DNA from: Saccharopolyspora phatthalungensis
GTDB taxonomy: Bacteria > Actinomycetota > Actinomycetes > Mycobacteriales > Pseudonocardiaceae
Reading direction: 5' to 3'
Assembly: GCF_014203395.1 (NCBI RefSeq)
Contig: NZ_JACHIW010000001.1
Coordinates: forward strand, 4,943,501-5,007,500
DNA length: 64,000 bases
The notes beneath the pieces are model-generated. The model was not told where the DNA came from, made no database searches, and was given only the letters and a program-made list of their open reading frames with translations. The translations under genes and the position numbers were made by a program. Below are positions 1-64,000 of the stretch, piece by piece; positions within the stretch are counted from its first letter, which is position 1; each line of letters opens with the position of its first letter.

Positions 1-111
1 TGCTGCCTGGGTCAGGTCACCGACCAATTCGGGGATGCTGCTGAGGTGTTCGGGTCGGCTGCTTCCCGACCCGATCATGTCTACTGCGAGAAGCGCGCTG
101 TGCTCGGGCAT
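1..111 (-). CDS. N-terminal part of an unidentified protein (runs off left edge)
   Basis: An open frame begins at the ATG at 111 on the reverse strand and stays open to the window edge (37 codons). The visible protein starts MPEHSALLAVDM and continues IGSGSRPEHLSSIP, which looks like real protein and not a shadow. It lies 124 bp downstream of the Crp/Fnr gene on the same strand, so the two may be co-transcribed. From memory, actinomycete genes with an 'ALLAVD' start often sit beside Crp-type regulators, but the family cannot be fixed from 37 residues. No strong ribosome-binding site is visible. Confidence 0.45.
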   Translation of the reverse strand, partial: MPEHSALLAVDMIGSGSSRPEHLSSIPELVGDLTQAA

Positions 112-234
112 CAAGGCAGGCTCGGGCGTTCCGGACAAGGTACGACTCCGTTCATCGCATTGGGCTGAACGAAGTTTGGCCGACGTGCGTGGCCGAATCT
201 CCCTTGTTCCAGGGAATCAGCCGTGTTCACGCGA

Positions 235-975
235 TCACTGTGAGTGACTGTGATCCTCCCTGGTGGCATGATCGAGCAGGTGCTGCGGCGACGGAAGCAC
301 GTACTTCCGCCAGTGGGTGCGCACCAAGCCACGGGAAGTGAAGTCCTTCAGCACCGCGTCGACCGTGGTCTCGCCGGCGCCGATGCACTGAGAAAGGTCT
401 TTGCGGCTCAATCCGCTGATGACCACGCCGTCGGCTGTCGTGATGCCGAGCGTTTCGGACCATGCGAGCAGCTGGCGCGCGACCCGGGTCGAAACGTCTT
501 GGAAGACAAGGCTCAGCTGGCGGTGGTCCGCCTTGCGGAGGCGGTCCCGAAGAATGCCGTAAAGCGCGCCCAGAACCGCCGGATTCCGGTCCAGGTAGTG
601 CCGGAACAGGCGACCAGGGACCCGAGTCGCCGCACCTCGCGTGTGCGCCACCAAGGTGGCGCTACGGGGTTCGGAGAACAACACGCCCTCCTCGCCCATC
701 AACTCCCCCGGGCCGTAGATCCCCGCGACCAGTTCCCGGCCTTTCCCTGGCAGGAGGACCTTGACCAGCCCATGTTCGATGAGGAGCGCGTGGTCACTCG
801 GTGCGCCGACGGCGATGAGCATCTCGTTGCGGTCGAAATGCAGCTGAGTGCCTAGCTCGCGAAGCTCGGCCCAGACCCGCTTTCCTGCCTTTTTGATGAA
901 CGTGCCGCGGGCGAGCGCGTATCCGACGTTGTCGTCTCCGTTTCTGGAGGCGGGCGCTGCGGTGTGACCGTCCAA
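235..975 (-). CDS. Crp/Fnr family transcriptional regulator
   Basis: A 246-aa regulator. An N-terminal cyclic-nucleotide-binding-like beta-roll (about residues 45-135, with GAPSDHALLIEHGLVKV and the GPGELMGEEGVL segment) is followed by a long dimerisation helix. A winged helix-turn-helix follows at about 185-225 (GLSRKDLSQCIGAGETTVDA), ending in the typical phrase LKDFTSRGLV. The start is a TTG at 975 preceded by GGAGG at ideal spacing. A FNR-type N-terminal cysteine cluster is absent, so it is probably a ligand-responsive Crp-like protein and not an oxygen sensor. It is divergent from the giant secreted-protein gene at 1294, so it could control that promoter, but no operator was recognised. 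Confidence 0.9.
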   Translation of the reverse strand: MDGHTAAPASRNGDDNVGYALARGTFIKKAGKRVWAELRELGTQLHFDRNEMLIAVGAPSDHALLIEHGLVKVLLPGKGRELVAGIYGPGELMGEEGVLFSEPRSATLVAHTRGAATRVPGRLFRHYLDRNPAVLGALYGILRDRLRKADHRQLSLVFQDVSTRVARQLLAWSETLGITTADGVVISGLSRKDLSQCIGAGETTVDAVLKDFTSRGLVRTHWRKYVLPSPQHLLDHATREDHSHSQ

Positions 976-1037
976 TACGGACCTCCCAGAGATCAGGTTG
1001 TCTAGGTCACCGTGGCGGGAACGCCCAGGCCAGCATT

Positions 1038-1063
1038 GTCCCCGGCGGATGGCCGCCGGGGAC
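1038..1063. terminator. Perfect 11-bp hairpin in the crp/giant-gene intergenic region
   Basis: GTCCCCGGCGG and CCGCCGGGGAC form a perfect stem around an ATGG loop. It lies in the 318-bp divergent interval (976-1293), between the two promoters. No T-run follows on either strand. It may be a Rho-independent-like block insulating the two promoters or a structured leader element. No other feature was seen in this interval. Confidence 0.4.
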
Positions 1064-1293
1064 CATCACCGTCGCGTTCAAGGGACATGAACCCCCCACA
1101 GCAACAGACCCTTACCCTCAAAGGGTCGCTGGCGCAACCGAAAAACCCTTGTTTCCCAATCTTGCTGCCTGAACGCACCTAGTTGCTGCGTGAGTGGGGT
1201 CCTGGTTTTACCGGGGTGTATAGCTGGCTCATACTACCGGCTTAATGGTCGTGTCGGTCTAGTCCGCGTGGGTAGCTGGGTGGGAGTTTTCGC

Positions 1294-4200
1294 GTGTCTG
1301 TGCTGGTGCCGGAGGAGGTACGGCGGCTTTTTCAGGTATTGACGGGTGAGGATATGACGGATGCGGATGAGGATGCGTTGTTCGCGGTGGCGGCGGCGTT
1401 GGAGTCGGGTGCGGCGATGGTGGAGGTGTTGGGCCCGGAGGTGGGGGATGTGGTGGGGCGGGTGCGGGGTGGGTTTTCGGGTAAGGCGGCGGATCGGTTC
1501 GCGCAGCGGCTGGGGGCGTTTGGTCCGGTGTTGGAGGCGGGTGGTGTGGGTTTGCGGGAGTTGGCGGGGTTTGTGCGGAATTTGGCGGTACAGGTGCAGT
1601 ATTTGAAGTTTGTGACGGTGGGTGGGTTGTTGTTGCTGGTGGCGGAGGTGGCGTGGGCGGTGGCGATGGCGGGGCCTACTGGTGGGGCGAGTATGGCGTG
1701 GTTGGCGGCACGGTTTGCGGTGATGCGGTTGTTGCTGACCCGGTGGTGGGGGCAGTTGTTCATACGGCTGGCGATGGCTCAGGTGGTGGGCATCGGGTTG
1801 CAGGTGGTGATGGATGCGGGGGCGCAGGGGTTGCAGTTCGCGTTGGGGACGCGCGAGAAGTGGGATGCGGCGATGTCGAAGATGGCGGTGGGGGTCGGCT
1901 CGTTCAGCGGGCTGCTGGCGGTGCCGCTCTCGGCGCTGGGCAATGTGGTCGGCAACGCGATCACCAAGGTGTTGGTGCGGGGTCTGGGCGACAAGATCGA
2001 TGCTGAGGTGTTGGCGGCGGCGGCGAGGCAGGTGGCTGAGGAGCATGCGGAGCAGTACCCGGTGGCGTTGATGGCGAGATTCGCCGATGTGGTCTCCAAG
2101 AACCTAGAGGATTACACGGGTATGTCGGTGCGGGCGATGTGGGTGGCCCGGTTCGGTCACGGCCTGGGCGAATCGCTGGAAGAGGGCCTGACCGAAATGC
2201 TCGGCGAGGCCGGGTACGGCGCGATCAGCGGCCAGGGGGCGCAGTGGAACCCGTTCTCGTTTACCGCCGGGGTGTCGGAGGCGATCGGTTCGGGTATCGG
2301 GAACCTGATCGGCCTAGCGCTGCGGGGCCAGTTGATTCCGGCCGACGGGGCCCGGGACACCACTGGCGGAGAGAAGAACTCCACCAACACCGACACTGCC
2401 CAGGAGCTAGGGGCCGATTCCGGGTCACAGACGAGCGAAAAGCCCGGCTTTGCGGAGACGTTCACCGAGAAACCCGGCTCCCCGAGCAGCGTCACGTCCA
2501 GTGGCGTGGCTAGGGCAGCGGATATCGATGCCGTGGTGGGGCAGGACGCCAAGGCCGGCGCGCGTGAGGCGCGGCAGGACAACGCGCCGTTGTCGTGGCA
2601 TGAGGGTGATGTCATTGCGCAGGCTGCGCTGCGGGATCAGGACAGGCCCGGCACGCCGCCACCCCCCTACAGTTCGCCTCAGGCAGATGGCCCCGTCCGC
2701 GTCGGTTCCCAGGGTTCCGATGGTGCGGCCCGGGAGGGGGATTCCCTTGCCGGTATGCCTCCTGCGTATAGCGCGGTTACCGGCGATGTCCGTGCCGATG
2801 TCGCATCGTCGCGTGTGGAGAGCATCGGTGAGTACCGGGGCGGCTCACTGGGTTCTGACAATGGTGCCACGGTGGGTGATTCCCATGCCGGTTCGCCGCG
2901 ACGTGACGGTAATGCCAGGCCTGACACGCCTGGTATGGAAAGCCCGGAGGAGCACCGGGACGGTTCGTCGATGTCTGATGGTGCGCTCGCGGCGGCGCGA
3001 ACCCGAGCTGGTACACCCTCGGCGTACCCGGTTGCTGGCGATAACCAAACGGCGTCGAATCCGGATGCGGACTTGTCCAATGTAGACGCGATGGTGCGTC
3101 CTGACGGCAAGGACAGAGTTCGGGAATCCCGTTTTGATTCGCCGCGCCGAGATTACTATCGCGCCGCGGGAAACTCCCCAATGGACAGCCAAAAGGCTGT
3201 AGGCGATGTGCGAGCGGTGGCGCCGCAATTCCAGGTCGGCGACTCTTCCACTGAAAGCCCGTTGACCCGCACCACTGATGTGTCCGATCCGCTTTCGGAG
3301 GTCGTGGCTCTGGGGCATACTCCGGTGGCTGGGGTGGTTGCGGATACCGGCGGCGAAGCCATAGTTCCTGGATACGGGCGGGTGTGGGATGGATCAGCCG
3401 TTCCTGAAGTGTCTGCCGGAGCGGATTCGGTTGCGGGACATGCGGATGCGGGCCGTTTGGGCGACGGTGCGTCGCAGTCGGCAGTGCCGCCGGATTCGTC
3501 TGGGGCGGTGGCTTCGGGTGGTCCGTTGGGTGCGGGGCTGGTGGGGTTGCCTGCGGATGCGGTGCGGGTGTCGGTGCCGGCGGAGGTGGTGTCCAACGGT
3601 GGGGTCGTGGGGTTCGTGCGGGGCCGGGTGGGGGATGTGGGTGGTCCGGTGGTGTTGGTGTCGGGGGAGGATTCGGGTGCTCCGGTGGTGTCGTCTGCAC
3701 AGGCGTCGCGGGTGGCGCGCGAGGTGGGGCGTGATGTTGTCGCGTTGATGCCGGGGAGTGGCTGGCGTGGTCAGCGGTGGATGGGCTTCGCTGCCGACGG
3801 CTCCCGTCCCCGCCCGGTGGGCGGGCCCGGCTGGATTGCGACCCATCGGCAGGCCAGCCAAGGGCGTGACGGGCTGGATGGTCTGGCGAGTTCGTCGACT
3901 GCTGTTCCCGAAGGCCCGGTCGAGAGCGTGGTTGCGGGACCGGCCGAGGCGGAGAAAGCTGAGACGGCATCGGCGGGAACTGATTCCACAGCTACCGACA
4001 CGACTGAATCGCGCATGCGGAGCCATGCCGAGGAACAACCGGCTTCGAACGGTGTGGCTGAGTGGACGGAGTCGGATCCGCGTAGGGCGGTCGAGCGGGC
4101 TCGGCCGGTGGGCGGGTCGCGTGATGTTGCGGTGGAGATTGTGCGGGGCACGCATGATGTGCTGGCGCTGGTGGGTGGTGGTGTGGGTGTGTCGCTTGAT

Positions 4201-7200
4201 GATGTGGTGGCTTTGGTTGCGGCGCGGGCGGAGGAGGTGGGGCGTGCTGAGGCAGTGCGGTTTTCCCGGGAGTTGGCGGCCAGGCTTGGCACGGAGGGGA
4301 CGGGGTTGGGTGTTCGTGCGGGTGCGGGGTCGGATTCGGGGGTGGAGGAGTCCGGGGGAGTTGCGGATGACGGGTTCTCGGGTGTTCCGATGGGGTGGGT
4401 GCTTGATCCGGCCGTCGAGTCTGCGCCGGATTTGGTGTGGGGTGGCGGGTTGAGGTCGCGGCCGGAAGATGCTGGGTTGTTCGGTTTCGGTGGCGACGCG
4501 GCTGATCGTGGTTTTGGCGGAGTGGGTTCGAGCGGTGAAGGTAGTGGCCGTAAGCGGGGGCGTGGCGGTGACTTCGACGATGAGGGTGCGATGCGCAGGC
4601 CGGTGGGGCCCACTGGTGTCGGGGTGGATGCGGGGTTGGGTAGTGCGGGTCGGCCGGGTGCGGAGGTGGAATTCCCGATTCTGCCGGAGTTTCTGGAGAG
4701 CACTGCGGGCGGTGGTTTGGGCTTGTCGGGGGTTGAGTCGTGGTGGTGGGGTGTTGATGGCGTTCTGGGTGCGGGTGCTGGGGATCTGGCGGCTAGCTGG
4801 GGGTCTCTGAATCCGGATGAAACGGGGTTGTTCGGTCCTATCGCGGATGCGGCTGATCGTGATGTCGCGGGAATGGGTTCGGTTGCCGAAGGTGCTGCAC
4901 GGTTGCCGGTGGATCCCGGCGACGCCGCGGTTGACCCGGCGCCGGAAGCGGTGAGCGCGGGCGAAAAGGCGGGTATTGCAAGGCTGTTGAACGAGGCGGC
5001 GCGTGCGGAAGCGCGTCGTGCTCGTGACGCGGGTGAGCCCTATTCAGCAGTGGCGTTGGGGGAGAAGTTCGGAAAGAGCCAGACATGGGGCGGGCAGCGA
5101 CTTGCCGAAATCAGGGCTGAAGGCGGTGCGAGCTGGTCGGCTGTGCAAGCGCGGGAAGTGGAGCGATTGCGGGAGGCCGGGCGGGCGGAGGCGCGTCGTG
5201 CTCGGGATGCGGGTGAGCCTTACACCCCTGCGGTGTTGGGGAAGAAGTTCGGGAAGAGTGCGTCGTGGGGTAGGGACCGGCTTTTTGAGATCACGCGTGA
5301 GGCGGGTGTGTCACGGCAGGCTTTGCAGGGGCAGGGGTGGGCGAAAGAGCGGGAGGCGGCACGCGTCGAGGCGCGTCGTGCTCGTGACGCGGGTGAGCCC
5401 TACACCAGTGGTGCGTTGGGGAAGAAGTTCGGAAAGAGCCAGGCCTGGGGCTGGCACCGACTTGCCGAAATCAAGGATGAAGGCGACGTGAGCTGGTCTG
5501 GTTCCCGGCGGGAGGAGAGGGAGGGGTCGCGGGAGGCGGGGCGAATAGCGGCAGGTCGTGCTCGGGATGCGGGTGAGCTTTACTCCGCTGAGGCGGTGGG
5601 GGAGAAAATCGGAATGAGCGAGTCGGGAGGTAGGGCCCGGCTAGCGGAGATCAGTGGTGAGGGTGGTGGGACCACGCCGGGTTTGCGGGGCCAGGAGAGG
5701 GAGCGGTTGCGGGAGGAGGCGCGGGTCGAGGCGCGGCGTGCTCGGGATGCGGGCGAGCCCTACAGCGGTGCCGCGTTGGCGAGGAAGTTCGGAAAGAGTG
5801 AGTCATGGGGTATTGCCCGGCTTGCGGAGATCAGGGGTGGAGGTGGTGCGACTGGGCCGGATTCGCAGGAGCAGGAGCGGGAGGCGGGGCGCGCGGAGGC
5901 GCGTCGGGCTCGTGACGCGGGCGAGCCCTACAGCGGTGCGGCGTTGGGGAAGAAGTTCGGAAAGAGCAGGGGGTGGGGTCGGTCACGGCTTCGTGAGATC
6001 GAGGGTGAGGTGGGTGGTTCTGCGGGTTCTGGGAGTGGTGTGCCGGCGGGGGGTGTCGCGTTGGTGGCTGAGGTTGCCGCTGAGCGGTCGGTTGGCGTGG
6101 CGGGGTGGTCGGAGTCGGATTTGCGGCGTGAGGTGGGACGGGCTCGGTTGGTGGGTGGGTCGCGTGATGTTGCGATGCGGATTGTGCAGGGTACGCATGA
6201 TGTGGTGGCGTTGGCGCGGGATGAGGCGGGTATGTCGTTGGATGATGTGGTGGTTTTGGTTGCGGCGAAGGTTGCTGAGCTGGGTCGTGATGGGGCGGTG
6301 TGGTTTTCCCGGGAGTTGGCGGCCAGCCTCGGTACGCAAGGGACGGGTTTTGGGATTCGTGCGGCAGCGGGGCCGGGTCCACAGCCGGAGGTCCCGGTCT
6401 CCGAGGAAGCAACGGGCGGAGATCGGGCCGGTGGAACGGTCGCCGACCGTTCGGGGGGTGGCGGCTTTCCGGCGATTGCGCCGTGGACGCTTGATGGCGT
6501 GCCGGATTCGGGTGCTCGGGATGTGGGGACTGGCCAGGAGTATCTGCACCCAGGCCAATGGGCGTCGTTGGATTTTGCCGCGGAGACGGCGGGTGTCGGA
6601 GGAAAGGATTCGGCCGCTGACGGTAGCGCACGGTTGGCGGGGGAGCCGGATGCCGCGGCGGTCGATTCGGTACCGGGATCGGTGGACTCGGCCGAGCGGC
6701 CGGAGCGTGCGGAATCGCTGAACGAGACGGCGCGGGTGGAGGCGCGGCGCGCTCGGGACGAGGGTGAGCCCTACGCCGGTGCGGCGTTGGGGAAGAAGTT
6801 CGGGAAGAGCAGGGAGTGGGGACAGCGGCGGCTTGCGGAGATCAAGGACGAGGGTGGTGTGACCTGGTCGGACTGGCAGCGGCAGGAAGGGGAGCGGTTG
6901 CGGGAAGAGGCGCGGGCGGAGGCGCGGCGCGCTCGTGACGCGGGTGAGCCTTACAGCGGTGAGGCGTTGGGGGCGAGGTTCGGGATGAGTAGGGAGTGGG
7001 GGCGGGACCGGATTGCCGAGATCAAAGGCGAGGGTGGTACGACCCGGCCGGTCGTGCGAGATCAGGAGGTGAGTGGTTCTGCGGGTGATACTTCGGGTTC
7101 TGCGGGTGGTGTCCCGGTGGGGGATGTGGTGGTAGCGGAGTGGACGGAGTCGGATCTTCGTCGCGAGGTTGAGCGGGCTCGCTCGGTGGGTGGGCCCCCT

Positions 7201-10200
7201 GATGTGGCGAGGTGGATCGTGCAAGGCACGCATGATGTCGTGACGCTGGCGCGTGGGCACTCGGGTGCGTCCTTGGACGATGTGTTGGTTTTGGTTGCGG
7301 TGCGGGTTGATGAGGTGGGTCGTGATGAGGCGGTGCGGTTTTCCCGGGAGTTGGCGGGCAGGCTTGGTACGCAAGGCACGGGATTCGGGGTTCGTGCCGG
7401 GGCGGGGCCGGATCCGCAGGCGGCAGAACGGCTGGATAGTGCGAAGTTGTTGAACGCTGGCCGTAAGCGGCGGCGTGCGGGTGGTTCGGTCGATGAGGGT
7501 GCGGCGCGCAGGCCGGTGGGGCCTGGTGAGGGCGTGGTGGATGCGGCAGGGCAGCGGGTGAGTGCGGAGTTGTTGAATGAGGCGGCGCGGGTGGAGGCGC
7601 GTCGTGCTCGCGACGCCGGGGAGCCTCACACCGCTGAGACATTGGCGAAGAAGTTCGGAAAGCGCACAGCGTGGGGTCAGGATCGGCTTGCCGAAATCAA
7701 GGCTGAGCCTCGTGTCACTCGGGCGGCTTTGCAGGTTCAGGAGCCGGCGCGGTTGCGGGAGTCGGCGCGGTTGCGGGCGCGTCGTGCTCTCGACATGGGA
7801 GAGCGCCATAACGGTGAGACGTTGGGCGAAAAGTACGGGAAGAGTGCCGCGTCGGGACGGCAGTTGCTTGATGAGATCAGCGCAGAGGATGGTGTCACTC
7901 GGGAGGCTTTGGGGAAGCAGGGCCGGTTGCGGAAGTCGGCGCGTGTGCAGGCGCGTCGTGCTCGGGACGCGGGTAAGCCCGACAGCGATGCGGCGTTGGG
8001 GACGAAGTTCGGGAGAAGCAAGGCGTGGGGGCAACGGCGAAATGTGGAAATTAGTGGTGTGCCTCGGCGGGCTTTGCGGTTGGAGAGGTGGGCGAGGGCA
8101 CGGGAGAATGCGCGCGTGGAGGCGCGGCGTGCCCATCACGCGGGCGAGCCTTACACGGCTAAGGCGCTGGGGCAGAGATTCGGAAAGAGCGTGGCGTGGG
8201 GTAAGAATCGGCTTGATGAGATCAGGAGTGAGAGTGCCGAGGCCAGAAATGCGGTGGGTGGGCCGGCAGAGGGTGTGGCCGCGGCTGGTCGTGGTGCTGG
8301 CGGGATCGGCTCGGTCGGTGAGAGCAGTGTCCGTAAGCGGCGTCGTGGCGGTGGTTCGGTCGATGAGGGTGCGACGCGCAGGCCGGCGGGGCCTGGGCCT
8401 GGGGTGGTAAATGCGCCAGAGCGGCGGGCGAATGAAGAGTTGTTGATCGAGGCGGGGCGTGCGGAGGCGCGGCGTGCTCGTGACGCGGGGGAGCCGCACA
8501 CCGCTAATACATTGGCGAAGAAGTTCGGGAAGAGTAAACAGTGGGGACACCAGCGGCTCGTGGAAATCAGGCATGAAGGTGGTGTCACGCGGCTGACGCT
8601 GCTGATGCGGGAGCGGGAACGGTTGCGGGAAGAGGCGCGGGTGGAGGCGGGGCGTGCCCGTGACGCGGGTGCGCCCTACAGCGGTACGGCGTTGGGGAAA
8701 AAGTTCGGAAAGAGTGTGAGGTGGGGGCGGGAGCGGCTCGATGAAATCAGCGGCGGGCACCGACAGGTCATGCGGCCAGAGCACGAGGAGTTGGCGAAAG
8801 TGCGAGAGGAGGCGCGGGTGGAGGCGCGTCGTGCTCGTGACGCGGGAAAGCCATACACCGGTCGGGCGCTGGGGCTGAAGTTCGGAAAAGCCGAGTCATG
8901 GGGCAAGGCCCGGCTTGATGAAATCAAGAGTGGTGGCGGATCGAGCTGGTCGGCTTCGCAGGAGCAGGGGCAGGAGGAGGAGCGGTTGCGGGAGGAGGCG
9001 CGGGTGCAGGCGCGTCGAGCTCGTGACGCGGGAGAGCCCCACACCGGTGAGACGTTGGGGGGGAAATTCGGAAAGCACGCGGTGTGGGGGTGGAGGCGGC
9101 TCGCCGAGATCGGTGACGAGAGTAGTGCGACCGGGTCGGCTTTGCAGGAACAGAGGCGGGAGGCAGCGCGTGCGGAGGCGCGTCGTGCCCGTGATGCGGG
9201 GGAGCCCTACACCGGTGTGGCGCTGGGGCAGAAGTTCGGCAAGAGCAGGTATTGGGGCCATGCGCGGCTTGTCGAGGTCAGGAATGAGGTGGGTGTTTCC
9301 GCGGGTGGTGCTTCGGGTTCTGGGGGTGCTGTCTCGGCGGCGGGGATCCTGTCAGCGGTTGCGGGGTCGCAGCCGGTTGGTGAGTCGGCTGCGGTCGCGG
9401 AGTTCGGTGGTATGAGTGCCGAGCCGGCCGTGGATCCGGCGTCGTGGCCGTTTGATCCGTTGGATGTCGAGGAATGGTCGCGGGGTGATGTTGTGGGTGC
9501 GGAGCCGTGGGGTGGTGTGCCTGGAGCCGGGGCGGACGAAGCAGACTGGTTCGATTTCGGTGCGGACGCCTCTGATCACGGTGTCGGGGGATTGGATTCG
9601 GTCGATGAGGGTACGGCGCGCGTGCGCGAAAGGCCCGTTGACTGGCCGGTGGATTCCGGGCTTGCTGGTGCGGAGTGGGCTGAGTCGGCTCCGGAGGAGG
9701 ATTTCCCGTTTTTGCGGGAAGTTGCGGGCCTCGACGCGGGCGGTGACTCGGCGGCCGATGGGGGCTTGTCGGGGTTGGAGCCGTGGGCGTGGAGTGTTGA
9801 TGACGTGCCGCGTGCCGATGGTCTGGATCTTGCGGGCAACGATGGGTATCTGAATCCGGATGCAATGGCGTTGTTGGACTTCGGTACGGGCACGGCTGAA
9901 CTTGGTACCGGAGAAATGGACTCGCGCTCCGAAGGTGCCGCGTGGTTGCCGCTGGAATTCGATGACGTGATGGTGGTTCCGTCGCCAGAGGGCGTGGACT
10001 CGGTCGGGATGCTTGGTGATGCGGAGGCCTTCGACGAGACGGCGCACGCCGAGGCTCGTCGTGCTCATGACGCGGGCGAGCCAGACACCATTGCGGAGTT
10101 GGGCAAGAAGCCTGCGGACATCAGGGGTGAGGGTGATGTCACCTGGTCGGTTTTGCGGGCGCAGGAGGTGGCGCGGGAGCGGGAGGCGGCGCATGCGGAG

Positions 10201-10542
10201 GCTCGCCGTGCGCGTGACGCGGGTAAGCCCTACACCGCTGCGGAGTTGGGGGAGAAGTTCGGAAAGAGTAAGGAGTGGGGACGGCAGCGGCTTGCTGAGA
10301 TCAGTGGCGAGGGTGGTGCTAGCCGGTCGGTTTTGCGGGGGGAGAAGTTTGCGCGGGAGCGGGAGGAGGGGCGTGCGGAGGCTCGTCGCGCGCGTGACGC
10401 GGGTCAGCACTGCACCGCTGCGGAGTTGGCGAAGAAGTTCGGGAAGAGCGAAGGGTGGGGGTACCAGCGGCTTGCTGAGATCAGTGGCGAGGGTCGTGCT
10501 AGTCGGTCGGTTTCGCGGGAGCAGGGGTGGCGCAGAAGATGA
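1294..10542 (+). CDS. Giant CpnT/WXG100-like protein with about 20 tandem HTH-like repeats
   Basis: A single 3082-aa open frame with a GTG start behind GGTGGGAG. Residues 1 to about 345 look like the WXG100-like N-terminal module of actinobacterial type VII secreted polymorphic toxins (CpnT N-terminus type): helical, with hydrophobic stretches near 107-127 and 153-175. Residues about 350-920 are a Pro/Ser/Gly/Asp-rich linker. From about 922 a 90-aa helical domain occurs three times (segments GTHDV, SLDDVV, RFSREL). From about 1230 to the end come some 20 units of about 60 aa built on EARRARDAGEPYT, ALGKKFGKS, WG and RLAEI. The second half of each unit reads like a helix-turn-helix. Basic KRRR/KRGR patches occur three times. 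No C-terminal toxin domain is present. The 3' end is damaged (see 10530). Export, DNA binding and role are inference. Confidence 0.85.
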   Translation: MSVLVPEEVRRLFQVLTGEDMTDADEDALFAVAAALESGAAMVEVLGPEVGDVVGRVRGGFSGKAADRFAQRLGAFGPVLEAGGVGLRELAGFVRNLAVQVQYLKFVTVGGLLLLVAEVAWAVAMAGPTGGASMAWLAARFAVMRLLLTRWWGQLFIRLAMAQVVGIGLQVVMDAGAQGLQFALGTREKWDAAMSKMAVGVGSFSGLLAVPLSALGNVVGNAITKVLVRGLGDKIDAEVLAAAARQVAEEHAEQYPVALMARFADVVSKNLEDYTGMSVRAMWVARFGHGLGESLEEGLTEMLGEAGYGAISGQGAQWNPFSFTAGVSEAIGSGIGNLIGLALRGQLIPADGARDTTGGEKNSTNTDTAQELGADSGSQTSEKPGFAETFTEKPGSPSSVTSSGVARAADIDAVVGQDAKAGAREARQDNAPLSWHEGDVIAQAALRDQDRPGTPPPPYSSPQADGPVRVGSQGSDGAAREGDSLAGMPPAYSAVTGDVRADVASSRVESIGEYRGGSLGSDNGATVGDSHAGSPRRDGNARPDTPGMESPEEHRDGSSMSDGALAAARTRAGTPSAYPVAGDNQTASNPDADLSNVDAMVRPDGKDRVRESRFDSPRRDYYRAAGNSPMDSQKAVGDVRAVAPQFQVGDSSTESPLTRTTDVSDPLSEVVALGHTPVAGVVADTGGEAIVPGYGRVWDGSAVPEVSAGADSVAGHADAGRLGDGASQSAVPPDSSGAVASGGPLGAGLVGLPADAVRVSVPAEVVSNGGVVGFVRGRVGDVGGPVVLVSGEDSGAPVVSSAQASRVAREVGRDVVALMPGSGWRGQRWMGFAADGSRPRPVGGPGWIATHRQASQGRDGLDGLASSSTAVPEGPVESVVAGPAEAEKAETASAGTDSTATDTTESRMRSHAEEQPASNGVAEWTESDPRRAVERARPVGGSRDVAVEIVRGTHDVLALVGGGVGVSLDDVVALVAARAEEVGRAEAVRFSRELAARLGTEGTGLGVRAGAGSDSGVEESGGVADDGFSGVPMGWVLDPAVESAPDLVWGGGLRSRPEDAGLFGFGGDAADRGFGGVGSSGEGSGRKRGRGGDFDDEGAMRRPVGPTGVGVDAGLGSAGRPGAEVEFPILPEFLESTAGGGLGLSGVESWWWGVDGVLGAGAGDLAASWGSLNPDETGLFGPIADAADRDVAGMGSVAEGAARLPVDPGDAAVDPAPEAVSAGEKAGIARLLNEAARAEARRARDAGEPYSAVALGEKFGKSQTWGGQRLAEIRAEGGASWSAVQAREVERLREAGRAEARRARDAGEPYTPAVLGKKFGKSASWGRDRLFEITREAGVSRQALQGQGWAKEREAARVEARRARDAGEPYTSGALGKKFGKSQAWGWHRLAEIKDEGDVSWSGSRREEREGSREAGRIAAGRARDAGELYSAEAVGEKIGMSESGGRARLAEISGEGGGTTPGLRGQERERLREEARVEARRARDAGEPYSGAALARKFGKSESWGIARLAEIRGGGGATGPDSQEQEREAGRAEARRARDAGEPYSGAALGKKFGKSRGWGRSRLREIEGEVGGSAGSGSGVPAGGVALVAEVAAERSVGVAGWSESDLRREVGRARLVGGSRDVAMRIVQGTHDVVALARDEAGMSLDDVVVLVAAKVAELGRDGAVWFSRELAASLGTQGTGFGIRAAAGPGPQPEVPVSEEATGGDRAGGTVADRSGGGGFPAIAPWTLDGVPDSGARDVGTGQEYLHPGQWASLDFAAETAGVGGKDSAADGSARLAGEPDAAAVDSVPGSVDSAERPERAESLNETARVEARRARDEGEPYAGAALGKKFGKSREWGQRRLAEIKDEGGVTWSDWQRQEGERLREEARAEARRARDAGEPYSGEALGARFGMSREWGRDRIAEIKGEGGTTRPVVRDQEVSGSAGDTSGSAGGVPVGDVVVAEWTESDLRREVERARSVGGPPDVARWIVQGTHDVVTLARGHSGASLDDVLVLVAVRVDEVGRDEAVRFSRELAGRLGTQGTGFGVRAGAGPDPQAAERLDSAKLLNAGRKRRRAGGSVDEGAARRPVGPGEGVVDAAGQRVSAELLNEAARVEARRARDAGEPHTAETLAKKFGKRTAWGQDRLAEIKAEPRVTRAALQVQEPARLRESARLRARRALDMGERHNGETLGEKYGKSAASGRQLLDEISAEDGVTREALGKQGRLRKSARVQARRARDAGKPDSDAALGTKFGRSKAWGQRRNVEISGVPRRALRLERWARARENARVEARRAHHAGEPYTAKALGQRFGKSVAWGKNRLDEIRSESAEARNAVGGPAEGVAAAGRGAGGIGSVGESSVRKRRRGGGSVDEGATRRPAGPGPGVVNAPERRANEELLIEAGRAEARRARDAGEPHTANTLAKKFGKSKQWGHQRLVEIRHEGGVTRLTLLMRERERLREEARVEAGRARDAGAPYSGTALGKKFGKSVRWGRERLDEISGGHRQVMRPEHEELAKVREEARVEARRARDAGKPYTGRALGLKFGKAESWGKARLDEIKSGGGSSWSASQEQGQEEERLREEARVQARRARDAGEPHTGETLGGKFGKHAVWGWRRLAEIGDESSATGSALQEQRREAARAEARRARDAGEPYTGVALGQKFGKSRYWGHARLVEVRNEVGVSAGGASGSGGAVSAAGILSAVAGSQPVGESAAVAEFGGMSAEPAVDPASWPFDPLDVEEWSRGDVVGAEPWGGVPGAGADEADWFDFGADASDHGVGGLDSVDEGTARVRERPVDWPVDSGLAGAEWAESAPEEDFPFLREVAGLDAGGDSAADGGLSGLEPWAWSVDDVPRADGLDLAGNDGYLNPDAMALLDFGTGTAELGTGEMDSRSEGAAWLPLEFDDVMVVPSPEGVDSVGMLGDAEAFDETAHAEARRAHDAGEPDTIAELGKKPADIRGEGDVTWSVLRAQEVAREREAAHAEARRARDAGKPYTAAELGEKFGKSKEWGRQRLAEISGEGGASRSVLRGEKFAREREEGRAEARRARDAGQHCTAAELAKKFGKSEGWGYQRLAEISGEGRASRSVSREQGWRRR
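4060..4335 (+). repeat. 90-aa inter-block domain, copy A
   Basis: First copy of a helical domain inside the giant protein, starting EWTESD, followed by VGGSRDVA, GTHDV, SLDDVVALVA and RFSRELAARLG, and ending VRAGAG. Copies B (about 6100-6375) and C (about 7135-7405) share the same order of motifs. A fourth, partial and out-of-frame copy lies at 10553-10680. The domain alternates with the HTH-like repeat blocks, so the protein is a two-level repeat (domain plus array). Confidence 0.8.
4981..6012 (+). repeat. HTH-like repeat array, block 1 (six units)
   Basis: Six in-frame units. The segment encoding the ARRARDAGEP stretch recurs at 5011, 5191, 5371, 5551 and 5731, an exact 180-bp (60-aa) period; the sixth unit follows after 168 bp. 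Each unit has a charged first helix (EARRARDAGEPY), then ALGKKFGKS-xx-WG-xx-RLAEI, then a variable 15-17 aa linker. The fourth unit is degenerate, with KIGMS and GG in place of KFGKS and WG. The segment from Leu to Ile fits a helix-turn-helix with the turn at the FGKS glycine. Confidence 0.85.
6100..6375 (+). repeat. 90-aa inter-block domain, copy B
   Basis: Second copy of the domain described at 4060, with GWSESDLRREV, VGGSRDVAMRI, QGTHDVVALA, SLDDVVVLVA, FSRELAASLG and FGIRAAAG. It separates repeat blocks 1 and 2. Confidence 0.75.
6715..7075 (+). repeat. HTH-like repeat array, block 2 (two units)
   Basis: Two 60-aa units of the same type as block 1. They are preceded by a Trp/Asp-rich linker (6470-6700) that resembles the linkers before blocks 1 and 5 (each contains a tripartite 'W-x-D/V-D' then 'YLHP/YLNP/SLNP' pattern). 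Confidence 0.8.
7135..7405 (+). repeat. 90-aa inter-block domain, copy C
   Basis: Third full copy of the 4060-type domain: EWTESDLRREVERA, QGTHDVVTLARG, SLDDVLVLVAVRV, RFSRELAGRLG, VRAGAG. It is the best comparator for the broken fourth copy at 10553. Confidence 0.75.
7564..8256 (+). repeat. HTH-like repeat array, block 3 (four units)
   Basis: Four units, more divergent than block 1. The second unit has KYGKS and lacks the WG pair; the third carries KFGRS. The block is preceded by a basic KRRRAGG patch and the phrase DEGAARRPVGPG, repeated before block 4 (KRRRGGG, DEGATRRPAGPG) and, in a variant form, at about 4550 (KRGRGGD, DEGAMRRPVGP). Confidence 0.8.
8437..9294 (+). repeat. HTH-like repeat array, block 4 (five units)
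   Basis: Five units with the canonical EARRARDAG, KFGKS, WG and RL motifs. Substitutions cluster in the two residues between KFGKS and WG and in the two after WG (for example KQ/HQ, VR/RE, ES/KA, AV/WR, RY/HA). These are positions that would lie in the putative recognition helix. Confidence 0.8.
10027..10530 (+). repeat. HTH-like repeat array, block 5 (three units, first one deleted)
   Basis: Three units. In the first, ELGKK runs straight into ADIRGEGD, so the FGKS-to-RL part is missing by an in-frame deletion. The other two units are very alike (AREREx, AAEL, RLAEISGEG, ASRSV), suggesting recent duplication. The last one abuts the gene's broken end. Confidence 0.8.
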
Positions 10543-10700
10543 CGTGACGAAGTTTGCCCGTGGCGACGCGGGCGTGTCGTTGGAGGATGTGGTGGCTTTG
10601 GTTGCGGTGCGGCTTGATGAGGTGGGTCGTGCTGAGACGGTCCGGTTTTCCCGGAAGTTGGCGGAAAGACTGGACACGCAAGAGAACCCTGATCAACAGT
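10531..10700 (+). pseudogene. Out-of-frame remnant of the giant gene's 3' end
   Basis: The main frame stops at 10542. Directly downstream another frame encodes DDVTKFARGDAG, SLEDVVALVAVRLDEVGR and RFSRKLAERLDTQ, which matches the second half of the 90-aa domain copies A-C (compare DDVLVLVAVRVDEVGR in copy C). The array therefore ran on into a fourth domain copy. A deletion has joined the last HTH-like repeat to the middle of that domain and shifted the frame. Whatever lay beyond (possibly a toxin) is gone or displaced. Conserved tail sequence fades after about 10690. Confidence 0.7.
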
Positions 10701-10796
10701 GGCCGCACCTGTCTGCGCGCTACCCCAAGTCTGCAAGATCACGAAGTGCTGCCGGAGTATCAACCACCGCCCGCCGAGCGCCTTCGTGCCGAGATT

Positions 10797-12068
10797 TCAC
10801 GAGTCGTCGCTGTCCCGGGCCTCCGTGGGCTCGCGGTGTTCCTCACCGAGCGGTACGGGCTTGCGCGCTAGCAGAAGCAGGACCGTCGCGGCCAGCACCG
10901 CTACCGTGGCGGCGAGGATCAACCCCGCGACCTGTACACCTTGCAGTTGTGCGATTACGCCGCAGACCACGACCGGCACGGAGATTGCCACATAGGCCAC
11001 CACGAAGAAGCTGGATGCGACCTCGGCCCGCTGTCTCGGCGGCGCGGCCCGGTTGACCGCAGCCAAACCGGTTCGGAAGCTCAGCCCCTGGCCGAGCCCG
11101 GCCACCACCGCGCCGAGGATCACCAACAGCAGTGAAGGCAGTGCGAGGCCGAGCGCGAGCAGGCACATTCCCATGATCAAACCGACGCACCCGACGACCA
11201 GCGCGCGTTTCCGGAAGACCACAACCAGCATGGTCTGCCCGGCTAACGATGCCGCGAACACGGCGAACACGACCAGGCCGACAATCGCGTGGTTCGCGAT
11301 GCCTAGCACTTGGCTGAGGAAACCCGGCGACACGGCCGTGAACAGGCCCAGTACGGCGAAGCCCGCGAAGGCAGCCAAGCCGGCCCGTACGAAGATCTCT
11401 CGCGCCTGCGGAGGCACTCTGAGGCGCTGCAGGTGCAGGCGGACCCGGCCTTCAGTCTGCACCGGCTCCGGCAAGAACCACACGAGCACTACTGCCGGAA
11501 TGATGAGAGCGAGGTCCACCCAGAACGTGAGCCGCAACGGTGCCACGGCGAGCTGTGCGAGTAGGCCGGCCATCAGCGGGCCGGAGCCCAATCCGCCGAT
11601 GTTGGCCAACGTGGCGACTACCGTCGCGTGTCCCGCTGCCTTGCGCGGCGCGAGATCCGCAAGTGCTGCCGTCGCGGTGCCGGTGAAGATCCCCGCCGAC
11701 AGACCCGAGAGTATGCGCCCTGCCAGCAGCAGGCCGATCTCTTGAGCGACGAGGAACACCACGGCGCTGAGTCCGGATAGTGCCAGCCCCGCAAGAAGAA
11801 CCCGTCGTCGGCCGATCTCGTCGGACAGGCGGCCGAAGACAAGGAGCGCGGCAATGACTCCGACCGCATACGTCGCGAAGACCACAGTGACCATCAGCTC
11901 GGAGAAGCCGAACTCCCTGCTGTAGATCGGGTACAGCGGCGTCGGCAGGGTGGTGCCAATCATGGTTACCGTGAACGCATAGGTCACCACGGCGAAACTC
12001 ACGCGTCGGCCGAATCGCGGTGAGCCACTCCTGGACAGGAACCAGACTCTCGGGTTTGCGAACGTCAT
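10797..12068 (-). CDS. MFS transporter (drug efflux-like)
   Basis: About 423 aa with around 12 hydrophobic segments and the MFS loop signature GRLSDEIGRRRVLL after TM2. TM4-5 contains AGRILSGLSAGIFTGTATAAL. The likely start is the ATG at 12068 (MTFANPRVW) and not the further upstream ATG at 12095. It is probably an efflux permease of the inner membrane; the substrate is unknown. Its 3' end is convergent with the broken giant gene. The C-terminus is acidic (EARDSDDS). Confidence 0.85.
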   Translation of the reverse strand: MTFANPRVWFLSRSGSPRFGRRVSFAVVTYAFTVTMIGTTLPTPLYPIYSREFGFSELMVTVVFATYAVGVIAALLVFGRLSDEIGRRRVLLAGLALSGLSAVVFLVAQEIGLLLAGRILSGLSAGIFTGTATAALADLAPRKAAGHATVVATLANIGGLGSGPLMAGLLAQLAVAPLRLTFWVDLALIIPAVVLVWFLPEPVQTEGRVRLHLQRLRVPPQAREIFVRAGLAAFAGFAVLGLFTAVSPGFLSQVLGIANHAIVGLVVFAVFAASLAGQTMLVVVFRKRALVVGCVGLIMGMCLLALGLALPSLLLVILGAVVAGLGQGLSFRTGLAAVNRAAPPRQRAEVASSFFVVAYVAISVPVVVCGVIAQLQGVQVAGLILAATVAVLAATVLLLLARKPVPLGEEHREPTEARDSDDS

Positions 12069-12242
12069 CGGCTGACACCGTCCTTGTGGCGCCAAGGCCC
12101 CAGGATGGCATCGACGACATGCTGAGCAAAGCGCTCGCGGGGGTGCGCGGGTGGAAAATCACGTTGCGTGCCTTCGCGCTACGAGATCGTATGGGGCCGC
12201 GAATGAGTCTTGGCTTTTCGAAAGGTTCGATGCGTGCCGGGC

Positions 12243-12497
12243 CTACGGCTCGTTGACGACCGTAACCCGGGCTTTTTCTCGTGGCGGCGCCTGTTCGGGT
12301 AGTTGCACGCTGCTGCCGTGATCGGTGCGGGCCTCGCGCATCATGTCGCGGACCTCGCTCAAGAGCAGGACTTGAGCCATCGTTGCCCAGTACAGCGCCT
12401 CAGCGTTCGGCTTCAGCTGGGGGGCCGCCGCCCGCGCCCGGGCAAGCGCCTCATCGGCGTCGGTAATGGTTTTCCTGGACTTCTTATTCTTGGCCAT
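12243..12497 (-). CDS. Small conserved-looking hypothetical protein
   Basis: 84 aa starting MAKNKKSRKTITDADEAL, with a lysine-rich N-terminus, a helical middle (EALYWATMAQVLLLSEVRDM) and a hydrophilic tail. The composition and the AAGGGT upstream of the ATG suggest a real gene. No family was recognised. It may be a small cytoplasmic helical protein. Confidence 0.55.
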   Translation of the reverse strand: MAKNKKSRKTITDADEALARARAAAPQLKPNAEALYWATMAQVLLLSEVRDMMREARTDHGSSVQLPEQAPPREKARVTVVNEP

Positions 12498-12838
12498 GCA
12501 CTGTATCTACCCTTCGGCGCGATCATCCACACGCAATCCGCGCTGGTCGTCGCATACGGCGCGGCAGCCATCGCGAAGCGCGTCGGCTACGGGTAGTACA
12601 GGTCGATGCCGGTGGGCTGCGCAGCGGTCCATTCTACTGTGGACCGTCGGAGTCGGGTGGGCTGTGCAGCCGCAGGCGGCCACCGGGGGCCTCGACGCGG
12701 TCGGTGAGACCGGCCAGGCCGGGGGCTGGCGACCCGCGACCCACTCCGGCCATCGGACTTCTGTTCGATAAGCGCTCGCTGCCTGGTCGCTGTCACAGTC
12801 CTCGGTTGCGGTCTAGCCTTACACCGGGCCTGTGAGCA
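12498..12838. other. Intergenic stretch without a recognised gene
   Basis: Short frames exist on both strands, but none has a convincing start, composition or family signature. The only clear element is the palindrome at its right end (12839-12861). Confidence 0.5.
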
Positions 12839-12861
12839 TGTAGCAATATTATATTGCTACA
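12839..12861. promoter_or_regulatory. 9-bp-arm palindrome (probable operator) before the CoA-transferase gene
   Basis: TGTAGCAAT-ATTAT-ATTGCTACA is a perfect inverted repeat with an AT-rich centre, in sharp contrast to the surrounding GC-rich DNA. It ends 13 bp before the proposed GTG start at 12875, so a bound protein would block transcription or initiation. The layout suits a GntR- or TetR-type repressor. The nearby TetR gene at 14153 is a candidate, although its own promoter has a different motif. Confidence 0.7.
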
Positions 12862-12874
12862 AGGTTTTTCGATC

Positions 12875-14056
12875 GTGCTCGAAGGCGATGCATGCGGACC
12901 GCTGGCAGGCGTGCGGGTCTTGGATGTGACCCAGATGCTGGCGGGGCCGATGGCGGCGATGAGGCTGGCCGATCTCGGGGCCGACGTGATCAAGATCGAG
13001 CCGCCGGAGGCCGGGGAGTTCAACCGGACCCATGGCTATGCCGGGGTGGATATCGAGGGGCACAAGACGACATTTCTGGGGCTGAACCGCAACAAGCGCA
13101 GCCTCGCCGTGGACTTGAAGTCCGCGGCAGGACGCGAACTGTTCCACAAGCTCGTGGCCGGCGCCGATGTGCTGGTGCAGAACTTCCGTGTCGGCACCGT
13201 GCAGCGGCTCGGGATCGATTTCGAGGCAGTGCACAAGATCAACCTCCGGCTGGTTTACGCGTCGATCAGCGGCTATGGCCTGTCCGGCCCGGGTGCGGGG
13301 CGTCCCGGTCAGGATCTGGTGCTGCAGGGCTATTCGGGCTCGATGTGGTTTGTGGGCGCGGAAAGCGATCCGCCCGTGCCGGGCGGGATCCCGGCCATCG
13401 ACGCGATGACCGGCTACCAGGTTGCGATAGGCGTGCTGGCCGCGCTGCGAGGGCGGGACGCGACGGGAGTAGGCACGCACGTCGAGGTGGACATGCTCTC
13501 GGTGGTGCTGGACGCGCAGGTGCAGGAACTGGTGACGTACCTCAACGCCGGAGTCGTTCCCGCACGCGGTACGGAAGCCGGCGCGCACGCCTGGGTCGGT
13601 GCGCCGTACGGGGTCTACCGCACCGCCGACGGGTGGTTGACGCTGGCGATGTGTCCCGTCGATGTACTGGGTGACGCGCTTGATGACGACGTGCTTCGCT
13701 CGTACACCCGCCACGAGGACGCGCAGCTGCACTCGGCCGAGATCTATCGGCGGATCCGTCCCCGCTTCGCCGAGCGGACGACGCAGCAGTGGATCGAGCA
13801 CCTCGACGGGTTCAACATCTGGAGCGGTCCGGTCTACGATTACCGCGCTCTCGAAGCCGACGCCCAGGTCCAGGCGCGTGGGCTGATCGTCGAGATGGAA
13901 CATCCCGAGGCGGGAACGGTACGCACGATCGCCTCGCCGATCCGGCTCGATGGCCGGGTTTCCTCGATCAGAAAGGCGCCGCCGCTGCTCGGTGCCGATA
14001 CCCGCGACCTGCTCACCGAGCTCGGCTACGCGGAAAGCGCCTCCAACCGCCGCTGA
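12875..14056 (+). CDS. CaiB/BaiF family CoA-transferase (family III)
   Basis: About 393 aa. Hallmarks are LAGVRVLDVTQMLAGPMAA at the start, GADVIKIEPP, NRNKRSLAVDLK, DVLVQNFRVGT, and PGQDLVLQGYSG containing the probable catalytic Asp147. Such enzymes move CoA between an acyl-CoA and a free acid. The specific acid is not identifiable. A longer frame begins at a TTG (12854) that lies inside the palindrome. The GTG at 12875 is preferred because an AAGG sits about 10 nt upstream. A TetR regulator is convergent downstream. Confidence 0.88.
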   Translation: MLEGDACGPLAGVRVLDVTQMLAGPMAAMRLADLGADVIKIEPPEAGEFNRTHGYAGVDIEGHKTTFLGLNRNKRSLAVDLKSAAGRELFHKLVAGADVLVQNFRVGTVQRLGIDFEAVHKINLRLVYASISGYGLSGPGAGRPGQDLVLQGYSGSMWFVGAESDPPVPGGIPAIDAMTGYQVAIGVLAALRGRDATGVGTHVEVDMLSVVLDAQVQELVTYLNAGVVPARGTEAGAHAWVGAPYGVYRTADGWLTLAMCPVDVLGDALDDDVLRSYTRHEDAQLHSAEIYRRIRPRFAERTTQQWIEHLDGFNIWSGPVYDYRALEADAQVQARGLIVEMEHPEAGTVRTIASPIRLDGRVSSIRKAPPLLGADTRDLLTELGYAESASNRR

Positions 14057-14152
14057 ACCCACTGACCCGCCATCCAGCCGCAGCAGCGGGCCCCAGCACA
14101 ATCCACCATCACCACAACGACTTTTTCAGGTGTAAGTAGCTAGGAAAGCGCT

Positions 14153-14833
14153 TCACCGTCGGGCCGAGAGCCCGGTGAGGAGCACGCGTAGCGCGTCGTC
14201 GAGGGTGCCTCGTGTTTCGATTCGTGTCAGGTCGGTTGCAAGGTTCGCGACGTGGTCGAAGCCTCGTTCGACTGCTGTCTGGTGCATGGCTTCGCGGGCG
14301 GCGTCCTGGTCGCGGTCGTCCAGGCTGGCGCGGGCGCGTTCGAACACGATGTGTCCGACGGTGGCTGAGAACGTCTGCCAGAACGCGCGGGCTGCCCGGG
14401 GGCCCGTGATGCCACCGTGTTCGAGCGCGGAGAGCACTTGTTCCGCCAGGCGCGCCAGGCCTGCCGAGCCCGGCGGCAGGCGCCGCGTGGCGAGCATCTG
14501 CACGGCACCGGGCTGCTCCTCGACGAGGTCCCGCCACGCGAGCATCGTCTGCACGATCTGCTCGCGCCAGTCCGTCGTCGTGGTGTAGGGGATCTCCATC
14601 CGGTCGAGCAGGTGCAGCAGCATCGCGTCCAGCAGTTCGTCCTTGGACGTGACGAACTTGTAGACCGACATCGGCGAGATGCCGAGTGCGGTCGCGACCC
14701 TTCTGATCGACAACGCTTCCAGGCCCTTGTTTGCGGAGAGCTCGAGCGCCGCCCGTACGACGTCCGGCTGTGAAATCTGGGTGGTTACCGCCGGTGGAGT
14801 CCGGTTTTCGGGGCTGGTGTCGGGGCGCGACAT
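14153..14833 (-). CDS. TetR family transcriptional regulator
   Basis: 226 aa. The N-terminal helix-turn-helix is at about residues 25-70 (AALELSANKGLEALSIRRVA, ALGISPMSVYKFVTSKDEL), followed by a helical ligand-binding domain of the TetR_C type (DWREQIVQTMLAWRDLV, ARAFWQTFSATVGHIVFE). It is divergent from the broken MFS gene at 14898 and convergent with the CoA-transferase. A pair of direct repeats lies in its promoter. Confidence 0.85.
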   Translation of the reverse strand: MSRPDTSPENRTPPAVTTQISQPDVVRAALELSANKGLEALSIRRVATALGISPMSVYKFVTSKDELLDAMLLHLLDRMEIPYTTTTDWREQIVQTMLAWRDLVEEQPGAVQMLATRRLPPGSAGLARLAEQVLSALEHGGITGPRAARAFWQTFSATVGHIVFERARASLDDRDQDAAREAMHQTAVERGFDHVANLATDLTRIETRGTLDDALRVLLTGLSARR

Positions 14834-14853
14834 GTGTTTGGCTTACCGGCCAT

Positions 14854-14883
14854 ATACGGCGTACTAAATCCAGATACGGTGTA
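14854..14883. promoter_or_regulatory. Two direct repeats ATACGGYGTA in the TetR/MFS divergent promoter
   Basis: ATACGGCGTA (14854-14863) and ATACGGTGTA (14874-14883) are spaced 20 bp apart start to start, i.e. two helical turns on the same DNA face. They fill the short interval between the TetR gene and the AAAGGAGG of the downstream MFS remnant. Probable TetR binding sites. Confidence 0.5.
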
Positions 14884-14897
14884 AAGGAGGTGGTCAT

Positions 14898-15344
14898 GTG
14901 AGACCCGAACTCCCCGAACCGGCGGTGGCGGTGCGTTCCGCGACGCAAGGCCGCGGTGCGGATCGTGCCGCTGGTCGCGGTGATGTACGTGATCAGCTAT
15001 GTCGATCGTGTCAACGTCGGCTTCGCCGCGGCGACGATGAAGCCCCGAAGGACTGGCGGATCTACGTGGTCTCGCTGATCGCGTTTGCCTCCAACATCGG
15101 CGGCTACGCCCTGTCGTTCTTCTTGCCGCAGGTCATCGCGGAACTGTACCGGCAGTTCGGGCAGCCGGTGACGCTGACGAGGACCGCTGTGCTGACCGCT
15201 ATCCCGTATGCAGTCGCTTCGGTCGCGGTGCTTCTGGTCGCACGCAGCAGCGACCGCATGCAGGAACGGCACTTCCACGCCGCCGTGCCCCTGGTGGTCG
15301 GCGCCGTCGCTCGCCGTCGCACTAGACCGGAAGGGTTTCAATGA
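14898..15344 (+). pseudogene. MFS transporter with internal deletion and truncated end
   Basis: A strong AAAGGAGG precedes the start region. One frame gives MYVISYVDRVNVGFAAATM, the TM1 signature of ACS-type MFS carriers. At about 15045 the sequence jumps, out of frame, to a middle-of-protein segment (RIYVVSLIAFASNIGGYAL, SFFLPQVIAELY, RSSDRMQERHFHAAVPLV). The remaining C-terminal helices are absent and the frame ends TRPEGFQ. Roughly 170 residues are missing internally and about 150 at the end. It was once a close relative of the intact transporter at 15589. Confidence 0.75.
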
Positions 15345-15592
15345 CCAGCACGAAGAACCCGCCCTATGCCGACATCCCCCGCATCCGCAGGCTCCTCGCC
15401 GAAAGCGGGCTCGACGCAATCGTCTCGACATGGCCGGAGAACACCGCGTACCTGTCCGGCTTCTACCACCCCGACCTGTGGGACCCGGTGCACGGCTTCC
15501 ACCTCGAGGACTTCGTCCACATCGGACCAGAACGCACGACGAACCTTACACACCCCGACAGGCAGCACCGGATCATCGAGGCGGGCGTATGA
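15341..15592 (+). pseudogene. N-terminal stub of an M24 family peptidase (Xaa-Pro peptidase-like)
   Basis: 83 aa with IPRIRRLLAESGLDAIVST and PENTAYLSGFYHP, the typical N-terminal creatinase/prolidase domain opening. The catalytic pita-bread domain is absent: after HIGPERTTN the frame runs a few codons and stops. The ATG overlaps the MFS remnant's end, and its TGA overlaps the next gene's ATG (ATGA). Only about a fifth of a normal M24 protein remains. Confidence 0.7.
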
Positions 15593-16902
15593 ACACCGAC
15601 AGCACCGAACTGCGCTCTGCCCACCGCAAGGCGACCCGCCGCCTGGTCCCGATCCTCGTGTTGCTGCTGTTCATCAACTACCTCGACCGGGTCAACGTCG
15701 GCTTCGCGGCGCCCACCATGAATCCCGCGCTCGGCATGACCACCACCGGCTACGGGCTCGGCGTCGCCCTCTTCTTCGTCGGCTACGTCCTGCTCGAAGT
15801 GCCGAGCAACTACGTGCTCTACCGCGTCGGCGCCCGCCGCTGGCTGGCCCGGATCGCGCTGACCTGGGGCGTCGTCGCCGCCCTGCACGCGGCCGTCAGC
15901 GGCACCGGCACCTTCGTGGTGGCGCGTGTCCTGCTAGGGATCGCCGAAGCCGGCCTGCTGCCGGGAATTCTCTGGTACATCTCGCAGTGGTTCAGCGGAC
16001 GGCGACGCGTCTTCGTGCTGGGGGCGTACTACGTCGCGGTTCCACTTTCCACCGCGATCGGCGGGCCGCTGTCCAACTGGCTCATCCACCACGGACAGCA
16101 GACCTTCGGGGTCGAGGGCTGGCGTTTCATGTTCGCAGTGGAGGGCATCGCCGCCGTCGTGCTCGGGTTCGTGGTGCTGTTCCTGCTCACCGATACCCCG
16201 GCCGCCGCGCGCTGGCTCACCCCGGGCGAGCGCCAGGCCCTCATCGAAGCCAACCAGTCCGGGCGCGAGGACGGCGGCAGGCACTCCTTCCTGTCGGCCC
16301 TGCGCAGCGCGACAACCATCCGGCTCGCGATCGTGTTCCTGCTCCTGACCTTCCCGATGTTCGCGATCACGTTCTTCGTCCCGCTGGTCGCTACCGGCCT
16401 CGTCGCCGACCACAGCGGCACCGCGGTGGACGTGGTCACGTTCATCCCGTTCGCACTGGGCGCGATCGCCTCGGCCGCCTGGAGCCGGATGGCCCGCCGC
16501 ACGCTGCGCGGTCGGCATCTCGCGCTGCCCGCCCTGCTCGCCGGAGTGGGGGTGGCGTTGTGCGCCTTCGCCGGCACGTCGTTCCCCTTGCTGGTCGCCG
16601 GTGTCGCTTGTTCCGCCATCGGCATCTACGCCGCCATCCCGGTGTTCTGGAGCATCACAAGTGCGGGCCTCGACGGCGCCGCCGCCGCGAGCGGCCTCGC
16701 GCTCATCAACACCGTCGGCGCCATCGGCGGGTTCATCGCGGGGTACGCCACGGGCTGGTTGCGTGAGCTCAGCGGCGGTTACCAGCTTCCGTTCGGCGTC
16801 ATGGCACTGGCCCTGGTCCTTTGTGGACTTCTGTCCTTCACCATCCCGCGAAGCAACACCGCGGAGGTAGCCTCGTCCGGCACGAAGCAGGTGAGTCAAT
16901 AA
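15589..16902 (+). CDS. MFS transporter, anion:cation symporter (ACS) family
   Basis: 437 aa, intact, with about 12 transmembrane segments. Signatures are INYLDRVNVGFAAPTMNP in TM1, LFFVGYVLLEVPSNYVLYRV in TM2, RVLLGIAEAGLLPG in TM4 and WISQWFSGRRR-like sequence after it. ACS members carry organic anions such as hydroxyphenylacetate, phthalate or tartrate. The neighbouring hydroxyacid dehydrogenase remnant suggests a hydroxy-acid substrate. It starts at the ATG overlapping the peptidase stub's stop. Its longer upstream frame is a shadow of the stub. It is the only whole gene of this once larger operon. Confidence 0.9.
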   Translation: MNTDSTELRSAHRKATRRLVPILVLLLFINYLDRVNVGFAAPTMNPALGMTTTGYGLGVALFFVGYVLLEVPSNYVLYRVGARRWLARIALTWGVVAALHAAVSGTGTFVVARVLLGIAEAGLLPGILWYISQWFSGRRRVFVLGAYYVAVPLSTAIGGPLSNWLIHHGQQTFGVEGWRFMFAVEGIAAVVLGFVVLFLLTDTPAAARWLTPGERQALIEANQSGREDGGRHSFLSALRSATTIRLAIVFLLLTFPMFAITFFVPLVATGLVADHSGTAVDVVTFIPFALGAIASAAWSRMARRTLRGRHLALPALLAGVGVALCAFAGTSFPLLVAGVACSAIGIYAAIPVFWSITSAGLDGAAAASGLALINTVGAIGGFIAGYATGWLRELSGGYQLPFGVMALALVLCGLLSFTIPRSNTAEVASSGTKQVSQ

Positions 16903-17955
16903 GTGGTTCGACGCCAGCTTCCCAAACCGGGCGAGGTCTTCGAGCTGATGCGCTTCAAGAAGCCCGAGCTCAACGCGAAACGCCGTCGCCTGAACGCCGC
17001 GTTGACGATCCACGACCTGCGCGACATCGCCCGCAGGCGCACCCCGAAGGCCGCCTTCGACTACACAGACGGCTCCGCCGAAGGCGAGCTCTCCCTGGCC
17101 CGGGCCCGCCGAGCATTCGAAGACGTCGAGTTCCACCCCTACGTCCTGCGCAACGTCGCCGACGTCGACACCTCCATTACCGTGTTCGGCGGAGCTTCCG
17201 CGCTCCCATTCGGCATCGCCCCGACCGGCTTCACCCGGCTCATGCACACCGATGGAGAGATCGCGGGCGCGCAAGCGGCCGCGGCGGCCGGAATCCCGTT
17301 CTCGCTGTCCACCCTGGGCACCACCTCGATCGAGGACGTCCAGGAAGCGAACCCCCTTGGCCGCAACTGGTTCCAGCTCTACGTCATGCGTCACCGCGAG
17401 ATCTCCCACGACCTCGTGGAACGCGCCGCGAAAGCGGGTTTCGACACGCTCTTCTTCACCGTCGACACCCCCGTGGCCGGAGCCCGGCTCCGGGACAACC
17501 GCAACGGCTTCTCCATCCCGCCACAACTCACCCTGTCCACCGTGTCCAACGCGATCCCCAGACCGTGGTGGTGGTTCGACTTCCTCACCACGCCGAAGCT
17601 CGAATTCGCCTCCCTGTCCAGCACCGGTGGCACCGTGGGTGACCTGCTTGACGCCGCGATGGACCCGACGGTCACCTTCGAAGACCTCGATGCCATCCGC
17701 CGAATCTGGCCCGGCAAGCTGGCCGTCAAGGGCGTGCAGAACCTCGAAGACGCCCGGAAGCTGGCCGACCTCGGCGTCGACGGCATCGTGCTGTCCAACC
17801 AAGATCCTGGCCGAACAGATCGTGCGGACTATGAAACTGCTGGGCGCACGGTCGGTGGAGGAACTGACCCCGAAGCACGTCACCAGCTCTCGCGGCTGCA
17901 TGCCCGGGTGCCGGTCGGCTCAGCGTTCGGCGCTCGCCCGGAGCGGAGACCCTGA
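16903..17955 (+). pseudogene. FMN-dependent alpha-hydroxy-acid dehydrogenase, internally deleted
   Basis: Starts GTG right after the MFS stop. Residues 1 to about 305 are a good L-lactate/mandelate dehydrogenase-type barrel ([82 protein letters not shown]). The family continues after LSN with the catalytic His-Gly-Gly-Arg. Here the sequence instead jumps, in another frame, to [21 protein letters not shown], the very C-terminus of the family. The active-site His/Arg and about 80 residues are gone, so no activity is expected. Confidence 0.8.
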
Positions 17956-17985
17956 ACAGGTCCGGTCAGTAGGTAGAGCTGCACC

Positions 17986-18075
17986 GTGCCGGAAAGTGAC
18001 CCGCACTACGAGATCAAGAGCGACAAAACCGAGCACATCGCCATGCACAAGGGAAGCGCACCGACGAAACTGTAA
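17986..18075 (+). pseudogene. Possible C-terminal fragment of a DUF2945-type small protein
   Basis: A 29-aa frame (HYEIKSDKTEHIAMHKGSA) that recalls, from memory, the end of the small DUF2945/hypervirulence-associated TUDOR-like proteins. The N-terminal half is missing. It lies between two truncated regions, in keeping with local decay. Confidence 0.35.
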
Positions 18076-18170
18076 CGAGCCGGCCGGGTGCTTCCAGGCC
18101 ATACTCGGGGCATCACACGACCGATTCAGCAACCTGGACGAACAAGTGAGTGACCTGGGCGAGGCAGCAG

Positions 18171-18698
18171 ATGACGAACCGTATCTGTACGGTGGGGCAT
18201 TCAACGCGCGACTTCGACGAGTTGCTGGCGATGTTGCGAAGCAATGAGATCACATACTTGGTCGATGTTCGCTCGTTTCCCTCGTCGAGGAAGTTCCCGC
18301 AATGGAACAAGTCGGCGATCATCGACGCACTGCCGCCCGATATCGGATACCGGTGGATCCCGAAATTGGGTGGCCGGCGACATACCCCGAAGGGCGTGTC
18401 GAGCGTGAACGGCGCATGGCGGGTCAAAGCCTTCCGCGATTACGCCGACTACCTGGGTAGCGATGAATTCATGGCGGGCCTGAATGAATTGCTTGACCTG
18501 GCCGAAAACGAACGGCCGGCGATCATGTGCAGCGAGGCGGTGCCGTGGCGCTGCCATCGCAGGCTGATCGCTGATGCATTGATCGTCGCGGGCGCGGAGG
18601 TGGCGCACATCATGTCGACCACGACGACGAAGCCGGCGGTCCTGCACAAGCACGCGCATGTCCAGAACGGGCACCTAACCTACCCGCCTCACCCCTGA
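18171..18698 (+). CDS. DUF488 family protein
   Basis: About 175 aa, intact. It opens RICTVGHSTRDFDEL, then DVRSFPSSRKFPQWN. The family's signature Cys/His segment CSEAVPWRCHRRLIAD follows near residue 120. The ATG at 18171 is preferred to the GTG at 18150 because GAGG lies 6 nt before it. DUF488 proteins are small cytosolic proteins of uncertain function, often near DNA-repair or stress genes. A repair-like fragment follows immediately. Confidence 0.88.
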   Translation: MTNRICTVGHSTRDFDELLAMLRSNEITYLVDVRSFPSSRKFPQWNKSAIIDALPPDIGYRWIPKLGGRRHTPKGVSSVNGAWRVKAFRDYADYLGSDEFMAGLNELLDLAENERPAIMCSEAVPWRCHRRLIADALIVAGAEVAHIMSTTTTKPAVLHKHAHVQNGHLTYPPHP

Positions 18699-18705
18699 TG
18701 CCGGC

Positions 18706-18795
18706 ATGAGCATCATGGAGGATGTCCGTGAAGCAGTCCGCGCTATCCCGGCTGGCTCTGTCGCTTCCTACGGTGACGCGACTGGCTTCGCAACG
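18706..18795 (+). pseudogene. Possible N-terminal fragment of an alkyltransferase-like (MGMT/ATL) protein
   Basis: Begins 7 bp after the DUF488 stop: EDVREAVRAIPAGSVASYGD matches the usual start of the MGMT DNA-binding domain ('VREVVRAIPPGRVATYGDVA'). The match ends after about 27 residues and the Pro-Cys-His active-site part is absent. Short, so only suggestive. Confidence 0.4.
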
Positions 18796-19013
18796 TTGGT
18801 CTGCTCCGCTGCGATGTCCTATGTTGTCGCTACCTCGGGTGACAGAGGTGCGTTGACCTCGCTGCGTGGCTCTGTTGCGCCCATGATGGTTTCGCTGTCA
18901 CCGAGGTTGGCTCGCCTGCGGCTGGACAAGATCGTGGTGGGTGTGGCCGATCATAGGCATTCGGGTTCGCAGCGTGCAGGTACCGCGCTCCAGATGTGGG
19001 GGATGGAGACGCA

Positions 19014-19826
19014 ATGGATGATGTTGTTCCGGCTCGGCCGGACTTTGTCGGACGCTGGCGTGGATTCGATCGGGCACAGGTCATCGAGCATGTTGATCTG
19101 CTCGAAGCCGAGCTACGTCGACTCCGTGAAGAGTTTCGGGCCAAAGACGAAGCGTTGCGGGCCAAAGACGAAGCGTTGCGGGCCAAAGACGAAGCGTTTC
19201 GGGCCAAAGACGAAGCGTTTCGGGCCAAAGACACTGGCGTACCGTCCGACTCGGAGATCGTTGAGTTCGCTGAGAAGCGTGCGACCGCGATCATCGAACA
19301 GGCGCGAACGGAGGCTGGGGTGCTCTTGGCGGAGGCAGAGCGAGCCGCCGAACAGATCAGGACGCAGGCTTGCGATTTCGCCCGCGGCATCGCGGAGCGC
19401 CAGGCAGCCCTTGATCGAGAAACCGCCAGGCGGAAGAGGGAGCAAAGCGAGCGCGAACACCGCCTTCGGCGAAAGGTCCAAACAGAGTACAAACGGATCA
19501 CAGCGATAGCGCAGAACGATGCCGAAGGTCTGCTCGATCACACACAGCGTCGTTGCGAGCGGCGAAACGCCGAGAGCGAAGCGTATAGCCGCCGGATCCG
19601 CGAGAAGGCCGAAGAGCGGAAACTGGAGACGGGCGCGGCCTTGGAGTCGTTGCTGCAGGAGGTCGTCAAGCATTCGGCCGTGATACGAGGGCTGCGCCTG
19701 CCGGACGACGGGCCTGGCGAGACCCGCACGGAGGAGCAGGCCGCAGGCGTGGAGACCAATGGTCTCGGCATCAGCGCGGCTTCTGAAGCCGACACCGAAG
19801 AACAGCACCTACATGGCGCATGGTGA
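19014..19826 (+). CDS. DivIVA-like coiled-coil protein
   Basis: About 270 aa. The N-terminus (FVGRWRGFDRAQVIEHVDLL) is the DivIVA/Wag31-type membrane-binding module, in which a conserved Gly-Phe pair precedes a coiled coil. It is followed by heptads RAKDEAL/F encoded by a 21-bp minisatellite, then a long Glu/Arg/Ala-rich coiled coil (IIEQARTEAGVLLAEAERAA) and a hydrophilic tail. The ATG at 19014 has GGAG 5 nt upstream; a GTG at 18996 is a possible alternative. Such proteins typically act at the growing cell pole or in septum/cytoskeletal organisation. The exact role here is unknown. Confidence 0.75.
   Translation: MDDVVPARPDFVGRWRGFDRAQVIEHVDLLEAELRRLREEFRAKDEALRAKDEALRAKDEAFRAKDEAFRAKDTGVPSDSEIVEFAEKRATAIIEQARTEAGVLLAEAERAAEQIRTQACDFARGIAERQAALDRETARRKREQSEREHRLRRKVQTEYKRITAIAQNDAEGLLDHTQRRCERRNAESEAYSRRIREKAEERKLETGAALESLLQEVVKHSAVIRGLRLPDDGPGETRTEEQAAGVETNGLGISAASEADTEEQHLHGAW
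19137..19235 (+). repeat. 21-bp in-frame minisatellite encoding a coiled-coil heptad
   Basis: Four complete and one partial copy of CGGGCCAAAGACGAAGCGTTG/T (here given unit by unit: CGGGCCAAAG then ACGAAGCGTTK), each encoding one RAKDEA(L/F) heptad. The copies are nearly identical at DNA level, so slipped-strand changes could lengthen or shorten the coil without breaking the frame. Confidence 0.9.
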
Positions 19827-19858
19827 TTCGGACGGCCTGGTCGCGAGCCCCGCGCACG

Positions 19859-19993
19859 GGACACCCGGCGCCGGGTGCTGGGGGAGGCCGCGGTGCACTG
19901 CTGTTCCCCGCGCATTTCCCCGGGCCGGGCGCAGCCGAAGTGCGGCGCGTGGGTGACCGGTTCGCGGTGAAGGAGTGGGCGGCATGGCGGTGA
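19859..19993 (+). pseudogene. Possible C-terminal tail of an MBL-fold hydrolase
   Basis: One frame reads LLFPAHFPGPGAAEVRRVGD then FAVKEWAAWR and stops. This resembles the last strand and tail of metallo-beta-lactamase-fold hydrolases (a His in 'aHfpgp' followed by a glycine-rich turn). No start or metal-binding HxHxDH motif is present. Evidence is weak. The rest of 19827-20124 shows nothing. Confidence 0.3.
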
Positions 19994-20124
19994 GCCCGGC
20001 GCCCGCTCGTCCTGCGGGCGAGGATTCCGGTCGGACGCTTCGAGTGGCCCAGCCTGCTCTCGTGCCCGAGGGTGGGAGCAGCACTGCGGCCGCTGGCGGC
20101 CGCACGGCGAAGTGGGGGAGCGAC

Positions 20125-20445
20125 ATGCCGAAGTTCTTGGTGCAGGGCAGTTACACCGCCGAGGGGACAAAGGGGGTGCTCGCCGAGGGCGGAACCGGGC
20201 GGCGGGAGGCTGTTGAAAGGGTCCTCGGTTCGTGCGGCGGAACGCTCGAGTCGATGTACTTCGCTTTCGGCGACCATGATTTCTACATCGTTGTCGACAT
20301 GCCCGACGATGTCTCCATGGCCGCCACGGCTATGGCAGTGCAAGCCTCCGGGGCCGTGACGTCCAGGGCGGTGCGGCTCCTCCGTCCCGAGGACATCGAC
20401 GAGGCCGCGAGGAAGGCTGTCGACTTCCGCGCCCCCGGAGCCTGA
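20125..20445 (+). CDS. GYD domain protein
   Basis: 106 aa starting MPKFLVQGSYTAEGTKGVL after a strong GGGGGAG. It continues REAVERVLGSCGGTLESMYFAFGDHDFYIVVDMPDD and ends SRAVRLLRPEDIDEAARKA, the full length of a GYD protein. The family is a small dimeric alpha/beta-barrel-like cytosolic protein of unknown biochemical function. A longer upstream frame has poor composition and is ignored. Confidence 0.88.
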   Translation: MPKFLVQGSYTAEGTKGVLAEGGTGRREAVERVLGSCGGTLESMYFAFGDHDFYIVVDMPDDVSMAATAMAVQASGAVTSRAVRLLRPEDIDEAARKAVDFRAPGA

Positions 20446-20538
20446 CCGCGGCTTATTTCGGTGGCGGCGCGCTTGTGCTCGACGGGAGCCGGCTGGGCAC
20501 TGGCCCGTGCTGTCGGATACCGCGACGCCGTCGTTATT

Positions 20539-20874
20539 TCATTGGCCGGCAGCGAACTGGAATTCGAGCAGGCAGCGTTCATCGGTCAGGTCGGTCACAG
20601 CGTCAAGGACCAGGCCGTGCGGCGAGGCGAGCGTGCGGAACTCGTTGATTCGGCGCTCACGGCTGCCGAAAATCACGAGCATGGATAGGTCGCTCTCGCT
20701 GTTGGCCCGCAGCCCCCCGGCGGCTTCGATGACCAGAACTCGCCCGGCTGGCTGAGCGGCCTCGACGCAACGGCTCAGGATGCGGTGGGCGTGCTCGTCA
20801 TGCCAGTTGTGGAGGATGTCGAACAACAAATAGGCTCCCGCTCCCGCGAAGATGCACTTTGTCATGCGTGTCAA
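20539..20874 (-). pseudogene. C-terminal fragment of an O-methyltransferase
   Basis: 111 aa with AYLLFDILHNWHDEHAHRIL, VEAAQPAGRVLVIE, SMLVIFGSRERRINEF and LASPHGLVLD. This is the C-terminal catalytic third of SAM-dependent O-methyltransferases of the acetylserotonin/hydroxyindole type, including the catalytic His in HNWHD. The dimerisation domain and the SAM-binding GxGxG part are missing upstream of 20874, so the fragment cannot be functional. It probably came from a secondary-metabolite cluster. Confidence 0.7.
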
Positions 20875-21076
20875 CGGGAAATCAATCCTGTGGTCGCACC
20901 CCTCGATCCGGGCCTGCTCGTTGATTGGTCGCAGGTCGCCGTGCCAAGGCCTGTCGCTGCGGGGGGCCTAGCCGCCATCGGCCGTCACGTGAGGGCCCCG
21001 CACTGTTGGTCGACACTGGAGTCGGCGAAGGCCCGGCAACCATAGCGGTTGCCGGGTCGGCGGGCAGCGCCCATGG

Positions 21077-21343
21077 ATGCCCCCGATGGACGCGACGTGG
21101 CGCGATTTCGCATCCAACTTCGCCGGCATTTTCACCCCGGTTCTCCTCGGCATCATGCTCGACAAGACCGGCTCCCACGCTCTCCAGCTCCTGGCGATCG
21201 GCCTCGTCGCGGTGGCCGGCGCGATCAACTATCTCCTGGTGATGCCGAAAATCGCACCGCTGCGGGTCCACACGTCCGCCGCCGTCGCGCGCTCGGGCGA
21301 CGTGCTTGGCGGCCACGACCAAGGAGTTCGCGAGCAAGGATGA
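21077..21343 (+). pseudogene. C-terminal fragment of an MFS transporter
   Basis: FASNFAGIFTPVLLGIMLDK, then two hydrophobic segments (LLAIGLVAVAGAINYLLVM), is the TM11-12 end of an MFS carrier, probably ACS-type. Nothing upstream in this frame is MFS-like, so about 350 residues are lost. It follows another gene fragment on the opposite strand. Confidence 0.6.
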
Positions 21344-21739
21344 TGCGACGTCGGAGCTAGAGCCAGTTCACCGGGCAGGTGGCGGTATCCGCACTCCCAC
21401 CACAGCGTCGTGTCGAACTCGCCGAACTCCCGCGCAACCGTCGCGTCGTCCCACACTGTCACCGGCCCGTCACCGTCCATGATGGGCACGCTAGCGCCCC
21501 GCTAGCGGCGCGAGCGCGAACCCGGCCGGATGCACGGTGAGGTTCGCTTCGTCGCGGTGGGGAGGGATGTGATTCAGGCGAAAATTCGGGCGACATCGGC
21601 GCATCGATGCGGAACACTCTCGGGCGGGGCGATGAATTCTGCCGGGCTTGCCGGTCTTTACCGGTGCCACTACCCACGTCCATGTCGGCGGCCGTTGGCT
21701 GCGAGGCGACTGTGACCAGGAACCCAGCGAGGTGCTGCC
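21344..21739. other. Intergenic stretch with no supported gene
   Basis: A reverse-strand frame (start near 21480, DGDGPVTVWDDATVAREFGE) has protein-like sequence for about 40 residues and then degenerates; it may be another gene stub, but no family was recognised. No hairpin or repeat stands out. Confidence 0.35.
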
Positions 21740-23173
21740 ATGTCAGCTGCGATCCAAGAACGACCGGCCGTGCAGGCGGGCCGCACACCGACCGTGGTGC
21801 GGCTGCTGGTGCTGGCCACGTTCGTGGTGATCCTCAACGAGACCATCATGATCAATGCTATCCCGCGGTTGATGGACTCGTTTGGCGTCACCGAGCAGGC
21901 GGCGCAGTGGGTTTCCACCGCGTTCATGCTCACCATGGCCGCCGTTATTCCGATCACCGGCTGGTTCCTGCAGCGGGTCACCACCCGCCAGGCCTATGCG
22001 ATCGCGATGGGCGTGTTCCTCGCGGGCACCGTCCTGTCTGCCGTCGCGCCGTCGTTCGGGTTGCTGCTGCTGGGTCGGATCGTGCAGGCCTCAGGCACAG
22101 CCGTGATGATGCCGCTGTTGATGACGACGTTGACGACGGTGGTGCCCGAGGAGGGCCGGGGCAGGGTGATGGGCAACGTCACCCTGGCGATATCGGTGGC
22201 GCCCGCGCTCGGGCCTGCCATTTCCGGGCTGATTTTGCAGGTCGGCTCCTGGCGATTGCTGTTCGTGGCCGTCCTGCCCATCGCGGGTGTGGTGACCGTG
22301 TTCGGGCTGCGCAAGCTGGACAACATCGGCGAACCGCAGGTGAGCTCCATCGACTGGTTGAGCGTCGCTGTGGCGGCGGTCGGTTTCGGTGGCCTGGTGT
22401 ATGGGCTGAGCCTGTTCGGCGAAAGCGGCGGCGGGGTCGGACTCGGTGTCGGCATGGTCATCGCCGCGGCCGGGGCGATCGTTGTTTTCGTGATCCGCCA
22501 GCTCAAGCTGCAACGCACCGGTGTGCCTCTGATGGACCTGCGCACCCTCGGGTACCGCACCTATGGCCTGTCCTTGGCCCTGATGTCCATCGGGTTCCTG
22601 GCGATGCTCGGGTCGATGATCCTGCTGCCGCTGTACCTGCAGAACCTGCGGGGGCTTAGCCCGCTGGAGACCGGCCTGCTGGTCATGCCGGGCGGTCTGG
22701 CCATGGGCCTGCTGGGGCCGAGCGTCGGGCGGGTGTTCGACCGGTTCGGCAGTCGGCCGCTGGTGCTGCCCGGCTCGATCGGCATGGTGCTCGCCCTCGG
22801 CGGGTTCACCCAGGTCTCGATGACCATGCCGTACTGGCAGGTGCTGGGGCTGCACGCGCTGTTGATGGTGAGCCTGGCGGCGACGTTCACCCCCGTCTTC
22901 ACGCTGGGCATGGGCGCGCTTCCTGAGCACCTGTACTCGCACGGCAGCTCGATGCTCGGGACGTTCCAGCAAGTTGCCGCGGCGTTCGGGACCGCGCTTG
23001 TGGTGACGGTGATGTCTGGGCGCGCCGGCCACCTGGTCGCCGCCGGCGTCGCCGCCGTGCCTGCACAGGTGAGCGGGATGAAGCTGGCCTTTGGCGTCGC
23101 GGCCGCCCTCGCCCTGGTGACGATCGTCGTTGCGGCGAAGCTGCCGCGGCGGATCACGGCCGCCGACGGATAA
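21740..23173 (+). CDS. DHA2 family MFS multidrug transporter
   Basis: 477 aa with about 14 hydrophobic segments. The N-terminus has VVILNETIMINAIPRLMDSF, close to the DHA2 motif 'vvLdxTIvnvAlP'. The segments AAQWVSTAFMLTMAAVIPITGW, GRIVQASGTAVMMPLLMTTL and RGRVMGNVTLAISVAPALGPAISG (motif C, antiporter) follow. Length and order fit EmrB/QacA-type proton-driven drug export. The start ATG lies behind AGGTGCTGCC. It is monocistronic, followed by a strong terminator. Confidence 0.9.
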   Translation: MSAAIQERPAVQAGRTPTVVRLLVLATFVVILNETIMINAIPRLMDSFGVTEQAAQWVSTAFMLTMAAVIPITGWFLQRVTTRQAYAIAMGVFLAGTVLSAVAPSFGLLLLGRIVQASGTAVMMPLLMTTLTTVVPEEGRGRVMGNVTLAISVAPALGPAISGLILQVGSWRLLFVAVLPIAGVVTVFGLRKLDNIGEPQVSSIDWLSVAVAAVGFGGLVYGLSLFGESGGGVGLGVGMVIAAAGAIVVFVIRQLKLQRTGVPLMDLRTLGYRTYGLSLALMSIGFLAMLGSMILLPLYLQNLRGLSPLETGLLVMPGGLAMGLLGPSVGRVFDRFGSRPLVLPGSIGMVLALGGFTQVSMTMPYWQVLGLHALLMVSLAATFTPVFTLGMGALPEHLYSHGSSMLGTFQQVAAAFGTALVVTVMSGRAGHLVAAGVAAVPAQVSGMKLAFGVAAALALVTIVVAAKLPRRITAADG

Positions 23174-23302
23174 CGTCGGAGCGCGGTCGAGAGGCGGGCC
23201 CGTTGACGAGATCGTGCGGGGAGATGCCGAGACGGGCGAGCGGGACTTTGGCTGCTTCCGGCCTTGCCGGTCCGAATCCCGTGTTCCCATAGGAAAAGCA
23301 GA

Positions 23303-23342
23303 AGGCCCCTGACCGGCGGTGCAGTTCACCGGTCAGGGGCCT
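23303..23342 (-). terminator. 14-bp-stem terminator between convergent genes
   Basis: AGGCCCCTGACCGG and CCGGTCAGGGGCCT form a perfect stem with a 12-nt loop. Read on the reverse strand it is followed by TTCTGCTTTTCC, so it serves the reverse-strand ABC/phosphoesterase operon, and probably also ends the MFS transcript. Confidence 0.85.
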
Positions 23343-23362
23343 CTTGGTGTGATCAGCCTACG

Positions 23363-26128
23363 TCAGCCGTCGGACTCCGACGACGGGATGTAGGCGCCCG
23401 GCACGTCGGCCGGCGCGTAGACCTTGTCCTCACCCGGGTAGGGCTGCGTCCACCCGTGCGTCTGGTACCACGTGAAGTGGTTCATCTGCGCGGGGTTCGC
23501 GAAGTCGGGCTTGGCGTCGGGTCCGGACAGGTGCTGGTGCGTCAGCCACTCGTCCCACTGCGCCGGCACCTGCTGCTTGTCCGCCGGCACCGCTGTGGCC
23601 GCTGGCACCGTCGCGGCCGCGGCGTTCTGCGGCGCGGGGGTGTCCAGACCACAGGCAGGCGGGGTCTTCAGACCCGCGGTCAGCGAGGTCCGGTTGGGCA
23701 GAGCGGTGAACGGCGTGTAGTCGGGCGCCTGGGTGAACGCCCCACTCATCGGGGAGGCCGCGCTGTCCTTCTGGTTCATCGGGTGGATCCCGAGGATCTG
23801 CTCGATGGTCCGGATCATCGTGATCTGCGAGTAGTAGTGGCTGTCGACGATGCCGTGCCTGGCCCAGGGGCTGATGATCTGGATCGGGGCACGGTGGCCG
23901 TCGACGTGGTCGAGGCCGGCCTGGGAGTCGTCCTCGACCACGAAGATCGCCGAGTCCTTCCAGTACTGGCTGTGCGAGATCGTGTCGACGATCTTGCCGA
24001 CCGCGAGGTCGTTGTCCGCGACCTGGGCGGCCCCGTTCGGCGGACCACCGGTGTGGTCGCTGGAGAGCCAGAACATGTTCAGGTTCGCCGGCCCGTTCTT
24101 CTCGAAGTCACGCTTCCAGATCTCGGTCCGGTAGATGTCCGGGACGCTGGTGTCGAACTTCGGGAAGCCGTGCACCGATACGTCGTTGAGCGACGGGATC
24201 GGCGAGGACGAATTCATGGGGTAGGCGGTGTCCTGACCGGTCGCCTGCATGTTCTTGGTGTCGCAGTACAGGTTCTGCCAGGTCGCGCCGGGCGGTTTCG
24301 TCAGGAACTGCTGGAACTCACCGAAGTCCCGCACGCTCTTGCCGGCCGCCTGCGCACCGCTCCAGATGAAGCCGGTCCGCTGGTGGCCGAGCGCGTCGTC
24401 CTCGGTGTCGTAGCTGCGCTTGTACTCGCCGGCCGAGGACTCGGTGTACTCCGGGTCGTCGGCCTGCATCAGCCAGTTGTGCCCCTCGGCGGAGTTCGTG
24501 CCGATGTCGTAGGTGTTGTCATACAGCCCGAACTGCTGGGCCATCGCGTGCTGGTTCGGCGTCACGTTCTCGCCGAATTGCGCCAGGGACGGGTCGCCGT
24601 TGCCACGCGGGACGTCACCGAATACCTGGTCGTAGGTCCGGTTCTCCTTGACGATCAGGAAGACGTGCTTGATCGTCGAGGGGTCGCCGAGCCGCAGCGG
24701 GACCGGCACCGGCTTTGCGTTGCCCTTGCCCTCGGTCAACGTGACCGAGCCGCCGTTCCAGCCGTTCTGGCTGAAGACCTTGCCGGTCTCGGACTTGATG
24801 ACACTGTCGTCCGGCAGCGTGAACCGTTGCAGGCTCGACGTCGTGTCGTGGGTGCCGTGCCCGGCCTTGTTCGTGGGGCGGCGGGCGTCGATACCGCGGG
24901 TGTTGGAGACCAGGACGTCGTTGCCGACGGTGGTGATCTCCGCGGGGAAGTAGTCCGTCGGGAGCAGGCCGACGTAGCTGACTGGCTCCAGCGGGCTCGT
25001 GTACCGGTAGACGGCGACCGCGTTGGCGCGGCCGAGCGTCACCAGCAGGTGCCCGTCGTCGGTGAGCGTCACCGCGTCGGGCTCGTAGCCCACCGACGCC
25101 TCCGGCCACGGCTGGGTGGCGATGGTCTGGACGACCTTGTTGCTGGCGGTGTCGATGACCGACACGTCGTTGGTGGCGGTGTTGGTGACGAACAGCGCCC
25201 CGTTTTTGGCGTACAGGGCGGTCGGGTGCAGACCGACGTCGATGCTCGCGACGGCAGCGGCCGGGTTCGCCAGGTCGATGACGCTGACCGTGCCGGTGGT
25301 GGTGGCACCGGTGGAGGGGTCGGCCGGGACCTGGGTGTTGTAGGAGTTCTGCGTGGCGTCGCCGGGCTTCGCCGGGCGCCCGCCCTCGTTGCTGACGTAG
25401 AGCTTGGTGCCGACCTTGACCATGTCACGCGGCGCGTTGCCCACGGCCCAGGTCTGCTGGATGGCCCCGGTCGCCGCGTTGATGGCGACGACGCGGTTCT
25501 GACCGTTGACGGCGGAGTACACGGTCGAGCCGTCGGGCGAGAACACCGCCTCACCCACCAGCGCGTGCTTGGGCCCGTCCGCCGGAATCGAGACGAAGGT
25601 CGGGTTGCCGACGGTGCCGTCCGGGTTCACGGAGAACTTGCGGTAGCCGTCGATCTGACCCAGCCACAGCTGCGAACCGTCGGGCGAGTATGTGGGGCCT
25701 TCCTGGCCCACGTCGTTGCCGCTGATGCGCAGGTTCGCCGACGCGGAGTTGCCGACGACCTGCTGCTCCTTCCAGTTCTTTAAGTCCACAATTGACAAAG
25801 CCATCCCGCCGTCGGTGACCGAGGCCGCGAGGTGGGTGCCATCCGGGCTGACCGAAGACGACATGATCTTGCCGTTGTTGATGACGAGGCGGTCGCCGAT
25901 CGGGGCGATGTACTGGTCGGCGGAGACGACCTGCCCCTGATCGGTGGTCTGGCCCACCTGGTCGGTGCCGAACCGGTGCGTTTGGGCGAAACCGATGCCG
26001 GTGCCGGCGGCGACGACGGCGACAGCGGTGGTGCCTGCCGTTACGAGGGGTATCCGGCGGCTGATGCGTCGACCGAGAAGGCCGGAATGGCCCTTCTCGA
26101 CACGCCGCCTGCGGCGTGTTACCTGCAT
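23363..26128 (-). CDS. Secreted YVTN beta-propeller / alkaline-phosphatase-like phosphoesterase
   Basis: 921 aa. An Arg-rich N-terminus (RRISRRIP) leads into a hydrophobic segment (about residues 35-55), consistent with export or membrane anchoring. Residues about 70-400 form a YncE/YVTN-type seven-bladed propeller (VSPDGTHLAAS, YSPDGSQLWLG, NTATNDVSVIDTASNKVV). From about 435 comes a phosphoesterase domain opening KHVFLIVKENRTYDQVFGD and including FVVEDDSQAGLDHVDGHRAP. The family has propeller-phosphoesterase fusions of unknown substrate, possibly phosphodiesters or phospholipids. The ATG at 26128 has AAGGGA 7 nt upstream and lies 4 bp after the permease gene. Confidence 0.88.
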   Translation of the reverse strand: MQVTRRRRRVEKGHSGLLGRRISRRIPLVTAGTTAVAVVAAGTGIGFAQTHRFGTDQVGQTTDQGQVVSADQYIAPIGDRLVINNGKIMSSSVSPDGTHLAASVTDGGMALSIVDLKNWKEQQVVGNSASANLRISGNDVGQEGPTYSPDGSQLWLGQIDGYRKFSVNPDGTVGNPTFVSIPADGPKHALVGEAVFSPDGSTVYSAVNGQNRVVAINAATGAIQQTWAVGNAPRDMVKVGTKLYVSNEGGRPAKPGDATQNSYNTQVPADPSTGATTTGTVSVIDLANPAAAVASIDVGLHPTALYAKNGALFVTNTATNDVSVIDTASNKVVQTIATQPWPEASVGYEPDAVTLTDDGHLLVTLGRANAVAVYRYTSPLEPVSYVGLLPTDYFPAEITTVGNDVLVSNTRGIDARRPTNKAGHGTHDTTSSLQRFTLPDDSVIKSETGKVFSQNGWNGGSVTLTEGKGNAKPVPVPLRLGDPSTIKHVFLIVKENRTYDQVFGDVPRGNGDPSLAQFGENVTPNQHAMAQQFGLYDNTYDIGTNSAEGHNWLMQADDPEYTESSAGEYKRSYDTEDDALGHQRTGFIWSGAQAAGKSVRDFGEFQQFLTKPPGATWQNLYCDTKNMQATGQDTAYPMNSSSPIPSLNDVSVHGFPKFDTSVPDIYRTEIWKRDFEKNGPANLNMFWLSSDHTGGPPNGAAQVADNDLAVGKIVDTISHSQYWKDSAIFVVEDDSQAGLDHVDGHRAPIQIISPWARHGIVDSHYYSQITMIRTIEQILGIHPMNQKDSAASPMSGAFTQAPDYTPFTALPNRTSLTAGLKTPPACGLDTPAPQNAAAATVPAATAVPADKQQVPAQWDEWLTHQHLSGPDAKPDFANPAQMNHFTWYQTHGWTQPYPGEDKVYAPADVPGAYIPSSESDG

Positions 26129-26132
26129 TGAG

Positions 26133-27491
26133 TTATCCCTTCGGGATGGTGGGTAGCAGCTCGACATTCGCGTCGAACTGCCAGAGCGGGTTCGGCGCGT
26201 CCCCGGTGGGGGTTCGCACCTGGAAGTAGCCGTTCACTTCCTTCGGCCCGTCGCCGTCGGCGATGAACCGCCCGTCTGCGGTGACGTCGAGCTGGTAGAT
26301 GGCCGTCCCTGCGGCCTCGACGTCGGGGAGATGCCAGGAGATGACGCAACGCCAGTCGTTGCCCGGTCCGTGGGCGGCGACCTGGCCGCCGCCCTTGTTG
26401 CACGTCGCCGTGGCCCTCAGCTGCGCCTCGGTGACGTCGGGTCGGTTCAGCTGTGTGGTCTGCAGGCGGTAGAGGTGGGCGAAGGCCGTGGCGACCGAGC
26501 TCTGCACTTTGTCCTGCTCGATCCCGGAACCCGTGGCTCCGGTCGCTGGGGTCACGACAGCGACGGTGACGGCGAGCAGCCCGACGAGCGGCAGGAGGCC
26601 GGTGCTGATCGCGCGGCGCCCGGAGCCGCCGTAAGTCAGGTTCGTGAAGTCGCGCCGCTGGAAAAACAGGTAGGCCAAGGCGGTTGCGGCAACGGCCCAC
26701 ACCAGGCTGACCACGATGCCGATCAGGAGCGGCCCGAGCTGTGCCGGGCTGGTGAACAGACCGTTCCAGGCGATGAAGCCGTAGCTGGGCAGGGCGAGGC
26801 GTACCGCGACGGGCACCGGCAGCATCTGGACGAGCTGCATGGCGAGGGCGACGACGAGAGGTAACAGCAGTCCCATCGGGGACCGTCCTAATGCGACGGA
26901 CCCGAGTAGTCCGATCGCAGCGAGGGCCAGGGTCGGGGCGAGCACGCAGACCCACGCGAGCAGGACCTTCCCGGCGGCGTCCGCAGGCGCCAGCAGGTGG
27001 CCGTCGAGCCCGACCAGCTGCCGGTTGCCGACCGCCACAACCCCGCCGGCCGCGCTGGAAACGGCCAGCCCGGCCACGAGCACCAGGATGACGGTGAGGC
27101 TCGCCAGTGCCTTCGCGACGAAGATCCGTCGCGGCGAACGGACCGCCACCAGCAGGTGGCGCCAGGTGCCGAGCCGGTCTTCGGAAGCGAACACGTCACC
27201 GGCGACCAGCGAGGTCAGCAGGGGGAGCGCATAGGTGCCCGCGAAACCAAGCATCACCAGCGATCCGGCCCAGCCCGTGGCATTCATCCAGCGACCGAAG
27301 AGAGTGTCGACGGGGAGCGAATTCTGCTGGCTCACCGCGGCGACGAAGAGTGCAGGCGCGATCCAGCAGGCGAGGACCAGCAGGCGCACCCACCATTGCG
27401 AGAGAAGTTTGACCAGCTCGAAGCGGTAGCCGCGCGCCACCGAGACAGGGCGGGCACCGACAGCAGGAGCATCGGCGACGGTCGCGGTCAT
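26133..27491 (-). CDS. ABC transporter permease with C-terminal extracellular-type domain
   Basis: 452 aa starting MTATVADAPAVGARPVSVA. The first 330 residues hold about 6-7 hydrophobic segments (ACWIAPALFVAAVS, GYLLPLLTSLVAGDVFA-like, ILVLVAGLAVSSAAGG). The fold matches ABC-2-type exporter permeases that work with the next gene's ATPase. Unusually, a last TM at about 310-335 is followed by a 115-aa soluble tail (QLRATATCNKGGG, DWRCVISWHLPD, GYFQVRTPTG) with two cysteines that probably form an outside disulfide. The 4-bp overlap with the ATPase gene implies a complex. Confidence 0.8.
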   Translation of the reverse strand: MTATVADAPAVGARPVSVARGYRFELVKLLSQWWVRLLVLACWIAPALFVAAVSQQNSLPVDTLFGRWMNATGWAGSLVMLGFAGTYALPLLTSLVAGDVFASEDRLGTWRHLLVAVRSPRRIFVAKALASLTVILVLVAGLAVSSAAGGVVAVGNRQLVGLDGHLLAPADAAGKVLLAWVCVLAPTLALAAIGLLGSVALGRSPMGLLLPLVVALAMQLVQMLPVPVAVRLALPSYGFIAWNGLFTSPAQLGPLLIGIVVSLVWAVAATALAYLFFQRRDFTNLTYGGSGRRAISTGLLPLVGLLAVTVAVVTPATGATGSGIEQDKVQSSVATAFAHLYRLQTTQLNRPDVTEAQLRATATCNKGGGQVAAHGPGNDWRCVISWHLPDVEAAGTAIYQLDVTADGRFIADGDGPKEVNGYFQVRTPTGDAPNPLWQFDANVELLPTIPKG

Positions 27492-28429
27492 CGGTTGGAC
27501 TCCTGTTGCTCGGTCAGGGCGAGGAACGCGGTTTCGAGTGGCGACACCACAGGTGCGAGCTCGCGCACCGCGATGCCCGCGTGCACAAGCCGCACCACCA
27601 GTTCGTCGAGGGCGGGCACAAACGCGCGCACTACGAGCACCTCGGCGTCCTGCCGTGCCCCGGCGTCGTCGACGACACGGATCCCGGCCGTGTCGGCGGC
27701 CAGCCGGCGGGCGTCCTCCGGGGTGGAGGTGATGAGCCGGTAGTCGAGTTCCTGGTTCTCGGCGGCGAGCTTGCTCAGCGGGCCGGAGAAGACGACGCGT
27801 CCGGTGGCGACGATTGTGACCTCGGAGCACAGCGCTTCGAGGTCGTCCATCCGGTGGCTGGAGAGCATGACGGAGGTTCCGTCGGCCGCGAGCCGGGTGA
27901 GGACACCGTGCACGTGCTGCTTGCCGGCCGGGTCGAGACCGTTGGACGGCTCGTCGAGCACTAGGAGGCGGGGCTTGGTGAGTAAGGCCGAGGCGAGCCC
28001 GAGGCGCTGACGCATGCCTAGGGAGAAGCCCCGGACCCGGTCGTCGGTGACATCGGTGAGGCCGACCTGGTCGAGCACATCGTCGATGCCCGCCGTCCGC
28101 GCGTCGCAGCCGCGAAGCGCGGCCAGCGCGGCGAGGTTCTGCTTGGCGGTGAGCGAGGGGTAGAGGCCGGGCCCGTCGACGAAACCCGCGACGGCGTCGG
28201 GAGCGGTGAGCGCTCGGCCGACCGGCGTACCGAGAATTTCGAGAGTGCCGCTGTCAGCGACGGCCAGGCCCAGCAGCAAGCCGAGCAAGGTCGTCTTGCC
28301 GGCGCCGTTCGGCCCGACCAACCCGTGGATCTGCCCCTGTGCCACATCCAGATCGATGGTGTCGAGCGCGACGACATCGCCGAAACACTTGGTGATCCCG
28401 CGAGCTCGCACTGCGAGGGGTGTGTCCAT
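27488..28429 (-). CDS. ABC transporter ATP-binding protein
   Basis: 313 aa with Walker A GPNGAGKTT, signature FSLGMRQR, Walker B LLVLDEPSNGLD and switch SSHRMDDLEALC. The CcmA/DrrA-like layout with a C-terminal extension of about 90 aa is typical of ABC-2 exporters. AAGGGA precedes the ATG at 28429. First gene of the operon ATPase-permease-phosphoesterase. The co-transcribed phosphoesterase suggests the pump moves, or is linked to, a cell-envelope substrate (inference). Confidence 0.9.
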   Translation of the reverse strand: MDTPLAVRARGITKCFGDVVALDTIDLDVAQGQIHGLVGPNGAGKTTLLGLLLGLAVADSGTLEILGTPVGRALTAPDAVAGFVDGPGLYPSLTAKQNLAALAALRGCDARTAGIDDVLDQVGLTDVTDDRVRGFSLGMRQRLGLASALLTKPRLLVLDEPSNGLDPAGKQHVHGVLTRLAADGTSVMLSSHRMDDLEALCSEVTIVATGRVVFSGPLSKLAAENQELDYRLITSTPEDARRLAADTAGIRVVDDAGARQDAEVLVVRAFVPALDELVVRLVHAGIAVRELAPVVSPLETAFLALTEQQESNR

Positions 28430-28595
28430 GGTTCCCTTCCTTCGTGACAGGTTGGGAATGTAGGGACACCCATCAACTTGGGCAGGGACGCTGGCTGAAC
28501 GTTCAGGAAACGGAGGGCGACTGGGTCCCGCCAGGTCGTCAACGACACGCTCAAACACTTGAGATCGCGAGCAGTGCCACCCCTTGAACGTGCTT

Positions 28596-28715
28596 ATGTC
28601 GCTGGCCTACCTGCGGCAGCTGACGGTGGACAAGGTGAAGATCGACAAGGGCTTCGTGCCCGGCATGGGCACCGATCTCGGCGATATGGCGGTGGTGAGC
28701 TGGATGACGCACTAG
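28596..28715 (+). pseudogene. EAL-domain fragment
   Basis: An in-frame 39-aa stretch, MSLAYLRQLTVDKVKIDKGF then VPGMGTDLGDMAVV, is the late part of a c-di-GMP phosphodiesterase EAL domain ('LPVDxLKIDxSF'). It is cut on both sides. The rest of the 28430-28966 gap (537 bp) shows no gene. Confidence 0.65.
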
Positions 28716-28966
28716 GGGATCACGGGGTTGACCTTGGCCGGCATTAGCCCAGAAGAGGGGTGAATATGGCGAATGTTCGTAATCCTCCCCATCAAGATCA
28801 CCCGGCCCTATACCGTCCTTGATCGGAGTCCTTCCGAACACCGTCGTGAATATTCCAAGAGGGATACATGGTTTGATCATTGTGGTTCGGGTTCCGAACC
28901 GTCATTAACGCTCACTAGCTTCGTGTCCTGGCCGCGCGATATACGACATACGGGACCAGATGTACC

Positions 28967-30493
28967 GTGGCTCCACACAATGACTCGATGCCTGCCCTGC
29001 GGCAGCGCGTTGATCAGCTTCGCTTGATGCAGCGTGAGGCGACACAGCCGGATGGGCTGAGTCGCCTTCTGCGGTGTGTGGCGCGGAGTGTCGACGGCCA
29101 CGCGGTGTTGCTCGACAGAACTGGTCGGCCGTTGCACGCGTTTCCCGAAATGCGGGATGACCTTCTTGCGGCTGTTGCCGGTGAAGTCGAACGGATTCGT
29201 CTCGGACAGGTCCACTCGGCTGCCGTGGAACACGACACACAGATGGTCGCTGCCCTGTCGATCAGTCACCCACGACCCGGCCCTGTTCTCGTCACGGCGA
29301 GCGGGAAGCAGGTCTTCTTACAGGCCAGGGAACTACTCGCCGATTCCGCGCGGCTGCTGTGGTTGTGCTGGCAGGTCACGGAAGCCCGCCGTGCCCGGCA
29401 GCGACTCGATCAAACGTATTTCCAGTTCAGGGAAGTAGTTCTGAATCTGCTCATGGTGGGAGACCGCGACGGTGCTGCGCGGGTGGCAGCGATGCTTGGT
29501 CCTCCCCTTGCCGACCCCATCAGGGTGTATGTGGCCGAATACGAGCCGCGGAAGGGGACACGTGAGGCATTGGCGGCGCAGTGCGCCGAGGTGTGCGATG
29601 GCCAGGCGTGGGTCGTGCTGTGTCCTGGGTATCGCCGCCACGTGATCGTGCTGGCTCCTGTCGGTGACCCGTCATCCTCGGCGCGGGACGACACTGGCCG
29701 ACCATGTGTCGAGGCTGATCCGGTCGAGGAGCGGTTTCGTGGGTTTGTCCAGGGCAGAGGCGACGTGCACGTGGGTGCCAGCCAGGTTGTGTCCCTGCGC
29801 GAGACGGCCGCCGGGTACGAGCAGGCGTTCCACGCGTTGGCAGCCGCCAAGAGCGGCGCCGAGCATTACGCGCGATTCAGGCCCCAGGAAGAATTGGCCG
29901 CGCTACTAGGCCAAACCGGACGAGACTGGGCGGGGAAACTGTTAGCGCCGCTGATCGAGTACATTCCCGACCGCTGCCACGATCCTGACGCCAAGGAACT
30001 CGCCAGGACGCTGCAATTTTGGCTGATGGCCTACAACGTCTCGGCGAAAGCACTGAAGATCCACCGAAACACGCTGTCAGCGCGGCTGAGTCACATCGAG
30101 CGTCTCCTGGGCTGCGATCTACACCAGATCAGGACACAGGCAACGCTGGATCTGGCCTTGCGGATTCTGCACTATCCCCGTTCATCGTCCGGGGATCACC
30201 AGGACAGCATCAACGCGCTGCTGAACACCGCCGCTGTGCGATTGTGGGCGCAGCGCCAGCTCACACCACTTCTCACTGACGATGCACAACAGTCGTTGAC
30301 AACGCTGCGTGCCTGGCTGGCGAGCGACGCTCGCCTCGATATGACGGCAGCGGCCCTTGAAATCTCCGTACCAGGTACCCGCAAGCGCCTGCTGCGTGTC
30401 GAAAGACTCCTCCAACGGTCGCTGCTCATCGGGCCGTCGGCCCGCTACGACCTGTGGCTCGCTCTGCGCATACACGACGGGCACGACCTCTGA
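28967..30493 (+). CDS. PucR/CdaR-type transcriptional regulator with two C-terminal HTH modules
   Basis: 508 aa. The N-terminal half is GAF-like (CVARSVDGHAVLLDRTGRPL). A GGDEF-like middle region follows. A PucR C-terminal HTH is at about 350-400 (AYNVSAKALKIHRNTLSARL, SHIERLLGCDL). After it comes a second, similar module at about 455-500 (ALEISVPGTRKRLLRVERLL), so the DNA-binding end appears duplicated. The GTG at 28967 or the ATG at 28988 can start; neither has a clear Shine-Dalgarno. It precedes the small-peptide/ABC region at 30.7-34.7 kb in the same direction and is its likely regulator. Confidence 0.8.
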   Translation: MAPHNDSMPALRQRVDQLRLMQREATQPDGLSRLLRCVARSVDGHAVLLDRTGRPLHAFPEMRDDLLAAVAGEVERIRLGQVHSAAVEHDTQMVAALSISHPRPGPVLVTASGKQVFLQARELLADSARLLWLCWQVTEARRARQRLDQTYFQFREVVLNLLMVGDRDGAARVAAMLGPPLADPIRVYVAEYEPRKGTREALAAQCAEVCDGQAWVVLCPGYRRHVIVLAPVGDPSSSARDDTGRPCVEADPVEERFRGFVQGRGDVHVGASQVVSLRETAAGYEQAFHALAAAKSGAEHYARFRPQEELAALLGQTGRDWAGKLLAPLIEYIPDRCHDPDAKELARTLQFWLMAYNVSAKALKIHRNTLSARLSHIERLLGCDLHQIRTQATLDLALRILHYPRSSSGDHQDSINALLNTAAVRLWAQRQLTPLLTDDAQQSLTTLRAWLASDARLDMTAAALEISVPGTRKRLLRVERLLQRSLLIGPSARYDLWLALRIHDGHDL

Positions 30494-30737
30494 CTCCCCA
30501 CTACCCGTCAAACGCGACGCCTCTGACCCGGATGCCCGGCGTGGTCTTCACACGTCCGGACGATCTTTGGTCGCCAATCGGGTACACAGCCGGTAAACCC
30601 TCATCCTGACTGAACATCTTCGTACCGCACGCCCCGCCTCACTGTGCAAAAAGAACCTGGCTGACCGCATACGCATGGTCCTAGTGTGAAAAGCACTGGC
30701 AGCCAACGAGATCAACCCAAAGAAAGCTAGGGGAGAA

Positions 30738-30938
30738 ATGGGTGTAGCGTCCAACTGGACGACCCTCACCCGCGAGGCACTCAAGCACATTGCAAAATTG
30801 TCCAAAAGGCTGCCGGGCCCAAACTGGGGGATCCGGCCGCTGGCAGCACATCAGGGGGCTGCCAGCGGCCACCTCCAAGGTTCGAGAAGGAACGGCTCCC
30901 GAAGTAGGGGGCTAGGAACAACGACTGGGAAAGATTGA
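30738..30938 (+). CDS. Small ORF (66 aa) after the PucR-type gene
   Basis: ATG behind a good GGGGAGAA. Starts MGVASNWTTLTREALKHIAK, then becomes Gly/Ser/Arg-rich. The first 30 residues look helical and basic. A perfect 13-bp hairpin lies inside the frame. It could be a peptide gene, a leader ORF or a chance frame. No family recognised. Confidence 0.35.
   Translation: MGVASNWTTLTREALKHIAKLSKRLPGPNWGIRPLAAHQGAASGHLQGSRRNGSRSRGLGTTTGKD
30835..30870 (+). terminator. 13-bp hairpin inside/after the first small ORF
   Basis: GGCCGCTGGCAGC pairs perfectly with GCTGCCAGCGGCC around ACATCAGGGG. No T-run follows, so attenuation or an RNA structure is as likely as termination. It is similar in sequence to the hairpin at 31017 (shared TGGCAGCAC and GGGGGCTGCCA). 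Confidence 0.5.
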
Positions 30939-30940
30939 CG

Positions 30941-31081
30941 ATGACGCAAGCCGTGCGACAGATCACCACGGGCACCGATGGCCGGGGGTCGCCGGAGCCC
31001 GCACCGGGGGAACCGGCCATTGGCAGCACGGGGGGCTGCCAATGGCTGCCGGAACCGAAACCGGAAAGCGATTCGGATTGA
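30941..31081 (+). CDS. Small ORF (46 aa), Pro/Gly/Glu-rich
   Basis: Starts 2 nt after the previous ORF's stop, with GGGAAAG upstream, and encodes MTQAVRQITTGTDGRG, a proline-rich middle, GGCQWLPEP and an acidic end (ESDSD). It contains the hairpin at 31017. Tight spacing hints at translation with the previous ORF. Function unknown; a peptide precursor or leader are both possible. Confidence 0.3.
   Translation: MTQAVRQITTGTDGRGSPEPAPGEPAIGSTGGCQWLPEPKPESDSD
31017..31045 (+). terminator. 11-bp hairpin in the second small ORF
   Basis: CCATTGGCAGC and GCTGCCAATGG form a perfect stem around ACGGGGG. It is the second of two look-alike hairpins upstream of the secreted-protein gene. Confidence 0.5.
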
Positions 31082-31138
31082 GCAATCGTCGACCTTTCGG
31101 GTTCGTCTCACAAAAAAACAGAGAACTGGGGAGTAAAA

Positions 31139-31515
31139 ATGATCAAGAAAATAGCCGCTGCGGCCGCGATGCTCAGCATGACAGCCGCGGGTGGGTTCGC
31201 CCTCGCATCTCCGGCCTGGGCCGTTCCGGCTGAGCAGCGGGCATGCGACTTGTACGCGAACGTGGTCACCCAGGCAGGGAACACGCTCGTCGCACACGGA
31301 GGTCGGGTCGGTTGCGGTGTCCCGGCGACGGTGACCGTCCAGCTCAACAAGGACATCTCGATGTGGCCTGACTCGACGCTCGCCGCCGAAACCGTGACGG
31401 GACGAGTCGTGCACCTCGCCCCGCGGGGGTCTGCGAAGAGCGCAGCATGTATTACACCTACACGATTAGCAACACCGGAAACACTCGTGAAGGTGTGCAC
31501 AACTTCTTCTGCTGA
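31139..31515 (+). pseudogene. Small secreted four-Cys protein, copy 1, frameshifted
   Basis: Begins MIKKIAAAAAMLSMTAAGGF with a Sec signal peptide ending SPAWA. The mature part is close to that of the intact copy at 34302 (QACDLYANVVTQAGN-like, GGRVGCGVPATVTVQLNKD). At about 31428 the copy reads GGGGGTCTGCG where copy 2 has GGGGGTTCTGCG. The missing T puts the conserved end (YYTYTISNTGNTREG, NFFC) into another frame. Translation would run to 31582 with an unrelated tail, losing two of four cysteines. A 1-nt sequencing error cannot be excluded. Confidence 0.8.
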
Positions 31516-31523
31516 GTTCGAAT

Positions 31524-31551
31524 CCCTCGGGGTGGGCAACCACCCCGAGGG
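31524..31551 (+). terminator. 12-bp hairpin with GCAA tetraloop, copy 1
   Basis: CCCTCGGGGTGG-GCAA-CCACCCCGAGGG, a perfect stem closed by a GNRA loop, followed by GTTT. It sits between the secreted-protein gene and the ABC ATPase gene, where it would lower read-through or protect the upstream mRNA, giving more peptide than transporter. Confidence 0.75.
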
Positions 31552-31584
31552 GTTTGGTGCGGCTGAACGGAACGCGGGGTGAAT

Positions 31585-32343
31585 ATGCAAGCCACGTTCG
31601 AGCACGTGAGCTTCTACTACGGGAAGAGAAAGGCACTGGATGACGTCACGTGGCAGGTCCGTCCTGGCACGGTCGGATTGCTAGGCCCCAACGGAGCGGG
31701 CAAGACCACTCTCCTCTCGCTTCTGGTCACATTGGCCAAACCGAAAGGCGGTCGGATAACGCTCGGCGAGCACGATCTCGCCAGCAGTGCCGGACGAAGG
31801 GAAGCAAGGAAGCTGCTCGGCTTCGTGCCACAGCGCTTCTCTCTCGCTGGCGAGCTACGTCTACGCGACACGGTCGAGTACGCGGCGTGGGTCAACGGAA
31901 CCCCTGAACCGGGGCTGTCCGCGGCAGCAGACCGGGCACTGTCCGAGGTCGGCCTCGCCGATCGCGCGCGTTCACGCGTCCGCAGCCTCTCGGGAGGGCA
32001 ACGTCAGCGGTTGGGCGTCGCGGCCGCCTTGGCGCACGATCCGAAGGTCGTAGTCCTCGACGAGCCAACGGTGGGCCTTGACCCGGGTCAACGGCTGCGC
32101 GTACGCGAACTCGTGGCTTCGATCGGACGCAAGCGCACGGTGGTGCTTTCCAGCCACCTGCTGGAAGACATCTCGCATCTCTGCCAGCGAGTCGCAGTCC
32201 TCGCGGAGGGCAAGCTTGTGTTCGACGGCTCCGTAACGCAGTTCCAAGCGCTGGTCGACAACACCGATGACGGTTCGGCCACGATGGGATCGGGCTTCGA
32301 GCGGGCCTACGAAACGCTGATCGCGCGCCTGGGGGAGCCGTGA
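31585..32343 (+). CDS. ABC transporter ATP-binding protein
   Basis: About 252 aa: Walker A GPNGAGKTT, signature LSGGQRQR, Walker B VVVLDEPTVGLD and H-switch SSHLLEDI. ABC-2-type exporter ATPase. Starts at the ATG 31585 (or GTG 31579) just after the GCAA hairpin. It overlaps the next gene by GTGA. Its first codons lie in the direct repeat. It probably energises export of, or self-protection from, the adjacent secreted protein (inference). Confidence 0.9.
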   Translation: MQATFEHVSFYYGKRKALDDVTWQVRPGTVGLLGPNGAGKTTLLSLLVTLAKPKGGRITLGEHDLASSAGRREARKLLGFVPQRFSLAGELRLRDTVEYAAWVNGTPEPGLSAAADRALSEVGLADRARSRVRSLSGGQRQRLGVAAALAHDPKVVVLDEPTVGLDPGQRLRVRELVASIGRKRTVVLSSHLLEDISHLCQRVAVLAEGKLVFDGSVTQFQALVDNTDDGSATMGSGFERAYETLIARLGEP

Positions 32344-33614
32344 GCCGTCTTCGTTCAGCAACCCGTCCGTTCGGACTCCTACCGACGCTTCTGCCCGCCC
32401 TGATCATCGGGATACTGACACTCGGACAAACCCGGAAATACTGGGCGCTTCCTTACCAGGAATGGGCAAACACCTCTTCACAGGTACACGAGCAGCTACT
32501 GCTGATCGCACCCATCGCCGCCGCAGCGGCGACTTACTACGCCGGACGTCTGACGCACAGCAGCCGTATCTTCGCGCTCCCTAACTCGGTTCGAGCTGGG
32601 CTTCCCGTAACAGTGCGACATCTGGCCGTTCTCGGCATTCCGCTGATGTTCGCTTACCTCCTCGGAATGACTCCCCTTCTCATCATCACAGCGCAGACCG
32701 CTGGCACGGGGGGGCCCGACCTTCTGGCCATGCTGTCCGGAGTGACGGGGCTAGCGGCTTCGATCGCTGCCGGCTACACGGCCGGTGTTCTGACCGGCAC
32801 GGCGTGGACAACACCGTTGACGTTCATCCTCGGTTTCCTGGCGATGCAGCTCAACGCCGGCCGTGACGCCTTCGTCGCGACAGTACCCGTGACGCATGTA
32901 CCTGCCGACCTGGGGCGGATGGAGAATCCCCCACTCAATGTGTATCGCATCGCGTTCTTCCTCCTTATCGTGATGGCCTGCGGAGTGATCGCAAGTCGCG
33001 CCATGCGCCGCAGACGCAAACTCGGAGTCCCCTCGCCGATGTCGGCGGCAATAGCGCTTGTCGTCGCTGTAATGGTTGCCCTGCCGGCCATCAGCACTCC
33101 AGCGCTGCTAGCTGAAGAACAGCATCCACCTCTGTCTTGTGTAGACCAACGAGTGCGCTACTGCGTACACGCTGGAAGATCATCTGAGCTCGGCAGTGTC
33201 GCCGAGGCCGGCGACACTGTGCTTGCGGTCTACGGGGAGAAGCCCGCATTCCTGGAGGAGGTTTTGGACGTAGCAGCACGCAAGGGCGTGTCCGGGGCGA
33301 ACTTCGGCAACACCGCCTGGGTTCCGCTGTCACCGTATAACTCGACGGGAGCTACCACGCAGCACGCGCTGGCAGGCTACCTCTCGGGCGACGTCGCGTG
33401 CGCCCAGAAGCTAGCCGCCGGTGGCCCCGTTGAGCGTACCCCGATGAGGCTGTCCGACGAACTCGAACAGTGGCTGCTCAAACAGGCTGGCGATCCCAGT
33501 CCCGGTCCACCATCCCGTTTCGATCAGCTCGACCCGAGGCTGGTCAGGGCATGGATAGCTAAGCACGAGCCTCGCATCGCGTCGTGTTCCCTTACGGAGC
33601 AAAATCTCCCGTGA
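32340..33614 (+). CDS. ABC-associated membrane protein 1
   Basis: 424 aa with a GTG start overlapping the ATPase stop. Six or so hydrophobic segments occupy residues 10-255 (LLPTLLPALIIGILTLG, LAVLGIPLMFAYLLGMTP, GYTAGVLTGTAWTTPLTFIL). Residues about 265-424 form a soluble, probably outside domain with paired cysteines (CVDQRVRYCVH, and later VACAQ, IASCS). No exact family was recognised; it is probably the permease half with an outer sensor domain. Translationally coupled on both sides. Confidence 0.75.
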   Translation: MSRLRSATRPFGLLPTLLPALIIGILTLGQTRKYWALPYQEWANTSSQVHEQLLLIAPIAAAAATYYAGRLTHSSRIFALPNSVRAGLPVTVRHLAVLGIPLMFAYLLGMTPLLIITAQTAGTGGPDLLAMLSGVTGLAASIAAGYTAGVLTGTAWTTPLTFILGFLAMQLNAGRDAFVATVPVTHVPADLGRMENPPLNVYRIAFFLLIVMACGVIASRAMRRRRKLGVPSPMSAAIALVVAVMVALPAISTPALLAEEQHPPLSCVDQRVRYCVHAGRSSELGSVAEAGDTVLAVYGEKPAFLEEVLDVAARKGVSGANFGNTAWVPLSPYNSTGATTQHALAGYLSGDVACAQKLAAGGPVERTPMRLSDELEQWLLKQAGDPSPGPPSRFDQLDPRLVRAWIAKHEPRIASCSLTEQNLP

Positions 33615-34234
33615 AAGCATTTCGACTTCTTCTGCTGTCCCGTGGGATGCACCGGCTGGCGGCCCTCGTAGTCACGATGTCCGCACTCTCCGGCATTTTC
33701 GGCCTCTACACCCTGGACATCGACTTCTCGGTTGTCAATCCACCACGCCGGATTCCGTATGCGGAGTTGTTCGCGGTTGTGACCTGTGTACTGGCAACGG
33801 CGGTCCTACGTCCCCGCTTCTGGGAGTGGGAGCGGGTGGGCACTGTGCGCACGCGCTTTGTGGCAGCTGCCATGGTCCCCGTGGCCTGCGCCGCGGCAGT
33901 TGTCCCGGTGTTCACCACTGCGATGAGGCTTCCACCGAATATGCCCTGGACTTGGCTTGTATCGAACGTGCTGACCATGGGGGCGTTCACACTGATATTC
34001 GCGGCGCTGCTGGGACCTCCTATCGGCGCCGCGACAAGTCTCGTCAGCTACTTCGGGATCGCGATAGCCGACAACCTGGAGTTTCGGGAAACCCCGTGGT
34101 TGCCGTTGGTCCCCTATCCCGGCCCTGAAGGGAACTGGGCACTTGCAGTGATAGCAGTCGTCGTAGCGATGGGTGTGCACGCCTGGACCCTTGGCACCAC
34201 CTCGTGGGCGCATCGGCTCGGGCGAAACGACTGA
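33611..34234 (+). CDS. ABC-associated membrane protein 2
   Basis: 207 aa from the GTG overlapping the previous stop (GTGA): VKAFRLLLLSRGMHRLAALV. About six hydrophobic segments span the whole length (LFAVVTCVLATAVL, AAMVPVACAAAVVPVF, VLTMGAFTLIFAALLG, WALAVIAVVVAMGVHAW). No soluble domain. Probably the second permease subunit. Third gene of the coupled operon. The second copy of the repeat starts 18 bp after its stop. Confidence 0.75.
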   Translation: MKAFRLLLLSRGMHRLAALVVTMSALSGIFGLYTLDIDFSVVNPPRRIPYAELFAVVTCVLATAVLRPRFWEWERVGTVRTRFVAAAMVPVACAAAVVPVFTTAMRLPPNMPWTWLVSNVLTMGAFTLIFAALLGPPIGAATSLVSYFGIAIADNLEFRETPWLPLVPYPGPEGNWALAVIAVVVAMGVHAWTLGTTSWAHRLGRND

Positions 34235-34301
34235 CTCCACCCGAGCCACCTTCGACCTTTCGGGCTCGTCTCACAAAAAACAGAGAACTGGGGAGCAAAA
34301 A

Positions 34302-34679
34302 ATGATCAAGAAAGTAGCCACCGCGGCCGCGATGCTCAGCATGACAGCCGCGGGTGGGCTCGCCCTCGCATCTCCGGCCTGGGCCGTTCCGGCTGAGCAG
34401 CAGGCGTGCGCCCTGTACGCGAACGCGGTCACCCAGGCAGGGAACGGGCTCATCGCACGCGGAGGCCGGGTCGGTTGCGATGTCCCGGCGGAGGTGACCG
34501 TCCAGCTCAAGAAGAACATCTCGTTCTGGGTTGACTCGACGCTCGCCGCCGAAACCCTGTCGGGAGTAACCGTGCACCTATCCCCGCGGGGGTTCTGCGA
34601 AGACCGCACCAGGTACTACACCTACACGATTAGCAACACCGGAAACACTCGTGAAGGTCCGCTCAACTTCTTCTGCTGA
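34302..34679 (+). CDS. Small secreted four-cysteine protein, intact copy
   Basis: 125 aa, ATG behind GGGGAG. Sec signal peptide residues 1-28 (LALASPAWA then VPAEQQ). Mature chain about 97 aa with Cys36, Cys59, Cys99 and Cys125, the last being the C-terminal residue, so two disulfides are likely. The core is beta-rich (AEVTVQLKKNISFW, RTRYYTYTIS). No family recognised. With a neighbouring exporter-like ABC operon and PucR-type regulator it could be a secreted antibacterial or signalling protein; this is inference. Confidence 0.75.
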   Translation: MIKKVATAAAMLSMTAAGGLALASPAWAVPAEQQACALYANAVTQAGNGLIARGGRVGCDVPAEVTVQLKKNISFWVDSTLAAETLSGVTVHLSPRGFCEDRTRYYTYTISNTGNTREGPLNFFC

Positions 34680-34687
34680 GTTCGAAT

Positions 34688-34715
34688 CCCTCGGGGTGGG
34701 CAACCACCCCGAGGG
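34688..34715 (+). terminator. 12-bp hairpin with GCAA tetraloop, copy 2
   Basis: Base-for-base the same stem-loop as 31524-31551, lying after the intact secreted-protein gene and before the broken ATPase copy. Confidence 0.75.
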
Positions 34716-34748
34716 GTTTGGTGCGGCTGAACAGGACGCGGGGTGAAT

Positions 34749-34922
34749 ATGCAAGCCCCGTTCGAGCACGTGAGCTTCTACTACGGGAAGAGAAAAGCAC
34801 TGGATGACGTCACCGGGATCCACACTGGCCTGACCAACATGGTGATGGAGCGCTACGACAGTTGCCGAGATAGGCCACAGTGGACACTGTGTGCCCATTT
34901 ACCAGCGGAAACAGGACGGTAG
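34749..34922 (+). pseudogene. 5' stub of a second ABC ATPase gene
   Basis: The first 22 codons (MQAPFEHVSFYYGKRKALDD) repeat the start of the ATPase at 31585. After DDVT the sequence is unrelated (GIHTGLTNMVMERYD) and stops at 34920-34922. No Walker motifs remain. The break marks the right end of the duplication. Nothing recognisable follows up to 35200. Confidence 0.8.
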
Positions 34923-35200
34923 GGCAGGTTCCGTATTCCGGTCGTGCCCCACTATGACTGGCCGCATACGCCGGATCTTTGAACCCGCTACCGACTGCCT
35001 CCCGTTCTGGCGCACATCGACCTGATCGCCCAGCGTGCGGCGCCTCCGGCAGTCGTCGTCATGAACAACTGCCGTCACAGGTCACGCGCAAAGCCAGGGC
35101 GGCGGCGCCTTGTCCGTGCGTTGATAACCCCATTGGGCGCTGCTTCGCGCCAGCTTGCGGGGCATGATCCACAGAAACGATTGGACGGGAAGGGGCCGGG

Positions 35201-35485
35201 ATGCACTGTGGGGAATGCTGCCTCCCTCTGAGGAAGACCAAGGCAGGAAGGGTGCCGGTCCACTACCTGGAGGATGTGCCCATGATCGGCTGGGCGCAGA
35301 AACGATGCCCAGCCTCGGGAACCACCAGGTTCGTCGACCGCGTTGACCGGTGCACTCGCCCACGAAGCCGCCGCGTGTGCCGGTCCTGCGACCAGAAGTT
35401 CACCCTGAACCGCAACGGCAAATTCCCAGCTCACAACGACAATGACGGCCGGGAGTGCAGGGTGTCGAGAGACAACCGCGCCTAG
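35201..35485 (+). CDS. Small zinc-ribbon-like protein
   Basis: 94 aa with two similar half-motifs: CGECCLPLRKT, GRVPVHY and CPASGT, then CRSCDQKFTLN, GKFPAHND and C. The pattern 'G-x-(V/F)-P-x-H ... C' with CxxC pairs resembles small actinobacterial/phage zinc ribbons. The ATG follows GGGAAGGGG. Role unknown. Confidence 0.4.
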   Translation: MHCGECCLPLRKTKAGRVPVHYLEDVPMIGWAQKRCPASGTTRFVDRVDRCTRPRSRRVCRSCDQKFTLNRNGKFPAHNDNDGRECRVSRDNRA

Positions 35486-35524
35486 CGGGCGAGCACGCCG
35501 ACGCCTGCCGGTAGCGTCCGAGGA

Positions 35525-35641
35525 ATGATCGACTCTTCGGTTCGGCACCTGACCAACGGCGAGTGGACGTCGGCGACGCTCACGGTCGACGACGACATCC
35601 CTTGGCACCAGACGCTGAAGGCAAGCGGCTGGGAAACCTGA
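35525..35641 (+). CDS. Short hypothetical ORF (38 aa), possibly a gene stub
   Basis: MIDSSVRHLTNGEWTSATLT then VDDDIPWHQTLKASGWET. Good codon use and a GAGG-like upstream, but it ends exactly where the permease remnant begins, so it may be the start of a longer gene cut by deletion. No family recognised. Confidence 0.3.
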   Translation: MIDSSVRHLTNGEWTSATLTVDDDIPWHQTLKASGWET

Positions 35642-35642
35642 C

Positions 35643-36466
35643 ATCTCCTCCCGTCGGCGCTGCGCCGGCCGTCCGGGGCCCGGCCGTGCCGCGCGAGCGC
35701 GCAAAGCCGGGATCACCGCCTTCGTCGGTACGACCGTCGAATGGTTCGACTTCTACGTGTACGGATCGGCCTCCGCGCTGGTTTTCGGGAAGCTCTTCTT
35801 CCCGGAGGTCTCGCCGGCACTAGGAACTCTGGCTGCCTTCGGGACCTTCTGGGTCGGGTTCCTCGCGCGTCCCCTAGGCGGGCTGATCTTCGGGCACATC
35901 GGTGACCGGCGGGGCCGGAAGAGCGCGCTGATCATGACGTTGGCTCTGATGGGGCTGGCTACGGCGGGAATCGGTGTCCTGCCGACCCCGAGCTCGTGCA
36001 GCCGTTTGGCGCCGTGGTCGCAAGCAAATTGTCGCTCACGCGCGCGGTGCTGTGGTTGCTGCTGCCCGAAATCTTGTTGCTTCCCTTGATGTTTGTGCTC
36101 GTCAAGACCGGCTCGTTCGGGCTGGCGACGCTCGGCATGGCGATCGCGACTTTCCCGCACGCGATGTTCTGCGCCGCGTTAGCGGGGATCCTGTCGCAGG
36201 TATTCCCGACCGGGGTGCGCTACACCGCAAACTCGCTGGCCTACCAGCTGTGCACCACGGTGTTCGCCGGAACCGCCCCACTGATGTCGCAGTTCCTGTT
36301 GACCAGCACCGGTTCGATCTGGCCGGTCGTCGCACTCGGACTGGCCTACGTCGTGATCTCCCTGGTCTGCACGACGGCCTTGATCCGCCGCAGCTCCTGG
36401 TCGCCGTCCGCGGCCACGAAAAAGGCCGTCCCGGCTCGGTCCGGGGAGGAGAAGAGGCAGCGATGA
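35643..36466 (+). pseudogene. MHS-type MFS permease, start lost and middle deleted
   Basis: The frame carries KAGITAFVGTTVEWFDFYVY, GSASALVFGKLFFPE, LARPLGGLIFGHIGDRRGRK and LMGLATAGIGVLPT, the TM1-3 hallmark of metabolite:H+ symporters (ShiA/KgtP/ProP type). An in-frame stop at 35616 and lack of a start mean the true N-terminus is gone. Near 35990 the frame changes and resumes at about TM7-8 (MFVLVKTGSFGLATLGMAIA, GVRYTANSLAYQL), running to a natural end at 36466. About 120 residues are missing. Confidence 0.75.
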
Positions 36467-36903
36467 ACTTCGCCGATCACGACCCGGCACTGCGCCCGAT
36501 GCTCGACCACGTGCTGGCGTCGCAGGACCGCGCCCGGATCGAGCCGCTGCTGGACGAGATGGGCCGGGTCGCGGCCGGTGAGCTCGACGAATTCGCCAGC
36601 ACTGCCGACCGCAATCCGCCCGTGCTGCGGCAGTATTCCGCGTCCGGTGAGCGGATCGACGAGATCGAGTTCCACCCCGCCTACGACCGGATGCATGACA
36701 TCGCCTTCCGTCGCTTCGGGCTCGCCGCGATGTCGCACCGTCCCGGCGTCAACTGCTGGCCCGGCATCGCCCCGCATGTCGTGAAGTACGCCCTTTCGTA
36801 CCTGTATGTGCAGTCGGAGTTCGGGCTGGCCTGCCCACTGTCCATGACGGACTCCGCGGCGCGCGTGCTGCGGCTGCGGCCAACCGCAACAAGCGATCGG
36901 TGA
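36463..36903 (+). pseudogene. N-terminal fragment of an AidB-like acyl-CoA dehydrogenase
   Basis: Starts ATGA-overlapping the permease end, with GGAGGAGAAG upstream. MNFADHDPALRPMLDHVL, FHPAYDRMHDIAFRRFGLAA and YLYVQSEFGLACPLSMTDS fit the first about 140 residues of acyl-CoA dehydrogenases of the AidB type, up to the first flavin-contact segment. At about 36875 it runs, out of frame, into a CoA-transferase. The catalytic C-terminal bundle is missing. Confidence 0.75.
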
Positions 36904-37904
36904 CCCTCGACCTCAAATCCCAGGAGGGGCAGGCGGTCGCGCACCGCCTCATCGCCGACGCCGACGTCGTGGTGGAGAACTTCCGGCCCGGCAGCAGCCT
37001 GCAGCGGAGCTTCGACCACACCGCTCTTACGCAGCGTTACCCCCGGCTGGTGGTGCTGCACATCTCCGCGTTCGGCGATCGGGGCCCGCTGCGCGATGAA
37101 CCCGGGTACGACATGGTCGCCCAGGCCATGTCCGGGCTCATGTCGCTCACCGGCGAACCCGACGGCCCGCCGGTCAAGGCAGGGCTCGCCGCCGGGGACC
37201 TCGGCGCGGCACTGTTCGGCATCATCGGAGTGCTGTCCGCGCTCGTCGAGCGGGACCGCACCGGGCTCGGTCAGTGCGTGTCGACCTCCTTGTACGAGAC
37301 GCAACTCGCGTTGCACATCAACTGGGCCACCGGCTACTTCGCCACCGGCGAGAATCCGACCCGGCTCGGTTCTGGGCACCCGAACCTCGTTCCTTACCAG
37401 GCATATCCGGCCTCGGACGGACATTTCGTGATCGCCGTCGGGAACAACGAACTGTGGCGGCGACTGTGCACGCTCATCGGCCGTCCCGAACTCGCCACTG
37501 ACCCACGCTTCGCGCTCAACCGCGACCGCGTTGCGCACCGCGACGAACTCAATGCCGAGCTGGAACGGACTCTGCGAACGCGCACGGCCGCAGATTGGTG
37601 TGTGTTCCTCAAGGACGGCGGCGTGCCGGTCGCGCCGATCCAGACCCTCGCCGAGGTTTACGACCACGCCCAGACCCACGAGTTGGGCATCGTGCAAACG
37701 GTCGAGCACCCCGTTGCCGGGCCGATCCGGCAGGTCGCTTTCCCCGTTAGCTATCAAGGGAAGCGGCCACCGGTGCGCACCGCGCCCCCGCTGCTCGGCG
37801 AGCACACCGCGGAGGTCCTCGCGGCACACGAACCGGTGACCACGAGCGCGCCTCACGGCGCACGTGGATCGAGGCTTAGACAGCCGGGTGCAGGAGGTCG
37901 TTGA
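36880..37904 (+). pseudogene. CaiB/BaiF CoA-transferase lacking its N-terminus
   Basis: Frame begins in mid-domain with NRNKRSVTLDLKSQEG (position about 65 in the family) and continues DVVVENFRPGS, EPGYDMVAQAMSGLMSLTG (with the catalytic Asp) and PPLLGEHTAEVL. The first Rossmann-like part (GxRVLDLT, DVIKIE) is absent because the acyl-CoA dehydrogenase fragment is fused in front. The GTG at 36900 could restart translation, but the product would be incomplete. The tail overlaps the convergent SDR gene by 29 bp. Confidence 0.75.
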
Positions 37905-38763
37905 GGCCTATACGCCGGTAGAACTCCGTGCGGATGCGGTCGGCTACCGCGCTGACGACCTCGGCGCCGTCGTCGGCAGGGTCGATATGCACCCGGAACG
38001 GGCGCTGGCCCTTGGGGGTGTCGACTACCCGCACGATGGCGCGTGATACCTCGGTCGGGTCTTGGTCTGGAGTAAGCTGCGCGAGTTTGTCGGCGACCTG
38101 CTCCATCAGTCCTGCGTACTGAGTTTCGTATGCCTCGGCCACGGTCTCGTCGGCGGCGTGACCGGCGTGTGCGAAGTGGTTCGTGCCCACGGTGAATGCT
38201 CCTGGCACCACGATGGAGGTCTCGATGCCGAAGCGAGCCAGTTCAGCGGCGTAGGAGACCGCGAGCGAGTCCATGCCCGCTTTCGCCGCGAAGTACGGCG
38301 CCAGGTAGGGGGGCGTGCCGCCGCGAGTGCTGGACGAGCCCACCCACACGAGTAAACCGTCGTGCTGCCTGCGCAGATGCGGCAGCACGGCGCGGTTGAC
38401 CCGCTGGGTGCCCACGACGTTGACGTCGTAGGACTGGGCGATCTGCTCTGGGGTGAACGCCTCAGCCGGCCCGAGGACCATGTGGCCGGCGTTGTGCACG
38501 AGTACGTCGAGCCTGTTGCTGGCCAGCATTACGTCGGCGACGGCCGTGTCGACCGATGCCTGGTCGGTGACGTCCAGCTCGACGGCGTGCAGCCGGACGT
38601 CATGCTCGGTGGAATACGCCCGGGCGTCGGCGGCGGCCTGCTGATTGCGACCAGCTGGGTCGCGCATGCCGGCGTAAACGGTGTGCCCGGCGGCAGCCAA
38701 GGCACGTGCGGTGAGGGCACCGAAGCCGCTGGAGGCGCCGGTGATGAGGATGGTCTTGCCCAT
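37876..38763 (-). CDS. Short-chain dehydrogenase/reductase (classical SDR)
   Basis: 295 aa. Cofactor motif TGASSGFGALTARAL at residues 7-21, NAGH at about 91, and active site YFAAK in the segment YLAPYFAAKAGMDSLAVSYA. The 'PLxPYxAxKxG' surroundings and length fit NAD(P)H-dependent carbonyl reductases acting on ketones/aldehydes. Downstream partner of the SDR at 38791 on the same strand; both are probably repressed by the divergent TetR protein. Confidence 0.9.
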   Translation of the reverse strand: MGKTILITGASSGFGALTARALAAAGHTVYAGMRDPAGRNQQAAADARAYSTEHDVRLHAVELDVTDQASVDTAVADVMLASNRLDVLVHNAGHMVLGPAEAFTPEQIAQSYDVNVVGTQRVNRAVLPHLRRQHDGLLVWVGSSSTRGGTPPYLAPYFAAKAGMDSLAVSYAAELARFGIETSIVVPGAFTVGTNHFAHAGHAADETVAEAYETQYAGLMEQVADKLAQLTPDQDPTEVSRAIVRVVDTPKGQRPFRVHIDPADDGAEVVSAVADRIRTEFYRRIGLNDLLHPAV

Positions 38764-38790
38764 GTCGTTTGCTCCTCTCGATGGGTGTGA

Positions 38791-39537
38791 TCAGGCAACG
38801 CCGCCGTTGATGTAGAGGACCTGGCCGTTGACCCAGCGGGCGGGGCCGGCGAGGAACGCGACGGCCTCGGCGATGTCGACGGGCTCACCGAGCCGTTCCA
38901 GCGGAGCCATGTTCTTCAGGCTCTCCACGGCCTGCTGTGGCTTGCCCTCAAGGAACAGCGGCGTGGCGGTGGGGCCGGGGGCGATGGCGTTCACGGTGAC
39001 ATCGCGGCCACGCATCTCCTTGGCCAGGATCATCGTCATCGCGTCGACCGCGCCCTTGGTGGCGGCGTATGCGGCGTAAGTGGGCAGCGTGAGCTTGACC
39101 ACCGTGCTGGAGAAGTTGATGATGGCCCCGCCTGGGCGCACTCGGCGGGCAGCTTGCTGGCTGACCGTGAAGGTGCCGCGCACGTTGGTGCGGTGCATCC
39201 GGTCGAAGTCGTCGAGATCGAGCTCAGCGAGCGGCGCCAGCAACATGATTCCCGCGGTGTTGACCACGACGTCGATCCCGCCGAAGGTCTCCTGCACCCG
39301 GTCGAACATCGCAGTGACCGCACCCTCGTCCGACACATCGGCGGTGACCGGCACGCTGCGCCCGCCGGCGGCGGTGATGGCGTCGGCCGTCTCTTGGGCA
39401 CGGTTGCGATTGCCGGCGTAGTGCACGGCCACGGCCATGCCCTCAGCGCCGAGTCGCTCGGCTACCGCGCGGCCGATGCCGCCGGAACCTCCGGTCACTA
39501 GGGCGACGCGCGGGCTGGCGATCTGCGTGGTGCTCAT
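38791..39537 (-). CDS. Short-chain dehydrogenase/reductase (FabG-like)
   Basis: 248 aa: TGGSGGIGRAVAERL, VNTAGIMLLAPL, YAAYAATKGAVDAM (Tyr and Lys of the active site), NAIAPGPTATPLFL and the C-terminal GQVLYINGGV. The ATG at 39537 has AAGGGA upstream; a longer frame to 39624 would read through the operator and is rejected. First gene of a two-SDR operon divergent from TetR. Confidence 0.92.
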   Translation of the reverse strand: MSTTQIASPRVALVTGGSGGIGRAVAERLGAEGMAVAVHYAGNRNRAQETADAITAAGGRSVPVTADVSDEGAVTAMFDRVQETFGGIDVVVNTAGIMLLAPLAELDLDDFDRMHRTNVRGTFTVSQQAARRVRPGGAIINFSSTVVKLTLPTYAAYAATKGAVDAMTMILAKEMRGRDVTVNAIAPGPTATPLFLEGKPQQAVESLKNMAPLERLGEPVDIAEAVAFLAGPARWVNGQVLYINGGVA

Positions 39538-39591
39538 CTGTGTCCCTTCGTAGTCCGGTACGTCCGACGTCCCGGTGTATGTGTACGATGA

Positions 39592-39613
39592 GTCCATATA
39601 ACCACATATGGAC
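39592..39613. promoter_or_regulatory. Palindromic operator between SDR operon and TetR gene
   Basis: GTCCATAT-AACCAC-ATATGGAC is a perfect 8-bp inverted repeat in the divergent promoter (39538-39641), typical for a TetR repressor that controls both its own gene and the neighbouring reductases. Confidence 0.75.
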
Positions 39614-39641
39614 GACGAGTACAAATACTTGGAGGTGTGTC

Positions 39642-40253
39642 ATGGCCCGCGGCCGCAGACCCACGGAAGAGGTGCGCCGCGATGTCCTCGCGGCCGCTGG
39701 CGAGCTCTTGCTGGCCGAGGGGGTGCGCGGGTTCACCGTCGAGGAGGTGGCCCGGCGCTCGGGCGCCAGCAAGATGACGATCTACAAGCTGTGGCCCTCC
39801 AAGGGAACCCTCGCGTTAGAGGGCTACTTCACCACCGTCGAATCGGCCCTGGAATTCCCGGACACCGGGGATGTCGAGGCGGACCTGCGCCACCAGCTGC
39901 ACGCCTTCGTCAGTCTGCTGACCGCCACCAAGGCCGGGCCGACGATGGCCGAACTCATTGGCCTGGCACAGACTGATCCGGAGCTGCGCGCGGCTTTCCT
40001 GCGCACCTACTCGTCCCCCCGTCGCAAACTCGCGGTGCAGCGGATGGAGAAAGCCCTGGCCGAGGGCCAGCTCCGCGATGGCCTCGATCCCGAGAGCGTG
40101 GTCGACCAACTCTGGGGAGCCTGCTACCACCGGCTTTTGATCCCGGACCTGCCGATCGACCACGCCTTCGCAGACACCTTGATCGACAATCTGTTCAACG
40201 GCATCAATCGCCCGGTCTCCCGGCGCCGCCCCGGGGCATCGCGCCCACGCTGA
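39642..40253 (+). CDS. TetR family transcriptional regulator
   Basis: 203 aa, ATG behind GGAGG. HTH at about residues 25-60 (GFTVEEVARRSGASKMTIYK, LWPSKGTLALEGYF). C-terminal TetR_C-type helices (LRHQLHAFVSLLTATKAGP) end in a basic tail (RRRPGASRPR). Divergent from the SDR operon with a palindrome between. Probably senses a carbonyl or toxic substrate of the SDRs (inference). Confidence 0.9.
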   Translation: MARGRRPTEEVRRDVLAAAGELLLAEGVRGFTVEEVARRSGASKMTIYKLWPSKGTLALEGYFTTVESALEFPDTGDVEADLRHQLHAFVSLLTATKAGPTMAELIGLAQTDPELRAAFLRTYSSPRRKLAVQRMEKALAEGQLRDGLDPESVVDQLWGACYHRLLIPDLPIDHAFADTLIDNLFNGINRPVSRRRPGASRPR

Positions 40254-40570
40254 ATTCGCGGGGCCCGTCCCCGGGCGTGATCGAGGACCCGAAGGCCTCG
40301 CGCGGGTATGCGCGCACGGCAACGCCCAACGTGCGCAGCCCCTCAAGGCCACAGGGGCCGCGACTGGCGTTAGCCCTGGTCGCGGCCCCTAATGCACCCT
40401 CTTGCGCCCCGTGTTGGCTCAGGCATGGTGGGGCTCGCTCGGTAACCAGAGGTACCCGCTATCGATGGCGTCTCGCCGAATTTCCCACTGTCATTCGTAT
40501 CATTACGGCGCTCGAATTCTGCCGACTTGGCTGGTAACTCTCGTGGCTAATGCTTAGGCTGAGCGCTTCG
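40254..40570. other. Intergenic region, terminator only
   Basis: No convincing gene. It holds the terminator at 40354-40389, and base composition falls towards AT at the right end, where the promoter region of the next gene begins. Confidence 0.5.
40354..40389 (+). terminator. 11-bp-stem terminator downstream of the TetR gene
   Basis: GGGGCCGCGAC and GTCGCGGCCCC form a perfect stem with a 14-nt loop, 100 bp after the TetR stop, followed by TAAT. Confidence 0.7.
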
Positions 40571-40613
40571 TTTTTAGTGATTTTCGGATTGCGTGGAAAT
40601 AACTCACTAAAAA
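40571..40613. promoter_or_regulatory. 10-bp inverted repeat in an AT-rich promoter region
   Basis: TTTTTAGTGA and TCACTAAAAA are perfect inverted arms 23 bp apart, in DNA far more AT-rich than the window average. It lies 113 bp upstream of the secreted-protein gene. It may be an operator pair or the site of a nucleoid-associated repressor. Confidence 0.55.
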
Positions 40614-40725
40614 GGGTGTATTGTTGATCCCAATGTGGTGATCTCGGCTCATCGGTAAAGCGATTGCGGTGCCGGGAATCTACGCTTCTTTTTGTTGCGC
40701 ACAGCTGGCCGCCTGAAAGGTGTTT

Positions 40726-41064
40726 ATGATGGAACGACGAAGTGCGATTACTGCCGTCATGATCGCAGGAATGCTCTCGCTGGCCATCCCAGGAACCAGT
40801 ACGGCCGAAGGATCTTCAGGAGCAGACGCCCGAGCTTACAACTGTGAGTGGAGCCCGATTTCGGGCGGAGCAAGGGGCTATTGTAGCGGCCCGGAGTTCC
40901 CAGGTGAAAGGTTTCGCGTGGAGGTGCGATGCCAGCCACGCTTTGGCGACACATACGTGGTCCGCGGAAGCGTAGAGTTCGTGGGGGGCGGACGGGATTC
41001 CGTCGCACAGTGCGACTTTCCGGACCGGGTCCTTGCCGCTCGTGTGGTGGATAGACTTCGCTAA
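40726..41064 (+). CDS. Small secreted protein, four cysteines
   Basis: 112 aa (ATG at 40726, or 40729), GAAAGG upstream. Signal peptide to about residue 26 (AGMLSLAIPGTSTAEG), then a 80-aa mature chain with four Cys (NCEWS, GYCSG, VRCQP, AQCDF) and several aromatic/charged beta-type stretches (FRVEVRCQPRFGDTYVVRG). Two disulfides likely. No family recognised. AT-rich promoter with an inverted repeat and its own strong terminator: a self-contained, possibly transferred unit. Confidence 0.7.
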   Translation: MMERRSAITAVMIAGMLSLAIPGTSTAEGSSGADARAYNCEWSPISGGARGYCSGPEFPGERFRVEVRCQPRFGDTYVVRGSVEFVGGGRDSVAQCDFPDRVLAARVVDRLR

Positions 41065-41077
41065 GCCGTAGAATCTT

Positions 41078-41106
41078 GGGGCCCCGATCGATGCGATCGG
41101 GGCCCC
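41078..41106 (+). terminator. 13-bp-stem terminator after the secreted protein
   Basis: GGGGCCCCGATCG and CGATCGGGGCCCC pair perfectly around ATG, 13 bp after the stop, followed by GTTA. Confidence 0.85.
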
Positions 41107-41293
41107 GTTACTGAATACTCGGCGGTAATTTTGGTACTCAACGGCAGCACCAAGCCTGCTGCCTCATAGCCGGCGCCGTGCGGCTTCGAGGTCACGTTCG
41201 TCGAATGGCCGTAGAAAACGGGCTTGCCGCCGATGGGCGTGCCAGTCGCTCAGGTCCGCGTGATGACGGCAGCTTGTTGATCGCCGACCTGCC

Positions 41294-41404
41294 AGCACCA
41301 AGCTGGAAGCGGCCGGGCCGGTCGGCGTCGGCATCCTGACCGCGTGGATTGCCAAGGAGGAACTGCGCTTCCCGTTGATCCGTCGAGGGGTGACTTTGAC
41401 CTAG
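41294..41404 (+). pseudogene. Possible C-terminal scrap of an ISL3-type transposase
   Basis: A 36-codon frame reads STKLEAAGPVGVGILTAWIA then KEELRF and stops. 'AWIAKEELR' recalls a conserved helix of ISL3-family transposases. No inverted repeats or other parts were found, so the call is weak. The rest of 41107-41511 shows no gene. Confidence 0.25.
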
Positions 41405-41511
41405 TCATTGCCGCAGGCCGATCCTCCTGGTAGGCCTAGAGAATCCACGCATGGGTGGTCACTGGGGTCTGATGACTCCCGGTTGGTTCAACACCAAAGG
41501 GAGGTGCTGCC

Positions 41512-41592
41512 ATGAAGCTCGTGTTCTTCCTGAAGAGCAAGCTCACGCGTCAGAAGAGCCTGAAGGAGTACGCCTGGTACGGGTGGTACTAA
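41512..41592 (+). CDS. Atropopeptide-type RiPP precursor peptide, core AWYGWY
   Basis: 26-aa peptide with an excellent AAAGGGAGG 7 nt before the ATG. Leader residues 1-20 begin MKLVFFLKSK and end KSLKEY; residues 21-26 are AWYGWY at the very C-terminus. Tryptorubin A, the founding atropopeptide, is made from a core AWYIWY by a single cytochrome P450 that joins aromatic side chains. The length, the basic leader, the C-terminal aromatic hexamer and the P450 gene 94 bp downstream all fit. The core differs from AWYIWY at position 4 (Gly for Ile), so the product should be new. No protease or transporter gene is adjacent. Confidence 0.92.
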   Translation: MKLVFFLKSKLTRQKSLKEYAWYGWY

Positions 41593-41600
41593 ACCCGTGA

Positions 41601-41618
41601 ACCAGGTTCTGGCCTGGT
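41601..41618 (+). promoter_or_regulatory. Short hairpin between precursor and P450 genes
   Basis: ACCAGG-TTCTGG-CCTGGT lies 8 bp after the precursor stop; a second GC-rich hairpin (GCCCG ... CGGGC) follows near 41641. Such structures between a RiPP precursor and its enzyme usually keep enzyme expression below precursor expression. Confidence 0.4.
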
Positions 41619-41686
41619 AGTTAGCCTTTCGTGGGTCGGTGCCCGGCTCCGGTCGGGCTCCGCCCCCTCGTGCTGGGGACCGATTT

Positions 41687-42739
41687 GTGAGCATTTCGGA
41701 AGCAAGTCGCCTTTCTCGGGTCACCACGTTCACCCCGCGAATCGACGCGCTGTTGCGAAAATATCGCGGCGCCGAGGTCTTCCGGTTGGACGAGGACACG
41801 GTCGGCGTGGGCGATGCCGCCCTGATGAATGAATTGATGCGGGTGCGGTCGGCCAACGAAATGGAGCGGCCGACGTTCAAGCCGCTGAATGGACGGTCCA
41901 TCCCGCGGCGTGAGGCGTCCGCGCTCATGCAGGCCGTCGGACACGACGTGCGGGTGGCCCTGAAGAAGCCGCTTGAGGACGAGGTCGACCTGTCCGGCGA
42001 ATGGCCGCTCGTCGGGCACAACTATCTGCGCGACTTGGTGTTCGGCGTCGACCCGTACCGGCTCAAGGTGCTGGTGGACCGCGCGCTGGAGCTGACACCC
42101 AAGTTGACCTGGACGGTTATCGTGGCCGGTGCGGCGCTGCCTGGGCGGCTGCGGCCGACCGACCCGGCCTCCACGGTCGCCGGCTTCACCGCCAACGCGT
42201 CGAGCTACCAGGAGCGGCGGCGCGCGATGGGCCTCTACCGCCGCGTCGCGGCGCCGATCTGCTTCACCGTCGCCGCGCTCGTCACCGGCGCGCTCTGGCT
42301 CGGCTCCCCGTTCGACGAGGACGTCTCCAACGAGCACATTCTGCTAGAGGCGCTGCGGCTGCTGCCGCCATCGTGGAACATCCTGCGCCGGTCCTGCCCG
42401 GAGTTCCCCGAGGTCGACGGCCGGATCGGCCGGGCGGACGACGTGCTGCTGCTGCCGCTGCTCAGCCACCGCGACCCGCGGCTGTGGGACGCGCCCGACG
42501 AGTTCCGGCCGCAGCGCTGGCGCGACCTTGACCCCGACACCTACCCCGGCTACCTGCCGTTTGGCCACGTCAACGAGCGCTGCTGGGGCCGGCACATGGT
42601 GATGCCGCTGGCCGAGCGCCTGCTCGACCTGCTGCGCCGCGACGGCTATGCGGTCATGCCCGAGCAGACCGAGGCCAAGGTGCCGCTCGCCGGGCTAATG
42701 GAGGTCGTCGGTGTGCAGATCGGCCGACAAGACCGGTGA
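41687..42739 (+). CDS. Cytochrome P450, atropopeptide cross-linking type
   Basis: 350 aa, GTG start after GGGGACC. Heme ligand Cys299 in FGHVNERCWG; ExxR motif EALR at 221-224; FRPQRW meander motif; a hydrophobic I-helix region at about 190-210 (ICFTVAALVTGALWLG) lacking the usual AGxxT threonine signature. It is shorter than typical 400-aa bacterial P450s, mainly in the N-terminal half. By position next to a 26-aa AWYGWY precursor it is predicted to install biaryl/C-N links between Trp and Tyr side chains. The stop overlaps a GTG of a short downstream frame, which is not clearly a gene. Confidence 0.9.
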   Translation: MSISEASRLSRVTTFTPRIDALLRKYRGAEVFRLDEDTVGVGDAALMNELMRVRSANEMERPTFKPLNGRSIPRREASALMQAVGHDVRVALKKPLEDEVDLSGEWPLVGHNYLRDLVFGVDPYRLKVLVDRALELTPKLTWTVIVAGAALPGRLRPTDPASTVAGFTANASSYQERRRAMGLYRRVAAPICFTVAALVTGALWLGSPFDEDVSNEHILLEALRLLPPSWNILRRSCPEFPEVDGRIGRADDVLLLPLLSHRDPRLWDAPDEFRPQRWRDLDPDTYPGYLPFGHVNERCWGRHMVMPLAERLLDLLRRDGYAVMPEQTEAKVPLAGLMEVVGVQIGRQDR

Positions 42740-42869
42740 GCGAGGCGCGGATGGTTGCCGTGCCGAACCGAACCCGAAGCGGTGGAGCGGCTGATCGGGG
42801 AGTGGACTTCGCCCTTGGATTCCCCGGCGACTTCATCGGCGAGGCCGGCGCGGTGGCCTTTTCCGGAAC

Positions 42870-44417
42870 CTACGATCGCCTCGGCTGGTCCGCTACTTCC
42901 GTGCCGCTACGGGATGCTGGCGCGGGAGCGGCTGTCAGCGGCTCGGTGATCTGCGACCGGTAGCGGCGGCGGAGATATCCGGCCGCCAAGCCCTTCAGGC
43001 CCTGTGCCAGCAGGTCGTCGAAGCCTCCCACCAGCATGTCGACGTGCTGCGGGCGGATGGTCAGCGGCGGTTCCAGCCGCACGACGTTGCGGTTGTAATC
43101 GGTGAAGGCGACGAGAATGCCGAACTCCGAGAGCAGTTGGCTGCCGGCGAGCATGGCCACGCTGCCCCGCAGTGGCCGGTCCAGCACCCCCGCCACACGT
43201 CCGGGTAAGCCCGGCAGGCAACCGCTGAGGTCGGCGAACTCGACGGCGGCCATCAGCCCGCTGCCCCGGACGTCGCGGATCAGCTTCGGGTGGCGGCGGT
43301 GCAGCCAGCGCAACCCGCTGAGCAGGTGCTCGCCCTGCTCAGCGGCGTTGGTCAGCAGGTTCTCGTCGTGCAGGACGTGCAGCGTTTCGATCGCTGTGCA
43401 GCAGGCTTCGCCCATGCCGCTGAAGGTCGCCGGCCCATGCACGAGCGCATTGCGAGCGCCGCCGTATGCGCGGTCGTGGATCTCGTGGCCTGCGAGCACG
43501 GCCGAAATCGCCGTCTTGCCGCCCCCGAGGGCCTTGGCCAGCGTGACGATGTCGGGAGTGACCCCGGCGTGCTCGAAGGCGAAGAACCGGCCTGTTCTGC
43601 CGACGCCGCACTGCACTTCGTCGGCGATCCACAGCACCCCGTAGCGATCGCACAATCGCCGTACCTGCTCCAGATAGCCCGGCGGCGGCAGCACGACTCC
43701 GGCGCCGCCCTGCACGGTTTCCAGGATCAGCACGCCGATGCCGCGGTCCCGACGCAGCAGGTCCTCCAGCGCCGCGGCGTCGCCGAAGGGAACGGCCTGG
43801 CGGCGCGGCAGGACCTCGAAACGTCCCCGGTAGAACTCCGAGTCGGTGACCGACAACGCGCCGATCGTCTTGCCGTGGAAGGAGTTACACGCGTATGCCA
43901 CCTTGGCGCGGCGCGGGCCCTGTGCCCGCTCGGCGAGCTTGAGCGCGGCCTCCACCGCCTCCGAACCGGTGCAGTAGAGCATCACGCGGTCCAAGCCGTC
44001 CGGCGCCAGTGTGGCCAGGTTCCGCGACAGGGCGGCGACGTACTGCGACGGCAGGGTCAGCCCGAGCTCATGGCGCTGCTGCTCCTGGAAGCGCCTGCGG
44101 ACCTCTAACACGCGCGGATGGTTGTGACCGAGTGCCATCGCGCCGAACCCGCCAAAGAAGTCGAGAATGCGGCGGCCGGAACGATCGACGTAGTACACGT
44201 CCTCGGCGTGGTCGACGGCGATCCGGTCAAATCCCAGCAGCCCGAACGCCGTCCACTGGCCAGGGCTGATGTGCTGCCGGTAGATCTCGGCGACCGTGTC
44301 CTGACCGAGCCGCGTCGCCTCGTCGACGCTGAGCAGTTCCGGGTGTGCGGGAATCAGCCGTCCTGTGATCGACACGATGGCCTCCGAGGTAAGCGCGCCG
44401 TCGTCTGGTACACGCAC
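42870..44417 (-). CDS. Class III PLP-dependent aminotransferase
   Basis: 515 aa, longer than the usual about 430 because of N- and C-terminal extensions. Core motifs are GFGAMALGHNHPRV, YCTGSEAVEAALKLA, SFHGKTIGALSVT, WIADEVQCGVGRTGRFFAFE (Asp and Glu-Val-Gln of the PLP site) and TLAKALGGGKTAISAV (Schiff-base Lys). Resembles ornithine/putrescine/diaminobutyrate-type enzymes that move an omega-amino group to 2-oxoglutarate. Convergent with the P450 gene. There is no evidence that it belongs to the RiPP pathway, but a role cannot be excluded. Confidence 0.88.
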   Translation of the reverse strand: MRVPDDGALTSEAIVSITGRLIPAHPELLSVDEATRLGQDTVAEIYRQHISPGQWTAFGLLGFDRIAVDHAEDVYYVDRSGRRILDFFGGFGAMALGHNHPRVLEVRRRFQEQQRHELGLTLPSQYVAALSRNLATLAPDGLDRVMLYCTGSEAVEAALKLAERAQGPRRAKVAYACNSFHGKTIGALSVTDSEFYRGRFEVLPRRQAVPFGDAAALEDLLRRDRGIGVLILETVQGGAGVVLPPPGYLEQVRRLCDRYGVLWIADEVQCGVGRTGRFFAFEHAGVTPDIVTLAKALGGGKTAISAVLAGHEIHDRAYGGARNALVHGPATFSGMGEACCTAIETLHVLHDENLLTNAAEQGEHLLSGLRWLHRRHPKLIRDVRGSGLMAAVEFADLSGCLPGLPGRVAGVLDRPLRGSVAMLAGSQLLSEFGILVAFTDYNRNVVRLEPPLTIRPQHVDMLVGGFDDLLAQGLKGLAAGYLRRRYRSQITEPLTAAPAPASRSGTEVADQPRRS

Positions 44418-44508
44418 CTCGGTCCCGCTGGCGTTGCCCCCACACGACTCGCGGGCGTGTCGTCTCCCGCACGGTTACCCCACCCGGCGGGCGAGTCAAC
44501 GTCCGTTT

Positions 44509-44817
44509 ATGACGATCGTCGACGACGCCACCGCCCAGGACCTCCCACTGCTGACCGGGCTGGTTCGTTCCAGTATCGCCTTCCAGGGCGAATACCCGCC
44601 GATGGTGGCCGAGGTGAACATCACCGCCGACGGCCTGAAGACCCGTCTGGTGTGGGTGGCGCGCGACGGATCTCGGCCGGTGGGCTTCTACCTGGTGATG
44701 ATCGCGGGCCGCGGCACCGAGGTGAAGGCGAACTCGACTACCTGTTCGTCGACAACGACCAGCAGGGCAGAGGACTGGGCGGCCTGCTCACCGTCGCCCC
44801 GGAGGCGAACGGTCTAG
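44509..44817 (+). pseudogene. GNAT acetyltransferase, frameshifted and truncated
   Basis: MTIVDDATAQDLPLLTGLVR, TRLVWVARDGSRPVGFYLVM gives the GNAT N-terminal half. At about 44725 the frame shifts: the next frame reads GELDYLFVDNDQQGRGLGGL, the acetyl-CoA-binding motif A (Q-x-x-G-x-G). Sequence after LLTVAP is no longer GNAT-like, and the convergent gene ends at 44814. Inactive unless the shift is a sequencing error. Confidence 0.7.
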
Positions 44818-45386
44818 AGGTGTCCTTCGTCGTCGCAGGGGATCATCGAGGCGAGCTCATCAACGCCCGACAGCCGAACCGATTCCGTCGCACGGACCTG
44901 GTCGGCGGTGATCTGCGCATGGTCCCTGGCCATCACAGTGCGCACGTGGATGGGCGTCAGCATGGGCGCGAGGTGCTCGAAGATCATCGCTGCCATGGCG
45001 TTGACCGCCACTGTTCCGGTGTTCCGGTGGTGTGGTGGGAACCAGGGCATGACCTCGATGTCGAGATCGGGTCCGCAGTAGTCGCGCTGGCCGTGCAGCT
45101 TGACCACCCCAGCAACGTGTTCATCCGCTCGGGCCACGAAGGTGATCTCCCAATCGGGGGGTATGAACCCGAGACTGTCGTCCTCGGCCATCGCTTTCAG
45201 GCTCTCCCGTACCTCGTGATGGGTGGAGCCCCGCACGGGGCGGCTGGTCACCACAGGGATCGCCGCGCCGTGATGGGCGAGGACAAGATCAGCAAGTTCA
45301 TCAAGCGCCGACTCTTCCAGTTCGCTCAGTTCGACGTGACTGGACCGGACCACGGTGTGGGTCATGGGATACAACTTGGTCAGCAT
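44814..45386 (-). CDS. Hypothetical protein (190 aa), possibly GNAT-like
   Basis: Starts MLTKLYPMTHTVVRSSHVEL at the ATG 45386, which has GGAGGGAAGGA upstream. Acidic helical N-terminus (LSELEESALDELADLVLA), then WEITFVARADEHVAGVVKLH, DIEVMPWFPPHHRNTGTVAV and AAMIFEHLAPMLTPIHVRTV. The central part has the rhythm of an acetyltransferase fold, but no sure motif. Overlaps the upstream 87-aa gene by 7 nt, so the two are translated together. Confidence 0.55.
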   Translation of the reverse strand: MLTKLYPMTHTVVRSSHVELSELEESALDELADLVLAHHGAAIPVVTSRPVRGSTHHEVRESLKAMAEDDSLGFIPPDWEITFVARADEHVAGVVKLHGQRDYCGPDLDIEVMPWFPPHHRNTGTVAVNAMAAMIFEHLAPMLTPIHVRTVMARDHAQITADQVRATESVRLSGVDELASMIPCDDEGHL

Positions 45387-45643
45387 GTGATGTCCTTCCC
45401 TCCCGTGGTGGGGGCGTACTTCCAGTCCCCGGACGCGTGTCGTCCGGATGCCAGTGTGACGCGGAGCCGGGCTTTCGTGCGATAGGCGCCATCCTCGCAC
45501 CACGGTACGAACGCCATCCGGATACACCTTTCCTTGATCTCATCGTCCCGGCATGGCTCGAGGTTCTTCATTGAGCTCCCCGTGTCCGTCCAGCGGCCCT
45601 TCATGAGGCGTTCGATCTGGACATCCACCCATAGGCCGGTCAC
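45380..45643 (-). CDS. Small hypothetical protein (87 aa)
   Basis: GTG start at 45643, directly overlapping the end region of the Rieske/reductase remnant. Sequence VDVQIERLMKGRWTDTGSSM, CIRMAFVPWCEDGAYRTKAR, GRHASGDWKYAP. A beta-rich small protein with three Cys; no family recognised. Coupled to the 190-aa gene by the ATGCTGA overlap. Confidence 0.5.
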   Translation of the reverse strand: MTGLWVDVQIERLMKGRWTDTGSSMKNLEPCRDDEIKERCIRMAFVPWCEDGAYRTKARLRVTLASGRHASGDWKYAPTTGGKDITC

Positions 45644-45689
45644 GTCTTCGCCGCCACCGCAATAGCCGGTTGCTCCGTTGGTGGGGCCG

Positions 45690-46443
45690 TCAAGGCCGGA
45701 CGGCCTCCGCTGTTTCGTGTTCCTTCGCGCGGACGGTGTCCATCGTGGCTTGCGCCGAGACCAGGCAGCGGTAGGACATCACCGCCGTGCCCGCGTGCAG
45801 TCCTGCCACGCAGATGAGCCTGCCGTGCCTGGCGTAGGCGACGAGCAGCTTTTCGCCGTCGCGCACGAGGATTTCGATTTCGTCGTACCCGGCGGTGGAA
45901 CCTACGCTCTGCAGGAGCATCCCGTACTGATCCGACCAGAAGTAGGGGGCGCTCGCGAAGCCGTCCGGGTCGTGCGTGCCGAGCGGCCTTCGGGCCGCGT
46001 AGGTGCCTTGCTCGATCGCGTTCGTCCAGTGTTCGACCCGCATAAACCGTTCGTATAGGGGGTTGTACCAGTTCGCCGCGTCTCCGGCCGCGACGACGCC
46101 GGCGGCGCCCGTCACCGCACAGGTCCACCCGGTAGGTGGGCAAGCGTCCACGAAGGACACTTCCGACGCTTTCGCCGGTGTCGACGCGGAATTCGTAGGC
46201 GTGCCAAGGGCATTGGATGACCATGCCGTCCTCCCCGTACACGTACTGGTCCGGCGCCGACGGCAGCATCGTCCCCGTGACGTGTCCGGAGCACATGGGC
46301 CCGCCCTGGTGCGGGCACCGGTCGCCAAAGGCGAACATGCCGGCTTCGGTGCGGATGATGCCGACCATGCGCCCGGCCAGCTCCACCTTGTGCACCTTCC
46401 GAAGGGGAAGTTCGGTCAACAGTCCAATGTGGTGCTCGCTCAT
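45690..46443 (-). pseudogene. Rieske ferredoxin fused out of frame to a ferredoxin reductase tail
   Basis: The first about 108 codons are a good Rieske [2Fe-2S] ferredoxin: CPHQGG (Cys43, His45) and CPWHAYEF (Cys78, His81), starting MSEHHIGLLTELPLRKVHKV. After TYRVDLCG the sequence continues in another frame as the C-terminal third of an FAD ferredoxin reductase: GVVAAGDAANWYNPLYERFM, RVEHWTNAIEQG, YFWSDQYGMLLQSVGS. The reductase's FAD and NAD domains are deleted. Originally two adjacent genes of an oxygenase electron-transfer chain. On the upstream side, a further C-terminal scrap (LALWARRLMANGAALAG) overlaps the Rieske start by ATGA. Confidence 0.78.
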
Positions 46444-46526
46444 CGCGCACCCAATTCCGCGCCGGCGAGAGCCGCGCCATTGGCCATGAGCCGCCGCGCC
46501 CAGAGTGCCAGACCGCGATCCCGCAC

Positions 46527-46737
46527 ATGATCGACCGTGGCGGCGGCAAGATCGTCAACATCACGTCGGTCGCGTCCACTCTGGGCTTCAAGAACCGCTC
46601 GGCCTACAACGTGTCCAAGGCCGGGCTGACGATGCTGACCAAATCGATCGCACTCGAACTGGCCGGATCGGGCATCAACTGCAACGCCGTCGCGCCCGGC
46701 ATCGTGGAAACACCGTTGAACAGCAGCCGGATCATCG
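46527..46737 (+). pseudogene. C-terminal half of an SDR dehydrogenase
   Basis: MIDRGGGKIVNITSVASTLG, AYNVSKAGLTMLTKSIALEL, NAVAPGIVETPLN: the catalytic Tyr/Lys (YNVSK) and following helix of an SDR, with no Rossmann N-terminus. At about 46737 it runs on, in the same frame, into a MaoC-type dehydratase fragment. Confidence 0.7.
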
Positions 46738-47068
46738 TCAACTCCGGCCTGACCATCGCGGTCGTGCTGGGACTGAGCGTGCTCGACATGAGTCAGAACG
46801 CCGTCGCGAACCTGGGCATCGATGACCTGAAGCTGACGCATCCGGTGTACGTCGGCGACACGCTCTATGCCGAGAGCATCTGCACGGGGCTGCGGCCGAG
46901 TGCTTCGCGCCCAGGGTTCGGCATCGTCTCGATGCGCACGCGGGGCTCAACCACGACGGCGACGAGATCATGTCCTGGAACCGCGCCGCACTGCTGCCGA
47001 ACCGGGAAAACGGTATCGGGCAAGGCTATTTCCCCGTCGCCAAGGACCGCCCCCTCTCGATGCGATGA
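46738..47068 (+). pseudogene. MaoC-like (hot-dog) dehydratase fragment, frameshifted
   Basis: IVNSGLTIAVVLGLSVLDMS, QNAVANLGIDDLKLTHPVYV, GDTLYAES is the middle of a MaoC-family enoyl/mesaconyl-type hydratase; the N-terminal part with the catalytic Asp/His is missing. After MRTRG the frame shifts by one; the C-terminus reads LNHDGDEIMSWNRAALLPN and ends DRPLSMR at 47068. A double-damaged remnant. Confidence 0.7.
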
Positions 47069-47234
47069 CATCGTTAACGCCTCTGACACACCATCCGTAG
47101 CACCGGCAGGGCACAAAGTCCCCTTCAGTCCTGGCCGTCCGCGCATCTACGGTGGGGTTTGCTCAGCACTTGCTCAGCACGCAACAGTGCGACCGACGGT
47201 GCGCCGGCGGACCAAAACCGAAGGGGGGTCGTGG

Positions 47235-48824
47235 TTGACCACACCTCCTGCTGACGAGCCTTCACGGGGTGTGAGTGGCAACGTGGAACCTGGCGAGACC
47301 GCCCCGGAGGAATCTGTAACGCCCGCGTCCGCCGAGTCTCCCCTAGAGGTACCTGCCGAGTCTCCCGCAGAGGTGGCTGAAGAATCTGGCCAGGCGGTTG
47401 CCCCACACCCCGAGGAAGTCGGCACGCCTATAGAGGAGGGGCCGGCTGCTGAGCCCGGCGCGGAAGGCGATGGAAAGCCCCCAGATGAAGGCGTTCAGTC
47501 CTCGCGCGAAGCCGTTGCGGGTGGGTCTTCGTACGGATTCCCGGCTGGACTGTGGCGGGCGCTGGAGCGGCATCGGCCGCCCGGCATGGGACGGTCGCGA
47601 CTGTGGCGAAGCCCGCTGCGCGGCCCGTGGTTGACTTCGGTGTTCGGTCTCGTACTCCTGGCGGGACTGCCGATCGTCATCATCACGGGGCTGTTGTCCT
47701 ACATCGCGTACGGTCCGCGGTTCGGACAGGCGTTTCCGCCGGATGTGGGCTGGCTGCACCTGCCCTATTTCGACTGGCCCACCCGGCCGTCCTGGCTGTA
47801 TCGCCTCAACCAGGGAGTGCACGTCGGGTTGGGACTGGTCCTGATCCCGGTCGTGCTGGCCAAGCTGTGGTCGGTGGTACCGAGGTTGTTCTCGTGGCCT
47901 CCTGCCCGATCTATGGCGGAGGTCGTCGAACGAGCGTCGTTGCTGCTGCTCGTCGGCGGCATCCTGTTCGAGATTGTCACAGGCGTGCTCAACATCCAGT
48001 ACGACTACGTGTTCGGGTTCAGCTTCTACACGGCCCACTACTTCGGCGCCTGGGTGTTCCTCGGGGCGTTCCTGGTCCACGTGGTCGTGAAGCTGCCCCG
48101 GATGCTCAGGGCGCTGCGGTCGCGATCGTTTCGAGCCGAGATGCGCACCTCGCGGGCCCAGACCCGCCCGGAGGCCCAGGACGCGGACGGTTTGGTCGCG
48201 GCCGAGCCTGCCGAGGCCACGCTGAGCAGGCGCGGTGCCCTCCTGCTCGTGGGCGGCGGGGCCCTGGCGGTGGCCGCGGTGACCGCCGGACAGACGATCG
48301 ACGGCATCAGGAGCTCCGCCCTGCTCCTGCCGCGTGGTCGTTCCTACGGACTTGGCGCGAACGACTTCCAGATCAACCGCACGGCAGCGGCGGCCGCGAT
48401 CAACCCGGGCGACATCGCCCAGGGCTGGCGGCTTGCGCTGACCGGCGGTCCGCACCTCGTGGCGTTGGACAGAGCGAGCCTGCTGGCGCTACCGCAGCAC
48501 ACCGCCGCCCTGCCCATAGCGTGCGTCGAGGGGTGGTCCACCCTCCAGACCTGGAGCGGGGTCCGGCTCCGGGACCTCGCGAGTCTGGCTGGTGTGCCGC
48601 ATCCCCGCTGGGCACACGTGCGGTCACTGGAACAGGTGGGAGCGTTCAACCAGGCGATGCTGCAGGCGAACCAGGTCCTCGACCCGGACTCGTTGCTGGC
48701 ATTGCGGGTCAACGGCGTCGACCTCGCCCTCGACCACGGCTTCCCGGCCCGGATCATCGCCCCGGCGGTGCCGGGCGTGCACAACACCAAGTGGGTGCAG
48801 TCGATCGAATTCCGGGGCGGCTGA
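47235..48824 (+). CDS. Molybdopterin-dependent oxidoreductase with N-terminal cytochrome b-type membrane domain
   Basis: 529 aa, TTG start (MTTPPADEP) after AAGGGGGG. Residues 1 to about 110 are acidic, Pro/Glu-rich and disordered. About 125-300 hold four hydrophobic segments with membrane His residues (LNQGVHVGLGLVLIPVVLA, TAHYFGAWVFLGAFLVHVVV), a diheme cytochrome b561/NapC-like pattern. From about 330 a periplasmic sulfite-oxidase-type domain has the molybdenum Cys in IACVEGWSTLQTW. It probably passes electrons from the Mo site to heme in one chain. The next gene is a membrane partner. Substrate unknown. Confidence 0.85.
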   Translation: MTTPPADEPSRGVSGNVEPGETAPEESVTPASAESPLEVPAESPAEVAEESGQAVAPHPEEVGTPIEEGPAAEPGAEGDGKPPDEGVQSSREAVAGGSSYGFPAGLWRALERHRPPGMGRSRLWRSPLRGPWLTSVFGLVLLAGLPIVIITGLLSYIAYGPRFGQAFPPDVGWLHLPYFDWPTRPSWLYRLNQGVHVGLGLVLIPVVLAKLWSVVPRLFSWPPARSMAEVVERASLLLLVGGILFEIVTGVLNIQYDYVFGFSFYTAHYFGAWVFLGAFLVHVVVKLPRMLRALRSRSFRAEMRTSRAQTRPEAQDADGLVAAEPAEATLSRRGALLLVGGGALAVAAVTAGQTIDGIRSSALLLPRGRSYGLGANDFQINRTAAAAAINPGDIAQGWRLALTGGPHLVALDRASLLALPQHTAALPIACVEGWSTLQTWSGVRLRDLASLAGVPHPRWAHVRSLEQVGAFNQAMLQANQVLDPDSLLALRVNGVDLALDHGFPARIIAPAVPGVHNTKWVQSIEFRGG

Positions 48825-48825
48825 G

Positions 48826-49347
48826 ATGTTTCGCCCGCTTGCCCGCTGGATGCGCTTCTATGGCGCCGGTCCGCTGCATCTGGTGATCGTGCTGGGATGT
48901 TTCGCGCTCACTGGGTACGTCGTGTTCCAACTCCTGGCCGAGCCGCTGCTGGTGCGCATCGTCATCTGGTTCGCCGCCGCGATCATCCTTCACGATCTGG
49001 TGCTGTTCCCGCTGTATGCCCTCGCTGACCGCGTTCTGACCGGCGCGCATCGCGGAGCGAGAAACACGACCGGTCCGCTGGTATCACCGGTGAACTACAT
49101 CCGCGTCCCGGTGCTGGCGACCGGTCTGCTGCTGTTGTTGTTCCTCCCGGGCATCATCCGACAAGGAGCCCCGACCTACCTCGCCGCCACCGGGCAGACC
49201 CAAGAGCCCTTCCTCTCCCGATGGCTGCTGATCACCGTCGGCTTGTTCGCCGCCAGCACACTCCTCTACTGCGTCCGCCTCTGCTACGCGCACCGGCAGG
49301 CGAAGCGGCAGACCGGGCTCACGAATGAACACGAGACAGAGCATTGA
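48826..49347 (+). CDS. Membrane protein partner of the molybdo-oxidoreductase
   Basis: 173 aa, one base after the oxidoreductase stop. Four hydrophobic segments (LVIVLGCFALTGYVVFQLL, IVIWFAAAIILHDLVLFPL, VPVLATGLLLLLFLPGIIR, LLITVGLFAASTLLYCVRL). No heme motif of a known family. Probably stabilises or anchors the complex. Hydrophilic C-terminus NEHETEH. Confidence 0.8.
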   Translation: MFRPLARWMRFYGAGPLHLVIVLGCFALTGYVVFQLLAEPLLVRIVIWFAAAIILHDLVLFPLYALADRVLTGAHRGARNTTGPLVSPVNYIRVPVLATGLLLLLFLPGIIRQGAPTYLAATGQTQEPFLSRWLLITVGLFAASTLLYCVRLCYAHRQAKRQTGLTNEHETEH

Positions 49348-49474
49348 TCACTACGCAGGGCTCGTGAGCCGGACATCCATCGCCTGTTGACGGGTGTGTT
49401 GGCCTGGACCGCGTCGTACTGCGGTGAACGGCAGTCGGCCGCACTGCCAGTTCGGATCCCTACATCGGCGATGT

Positions 49475-49488
49475 GTAACGTGTTACCG
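49475..49488 (+). promoter_or_regulatory. GntR operator candidate, site A (racemase promoter)
   Basis: GTAAC-GT-GTTACCG, with inverted GTAA/TTAC arms, 7 bp before the ATG at 49496. Member of a four-site set (also 52186, 56519, 61790). Confidence 0.65.
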
Positions 49489-49495
49489 TCTACCC

Positions 49496-50557
49496 ATGGA
49501 GTGGGGTTCAGATGGCGCGCTTGAGCGCGCCATTGGTTCATGGAGTCGGGGAGTGCGCCCCGGGCTTGACGTCGTCGATACCCACACAGCGGGGAATCCG
49601 ACCCGGATCGTCATCGGCGGCCTGGATGTCCCCGCGGGCATCGAGGGTGTCGAGGCCACTCGTCGGTGGCTGCGCGATTCCGCCGACTGGGTGCGACGAC
49701 GGTTGGTCCATGAGCCACGCGGCGGAGGCTTGACGTGCGCCGTGCTCCCGCTCCCGGCCGCCGGTCCGGACCACGACATCGGCGCGGTGATCCTCGAGCC
49801 CGGTTCCTACCCCCCGATGTGCGGCCATTGCATGATCGGGCTGTCGATGGTGATCGACGAATTCGACCTGCTCCCCGACGTGCCGCGAATCGATGGCGCT
49901 CGTGGGTTCACGATCGCCACGCCGGCCGGTCTGGTGGGCTCGTCCGTGCGCGGTGGCGGTCCCGCCGCCACCGAAGTGACGCTGACCAACGTCGACTCTT
50001 ACGTGGTCGACCGCTGGGAGCAGAAGCTGGGCGGGTGCCCGGTCGGTGTCGACCTGTTGTGGGGCGGTGACTACTACGCCACCGTCGATGCCGACGACCT
50101 CGGCCTCCGGCTTGAGCCGGAGTCCGCGTTGAAGATCGTGGGCCTCGCGCGCGAGCTCGCTGCGTCAATTGCCGACCAGGTGGTCCGCGACCCGCGCACT
50201 GGGACCAAGCTCGACGTCTACCAGGTGATGTTCCACCGGACCATCGACGCCGAGGCTCCCACGTCGCGTGTCGTCGTAGTCGCTCCGCCGGGCGAAATCG
50301 ATCGCTCGCCGTGCGGGACCGGGTCGAGCGCACTCCTGTCCCTGCGAGTGGCTCGCGGCGACGTCGCCGCGAGCCAGACGCTGACCACGCGCAGCATCAT
50401 CGACACCGTCTTCAAAGTACGAACCGACTCGATCGCCGACGACGCCGGCCGCGTCGTGGTTAGGCCGCTCCTGACCGGAACGGCCCACGTGACGGGGTTC
50501 TCGCGGGTCGTCGCGGACCCCTACGACCGTCTGTGTGACGGGTTTTCCCCGATCTGA
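49496..50557 (+). CDS. Proline racemase / hydroxyproline 2-epimerase family protein
   Basis: 353 aa. The two-base active site is present: Cys109 in MCGHC and Cys273 in DRSPCGTG. A Cys/Cys pair marks racemases and 4-hydroxyproline epimerases, while a Thr in place of the second Cys marks trans-3-hydroxyproline dehydratases. So a 2-epimerase/racemase is predicted. Also VVDTHTAGNPTRIVIGGL near the start. The ATG has no Shine-Dalgarno; the transcript may be near leaderless, since the operator is only 7 bp away. First gene of the GntR-linked catabolic set. Confidence 0.85.
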   Translation: MEWGSDGALERAIGSWSRGVRPGLDVVDTHTAGNPTRIVIGGLDVPAGIEGVEATRRWLRDSADWVRRRLVHEPRGGGLTCAVLPLPAAGPDHDIGAVILEPGSYPPMCGHCMIGLSMVIDEFDLLPDVPRIDGARGFTIATPAGLVGSSVRGGGPAATEVTLTNVDSYVVDRWEQKLGGCPVGVDLLWGGDYYATVDADDLGLRLEPESALKIVGLARELAASIADQVVRDPRTGTKLDVYQVMFHRTIDAEAPTSRVVVVAPPGEIDRSPCGTGSSALLSLRVARGDVAASQTLTTRSIIDTVFKVRTDSIADDAGRVVVRPLLTGTAHVTGFSRVVADPYDRLCDGFSPI

Positions 50558-50611
50558 TCTCAGTGACCCCCTATCAATGACCCCCTCTCAGTGACCCCTC
50601 TCAGTGACGGG
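50558..50611 (+). repeat. Four short tandem repeats (14/14/13/13 bp)
   Basis: TCTCAGTGACCCCC, TATCAATGACCCCC, TCTCAGTGACCCC, TCTCAGTGACGGG fill the gap between the epimerase stop and the oxidase start. The last unit holds a GTG and the GGGAG used as ribosome-binding site, so unit number could set the spacing or context of the next start. Confidence 0.85.
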
Positions 50612-50621
50612 AGTGCTCGAA

Positions 50622-52013
50622 GTGAATGATGAAATCCTTGACGTCGTCATCGTCGGTGGCGGGCCGAGCGGACTGTCCGCCGCCTGGCAGCTGCGCGGAC
50701 GCTCGCTGGTGGTGCTTGAGGAGCGTCGGCGCCTTGGCGGACGGCTGAAGTCCGAATCACGCGGGCCGTACTGGATGAACTTCGGCGGGCACCTGTTCCC
50801 GGGTGCCGGCTCTAACATGCACAACCTGGTCCGGGAACTCGGACTGGAGGTCATTGAGATCCCGGGTCTCAAGACCGCGATGACCTTCGCCGGCAAGGTC
50901 TACCGCTCCAAGCGAGTGGAGGCGTACCCGTTCGTCCTGCCGATGTCGCTCAAGGAGCGCATCGAGCTCGTCTGGGTCGGAACCAAGCTGATGACCACGG
51001 TCGCCCGCTGGCACCGCATCGCCAAGCCCCGCCAGGGCGAGCCGGATTCGGCCCGGCGGGAGCGCATCGCGAAGTTCCGCTTCGGAAAGACCTTCCGGGA
51101 TCTCCTCGGACGGCCCTCGCGTCGAGTGGACGAGATTTTCCAGGCAGCTGCCCGACGCGCGGCAGCGGAGCCCGAGCAGCAGAGCGCCGGAGTCGGGGTC
51201 GCGCTGTTCGGGGCCGTGTGGAGTGGGAAGAAGGACAATACCGCGCTGAATCTCGACGGCGGGTCGGGGCGGTTCGGGCAGGCCATGCAAGAGCATCTGG
51301 GGGACCGGATCCGCGTGGGCGCCGCGGTGCAGTCCGTGCGCCAGGATGGTGATCTCGTTCGCGTCAGATACCTACAGGACGGACGTGAGCACACGGTTAC
51401 GGCGCGTCAAGTGGTTGTTGCGGTGCCGGCGCATCTTGCTCGCGAGGTGGTCGCCGATATACCGGCCGCGGTGGATGGCGCGCTTCAGGTGCCGCGGTAC
51501 GGCTCGTGGGTCGGGATGACGATGATCACCGACGAGCCGGGCCCCATGCCGTACGACGACATCTACGCGATGACGACGCCGGACCGGACCTTCGACATGT
51601 TCTTCAACCATGCCAATCCGCTCCGCCGGCCCGGCCGTCGTGAGCCCGGTGGCAGTCTGATGTGCTACGCGGGTGGCGAGACGGCGCAACGGCTTCTCAA
51701 GTTGAGTGACGCGGAGATCACCGACATCTACACCCGCGAGATCCTGGAGCTCTTCCCGACTCTTCGGGGGCACATCGTCGAGTCCCATATCCAGCGGTGG
51801 CTGATCGGTGGGACTTACCGGACCGTGTCGGACGCGGCGGCCTTCGAGCCCCTGATCGAGTACTGCCGCGAGCCGGGGCACCGCATCCACTTCGCCGGCG
51901 ACTATTTCGCGCCTCTCGGGCAGATGGAGGTAGCGGTCACCTCCGGCAAGGCCGCCGCCGAGATGGTCTCCCGTGAGCTAATGCGGGAGTCTCGCACGAG
52001 CAGCACCGCGTGA
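50622..52013 (+). CDS. FAD-dependent amine oxidase-like flavoprotein 1
   Basis: 463 aa from the GTG at 50622 (GGGAG 8 nt upstream; GTG 50604 is an alternative). N-terminal FAD motif VIVGGGPSGLSAAWQLRG, then LGGRLKSE, NFGGHLFPG, and C-terminal FAD contact HFAGDYFAPLGQMEVAVTSG. Monoamine oxidase/protoporphyrinogen oxidase fold. About 50% alike by eye to the second flavoprotein at 59624. In the pathway proposed here it would oxidise the D-epimer's C-N bond to an imine (inference). Confidence 0.85.
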   Translation: MNDEILDVVIVGGGPSGLSAAWQLRGRSLVVLEERRRLGGRLKSESRGPYWMNFGGHLFPGAGSNMHNLVRELGLEVIEIPGLKTAMTFAGKVYRSKRVEAYPFVLPMSLKERIELVWVGTKLMTTVARWHRIAKPRQGEPDSARRERIAKFRFGKTFRDLLGRPSRRVDEIFQAAARRAAAEPEQQSAGVGVALFGAVWSGKKDNTALNLDGGSGRFGQAMQEHLGDRIRVGAAVQSVRQDGDLVRVRYLQDGREHTVTARQVVVAVPAHLAREVVADIPAAVDGALQVPRYGSWVGMTMITDEPGPMPYDDIYAMTTPDRTFDMFFNHANPLRRPGRREPGGSLMCYAGGETAQRLLKLSDAEITDIYTREILELFPTLRGHIVESHIQRWLIGGTYRTVSDAAAFEPLIEYCREPGHRIHFAGDYFAPLGQMEVAVTSGKAAAEMVSRELMRESRTSSTA

Positions 52014-52185
52014 CGCCGGGCAGGAACAGGCAGCGCAGCCGGAATTAGGGGATGGCCGACCGTGGGGCGGCCCATCTCCCTATCGCAAGGTGATCTTGCC
52101 GCCTGCCCCCGGGTGTTACCGCAGCGCAAATTGGCGGTCGACGTGTTGACACCCGTTGTCCAGCGCGCCAGACTTCCGGCTAAAC

Positions 52186-52199
52186 GTAATCGGTTACCG
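52186..52199 (+). promoter_or_regulatory. GntR operator candidate, site B (ABC transporter promoter)
   Basis: GTAAT-CG-GTTACCG, 26 bp before the binding-protein ATG. The same 14-bp pattern as sites A, C and D. The 172 bp before it carry an imperfect GC-rich hairpin (about 52048-52080) that may end the oxidase transcript. Confidence 0.65.
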
Positions 52200-52225
52200 G
52201 TCATATCCAGCCACCTGGAGCCAGG

Positions 52226-53152
52226 ATGAAGAGACTCACCGTCCCCGGACCGCACATTCTCCGGACCAGCGGCGTCACCGCTCTGGTGTTGGCCCTGTTC
52301 GCGACGCTCGTCGGCTGCGGGTCGAACCCGGCCGGCGACGGTGCAGGCGCAGGTCCCAATGTGGGCAAGGTCGATGCGATCGCTGCCCTTGTTCCCGAGA
52401 GCATCCGGAACCGAGGGGAGCTTCGCGTCGCCGTCCCAGACGGGTCCGCGCCCCTGTCCTCGGTCGATGACTCCGGTCAGGTGGTGGGCATGGACCCTAG
52501 CCTGGCTCGCGCGCTCGGCGGCCTGATGGGCCTCAAAGTCACGCTGACGGCTGGGTCATTCGATTCTCAAATCCCAGGGCTTCAAGCAGGGAAATTCGAC
52601 CTGGCAATGGGTGAGTATTACGTGACGGCCGATCGCCTGAAGTCGGCGGATTTCGTCAGCGGCTGGCGCGACTACAGCAGCTTCGCTACCCGGACGAACG
52701 ACGGCTGGAATCCGATGACAGGCCAGGACTTGTGCGGCAAGCGGATCGGCGTGATGAAGGGTTCGGCGGAGGAGGCAAGCCTCATCGCCTTCAACGGCAA
52801 ATGCTCGACGCCGATGACCATCAGTTCCTTCCCGGACCAGTCGGCCTCGTTCCTCGCCCTGAACAGCGGCCGCACCGACGCGATCGTGACCGGTCGAGGT
52901 CAGCTTGAGACTGCGGCCAAGACCACCAAGGGGTTCAAGGTCTCCGGCGAGTTCGGCGGCGGTCCGTGCGCAACCGCCGTGGCCCGCAACGGCGATTCGG
53001 CCGCGATGTTGAAGGCCGTCCAGGCCGGCTACACCGAACTCATCAAGAGCGGCGTATACGCACAGGTCCTCAAACAGTGGAACTCCGAGTACGGTGCCCT
53101 GGACCAGCCGCAGATCTACACGGCCGACTCCACGCCGCCGAACTACTCCTGA
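52226..53152 (+). CDS. Amino-acid ABC transporter substrate-binding lipoprotein
   Basis: 308 aa. Lipoprotein signal with lipobox LVGC and acylated Cys31. SBP_bac_3 domain: RNRGELRVAVPDGSAPLSSV, GMDPSLARALGGLMGLKVTL, KRIGVMKGSAEEASLIAFNG, LKQWNSEYGAL. Polar amino-acid family, anchored outside the membrane. Followed by its permease and ATPase. Confidence 0.9.
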   Translation: MKRLTVPGPHILRTSGVTALVLALFATLVGCGSNPAGDGAGAGPNVGKVDAIAALVPESIRNRGELRVAVPDGSAPLSSVDDSGQVVGMDPSLARALGGLMGLKVTLTAGSFDSQIPGLQAGKFDLAMGEYYVTADRLKSADFVSGWRDYSSFATRTNDGWNPMTGQDLCGKRIGVMKGSAEEASLIAFNGKCSTPMTISSFPDQSASFLALNSGRTDAIVTGRGQLETAAKTTKGFKVSGEFGGGPCATAVARNGDSAAMLKAVQAGYTELIKSGVYAQVLKQWNSEYGALDQPQIYTADSTPPNYS

Positions 53153-53224
53153 GCCCGCGGGCCGGGCGGGCCGAGGACCAGAGTCGAGCCCGCCTGCCCC
53201 ACGGTCGGGATCACCCTGAGCAGG

Positions 53225-54205
53225 ATGGAGACAATGAGTATTTCCAGCAAAGCCGAGCCCCGCTCGGCGCATGACCTGGAGGTCGTCCGCCTACGGCGAC
53301 CCTGGCGGCTGGTCAGCGGCGCGGTCATCGCCATTCTCGTCGCGAAGTTCGTCGACATCCTGATCACGAACGATCGATTTCAATGGGATGTCGTCTGGCA
53401 CTACCTCACCTTTGGTCAGATCATGCAGGGTCTGGCAAGGACGATCGTCCTGACCGCCTGTGCGATGCTGATCGGCATTCTCGGCGGCATCTTGCTGGCC
53501 ACGATGCGGCTTTCGGTCAATCCGTTGGTGTCGTGGGTCGCCGGAGCCTACATCTGGTTCTTCCGGGGAACGCCGGTCCTTGTCCAGCTCATCTTCTGGT
53601 TCAACCTCTCGGCGCTTTTTCCCGCAATCAGCCTCGGGATTCCGTTCGGCCCCCAGTTCGTTGAATTCGACGCGAACCAGGTGATCACCGTCTATGTGGC
53701 GGCGCTTCTTGGCCTTGGACTGAATGAAGCGGCCTACATGGCCGAGATCGTCAGATCCGGTATCAACTCGGTCGACCGGGGCCAACTCGAAGCCTCACAA
53801 GCACTTGGCATGGGCCGATTCCTGACCTTCCGCCGAGTCGTGATGCCGCAGGCGATGCGCGTGATCGTGCCGCCCACCGGAAACCAGGTGATCGGCATGC
53901 TCAAGACCACGTCTCTGGTGAGCGTGATCGCGCTGCCCGACCTGCTCTATTCGGCCCAGCTGATCTACAACCGGAACTTCAACCCGATCCCGCTGCTCAT
54001 CGTGGCGAGCCTGTGGTACCTGCTGCTCACCTCGATCCTGTCGGTGGCCCAGTACTACATCGAACGCCATTACAACCGCGGCCACCACGGCACGACGGGC
54101 CGGTCGCGCCCACAAGAGCCGCAGCGGCCGCGCGACGGTCAGGCGAGCAGGGGCCACGGCCTCGGGACGGGGAATGCGGCGGAAGCGGGAAACGCGGAGG
54201 GATGA
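53225..54205 (+). CDS. Amino-acid ABC transporter permease (HisM/GlnP type)
   Basis: 326 aa. About five TMs; typical phrases [55 protein letters not shown] (EAA loop: EASQALGM) and [14 protein letters not shown] single permease gene, so a homodimer is likely. An extra basic, Gly/Arg-rich C-terminal tail of about 45 aa is unusual. ATG 53225 or 53234. Confidence 0.9.
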
Positions 54206-54209
54206 TCTG

Positions 54210-54977
54210 ATGGTCGACCAGCCTTATGTGCTCGCCGAGGCCGTGCGGAAGAGCTTCGGCCACCAAGAGGTCCTGACCGGTGTGGACATCAGCGTCGCCG
54301 AGGGCGAAGTGGTCTGCATCATCGGGCCGTCGGGCTCGGGGAAGAGCACCTTCCTGCGATGCGTGAACCACCTGGAGAAGATCGACGGCGGCCGCCTGAT
54401 GGTGGGTGGCGAGTACGTCGGCTACCGCCAGTCCGGCTCGAAGCTCTACGAGCTGTCACCGCGGGAGACCGCGCAGCGCCGTGCCGAGATCGGGATGGTT
54501 TTCCAGCACTTCAACCTCTTCCCGCACATGACCGTCCTCGAGAACATCATCGAGGCGCCGACGAGGGTCAAGAAGATCCCGCGGCGCGCGGCGATCGAGG
54601 TCGCGCGCGATCTGCTGTCCAAGGTCGGCCTCGCGCACCGGGAATCCGCCTACCCGAGCGAGCTTTCCGGTGGCCAGGCCCAGCGGATCGCCATTGCCCG
54701 GGCGCTGGCAATGAAGCCGCAGCTGATGCTCTTCGACGAGCCGACCTCGGCACTCGACCCCGAGCTGGTCGGCGAGGTGCTTTCGGTCATGAGGCAGCTC
54801 GCCATCGAGGGCATGACGATGATCCTGGTCACCCACGAGCTCGGTTTCGCCCGGGAGGTCGCCGACACGGTCGTGTTCATGGACGACGGCTGCGTCGTCG
54901 AGTCCGGGACGCCCGGCCAACTCTTCAACAATCCCACCGCTGAGCGCTGCCGCTCCTTTCTGGAGAAGGTCCTGTGA
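54210..54977 (+). CDS. Amino-acid ABC transporter ATP-binding protein
   Basis: 255 aa from the ATG at 54210 ([10 protein letters not shown]) behind GGAGGG. Walker [11 protein letters not shown]-loop [17 protein letters not shown], signature LSGGQAQR, Walker [20 protein letters not shown]. GlnQ/HisP type. Four-base GTGA overlap with the aldehyde dehydrogenase gene, linking uptake and catabolism in one transcript. Confidence 0.92.
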
Positions 54978-56476
54978 GCAGCGCCGCCATCGACAGGAGG
55001 CACGTGATCAACACCGCCCATCGATTCATCACCGCACCGTTCATCGACGGCGCCCCCGTGCAGGCGGTCTCCGGCGAGACGGTGGACTCGATCAATCCCG
55101 CTACCGGGGAGGTGATCGCCCCGGTAGCCGCCTGCGACGAGCAGGACATCGAAGTCGCGGTGGCCTCGGCGCGCCGAGCCTTCGAACGGGGCGAGTGGAG
55201 CAACGCGGACCCGGCCGACCGGAAGGCGGTGCTGCTCCGCTTCGCTGATCTCCTCGAAGAGCACATCGAGGAATTGGCGATGCTCGACTCGATCGACGCG
55301 GGCAAGCCGATCACGGACTGCCGCGACGTGGATCTGCCCGACGCCATCAACACCTTTCGCTGGTACGCGGAAGGCATCGACAAGTTCTTCGGGCGCGTCT
55401 GTCCGACCGGCAGCGGAAACCTCGGCCTGATCACCCGGGAGCCGATCGGGGTAGTGGCAGCGGTCCTGCCCTGGAACTTCCCGATGGCGACCCTGTCGTG
55501 GAAGGCCGGTCCGGCGCTGGCCGCGGGGAACTCGCTGATCGTCAAGCCGGCCGAGCTCGCCCCGTTCAGCACCCTGCGGACGGCAGAGCTCGCTGCCGAA
55601 GCGGGCATCCCCGCGGGCGTGTTCAACGTCGTTCCCGGCCTGGGCCACGTTGCCGGACGGGCCCTGGGCCGCCATCCCGGCGTTGATGCCGTCACCTTCA
55701 CCGGGTCCACCGAGGTCGGACGCCACTTCCTGCGGTACTCGGCCGACAGCAACCTGAAGAAGGTGATCCTGGAGTGCGGTGGCAAGAGCCCACAAATCGT
55801 GATGGCCGACGTGGCCAACCGCCTCGACGCCATCGCCGAAGAGCTGGCCGGTGCCGCTTTTTGGAACATGGGGGAGAACTGCACGTGCGGGTCGCGGATC
55901 CTGGTGCACGCCAGCCTGCGCGACGCCCTCGTGGAACGGCTGGTCGCCCAGGCCGCGACATGGTCCGTCGGCGATCCGCAGGACCCGGCCACCAAGATCG
56001 GCGCCCTCATCGAGAAGGCGCATCTGGACAAAGTCATGGGCTACATCAAGAGCGGGATCGACGACGGGGCCACGCTCGTCGCCGGCGGACACCGCGTCCT
56101 GGAAGAGACCGGCGGGTGGTACGTCGAGCCCACCATCTTCACCGATGTGCGGCCCACGATGGCCATTGCCCGCGAGGAGATCTTCGGGCCAGTGCTCTCG
56201 GTCCTGACCTTCGAGACCGAGGAAGAGGCGATCGCGTTGGCAAACGACTCCGAGTACGGCTTGGCCGCCTCGGTCTTTACCCGCGACCTTGACGCGGCAC
56301 ACCGGATCTCGCGGGCCGTACGAGCGGGCACCGTCTCGGTGAACTGCTACAGCGAGGGCGCTATCACGACGCCGTTCGGCGGGTTCAAGTCCTCCGGCTT
56401 CGGCGGCTACGACAAGGGCATCGAAGCCATCGACCAGTACACCCAGATCAAGACCACCTGGTTCGCACTCAGCTAG
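54974..56476 (+). CDS. Aldehyde dehydrogenase (PuuC/ketoglutarate-semialdehyde-like)
   Basis: 500 aa. NAD-binding and catalytic motifs: [39 protein letters not shown] (general base Glu), [11 protein letters not shown] with nucleophile Cys303, [11 protein letters not shown]. Closest in style to gamma-glutamyl-aminobutyraldehyde/betaine-aldehyde dehydrogenases; in a hydroxyproline-like route it would oxidise 2-oxoglutarate semialdehyde. Start GTG 54974 (overlap) or GTG 55004 behind AGGAGG. Confidence 0.9.
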
Positions 56477-56518
56477 CCGGTCCGCAACGCGAAGTGGTAT
56501 CGCCAAAACCAAAACTTA

Positions 56519-56532
56519 GTAGTGCATTACCG
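56519..56532 (+). promoter_or_regulatory. GntR operator candidate, site C (lyase operon promoter)
   Basis: GTAGT-GC-ATTACCG, followed at once by a second half-site CTTACCG, 27 bp upstream of the ATG at 56560. The interval also has an AT-rich TAGAGTAATAAGG. Confidence 0.6.
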
Positions 56533-56559
56533 CTTACCGATAGAGTAATAAGGAGAATC

Positions 56560-57447
56560 ATGAAGCCCTGGCTGGGGATCGTCGTCGCGGCGGCGCTGCC
56601 ACTGCGAGACGACCTGTCCATCGACTACGACAAGATCCAGGAGCACGTCGCCTGGCTGGCCGCTAACGGCTGCGACGGAGTAAGTCCCAACGGCTCCCTG
56701 GGGGAATACCAGGTCCTGACGCCTCAGGAGCGTGACGACGTTGTCCGGGCGGCGGTCGAGGCTGCCCCGGAGGGGTTCTCGGTGGTCCCCGGCACCGGAG
56801 CCTACGGCGCGGCCGAGGCGCGCATGTGGGCCGAGCGTGCTTTGGAGGCAGGCGCCGACGGTGTGCTGTCTCTGCCGCCGAACGCCTACCGAGCCAGCCA
56901 AGACGAAGTGGTCGCGCACTACCGGGAACTGGCCAAGGTCGGTCTGCCGATCGTGACCTACAACAACCCCTACGACACCAACGTCGACCTGACGCCGGAG
57001 CTGATTGCTCGCATCGCGGAGTTCGACAATGTGGTGGCCGTCAAGGAATTCTCCGCCGACGTGCGACGAGTCCACCAGATCAAGAATCTGGCGCCCAGCA
57101 TCGACATCGTGGCCGGTGCCGACGACGTGCTGTTCGAACTGGTTCTGATGGGGGCGGTCGGGTGGATCGGCGGGTTCTCCAACGCCTTCCCGCGCGAGTG
57201 CCGGAAACTGTATGACCTGGCCGTGGCGGGTAACGTCGAGGAGGGATTGCCGCTGTACCGGCGGGTCCACGACGCGTTCGCCTGGGACTCGCGGCACACC
57301 TTCATTCAGGCCATCAAGCTGGCGATGGACATGGCCGGACGTTACGGCGGCCCGGTGCGACTGCCCCGGCTCCCGTTGGAACCCGATCAGGCCGCACGCG
57401 CTCGCAAGGACTTCGAGGCGGCATTCGCCGCTCTTTCTGGCGTCTGA
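56560..57447 (+). CDS. DHDPS/NAL family lyase-deaminase 1
   Basis: 295 aa, ATG behind AAGGAG. (beta/alpha)8 class I aldolase-type: GCDGVSPNGSLGEYQVLT, Tyr134 in VTYNNPYDTN, Schiff-base Lys162 in VVAVKEFSADV. The family includes 1-pyrroline-4-hydroxy-2-carboxylate deaminase of hydroxyproline catabolism, the role suggested by the neighbours. First gene of an operon with the enolase-type enzyme and the second lyase. Confidence 0.88.
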   Translation: MKPWLGIVVAAALPLRDDLSIDYDKIQEHVAWLAANGCDGVSPNGSLGEYQVLTPQERDDVVRAAVEAAPEGFSVVPGTGAYGAAEARMWAERALEAGADGVLSLPPNAYRASQDEVVAHYRELAKVGLPIVTYNNPYDTNVDLTPELIARIAEFDNVVAVKEFSADVRRVHQIKNLAPSIDIVAGADDVLFELVLMGAVGWIGGFSNAFPRECRKLYDLAVAGNVEEGLPLYRRVHDAFAWDSRHTFIQAIKLAMDMAGRYGGPVRLPRLPLEPDQAARARKDFEAAFAALSGV

Positions 57448-57514
57448 GAAGGGCAGGTTCGCTTCTCATGCCCGAGCCACCAACAGCCTGATCCGCCTCG
57501 CCAGGAGTCAACTG

Positions 57515-58615
57515 ATGAAGATCATCGGACTCGACGTCTATGAGCACCTCCTCAGCTACGCCCACGGGCAGTACGCGATGTCGGGCGGCCGAGTCGCCAC
57601 GCATCAGGTGTCGACGCTCGTGCGCGTCCGCACCGACGAAGGCATCGACGGATGGGGAGAGTGCTGTCCGCTCGGGGGGACCTATCTGCCCGACTTCCCG
57701 AACGGAGTGCGTGCCGCGATCGCCGAACTCGGACCCGGTCTCCTCGGCCTCGACCCGTGCCAGACGGCCGTCGTCCGGGCGCAGATGAACGCCACGTTGC
57801 TGGGGGCGCAGGGAGGCAAGAGCGCCGTGGACATCGCCTGCTGGGACATCCTCGGCAAGACGACGAACAAGCCGGTCTCGATGCTGCTAGGCGGCGTACT
57901 GCAGGAGGACTTTCCCCTCTATGAGGCCGTTCCGCTGGCCGAGCCGCACCAGATGGCTGAGTTCATCGCGGCACGCCGTGAGGCCGGAATCACCTGCTTC
58001 CAGGTCAAGGTCGGCAACGACCCCCGTGACGACGCCCGGCGTGCCGCCGCCGCCGTCGAGGCAGCGGGCCAGAGCCGCGTGATCTGTGACGCCAACGGCG
58101 GGTGGCGCCTCAACGACGCCATCATCGCGGCCCGCGCGATGGCAGACCTGCCGATCTACCTGGAACAGCCGTGCCGGACGACGGCGGACTCGGCGCGCGT
58201 GCGCCATGTCACCGCGCTTCCCCTGGTGATGGACGAGACGGTCGTGACCCCGGCAGATCTCTACGATGCCAAGGCGCAGGTGGAAGCCGGCGCGGTCAAC
58301 CTCAAGCTGGGGCGGCTCGGTGGCATCGGACCATTGCGGCTGATGCGTGACCTCGCGGTCGGCCTCGGCATGACGGTGTCGATCGAGGACACCTGGGGCG
58401 GCGACATCGTTACGGCCGCGGTTGCCCATCTGGCCGCCAACACGGCGGCCGACGACCTGCTCAGCGTCTCCTTCTTCAATGACTGGACCAATGAGCACGT
58501 CGCCACCGTCGGCCCCACTTCCCATGCGGGCCGAGGACGCGCGACCACAGCGCCCGGCCTGGGCGTCGAAGTCGACCTCACAGCCCTCGGTGAGCCGCTG
58601 TTCACCATCAGCTGA
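57515..58615 (+). CDS. Enolase-superfamily (mandelate racemase/muconate lactonizing) enzyme
   Basis: 366 aa, AGGAG before the ATG. Catalytic Lys165 (FQVKVG), metal ligands Asp192 (CDANGG), Glu217 (LEQPC), Asp240 (MDET), second base Lys264 (NLKLGRLGG). Lys/Lys base pairs catalyse 1,1-proton transfer. The N-terminal YAMSGGRV and overall look recall hydroxyproline-betaine/proline-betaine 2-epimerases and cis-3-hydroxyproline dehydratases. So the route may also take N-methylated prolines. Assignment within the superfamily is tentative. Confidence 0.85.
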   Translation: MKIIGLDVYEHLLSYAHGQYAMSGGRVATHQVSTLVRVRTDEGIDGWGECCPLGGTYLPDFPNGVRAAIAELGPGLLGLDPCQTAVVRAQMNATLLGAQGGKSAVDIACWDILGKTTNKPVSMLLGGVLQEDFPLYEAVPLAEPHQMAEFIAARREAGITCFQVKVGNDPRDDARRAAAAVEAAGQSRVICDANGGWRLNDAIIAARAMADLPIYLEQPCRTTADSARVRHVTALPLVMDETVVTPADLYDAKAQVEAGAVNLKLGRLGGIGPLRLMRDLAVGLGMTVSIEDTWGGDIVTAAVAHLAANTAADDLLSVSFFNDWTNEHVATVGPTSHAGRGRATTAPGLGVEVDLTALGEPLFTIS

Positions 58616-58633
58616 GCGGCCCGATCCCCGGAA

Positions 58634-58663
58634 CCATCCCGCGCCAATCCATCCCGTGCCAAT
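58634..58663 (+). repeat. Two 15-bp direct repeats
   Basis: CCATCCCGCGCCAAT and CCATCCCGTGCCAAT in tandem, with a third partial unit (CGATCCCGG), in the 94-bp gap before the second lyase gene. Confidence 0.8.
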
Positions 58664-58709
58664 CGATCCCGGAGCAGTCTCCGGGCAGCGAACGAGAAGA
58701 GCAGAAAAT

Positions 58710-59603
58710 ATGACCATCCACGGAGCGATTTCCGCCATCGTCACCCCGTTCACCGCCGACGCCGCTGCCGTTGACGAACGCGCGCTGCGCGACCTGGTCG
58801 ATCGCACCGTCGCCGCCGGCGCCGACGGCATCATCGCGTGCGGCGGAACCGGCGAGTTCACCGCGCTGAGCACGGGGGAGCGGCGCGAGGTGGTCCGGAT
58901 CGTTACCGAGCAGGCCGCGGGCAGGATTCCGGTCATCGCCCAGACCGGAGGGCTCTCGACCCGCGAGGCGATCGCCCATGCCGAGCATGCGGCCTCGGTC
59001 GGCGCGGACGCCTTGATGGTCGTGCCGCCGTTCTACGAGCCGCTCTCCGCCGCCCAGGCCGAGGAGTATTTCGGCGACGTCGCGACCGCGACCGAGCTGC
59101 CGATCATGCTCTACAACCACCCGCACGGCACCGGTCTGGCGATGGACGCCGACCTGATCGTGAGCCTGGCCGAGCAACACGACAACATCCGCTTCGTCAA
59201 GGACTCCAGTGCCGACGCGTTCCTGCTCAGCCAGCTCGTGACCGAATACGGTGGCCAGATCGGGACATTCTGCGGCGAGGACGTCCTCGTGGGCGCCGCC
59301 CTCACCATCGGGGCCCTCGGCCTCGTCACGGGGAGCTTCAATTTCATGATGCCCGTCCACGCCACCATGCTCCGGGCTGCGCAGGCCGGCGACTACGCCA
59401 CAGTGAGCCGACTGTGGCGAGAGACGCTTCCCCTGGTCGTCTGCCTGGCGTCGAACCCCTACACCAGCGCCGTCAAGACCGCCTGCTCGATCCTCGGCCA
59501 TGATGTCGGCCCGGTTCGCGCGCCACTGCCCACCATTTCGGCACAGGGCCGCAAGGAGCTTGAGACCCGGATCGCCGCCCTCGATCCCGCCTACTTCGCG
59601 TGA
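58710..59603 (+). CDS. DHDPS/NAL family lyase 2
   Basis: 297 aa: GAISAIVTPFTADAAAVDER, GIIACGGTGEFTALST (phosphate-type TT loop replaced by GTGEF), Tyr135 in LYNHPHGTG, Schiff-base Lys164 in RFVKDSSAD. More like 4-hydroxy-tetrahydrodipicolinate synthase/keto-deoxy-sugar lyases than lyase 1. The two lyases are distant paralogues, so they likely act on different intermediates. GTGA overlap with the second flavoprotein frame. Confidence 0.88.
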   Translation: MTIHGAISAIVTPFTADAAAVDERALRDLVDRTVAAGADGIIACGGTGEFTALSTGERREVVRIVTEQAAGRIPVIAQTGGLSTREAIAHAEHAASVGADALMVVPPFYEPLSAAQAEEYFGDVATATELPIMLYNHPHGTGLAMDADLIVSLAEQHDNIRFVKDSSADAFLLSQLVTEYGGQIGTFCGEDVLVGAALTIGALGLVTGSFNFMMPVHATMLRAAQAGDYATVSRLWRETLPLVVCLASNPYTSAVKTACSILGHDVGPVRAPLPTISAQGRKELETRIAALDPAYFA

Positions 59604-59623
59604 GCCGCAAGGAGCACATGGCC

Positions 59624-61030
59624 ATGAGCAAACCAACCGCCGACGCCGCGATCGATGTCGACGTGGTCATCGTCGGAGGCGGCCCGGCCGGGATCGCCGC
59701 CGCCCGCCAGTTGCGCAACCACCAGATCCTTCTGCTGGAGGAGACCGATCGCCTGGGCGGACGGCTCAAGTCCGAGCCCCGCGGCCGCTACTGGATCAAC
59801 CTCGGCGGCCACCTGTTCCCGGGGGAGGGCTCCCACACCCAAGAGATCATCGGCGACCTCGGCCTGCGGACCATCGAAATCCCCGGCATCAAGTTCGCCC
59901 TGGGTTTCGCCGGGAAGTTGCGGCGCAACAAGCGCGTCGAGACCTATCCGCTCACCCTTCGCTTGACCCTGAGAGAACGAGCAAGCATGGTCAAAGTCGG
60001 CCTCACGATTCTCCGTGCCGTGCGCGGCTGGCACCGGGCGATGAAGCCCCGCACCGGCGAGACCGAGGCCCAGCGGCGAGATCGAGTTGCCCAGTACCTG
60101 GCCGACCGCACGTTCCGCGACTTGATCGGGAAGCCGCCCGAGCGTGTCGACGCGATCTTCCGCTCCGCCGCCCGGCGCGCTGCCTCGGAGATCGATGAGC
60201 AAAGCGCCGGGGTCGGTGTGTCCCTTTTCGGCGCGGTGTGGAGCGGCAACAAGAGCTCGATGGCCCTCAACCTCGACGGCGGCTCCGGCCGGTTGGGCGA
60301 GGCCGCCGCAGCCGACCTCGGAACCGCGGTCTCCTACCACTCGCGGGTCGTTCGAATTGCGCCAGACGGCGACACAGTCCTGGTCGACTACGTCAAGGGC
60401 GACCAGAAGTCCACCATCCGCGCCCGTCAGGTCGTGATGGCGGTGCCCGCCCCGGTGGCGCACCGAGTGGTCGAGGGCTTGCCGGCTGACGTCCACCGCG
60501 TACTCGGTGAGGTCACCTACGGGCCGTTTCTCACCATGGGGGTGCTCACGGACGAGACCGGCCCCATGCCCTACGACGACATCTACGCCATGACCACGCC
60601 CGATGCGTCCTTCGACATGCTCTTTAACCACGCTAACCCGCTGCGCCGCGGCACCCGTCAACCTGGCGGGAGCCTGATGGTCTACTCAGGCGGTGCCCCC
60701 GCCGCCGAGCTGATGACGAAAACGGATCAGGAGGTGGCCGAGATCTACCTCGCCGACCTGTACCGGCTCTTCCCACGGCTGCGGGAGGCCGTCAAGGAGA
60801 CGATCGTCCAACGCTGGGAACTGGGCAACGTCTACCGTCGGTCGAACATGGACTTCTCGCCGATGCTGCGCTATTGCCAGCGAACCGACACCTCGATCCA
60901 CTTCTGCGGAGACTGGTTCGCCGAACTCGGCAATATGGAGATTGCCGCGGGCTCCGCGATCGAGGCCGCGGCACGCGTCGATCGACGCCTCCGATGTCAA
61001 CGTTCGTCGGCATCGTCCGACGCCGGCTGA
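59624..61030 (+). CDS. FAD-dependent amine oxidase-like flavoprotein 2
   Basis: 468 aa from the ATG at 59624 (AAGGAG 9 nt upstream; ATG 59618 and GTG 59600 also possible). Same architecture as the 50622 protein: VIVGGGPAGIAAARQLRN, LGGRLKSEPRGRYWINLGG, HLFPGEGSHT, GVGVSLFGAVWSGNK, CGDWFAELGNMEIAAGSAIE. The pair flank the transport/lyase block, suggesting old duplication with different substrates or a heterodimer. Its end overlaps the convergent GntR gene by 34 bp. Confidence 0.88.
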   Translation: MSKPTADAAIDVDVVIVGGGPAGIAAARQLRNHQILLLEETDRLGGRLKSEPRGRYWINLGGHLFPGEGSHTQEIIGDLGLRTIEIPGIKFALGFAGKLRRNKRVETYPLTLRLTLRERASMVKVGLTILRAVRGWHRAMKPRTGETEAQRRDRVAQYLADRTFRDLIGKPPERVDAIFRSAARRAASEIDEQSAGVGVSLFGAVWSGNKSSMALNLDGGSGRLGEAAAADLGTAVSYHSRVVRIAPDGDTVLVDYVKGDQKSTIRARQVVMAVPAPVAHRVVEGLPADVHRVLGEVTYGPFLTMGVLTDETGPMPYDDIYAMTTPDASFDMLFNHANPLRRGTRQPGGSLMVYSGGAPAAELMTKTDQEVAEIYLADLYRLFPRLREAVKETIVQRWELGNVYRRSNMDFSPMLRYCQRTDTSIHFCGDWFAELGNMEIAAGSAIEAAARVDRRLRCQRSSASSDAG

Positions 61031-61725
61031 CCACCCTCGCCCGACCATTCATGGGTGATGTGGCCGAGATGCACCGACATCAGCTGCTCGGTCTTCGCGG
61101 TGTCGCCGGACTGCATGGCCGCGATGATCTCGAGGTGCTCCTTCGCCGACGCGATCAGTTGGCCCTGCTCGTTCAGTCCCTTAAGCCCGAACAAACGGGT
61201 GTGGTCACGTAGCGTGCCGACCATCTTGGTCAGACGCGCGTTACCGGCCAGCCCGATCAGACCCAGGTGGAAGTCGCGATCCCGCTCCAGATAGCCGGTG
61301 ATGTCACCTTCGTGGGCGGCGTCGACGATCTCCTGGGCGATTCCGGCGTAGGGCGCCAGGTCGAGCTCAGCGTGCCGGCTCGCCACCTCGACCATGGTGG
61401 GCACCTCAAGGAGGATCCGGATCCGCTGGATCTCTTCGAGCTCGCTGGCCGAAATGGGCACGACCTGGTAGCCACGGTTGCGCACGGGCACCATGAGTCC
61501 CTCGTTCACCAGCGTCAGCATCGCCTCCCGGACCGGCGAACTCGAGACCCCGAGCTGGGAGGCCAAAGCCGCCGCCGAATAGATCTCGCCCGGCTGGATC
61601 TCGCCACTGACCATCGCTTGACGCAACACGGCCAGAGCCTGCTCACTCAGCGACAAACGCTGCATGCTCGTCGACGTGGCCGCGATCTTGCCGCCGTCTG
61701 TCCTGCCCGGCCGTTGCTCCGCCAT
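60997..61725 (-). CDS. GntR family transcriptional regulator, FCD (FadR) type
   Basis: 242 aa. Winged HTH at about residues 35-90 (ALAVLRQAMVSGEIQPGEIY, LASQLGVSSSPVREAML, NRGYQVVPIS). C-terminal all-helical FCD ligand domain with metal-type His residues (RDRDFHLGLIGLAGN, RDHTRLFG, AKEHLEIIAAM, SVHLGHITHEW). The most likely regulator of the whole 49.5-61.0 kb set. Candidate operator 65 bp upstream of its start suggests autoregulation. Confidence 0.92.
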   Translation of the reverse strand: MAEQRPGRTDGGKIAATSTSMQRLSLSEQALAVLRQAMVSGEIQPGEIYSAAALASQLGVSSSPVREAMLTLVNEGLMVPVRNRGYQVVPISASELEEIQRIRILLEVPTMVEVASRHAELDLAPYAGIAQEIVDAAHEGDITGYLERDRDFHLGLIGLAGNARLTKMVGTLRDHTRLFGLKGLNEQGQLIASAKEHLEIIAAMQSGDTAKTEQLMSVHLGHITHEWSGEGGQPASDDADER

Positions 61726-61789
61726 GTCCGCCTCCTGCTCTCATGTCGCCCATCAGGCGAACCGCGTCCGCTTGGACACCCCGTTCTAA

Positions 61790-61803
61790 GTAGAATGTTA
61801 CCG
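61790..61803 (+). promoter_or_regulatory. GntR operator candidate, site D (regulator promoter)
   Basis: GTAGA-AT-GTTACCG upstream of the gntR gene. With sites A-C the consensus is GTAR-N4-TTACCG. Confidence 0.6.
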
Positions 61804-61811
61804 ACTACCAA

Positions 61812-61997
61812 CCCGGGTATCTCATGCAGGGAGCCGTGCCGTACGCACACCGCGACAACCTCATGCCGCAGTCGCAGGATGTCGGGGTCATAGCCGAGCA
61901 CCCGAGACGGGTCAGCGAGCAACTTCTCGAATGCTGCGGCCGCTCCCGCCTGATCCTCCGCGTGACCCCGCCAGCAGGCGAAGTTGTGGCGGGTAAC
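61812..61997 (-). pseudogene. TPR-repeat fragment
   Basis: VTRHNFACWRGHAEDQAGAA, AAFEKLLADPSRVLGYDPDI, RLRHEVVAVCVRHG matches one and a half units of the TPR repeats common in actinomycete NB-ARC/TPR signalling proteins (their 'tRhnlAxwrGxagdxagA' signature). Both ends are cut. Nothing else is recognisable between 61726 and 62451. Confidence 0.55.
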
Positions 61998-62451
61998 ACC
62001 TGTTTGTCGCCCGCTTTCACCTGGGCGCAACCCGCGATATCCCAGATTTCCCCGCCGGTGCAATACACCAGTCGGCGGAATCAATTTCGGCCGAGGTCTC
62101 GGCTGGCCGCAGCAATATCACTGGGCCGAACAAGCGGATTCGCGTACTTCGCAACAAAACCCAGGACGAAAGGTCCTATGATACGCATGAGCGTCGATGT
62201 TGGGGGGTGCTCAAACTGCGGACCAGGTCTAGCGGCCCGTGGGGAGAATCGTTGGGCACGACTGACGAGAACGTGCGCGTGAAGCAGGCGCAGCAGGTGA
62301 CCAAAGCACTCACCAGGTCCGCTGCCGAGGCGCCGAACGCTATCAGCGAACCGTGTTCATCCTGGTCGCTCCGCAGGCGGCGACGCCGGCCCACGACAGC
62401 AAGTAGATCTCAGAAATTTAATGGGCTTTCGTGATTTCGAGGTGATGATGC

Positions 62452-63600
62452 GTGACAAATCCGTTGGTGGCCGACCGCGTGGACTCCACGACGGGGTTCA
62501 GCGGGGTGCCGATTCTGGAGTCCGTGGATGAGACGAAGAAGGCCCTCGAGTCCGGGGACTGGGCATCTGGTGTCCTAGGTGCGGCAGTGACGGGTCTGGA
62601 TGCGCTGGGCATGGCGTTGGATCCGTTCGGTTCGATCCTCGCCGCTGGTGTCGGCTGGTTGATGGAGCATGTTGGCCCGTTGTCGGATGCGTTGGATTCG
62701 TTGACCGGTGATCCGGATGAGATCAAGGCGCATTCGGAGACCTGGAAGAACGTCGGCGACGAACTGGCCGCGATTAACACCGAGATGGCGGATCTGGTCA
62801 ACAGTGACACCGCCAGCTGGATTGGTGAGGCTGGGGATGCCTACCGGGCGCGGAGCGGGGATACCGGAAAACTCCTCGAAGCCGCGCAGAAAGGGGCTGA
62901 AGGTGCGTCGAGCGGGATCGGTACGGCGGGGGAAGTCGTCGCGGCGGTTCGGACGCTCGTCCGCGATATCATCGCGGAGCTCGTAGGCCGCCTCGTTTCG
63001 TGGGCGTTGCAGGTGCTCGCCACCGCGGGGATCGCTATGACGTGGGTCGTGCCGCAGGTGGCCGCTGCGGTGGCCAAGGTCGCGGCGAAGATCGCCGATA
63101 TCACGATGAAGCTCGTCAAGGCCCTCAAGGCGCTGGCTCCGATGCTGAAGAAGCTCGGCAGCTCCTTCCGCGATGCGAAGAAGGCCCTCGACAAGATCAA
63201 GGCCGACAGCGGGAAGAACAGCGGCCCGAAGCCACCCCCGAACCGCCCGCCCAAGAACGACGGCCCGAACTCCAGGGGTCCGCAGGGCGGTGAGACAACG
63301 CGCGGAGGACGGCCCGAGCCCAAACCGAACCCGCCGAGGATCAATATCCAAGATTACAACAAGGCGAAAACTATCCTGGCCGACATCGGCAGCATGACCG
63401 CGAGGAAGTCGCACGTGAAGCACGACAAGGACAGTGCGCCGAGTAACCACGGGGCATCCTTGCTGGCCGCGGCACGGGATGAGTTCCAGCAGCAAGGCAA
63501 GAATGCGGGTCTTCCGAAGCACACGTACAACGGGATGACGAAAGAACAATACGACGCGATCCATCGTGCCGCGGAAACCATGGGCATCTCGAAGTGGTGA
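62452..63600 (+). CDS. WXG100-type secreted protein with basic C-terminal region
   Basis: 382 aa, GTG start behind GAGGTGATG. Residues about 85-160 hold an ESX-like helical hairpin with Trp-Ile-Gly (SDTASWIGEAGDAYRARSG). Then a hydrophobic/helical part (VSWALQVLATAGIAMTWVVP), a Lys-rich helix (MLKKLGSSFRDAKKALDKIK), a Pro/Asn/Gly linker (about 255-300) and a 70-aa C-terminal domain (KSHVKHDKDSAPSNHG, DEFQQQGKNAGLPKHTYNGM). Layout of a small type VII secreted toxin-like protein. The C-terminal domain is not recognised. No immunity gene is evident downstream. Confidence 0.75.
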   Translation: MTNPLVADRVDSTTGFSGVPILESVDETKKALESGDWASGVLGAAVTGLDALGMALDPFGSILAAGVGWLMEHVGPLSDALDSLTGDPDEIKAHSETWKNVGDELAAINTEMADLVNSDTASWIGEAGDAYRARSGDTGKLLEAAQKGAEGASSGIGTAGEVVAAVRTLVRDIIAELVGRLVSWALQVLATAGIAMTWVVPQVAAAVAKVAAKIADITMKLVKALKALAPMLKKLGSSFRDAKKALDKIKADSGKNSGPKPPPNRPPKNDGPNSRGPQGGETTRGGRPEPKPNPPRINIQDYNKAKTILADIGSMTARKSHVKHDKDSAPSNHGASLLAAARDEFQQQGKNAGLPKHTYNGMTKEQYDAIHRAAETMGISKW

Positions 63601-63714
63601 CTCCGCTAGCCTTACCCGAGGGGGCAGCACGCTTCGTTGAAACCGAGGACCCTGCGTAAGCCACGTCAGGCCATGTCGCCCATCAAGAGTGGCGGGCGAC
63701 ATGAAACGCGGGGG

Positions 63715-64000
63715 TCACCGAGCTGACAGTCGAGCCCAGTGGGCTTCGGCGTGGTCCAATGCCTCCCGGATTCGTTGGGCCTCTCTGCTGCCCGTGGTCG
63801 GGAGCCGCAGCAGTGGCATCTGGTATGCGCGAAGGATCTCGTTCTTAACGAGGTCTCGTTTCAGCTGGGCCGGGTTGTTCTCGTGGAAGGCGAAGCCGTC
63901 GACTTCGATGGCCAGCAGCGGCTGGTTAGTCACCCGGTTGTATACGACGAAGTCGACCGACGCTCGATTTCTCACGTAGGCCAGCTGCTCCGGCGTGAGC
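63715..64000 (-). CDS. DUF2726-like nuclease-fold protein, C-terminal part (runs off right edge)
   Basis: The frame is open to the window end, so the true start lies outside. Visible: ASVDFVVYNRVTNQPLLAIE, VDGFAFHENN, LKRDLVKNEILRAYQMPLLR. The pattern D-(x)n-E-V-D-G-x-x-F-H followed by a Lys-rich helix and 'PLLRLPT' is that of DUF2726, a PD-(D/E)xK-like endonuclease fold. The C-terminus is complete at 63715. Confidence 0.7.
   Translation of the reverse strand, partial: LTPEQLAYVRNRASVDFVVYNRVTNQPLLAIEVDGFAFHENNPAQLKRDLVKNEILRAYQMPLLRLPTTGSREAQRIREALDHAEAHWARLSAR

Follow-up and report, generated by a model that had tools for sequence, protein, structure and literature searches.

A predicted atropopeptide gene pair with the core AWYGWY in Saccharopolyspora phatthalungensis

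The gene pair

The window, by which the whole analysed stretch of 64,000 nucleotides from Saccharopolyspora phatthalungensis is meant, carries a gene for a 26-amino-acid peptide ending in AWYGWY and, next to it, a gene for a 350-amino-acid cytochrome P450 (Table 1). The coordinates, lengths and motifs given in an earlier note on this DNA, FGHVNERCWG and EALR among them, were confirmed when the sequence was re-read. The near-perfect ribosome-binding site that it described is also borne out, and similar signals are present in five relatives, where GGAGGT is found 6 or 7 bases 5′ of the ATG (L002, L003, L006, L084 and L085). The residues that bear the bonds in published products, Trp2, Tyr3 and Trp5 (PMC11450843), are all found in AWYGWY.

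Table 1. Positions of the features of the gene pair and of the adjoining aminotransferase gene
Feature	Position	Strand	Details
Precursor peptide gene	41512..41592	+	26 amino acids, MKLVFFLKSKLTRQKSLKEYAWYGWY, stop TAA (translation)
Ribosome-binding site GGGAGGT	41499..41505	+	6 bases 5′ of precursor ATG
Leader peptide (predicted), residues 1-20	41512..41571	+	comparison with family precursors; leader/core split as in PMC11450843
KSLK motif, precursor residues 15-18	41554..41565	+	translation; motif defined in PMC11450843
Predicted core peptide AWYGWY	41572..41589	+	Gly codon GGG
Cytochrome P450, predicted cross-linking enzyme	41687..42739	+	350 amino acids, GTG start
ExxR motif EALR, P450 residues 221-224	42347..42358	+	E221 and R224 conserved in ≥98% of 104 rows
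Haem-ligand loop FGHVNERCWG, residues 292-301	42560..42589	+	Cys299; E297-G301 conserved in ≥98% of 104 rows
Class-III aminotransferase gene	42870-44417	opposite to pair	

Precursor and P450 are split by a 94-base gap (41593..41686, + strand). The RNA of 41593-41689 is predicted to form strong hairpins (-45.6 kcal/mol, z = -2.2, equalled by 5 of 200 shuffles), which might have a role in the ratio of precursor to enzyme. A scan for sigma-70-type promoters between 40900 and 43000 gave zero matches, against a chance mean of 0.3.

The P450 is matched by Pfam PF00067 over residues 218-304 only (37.9 bits). It differs at three sites (G42, M51 and C237) among those that are at least 90% uniform in the 104 rows of precursor-linked P450s. 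An AlphaFold2 model has a pLDDT of 89.7 and a pTM of 0.90, and its best 50 Foldseek matches in the PDB (query TM 0.42-0.63, rmsd 6.8-12.5) are all labelled P450 or CYP bar 9g9q PbdA and 5xw2 HmtN. Searching the PDB by sequence returned distant P450s alone, the top match being 9ulw (42 bits, 55 bits with a profile). The modelled fold is P450-like, yet near no solved structure. The canonical P450 haem motif has a Gly that the FGHVNERCWG loop is without. Damage to the enzyme was considered on this account and rejected, FGHxxERCWG being common to nearly all relatives (L060 and L063 depart).

Assignment to the atropopeptide family

Three sequence criteria have been published for atropopeptide clusters: a class-defining P450, KSLK or a close motif in the leader, and Trp2 in the core (PMC11450843). 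Here the leader has KSLK at residues 15-18 and the core AWYGWY has Trp2. The P450 shares 59% identity over 338 residues with SvaB of the varsorubin cluster (L063), and it groups within both the 104-row and the 40-row trees of precursor-linked P450s. The precursor is also matched over residues 1-26 of 26 by the NCBIfam model NF038372 (tryptorubin_fam) at 53.6 bits (E = 1.9e-14), the curated cut-off being 33 bits. The existence of this curated model means that so short a precursor need not be missed, contrary to the remark in the earlier note that gene calling commonly misses it.

By the three criteria the locus is, at the level of sequence, an atropopeptide cluster and joins a known family, for which over 650 clusters have been predicted (PMC11450843). 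At the level of the product, the class is marked by C-C or C-N bridges that a P450 makes between aromatic side chains, and by a single atropisomer. The proposal of a tryptorubin-type cluster is thereby upheld, and two of the checks proposed with it came out favourably: the P450 lies inside the atropopeptide family, both in the trees and by its identity to SvaB, and homologous precursor–P450 pairs are present in 79 of the best 80 loci of 121. Trp at core positions 2 and 5 places the precursor in the bitryptide subfamily, which is described by an xWxxWx core and KSLK (PMC11450843).

The P450 might instead work in a different RiPP class, of the biarylitide, cittilin or some other cyptide type, in which case the atropopeptide label would be wrong. 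The NCBIfam search with the P450 gave zero models above cut-off, and its best match is ApyO, another RiPP P450, at 62.4 bits, far below the cut-off of 525. Against this stand the score of the precursor above the tryptorubin cut-off, the identity to SvaB, and a precursor of 26 amino acids where biarylitides have five residues (PMC13417212); the reading is hardly credible and close to refuted.

Relatives, distribution and genomic surroundings

Relatives of the P450 were scanned for in one genome per species; 121 stretches were confirmed and the best 80 loci kept. An open precursor lies upstream of the P450 in 79 of these best 80, and it is interrupted in one. Precursors were read by script in 77 of the 80 (same strand, 49-224 bases 5′ of the P450) and by eye in three (L006, L009 and L071). 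L009 has the core AWYIWY and the leader motif KNLK. Upstream of locus position 7943 in L006 (Kutzneria sp. 744) the core reads AWALWY, with Tyr3 changed to Ala, so its product cannot carry the Tyr3 C-N bond of bicyclic products. The interrupted precursor is that of L071 (Amycolatopsis echigonensis), where just upstream of locus position 8000 the sequence reads ...KSLKYYA-stop-YGWI; the Trp2 codon is TGA and the adjoining P450 is open.

The window P450 has an 86% relative, P0004. The nearest P450s with DNA context, at 84% and 81% identity, are those of L003 (Kutzneria buriramensis) and L002 (Pseudonocardiaceae bacterium YIM PH 21723), both paired with AWYLWY; they are followed by L084 (AWYQWI) at 75% and L006 at 73%. 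The leaders of L003, L002 and the window start alike, with one or another of MKLVFFLK, MKLAFFLK and MRIAFFLK, whereas residue 4 of the core is Leu in the two relatives and Gly in the window.

A precursor above the NF038372 cut-off is present in 30 of 390 genomes of the window's own family, its own genome counted, and precursors identical to those of K. buriramensis and bacterium YIM PH 21723 occur in this set. One weaker precursor match in the same set (G102) has a single internal TGA. None of 14 control genomes has a precursor above the cut-off. Among viral contigs 24 stretches matched, none of them a relative, and coverage beyond the actinobacteria consists of the Pseudomonadota loci of the P450 scan alone. 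In the genus the cluster is found in one genome of 22, the window's own, and its acquisition may therefore be recent or silent.

Comparison by tblastx of window positions 30001-55000 with L002, L003 and L006 (17 kb each) and L084 (3 kb) gave no match outside 41400-42800, so the shared unit is the two genes. Neighbours in the window include, besides the aminotransferase gene, two SDR genes and one TetR gene. Genes with 96% and 89% identity to the aminotransferase occur in two genomes of the genus, and DNA similarity to these genomes stops at 42901 and 42824, just beyond the P450 stop. These breaks are suggestive only; the pair may have arrived separately from its aminotransferase neighbour. A MaoC domain, a molybdopterin oxidoreductase domain and the C-terminal part of a short-chain dehydrogenase share one open frame at 46527-48824, which has the look of a scar left by fusion or rearrangement. 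Upstream of the precursor a short stretch (41280-41405, GVGILTAWIAKEELR) may resemble a piece of an ISL3-type transposase.

The isolated occurrence in the genus, the fused-looking frame near by and the stop at Trp2 beside an open P450 in L071 would all fit a cluster that is a non-functional or silent remnant. Both frames of the pair are open, though, the ribosome-binding site and the conserved P450 residues are kept, and the dN/dS of the P450 ranges from 0.23 to 0.37 across five relatives (0.23 with L003); a remnant is thus very unlikely.

Gly4 and Tyr6 in the core

In the earlier note AWYGWY was put forward as a new core, with Gly in the place of Ile4. To place it, cores were compared in 110 loci, the window's own copies being excluded; 107 cores were read by script and some species are represented twice. 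AWYGWI occurs in 35 of the 107, AWYIWY in 21, AWYLWY in 19, AWYFWY in 10 and AWYHWY in four; SWYIWY is found three times, VWYLWY and AWYIWW twice each, and eleven others once each. By distinct precursor the order is AWYIWY (19), AWYLWY (15) and AWYGWI (14). Gly4 as a novelty was accordingly rejected, AWYGWI being the most frequent core by locus and the third by distinct precursor. Nor is a replacement of Ile4 supported, as the nearest relatives carry Leu4 or Gln4. The part of the claim that stood is the absence of AWYGWY elsewhere: within the overlapping sets of genomes and loci searched, it was found nowhere beyond the window's own genome. The exact AWYGWY-stop pattern is present in one of 394 class-drawn genomes, again the window's own, and in none of 392 genomes from the genus of genome G407. 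The wider pattern SLK-x-x-AWYxWx is present in 43 of 394 genomes of the family of G407, as AWYIWY in 11, AWYGWI in 10, AWYFWY in nine, AWYLWY in six, AWYHWY in four, and AWYGWV, AWYGWL and AWYRWV once each.

Gly4 is therefore ordinary in the family, and the pairing of Gly4 with Tyr6 is the distinctive feature. The 77 distinct precursors comprise 53 with Tyr6 but not Gly4, 17 with Gly4 but not Tyr6, seven with neither and none with both; the by-eye readings of L006 and L009 would raise the first group by two. Shared descent accounts for at least part of this mutual exclusion. AWYGWI pairs, found in Amycolatopsis and Streptomyces, agree with the window in Gly4 and in residues 1, 2, 3 and 5, but have Ile6 in place of Tyr6, and their P450s form a separate clade; P450s paired with Gly4 cores are at most 66.4% identical to that of the window. 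A search of article text in the literature for AWYGWY, AWYGWI and WYGWY gave no paper; AWYGWY may already be in the published list of 685 precursors, which is a supplement.

P450 phylogeny and the origin of Gly4

A quick tree of 104 rows places the window among the five rows of a small clade (SH-aLRT 98) and outside a clade of 35 rows (100). The latter takes in every other Gly4 row but one (32 of 33), and also L063 (SWYQWL), L094 (AWYNWI) and L071, whose precursor is interrupted. The exception, L085, lies elsewhere on a long branch. At this locus, in genome G184, the core is AWYGWD, where residue 6 is acidic, and the P450 has diverged strongly, with an end branch of 0.74 in the quick tree. Forcing the window into the 35-row clade of the quick tree costs 25.5 log units and is unrejected (p = 0.139). 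In a careful tree of 40 rows support is 100/99 for the five-row clade and 100/100 for the Gly clade, and the AU test rejects the forced grouping (p = 0.0003), a p-value that is not independent, since the rows were picked after the quick-tree outcome, leaving out the long rows L085, L094, L015 and L113 among others and keeping the long L006.

With its P450 in a Kutzneria-type clade outside the AWYGWI clade, the window lineage probably acquired Gly4 separately. The cores of the five-row clade are AWYLWY (twice), AWYGWY, AWYQWI and AWALWY, and its inner branching is unresolved. At 18 positions that separate P450s of the Gly4 type from those of the Tyr6 type, the window has eight Gly4-type and 10 Tyr6-type residues. 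The corresponding counts are 8 and 10 in L002, 7 and 10 in L003, 8 and 9 in L006 and 10 and 6 in L084. As the relatives are mixed likewise, the mixture is a trait of the clade and not tied to Gly4.

Predicted product

The core of tryptorubins A and B is AWYIWY. The tryptorubin cluster resembles that of the window in its two-gene core layout, the KSLK leader and residues Trp2, Tyr3, Trp5 and Tyr6; it has Ile4 where the window has Gly4. The tryptorubin P450 (WP_007820080.1) is represented in the tree by loci with the same core (L004, L020, L021 and others), and the P450s of these AWYIWY stand-ins lie outside the window's clade. The core of LauA is given as WYIWY (PMC12352619).

The pair is best read as a minimal two-gene atropopeptide cluster, and its P450 probably turns the core into a tryptorubin-like bicycle by cross-linking. 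The leader helix and KSLK motif would dock on the P450, as published relatives suggest, and the enzyme would then form three bonds, one C-C (Trp2-Trp5) and two C-N (Trp2-Tyr3, and Trp5 to a backbone nitrogen), at a total cost of 4 H. The leader, and sometimes Ala1 too, would be cut off by ordinary host proteases. Gly4 is expected to be tolerated, residue 4 being bond-free in known products, and the product would have neither side chain nor stereocentre at this residue. The predicted ions are m/z 841.3304 (AWYGWY minus 4 H) and 770.2933 (WYGWY minus 4 H). A loss of 2 H per cross-link, as the earlier note had it, is contradicted by varsorubin B1, which has three bonds and just 4 H fewer than linear WYQWL (PMC11450843). 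Masses computed in the same way match published ions: 830.3872 against 830.3871 for linear WYIWY, 791.3511 for varsorubin B1 and 649.3133 for scabrirubin.

The related P450 ScaB accepted nine of 10 residue-4 changes in ScaA; I25R failed, and Gly was not among the changes (PMC12352619). ScaB also acted on XamA2 (WEGYISY), whose core position 4 is Gly, giving a product that is monocyclic by mass from a WxxY core (PMC12352619). The literature text searched holds no Gly4 product with an NMR structure and no product of an AWYGWI core.

P450s of the family vary in what they make, some forming a single bond (scabrirubin) and others a mixture (varsorubins) (PMC11450843), and the sequence therefore does not tell which bonds form. 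The varsorubin cluster sva of Streptomyces varsoviensis (SWYQWL, L063) has the gene order of the window. Its contig, NZ_JOBF01000044.1, is named in PMC11450843; the cluster was expressed, its products were solved, and one P450 yields both a bicycle and a monocycle. It differs from the window in core residues 1, 4 and 6, and its P450 lies in the AWYGWI clade. The scabrirubin cluster sca (TWFIWYS) shares a family P450, KSLK and Trp2 with the window, but has Phe3 and a monocyclic tetrapeptide product (PMC11450843, PMC12352619); it is not among the fetched loci under that name.

With single-bond products known from the family (PMC11450843, PMC12352619), the window might yield a monocycle with the Trp2-Trp5 bond alone, like scabrirubin or varsorubin B2a. 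With Gly4 the core may become too loose for the second closure, and the split of 8 to 10 at the group-separating positions means that neither P450 group predicts the bond pattern. Tyr3 and Trp5 are, on the other side, both present, as in bicyclic products. We regard a monocycle as unlikely, though a realistic outcome; its ions (minus 2 H) would be m/z 772.3089 for WYGWY and 609.2456 for WYGW.

If the pair works as predicted, it provides one more atropopeptide, with a core unmet elsewhere in the genomes searched. Its value would be chiefly that of a test case. Set beside AWYIWY and AWYGWI, the combination of Gly4 and Tyr6 separates the effects of residue 4 from those of residue 6 on bonds and isomer. 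A more far-reaching and rather doubtful proposal is that AWYGWY is a natural hybrid of the Gly4 and Tyr6 core types, and that a clade P450 mixing residues of both groups, acting on a core that is without a residue-4 side chain, leads to a bridging pattern, or to mirror-topology isomers in a mixture, unlike that of tryptorubin. Residue 4 would in that case steer the atropisomer. The small clade, with four cores in five rows and P450s of mixed residues, is a reasonable source of substrate-tolerant enzymes.

Amyxirubin, also named clavorubin (PMC11450843), was considered as a known Gly4 product with the core AWYGWI and rejected, the Streptomyces clavuligerus plasmid locus L113 reading AWYIWW, which is the more likely amyxirubin core. 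Sixteen plasmid records of S. clavuligerus (H2-H17) carry a P450 relative at 59% identity, and the core in H2 is AWYIWW.
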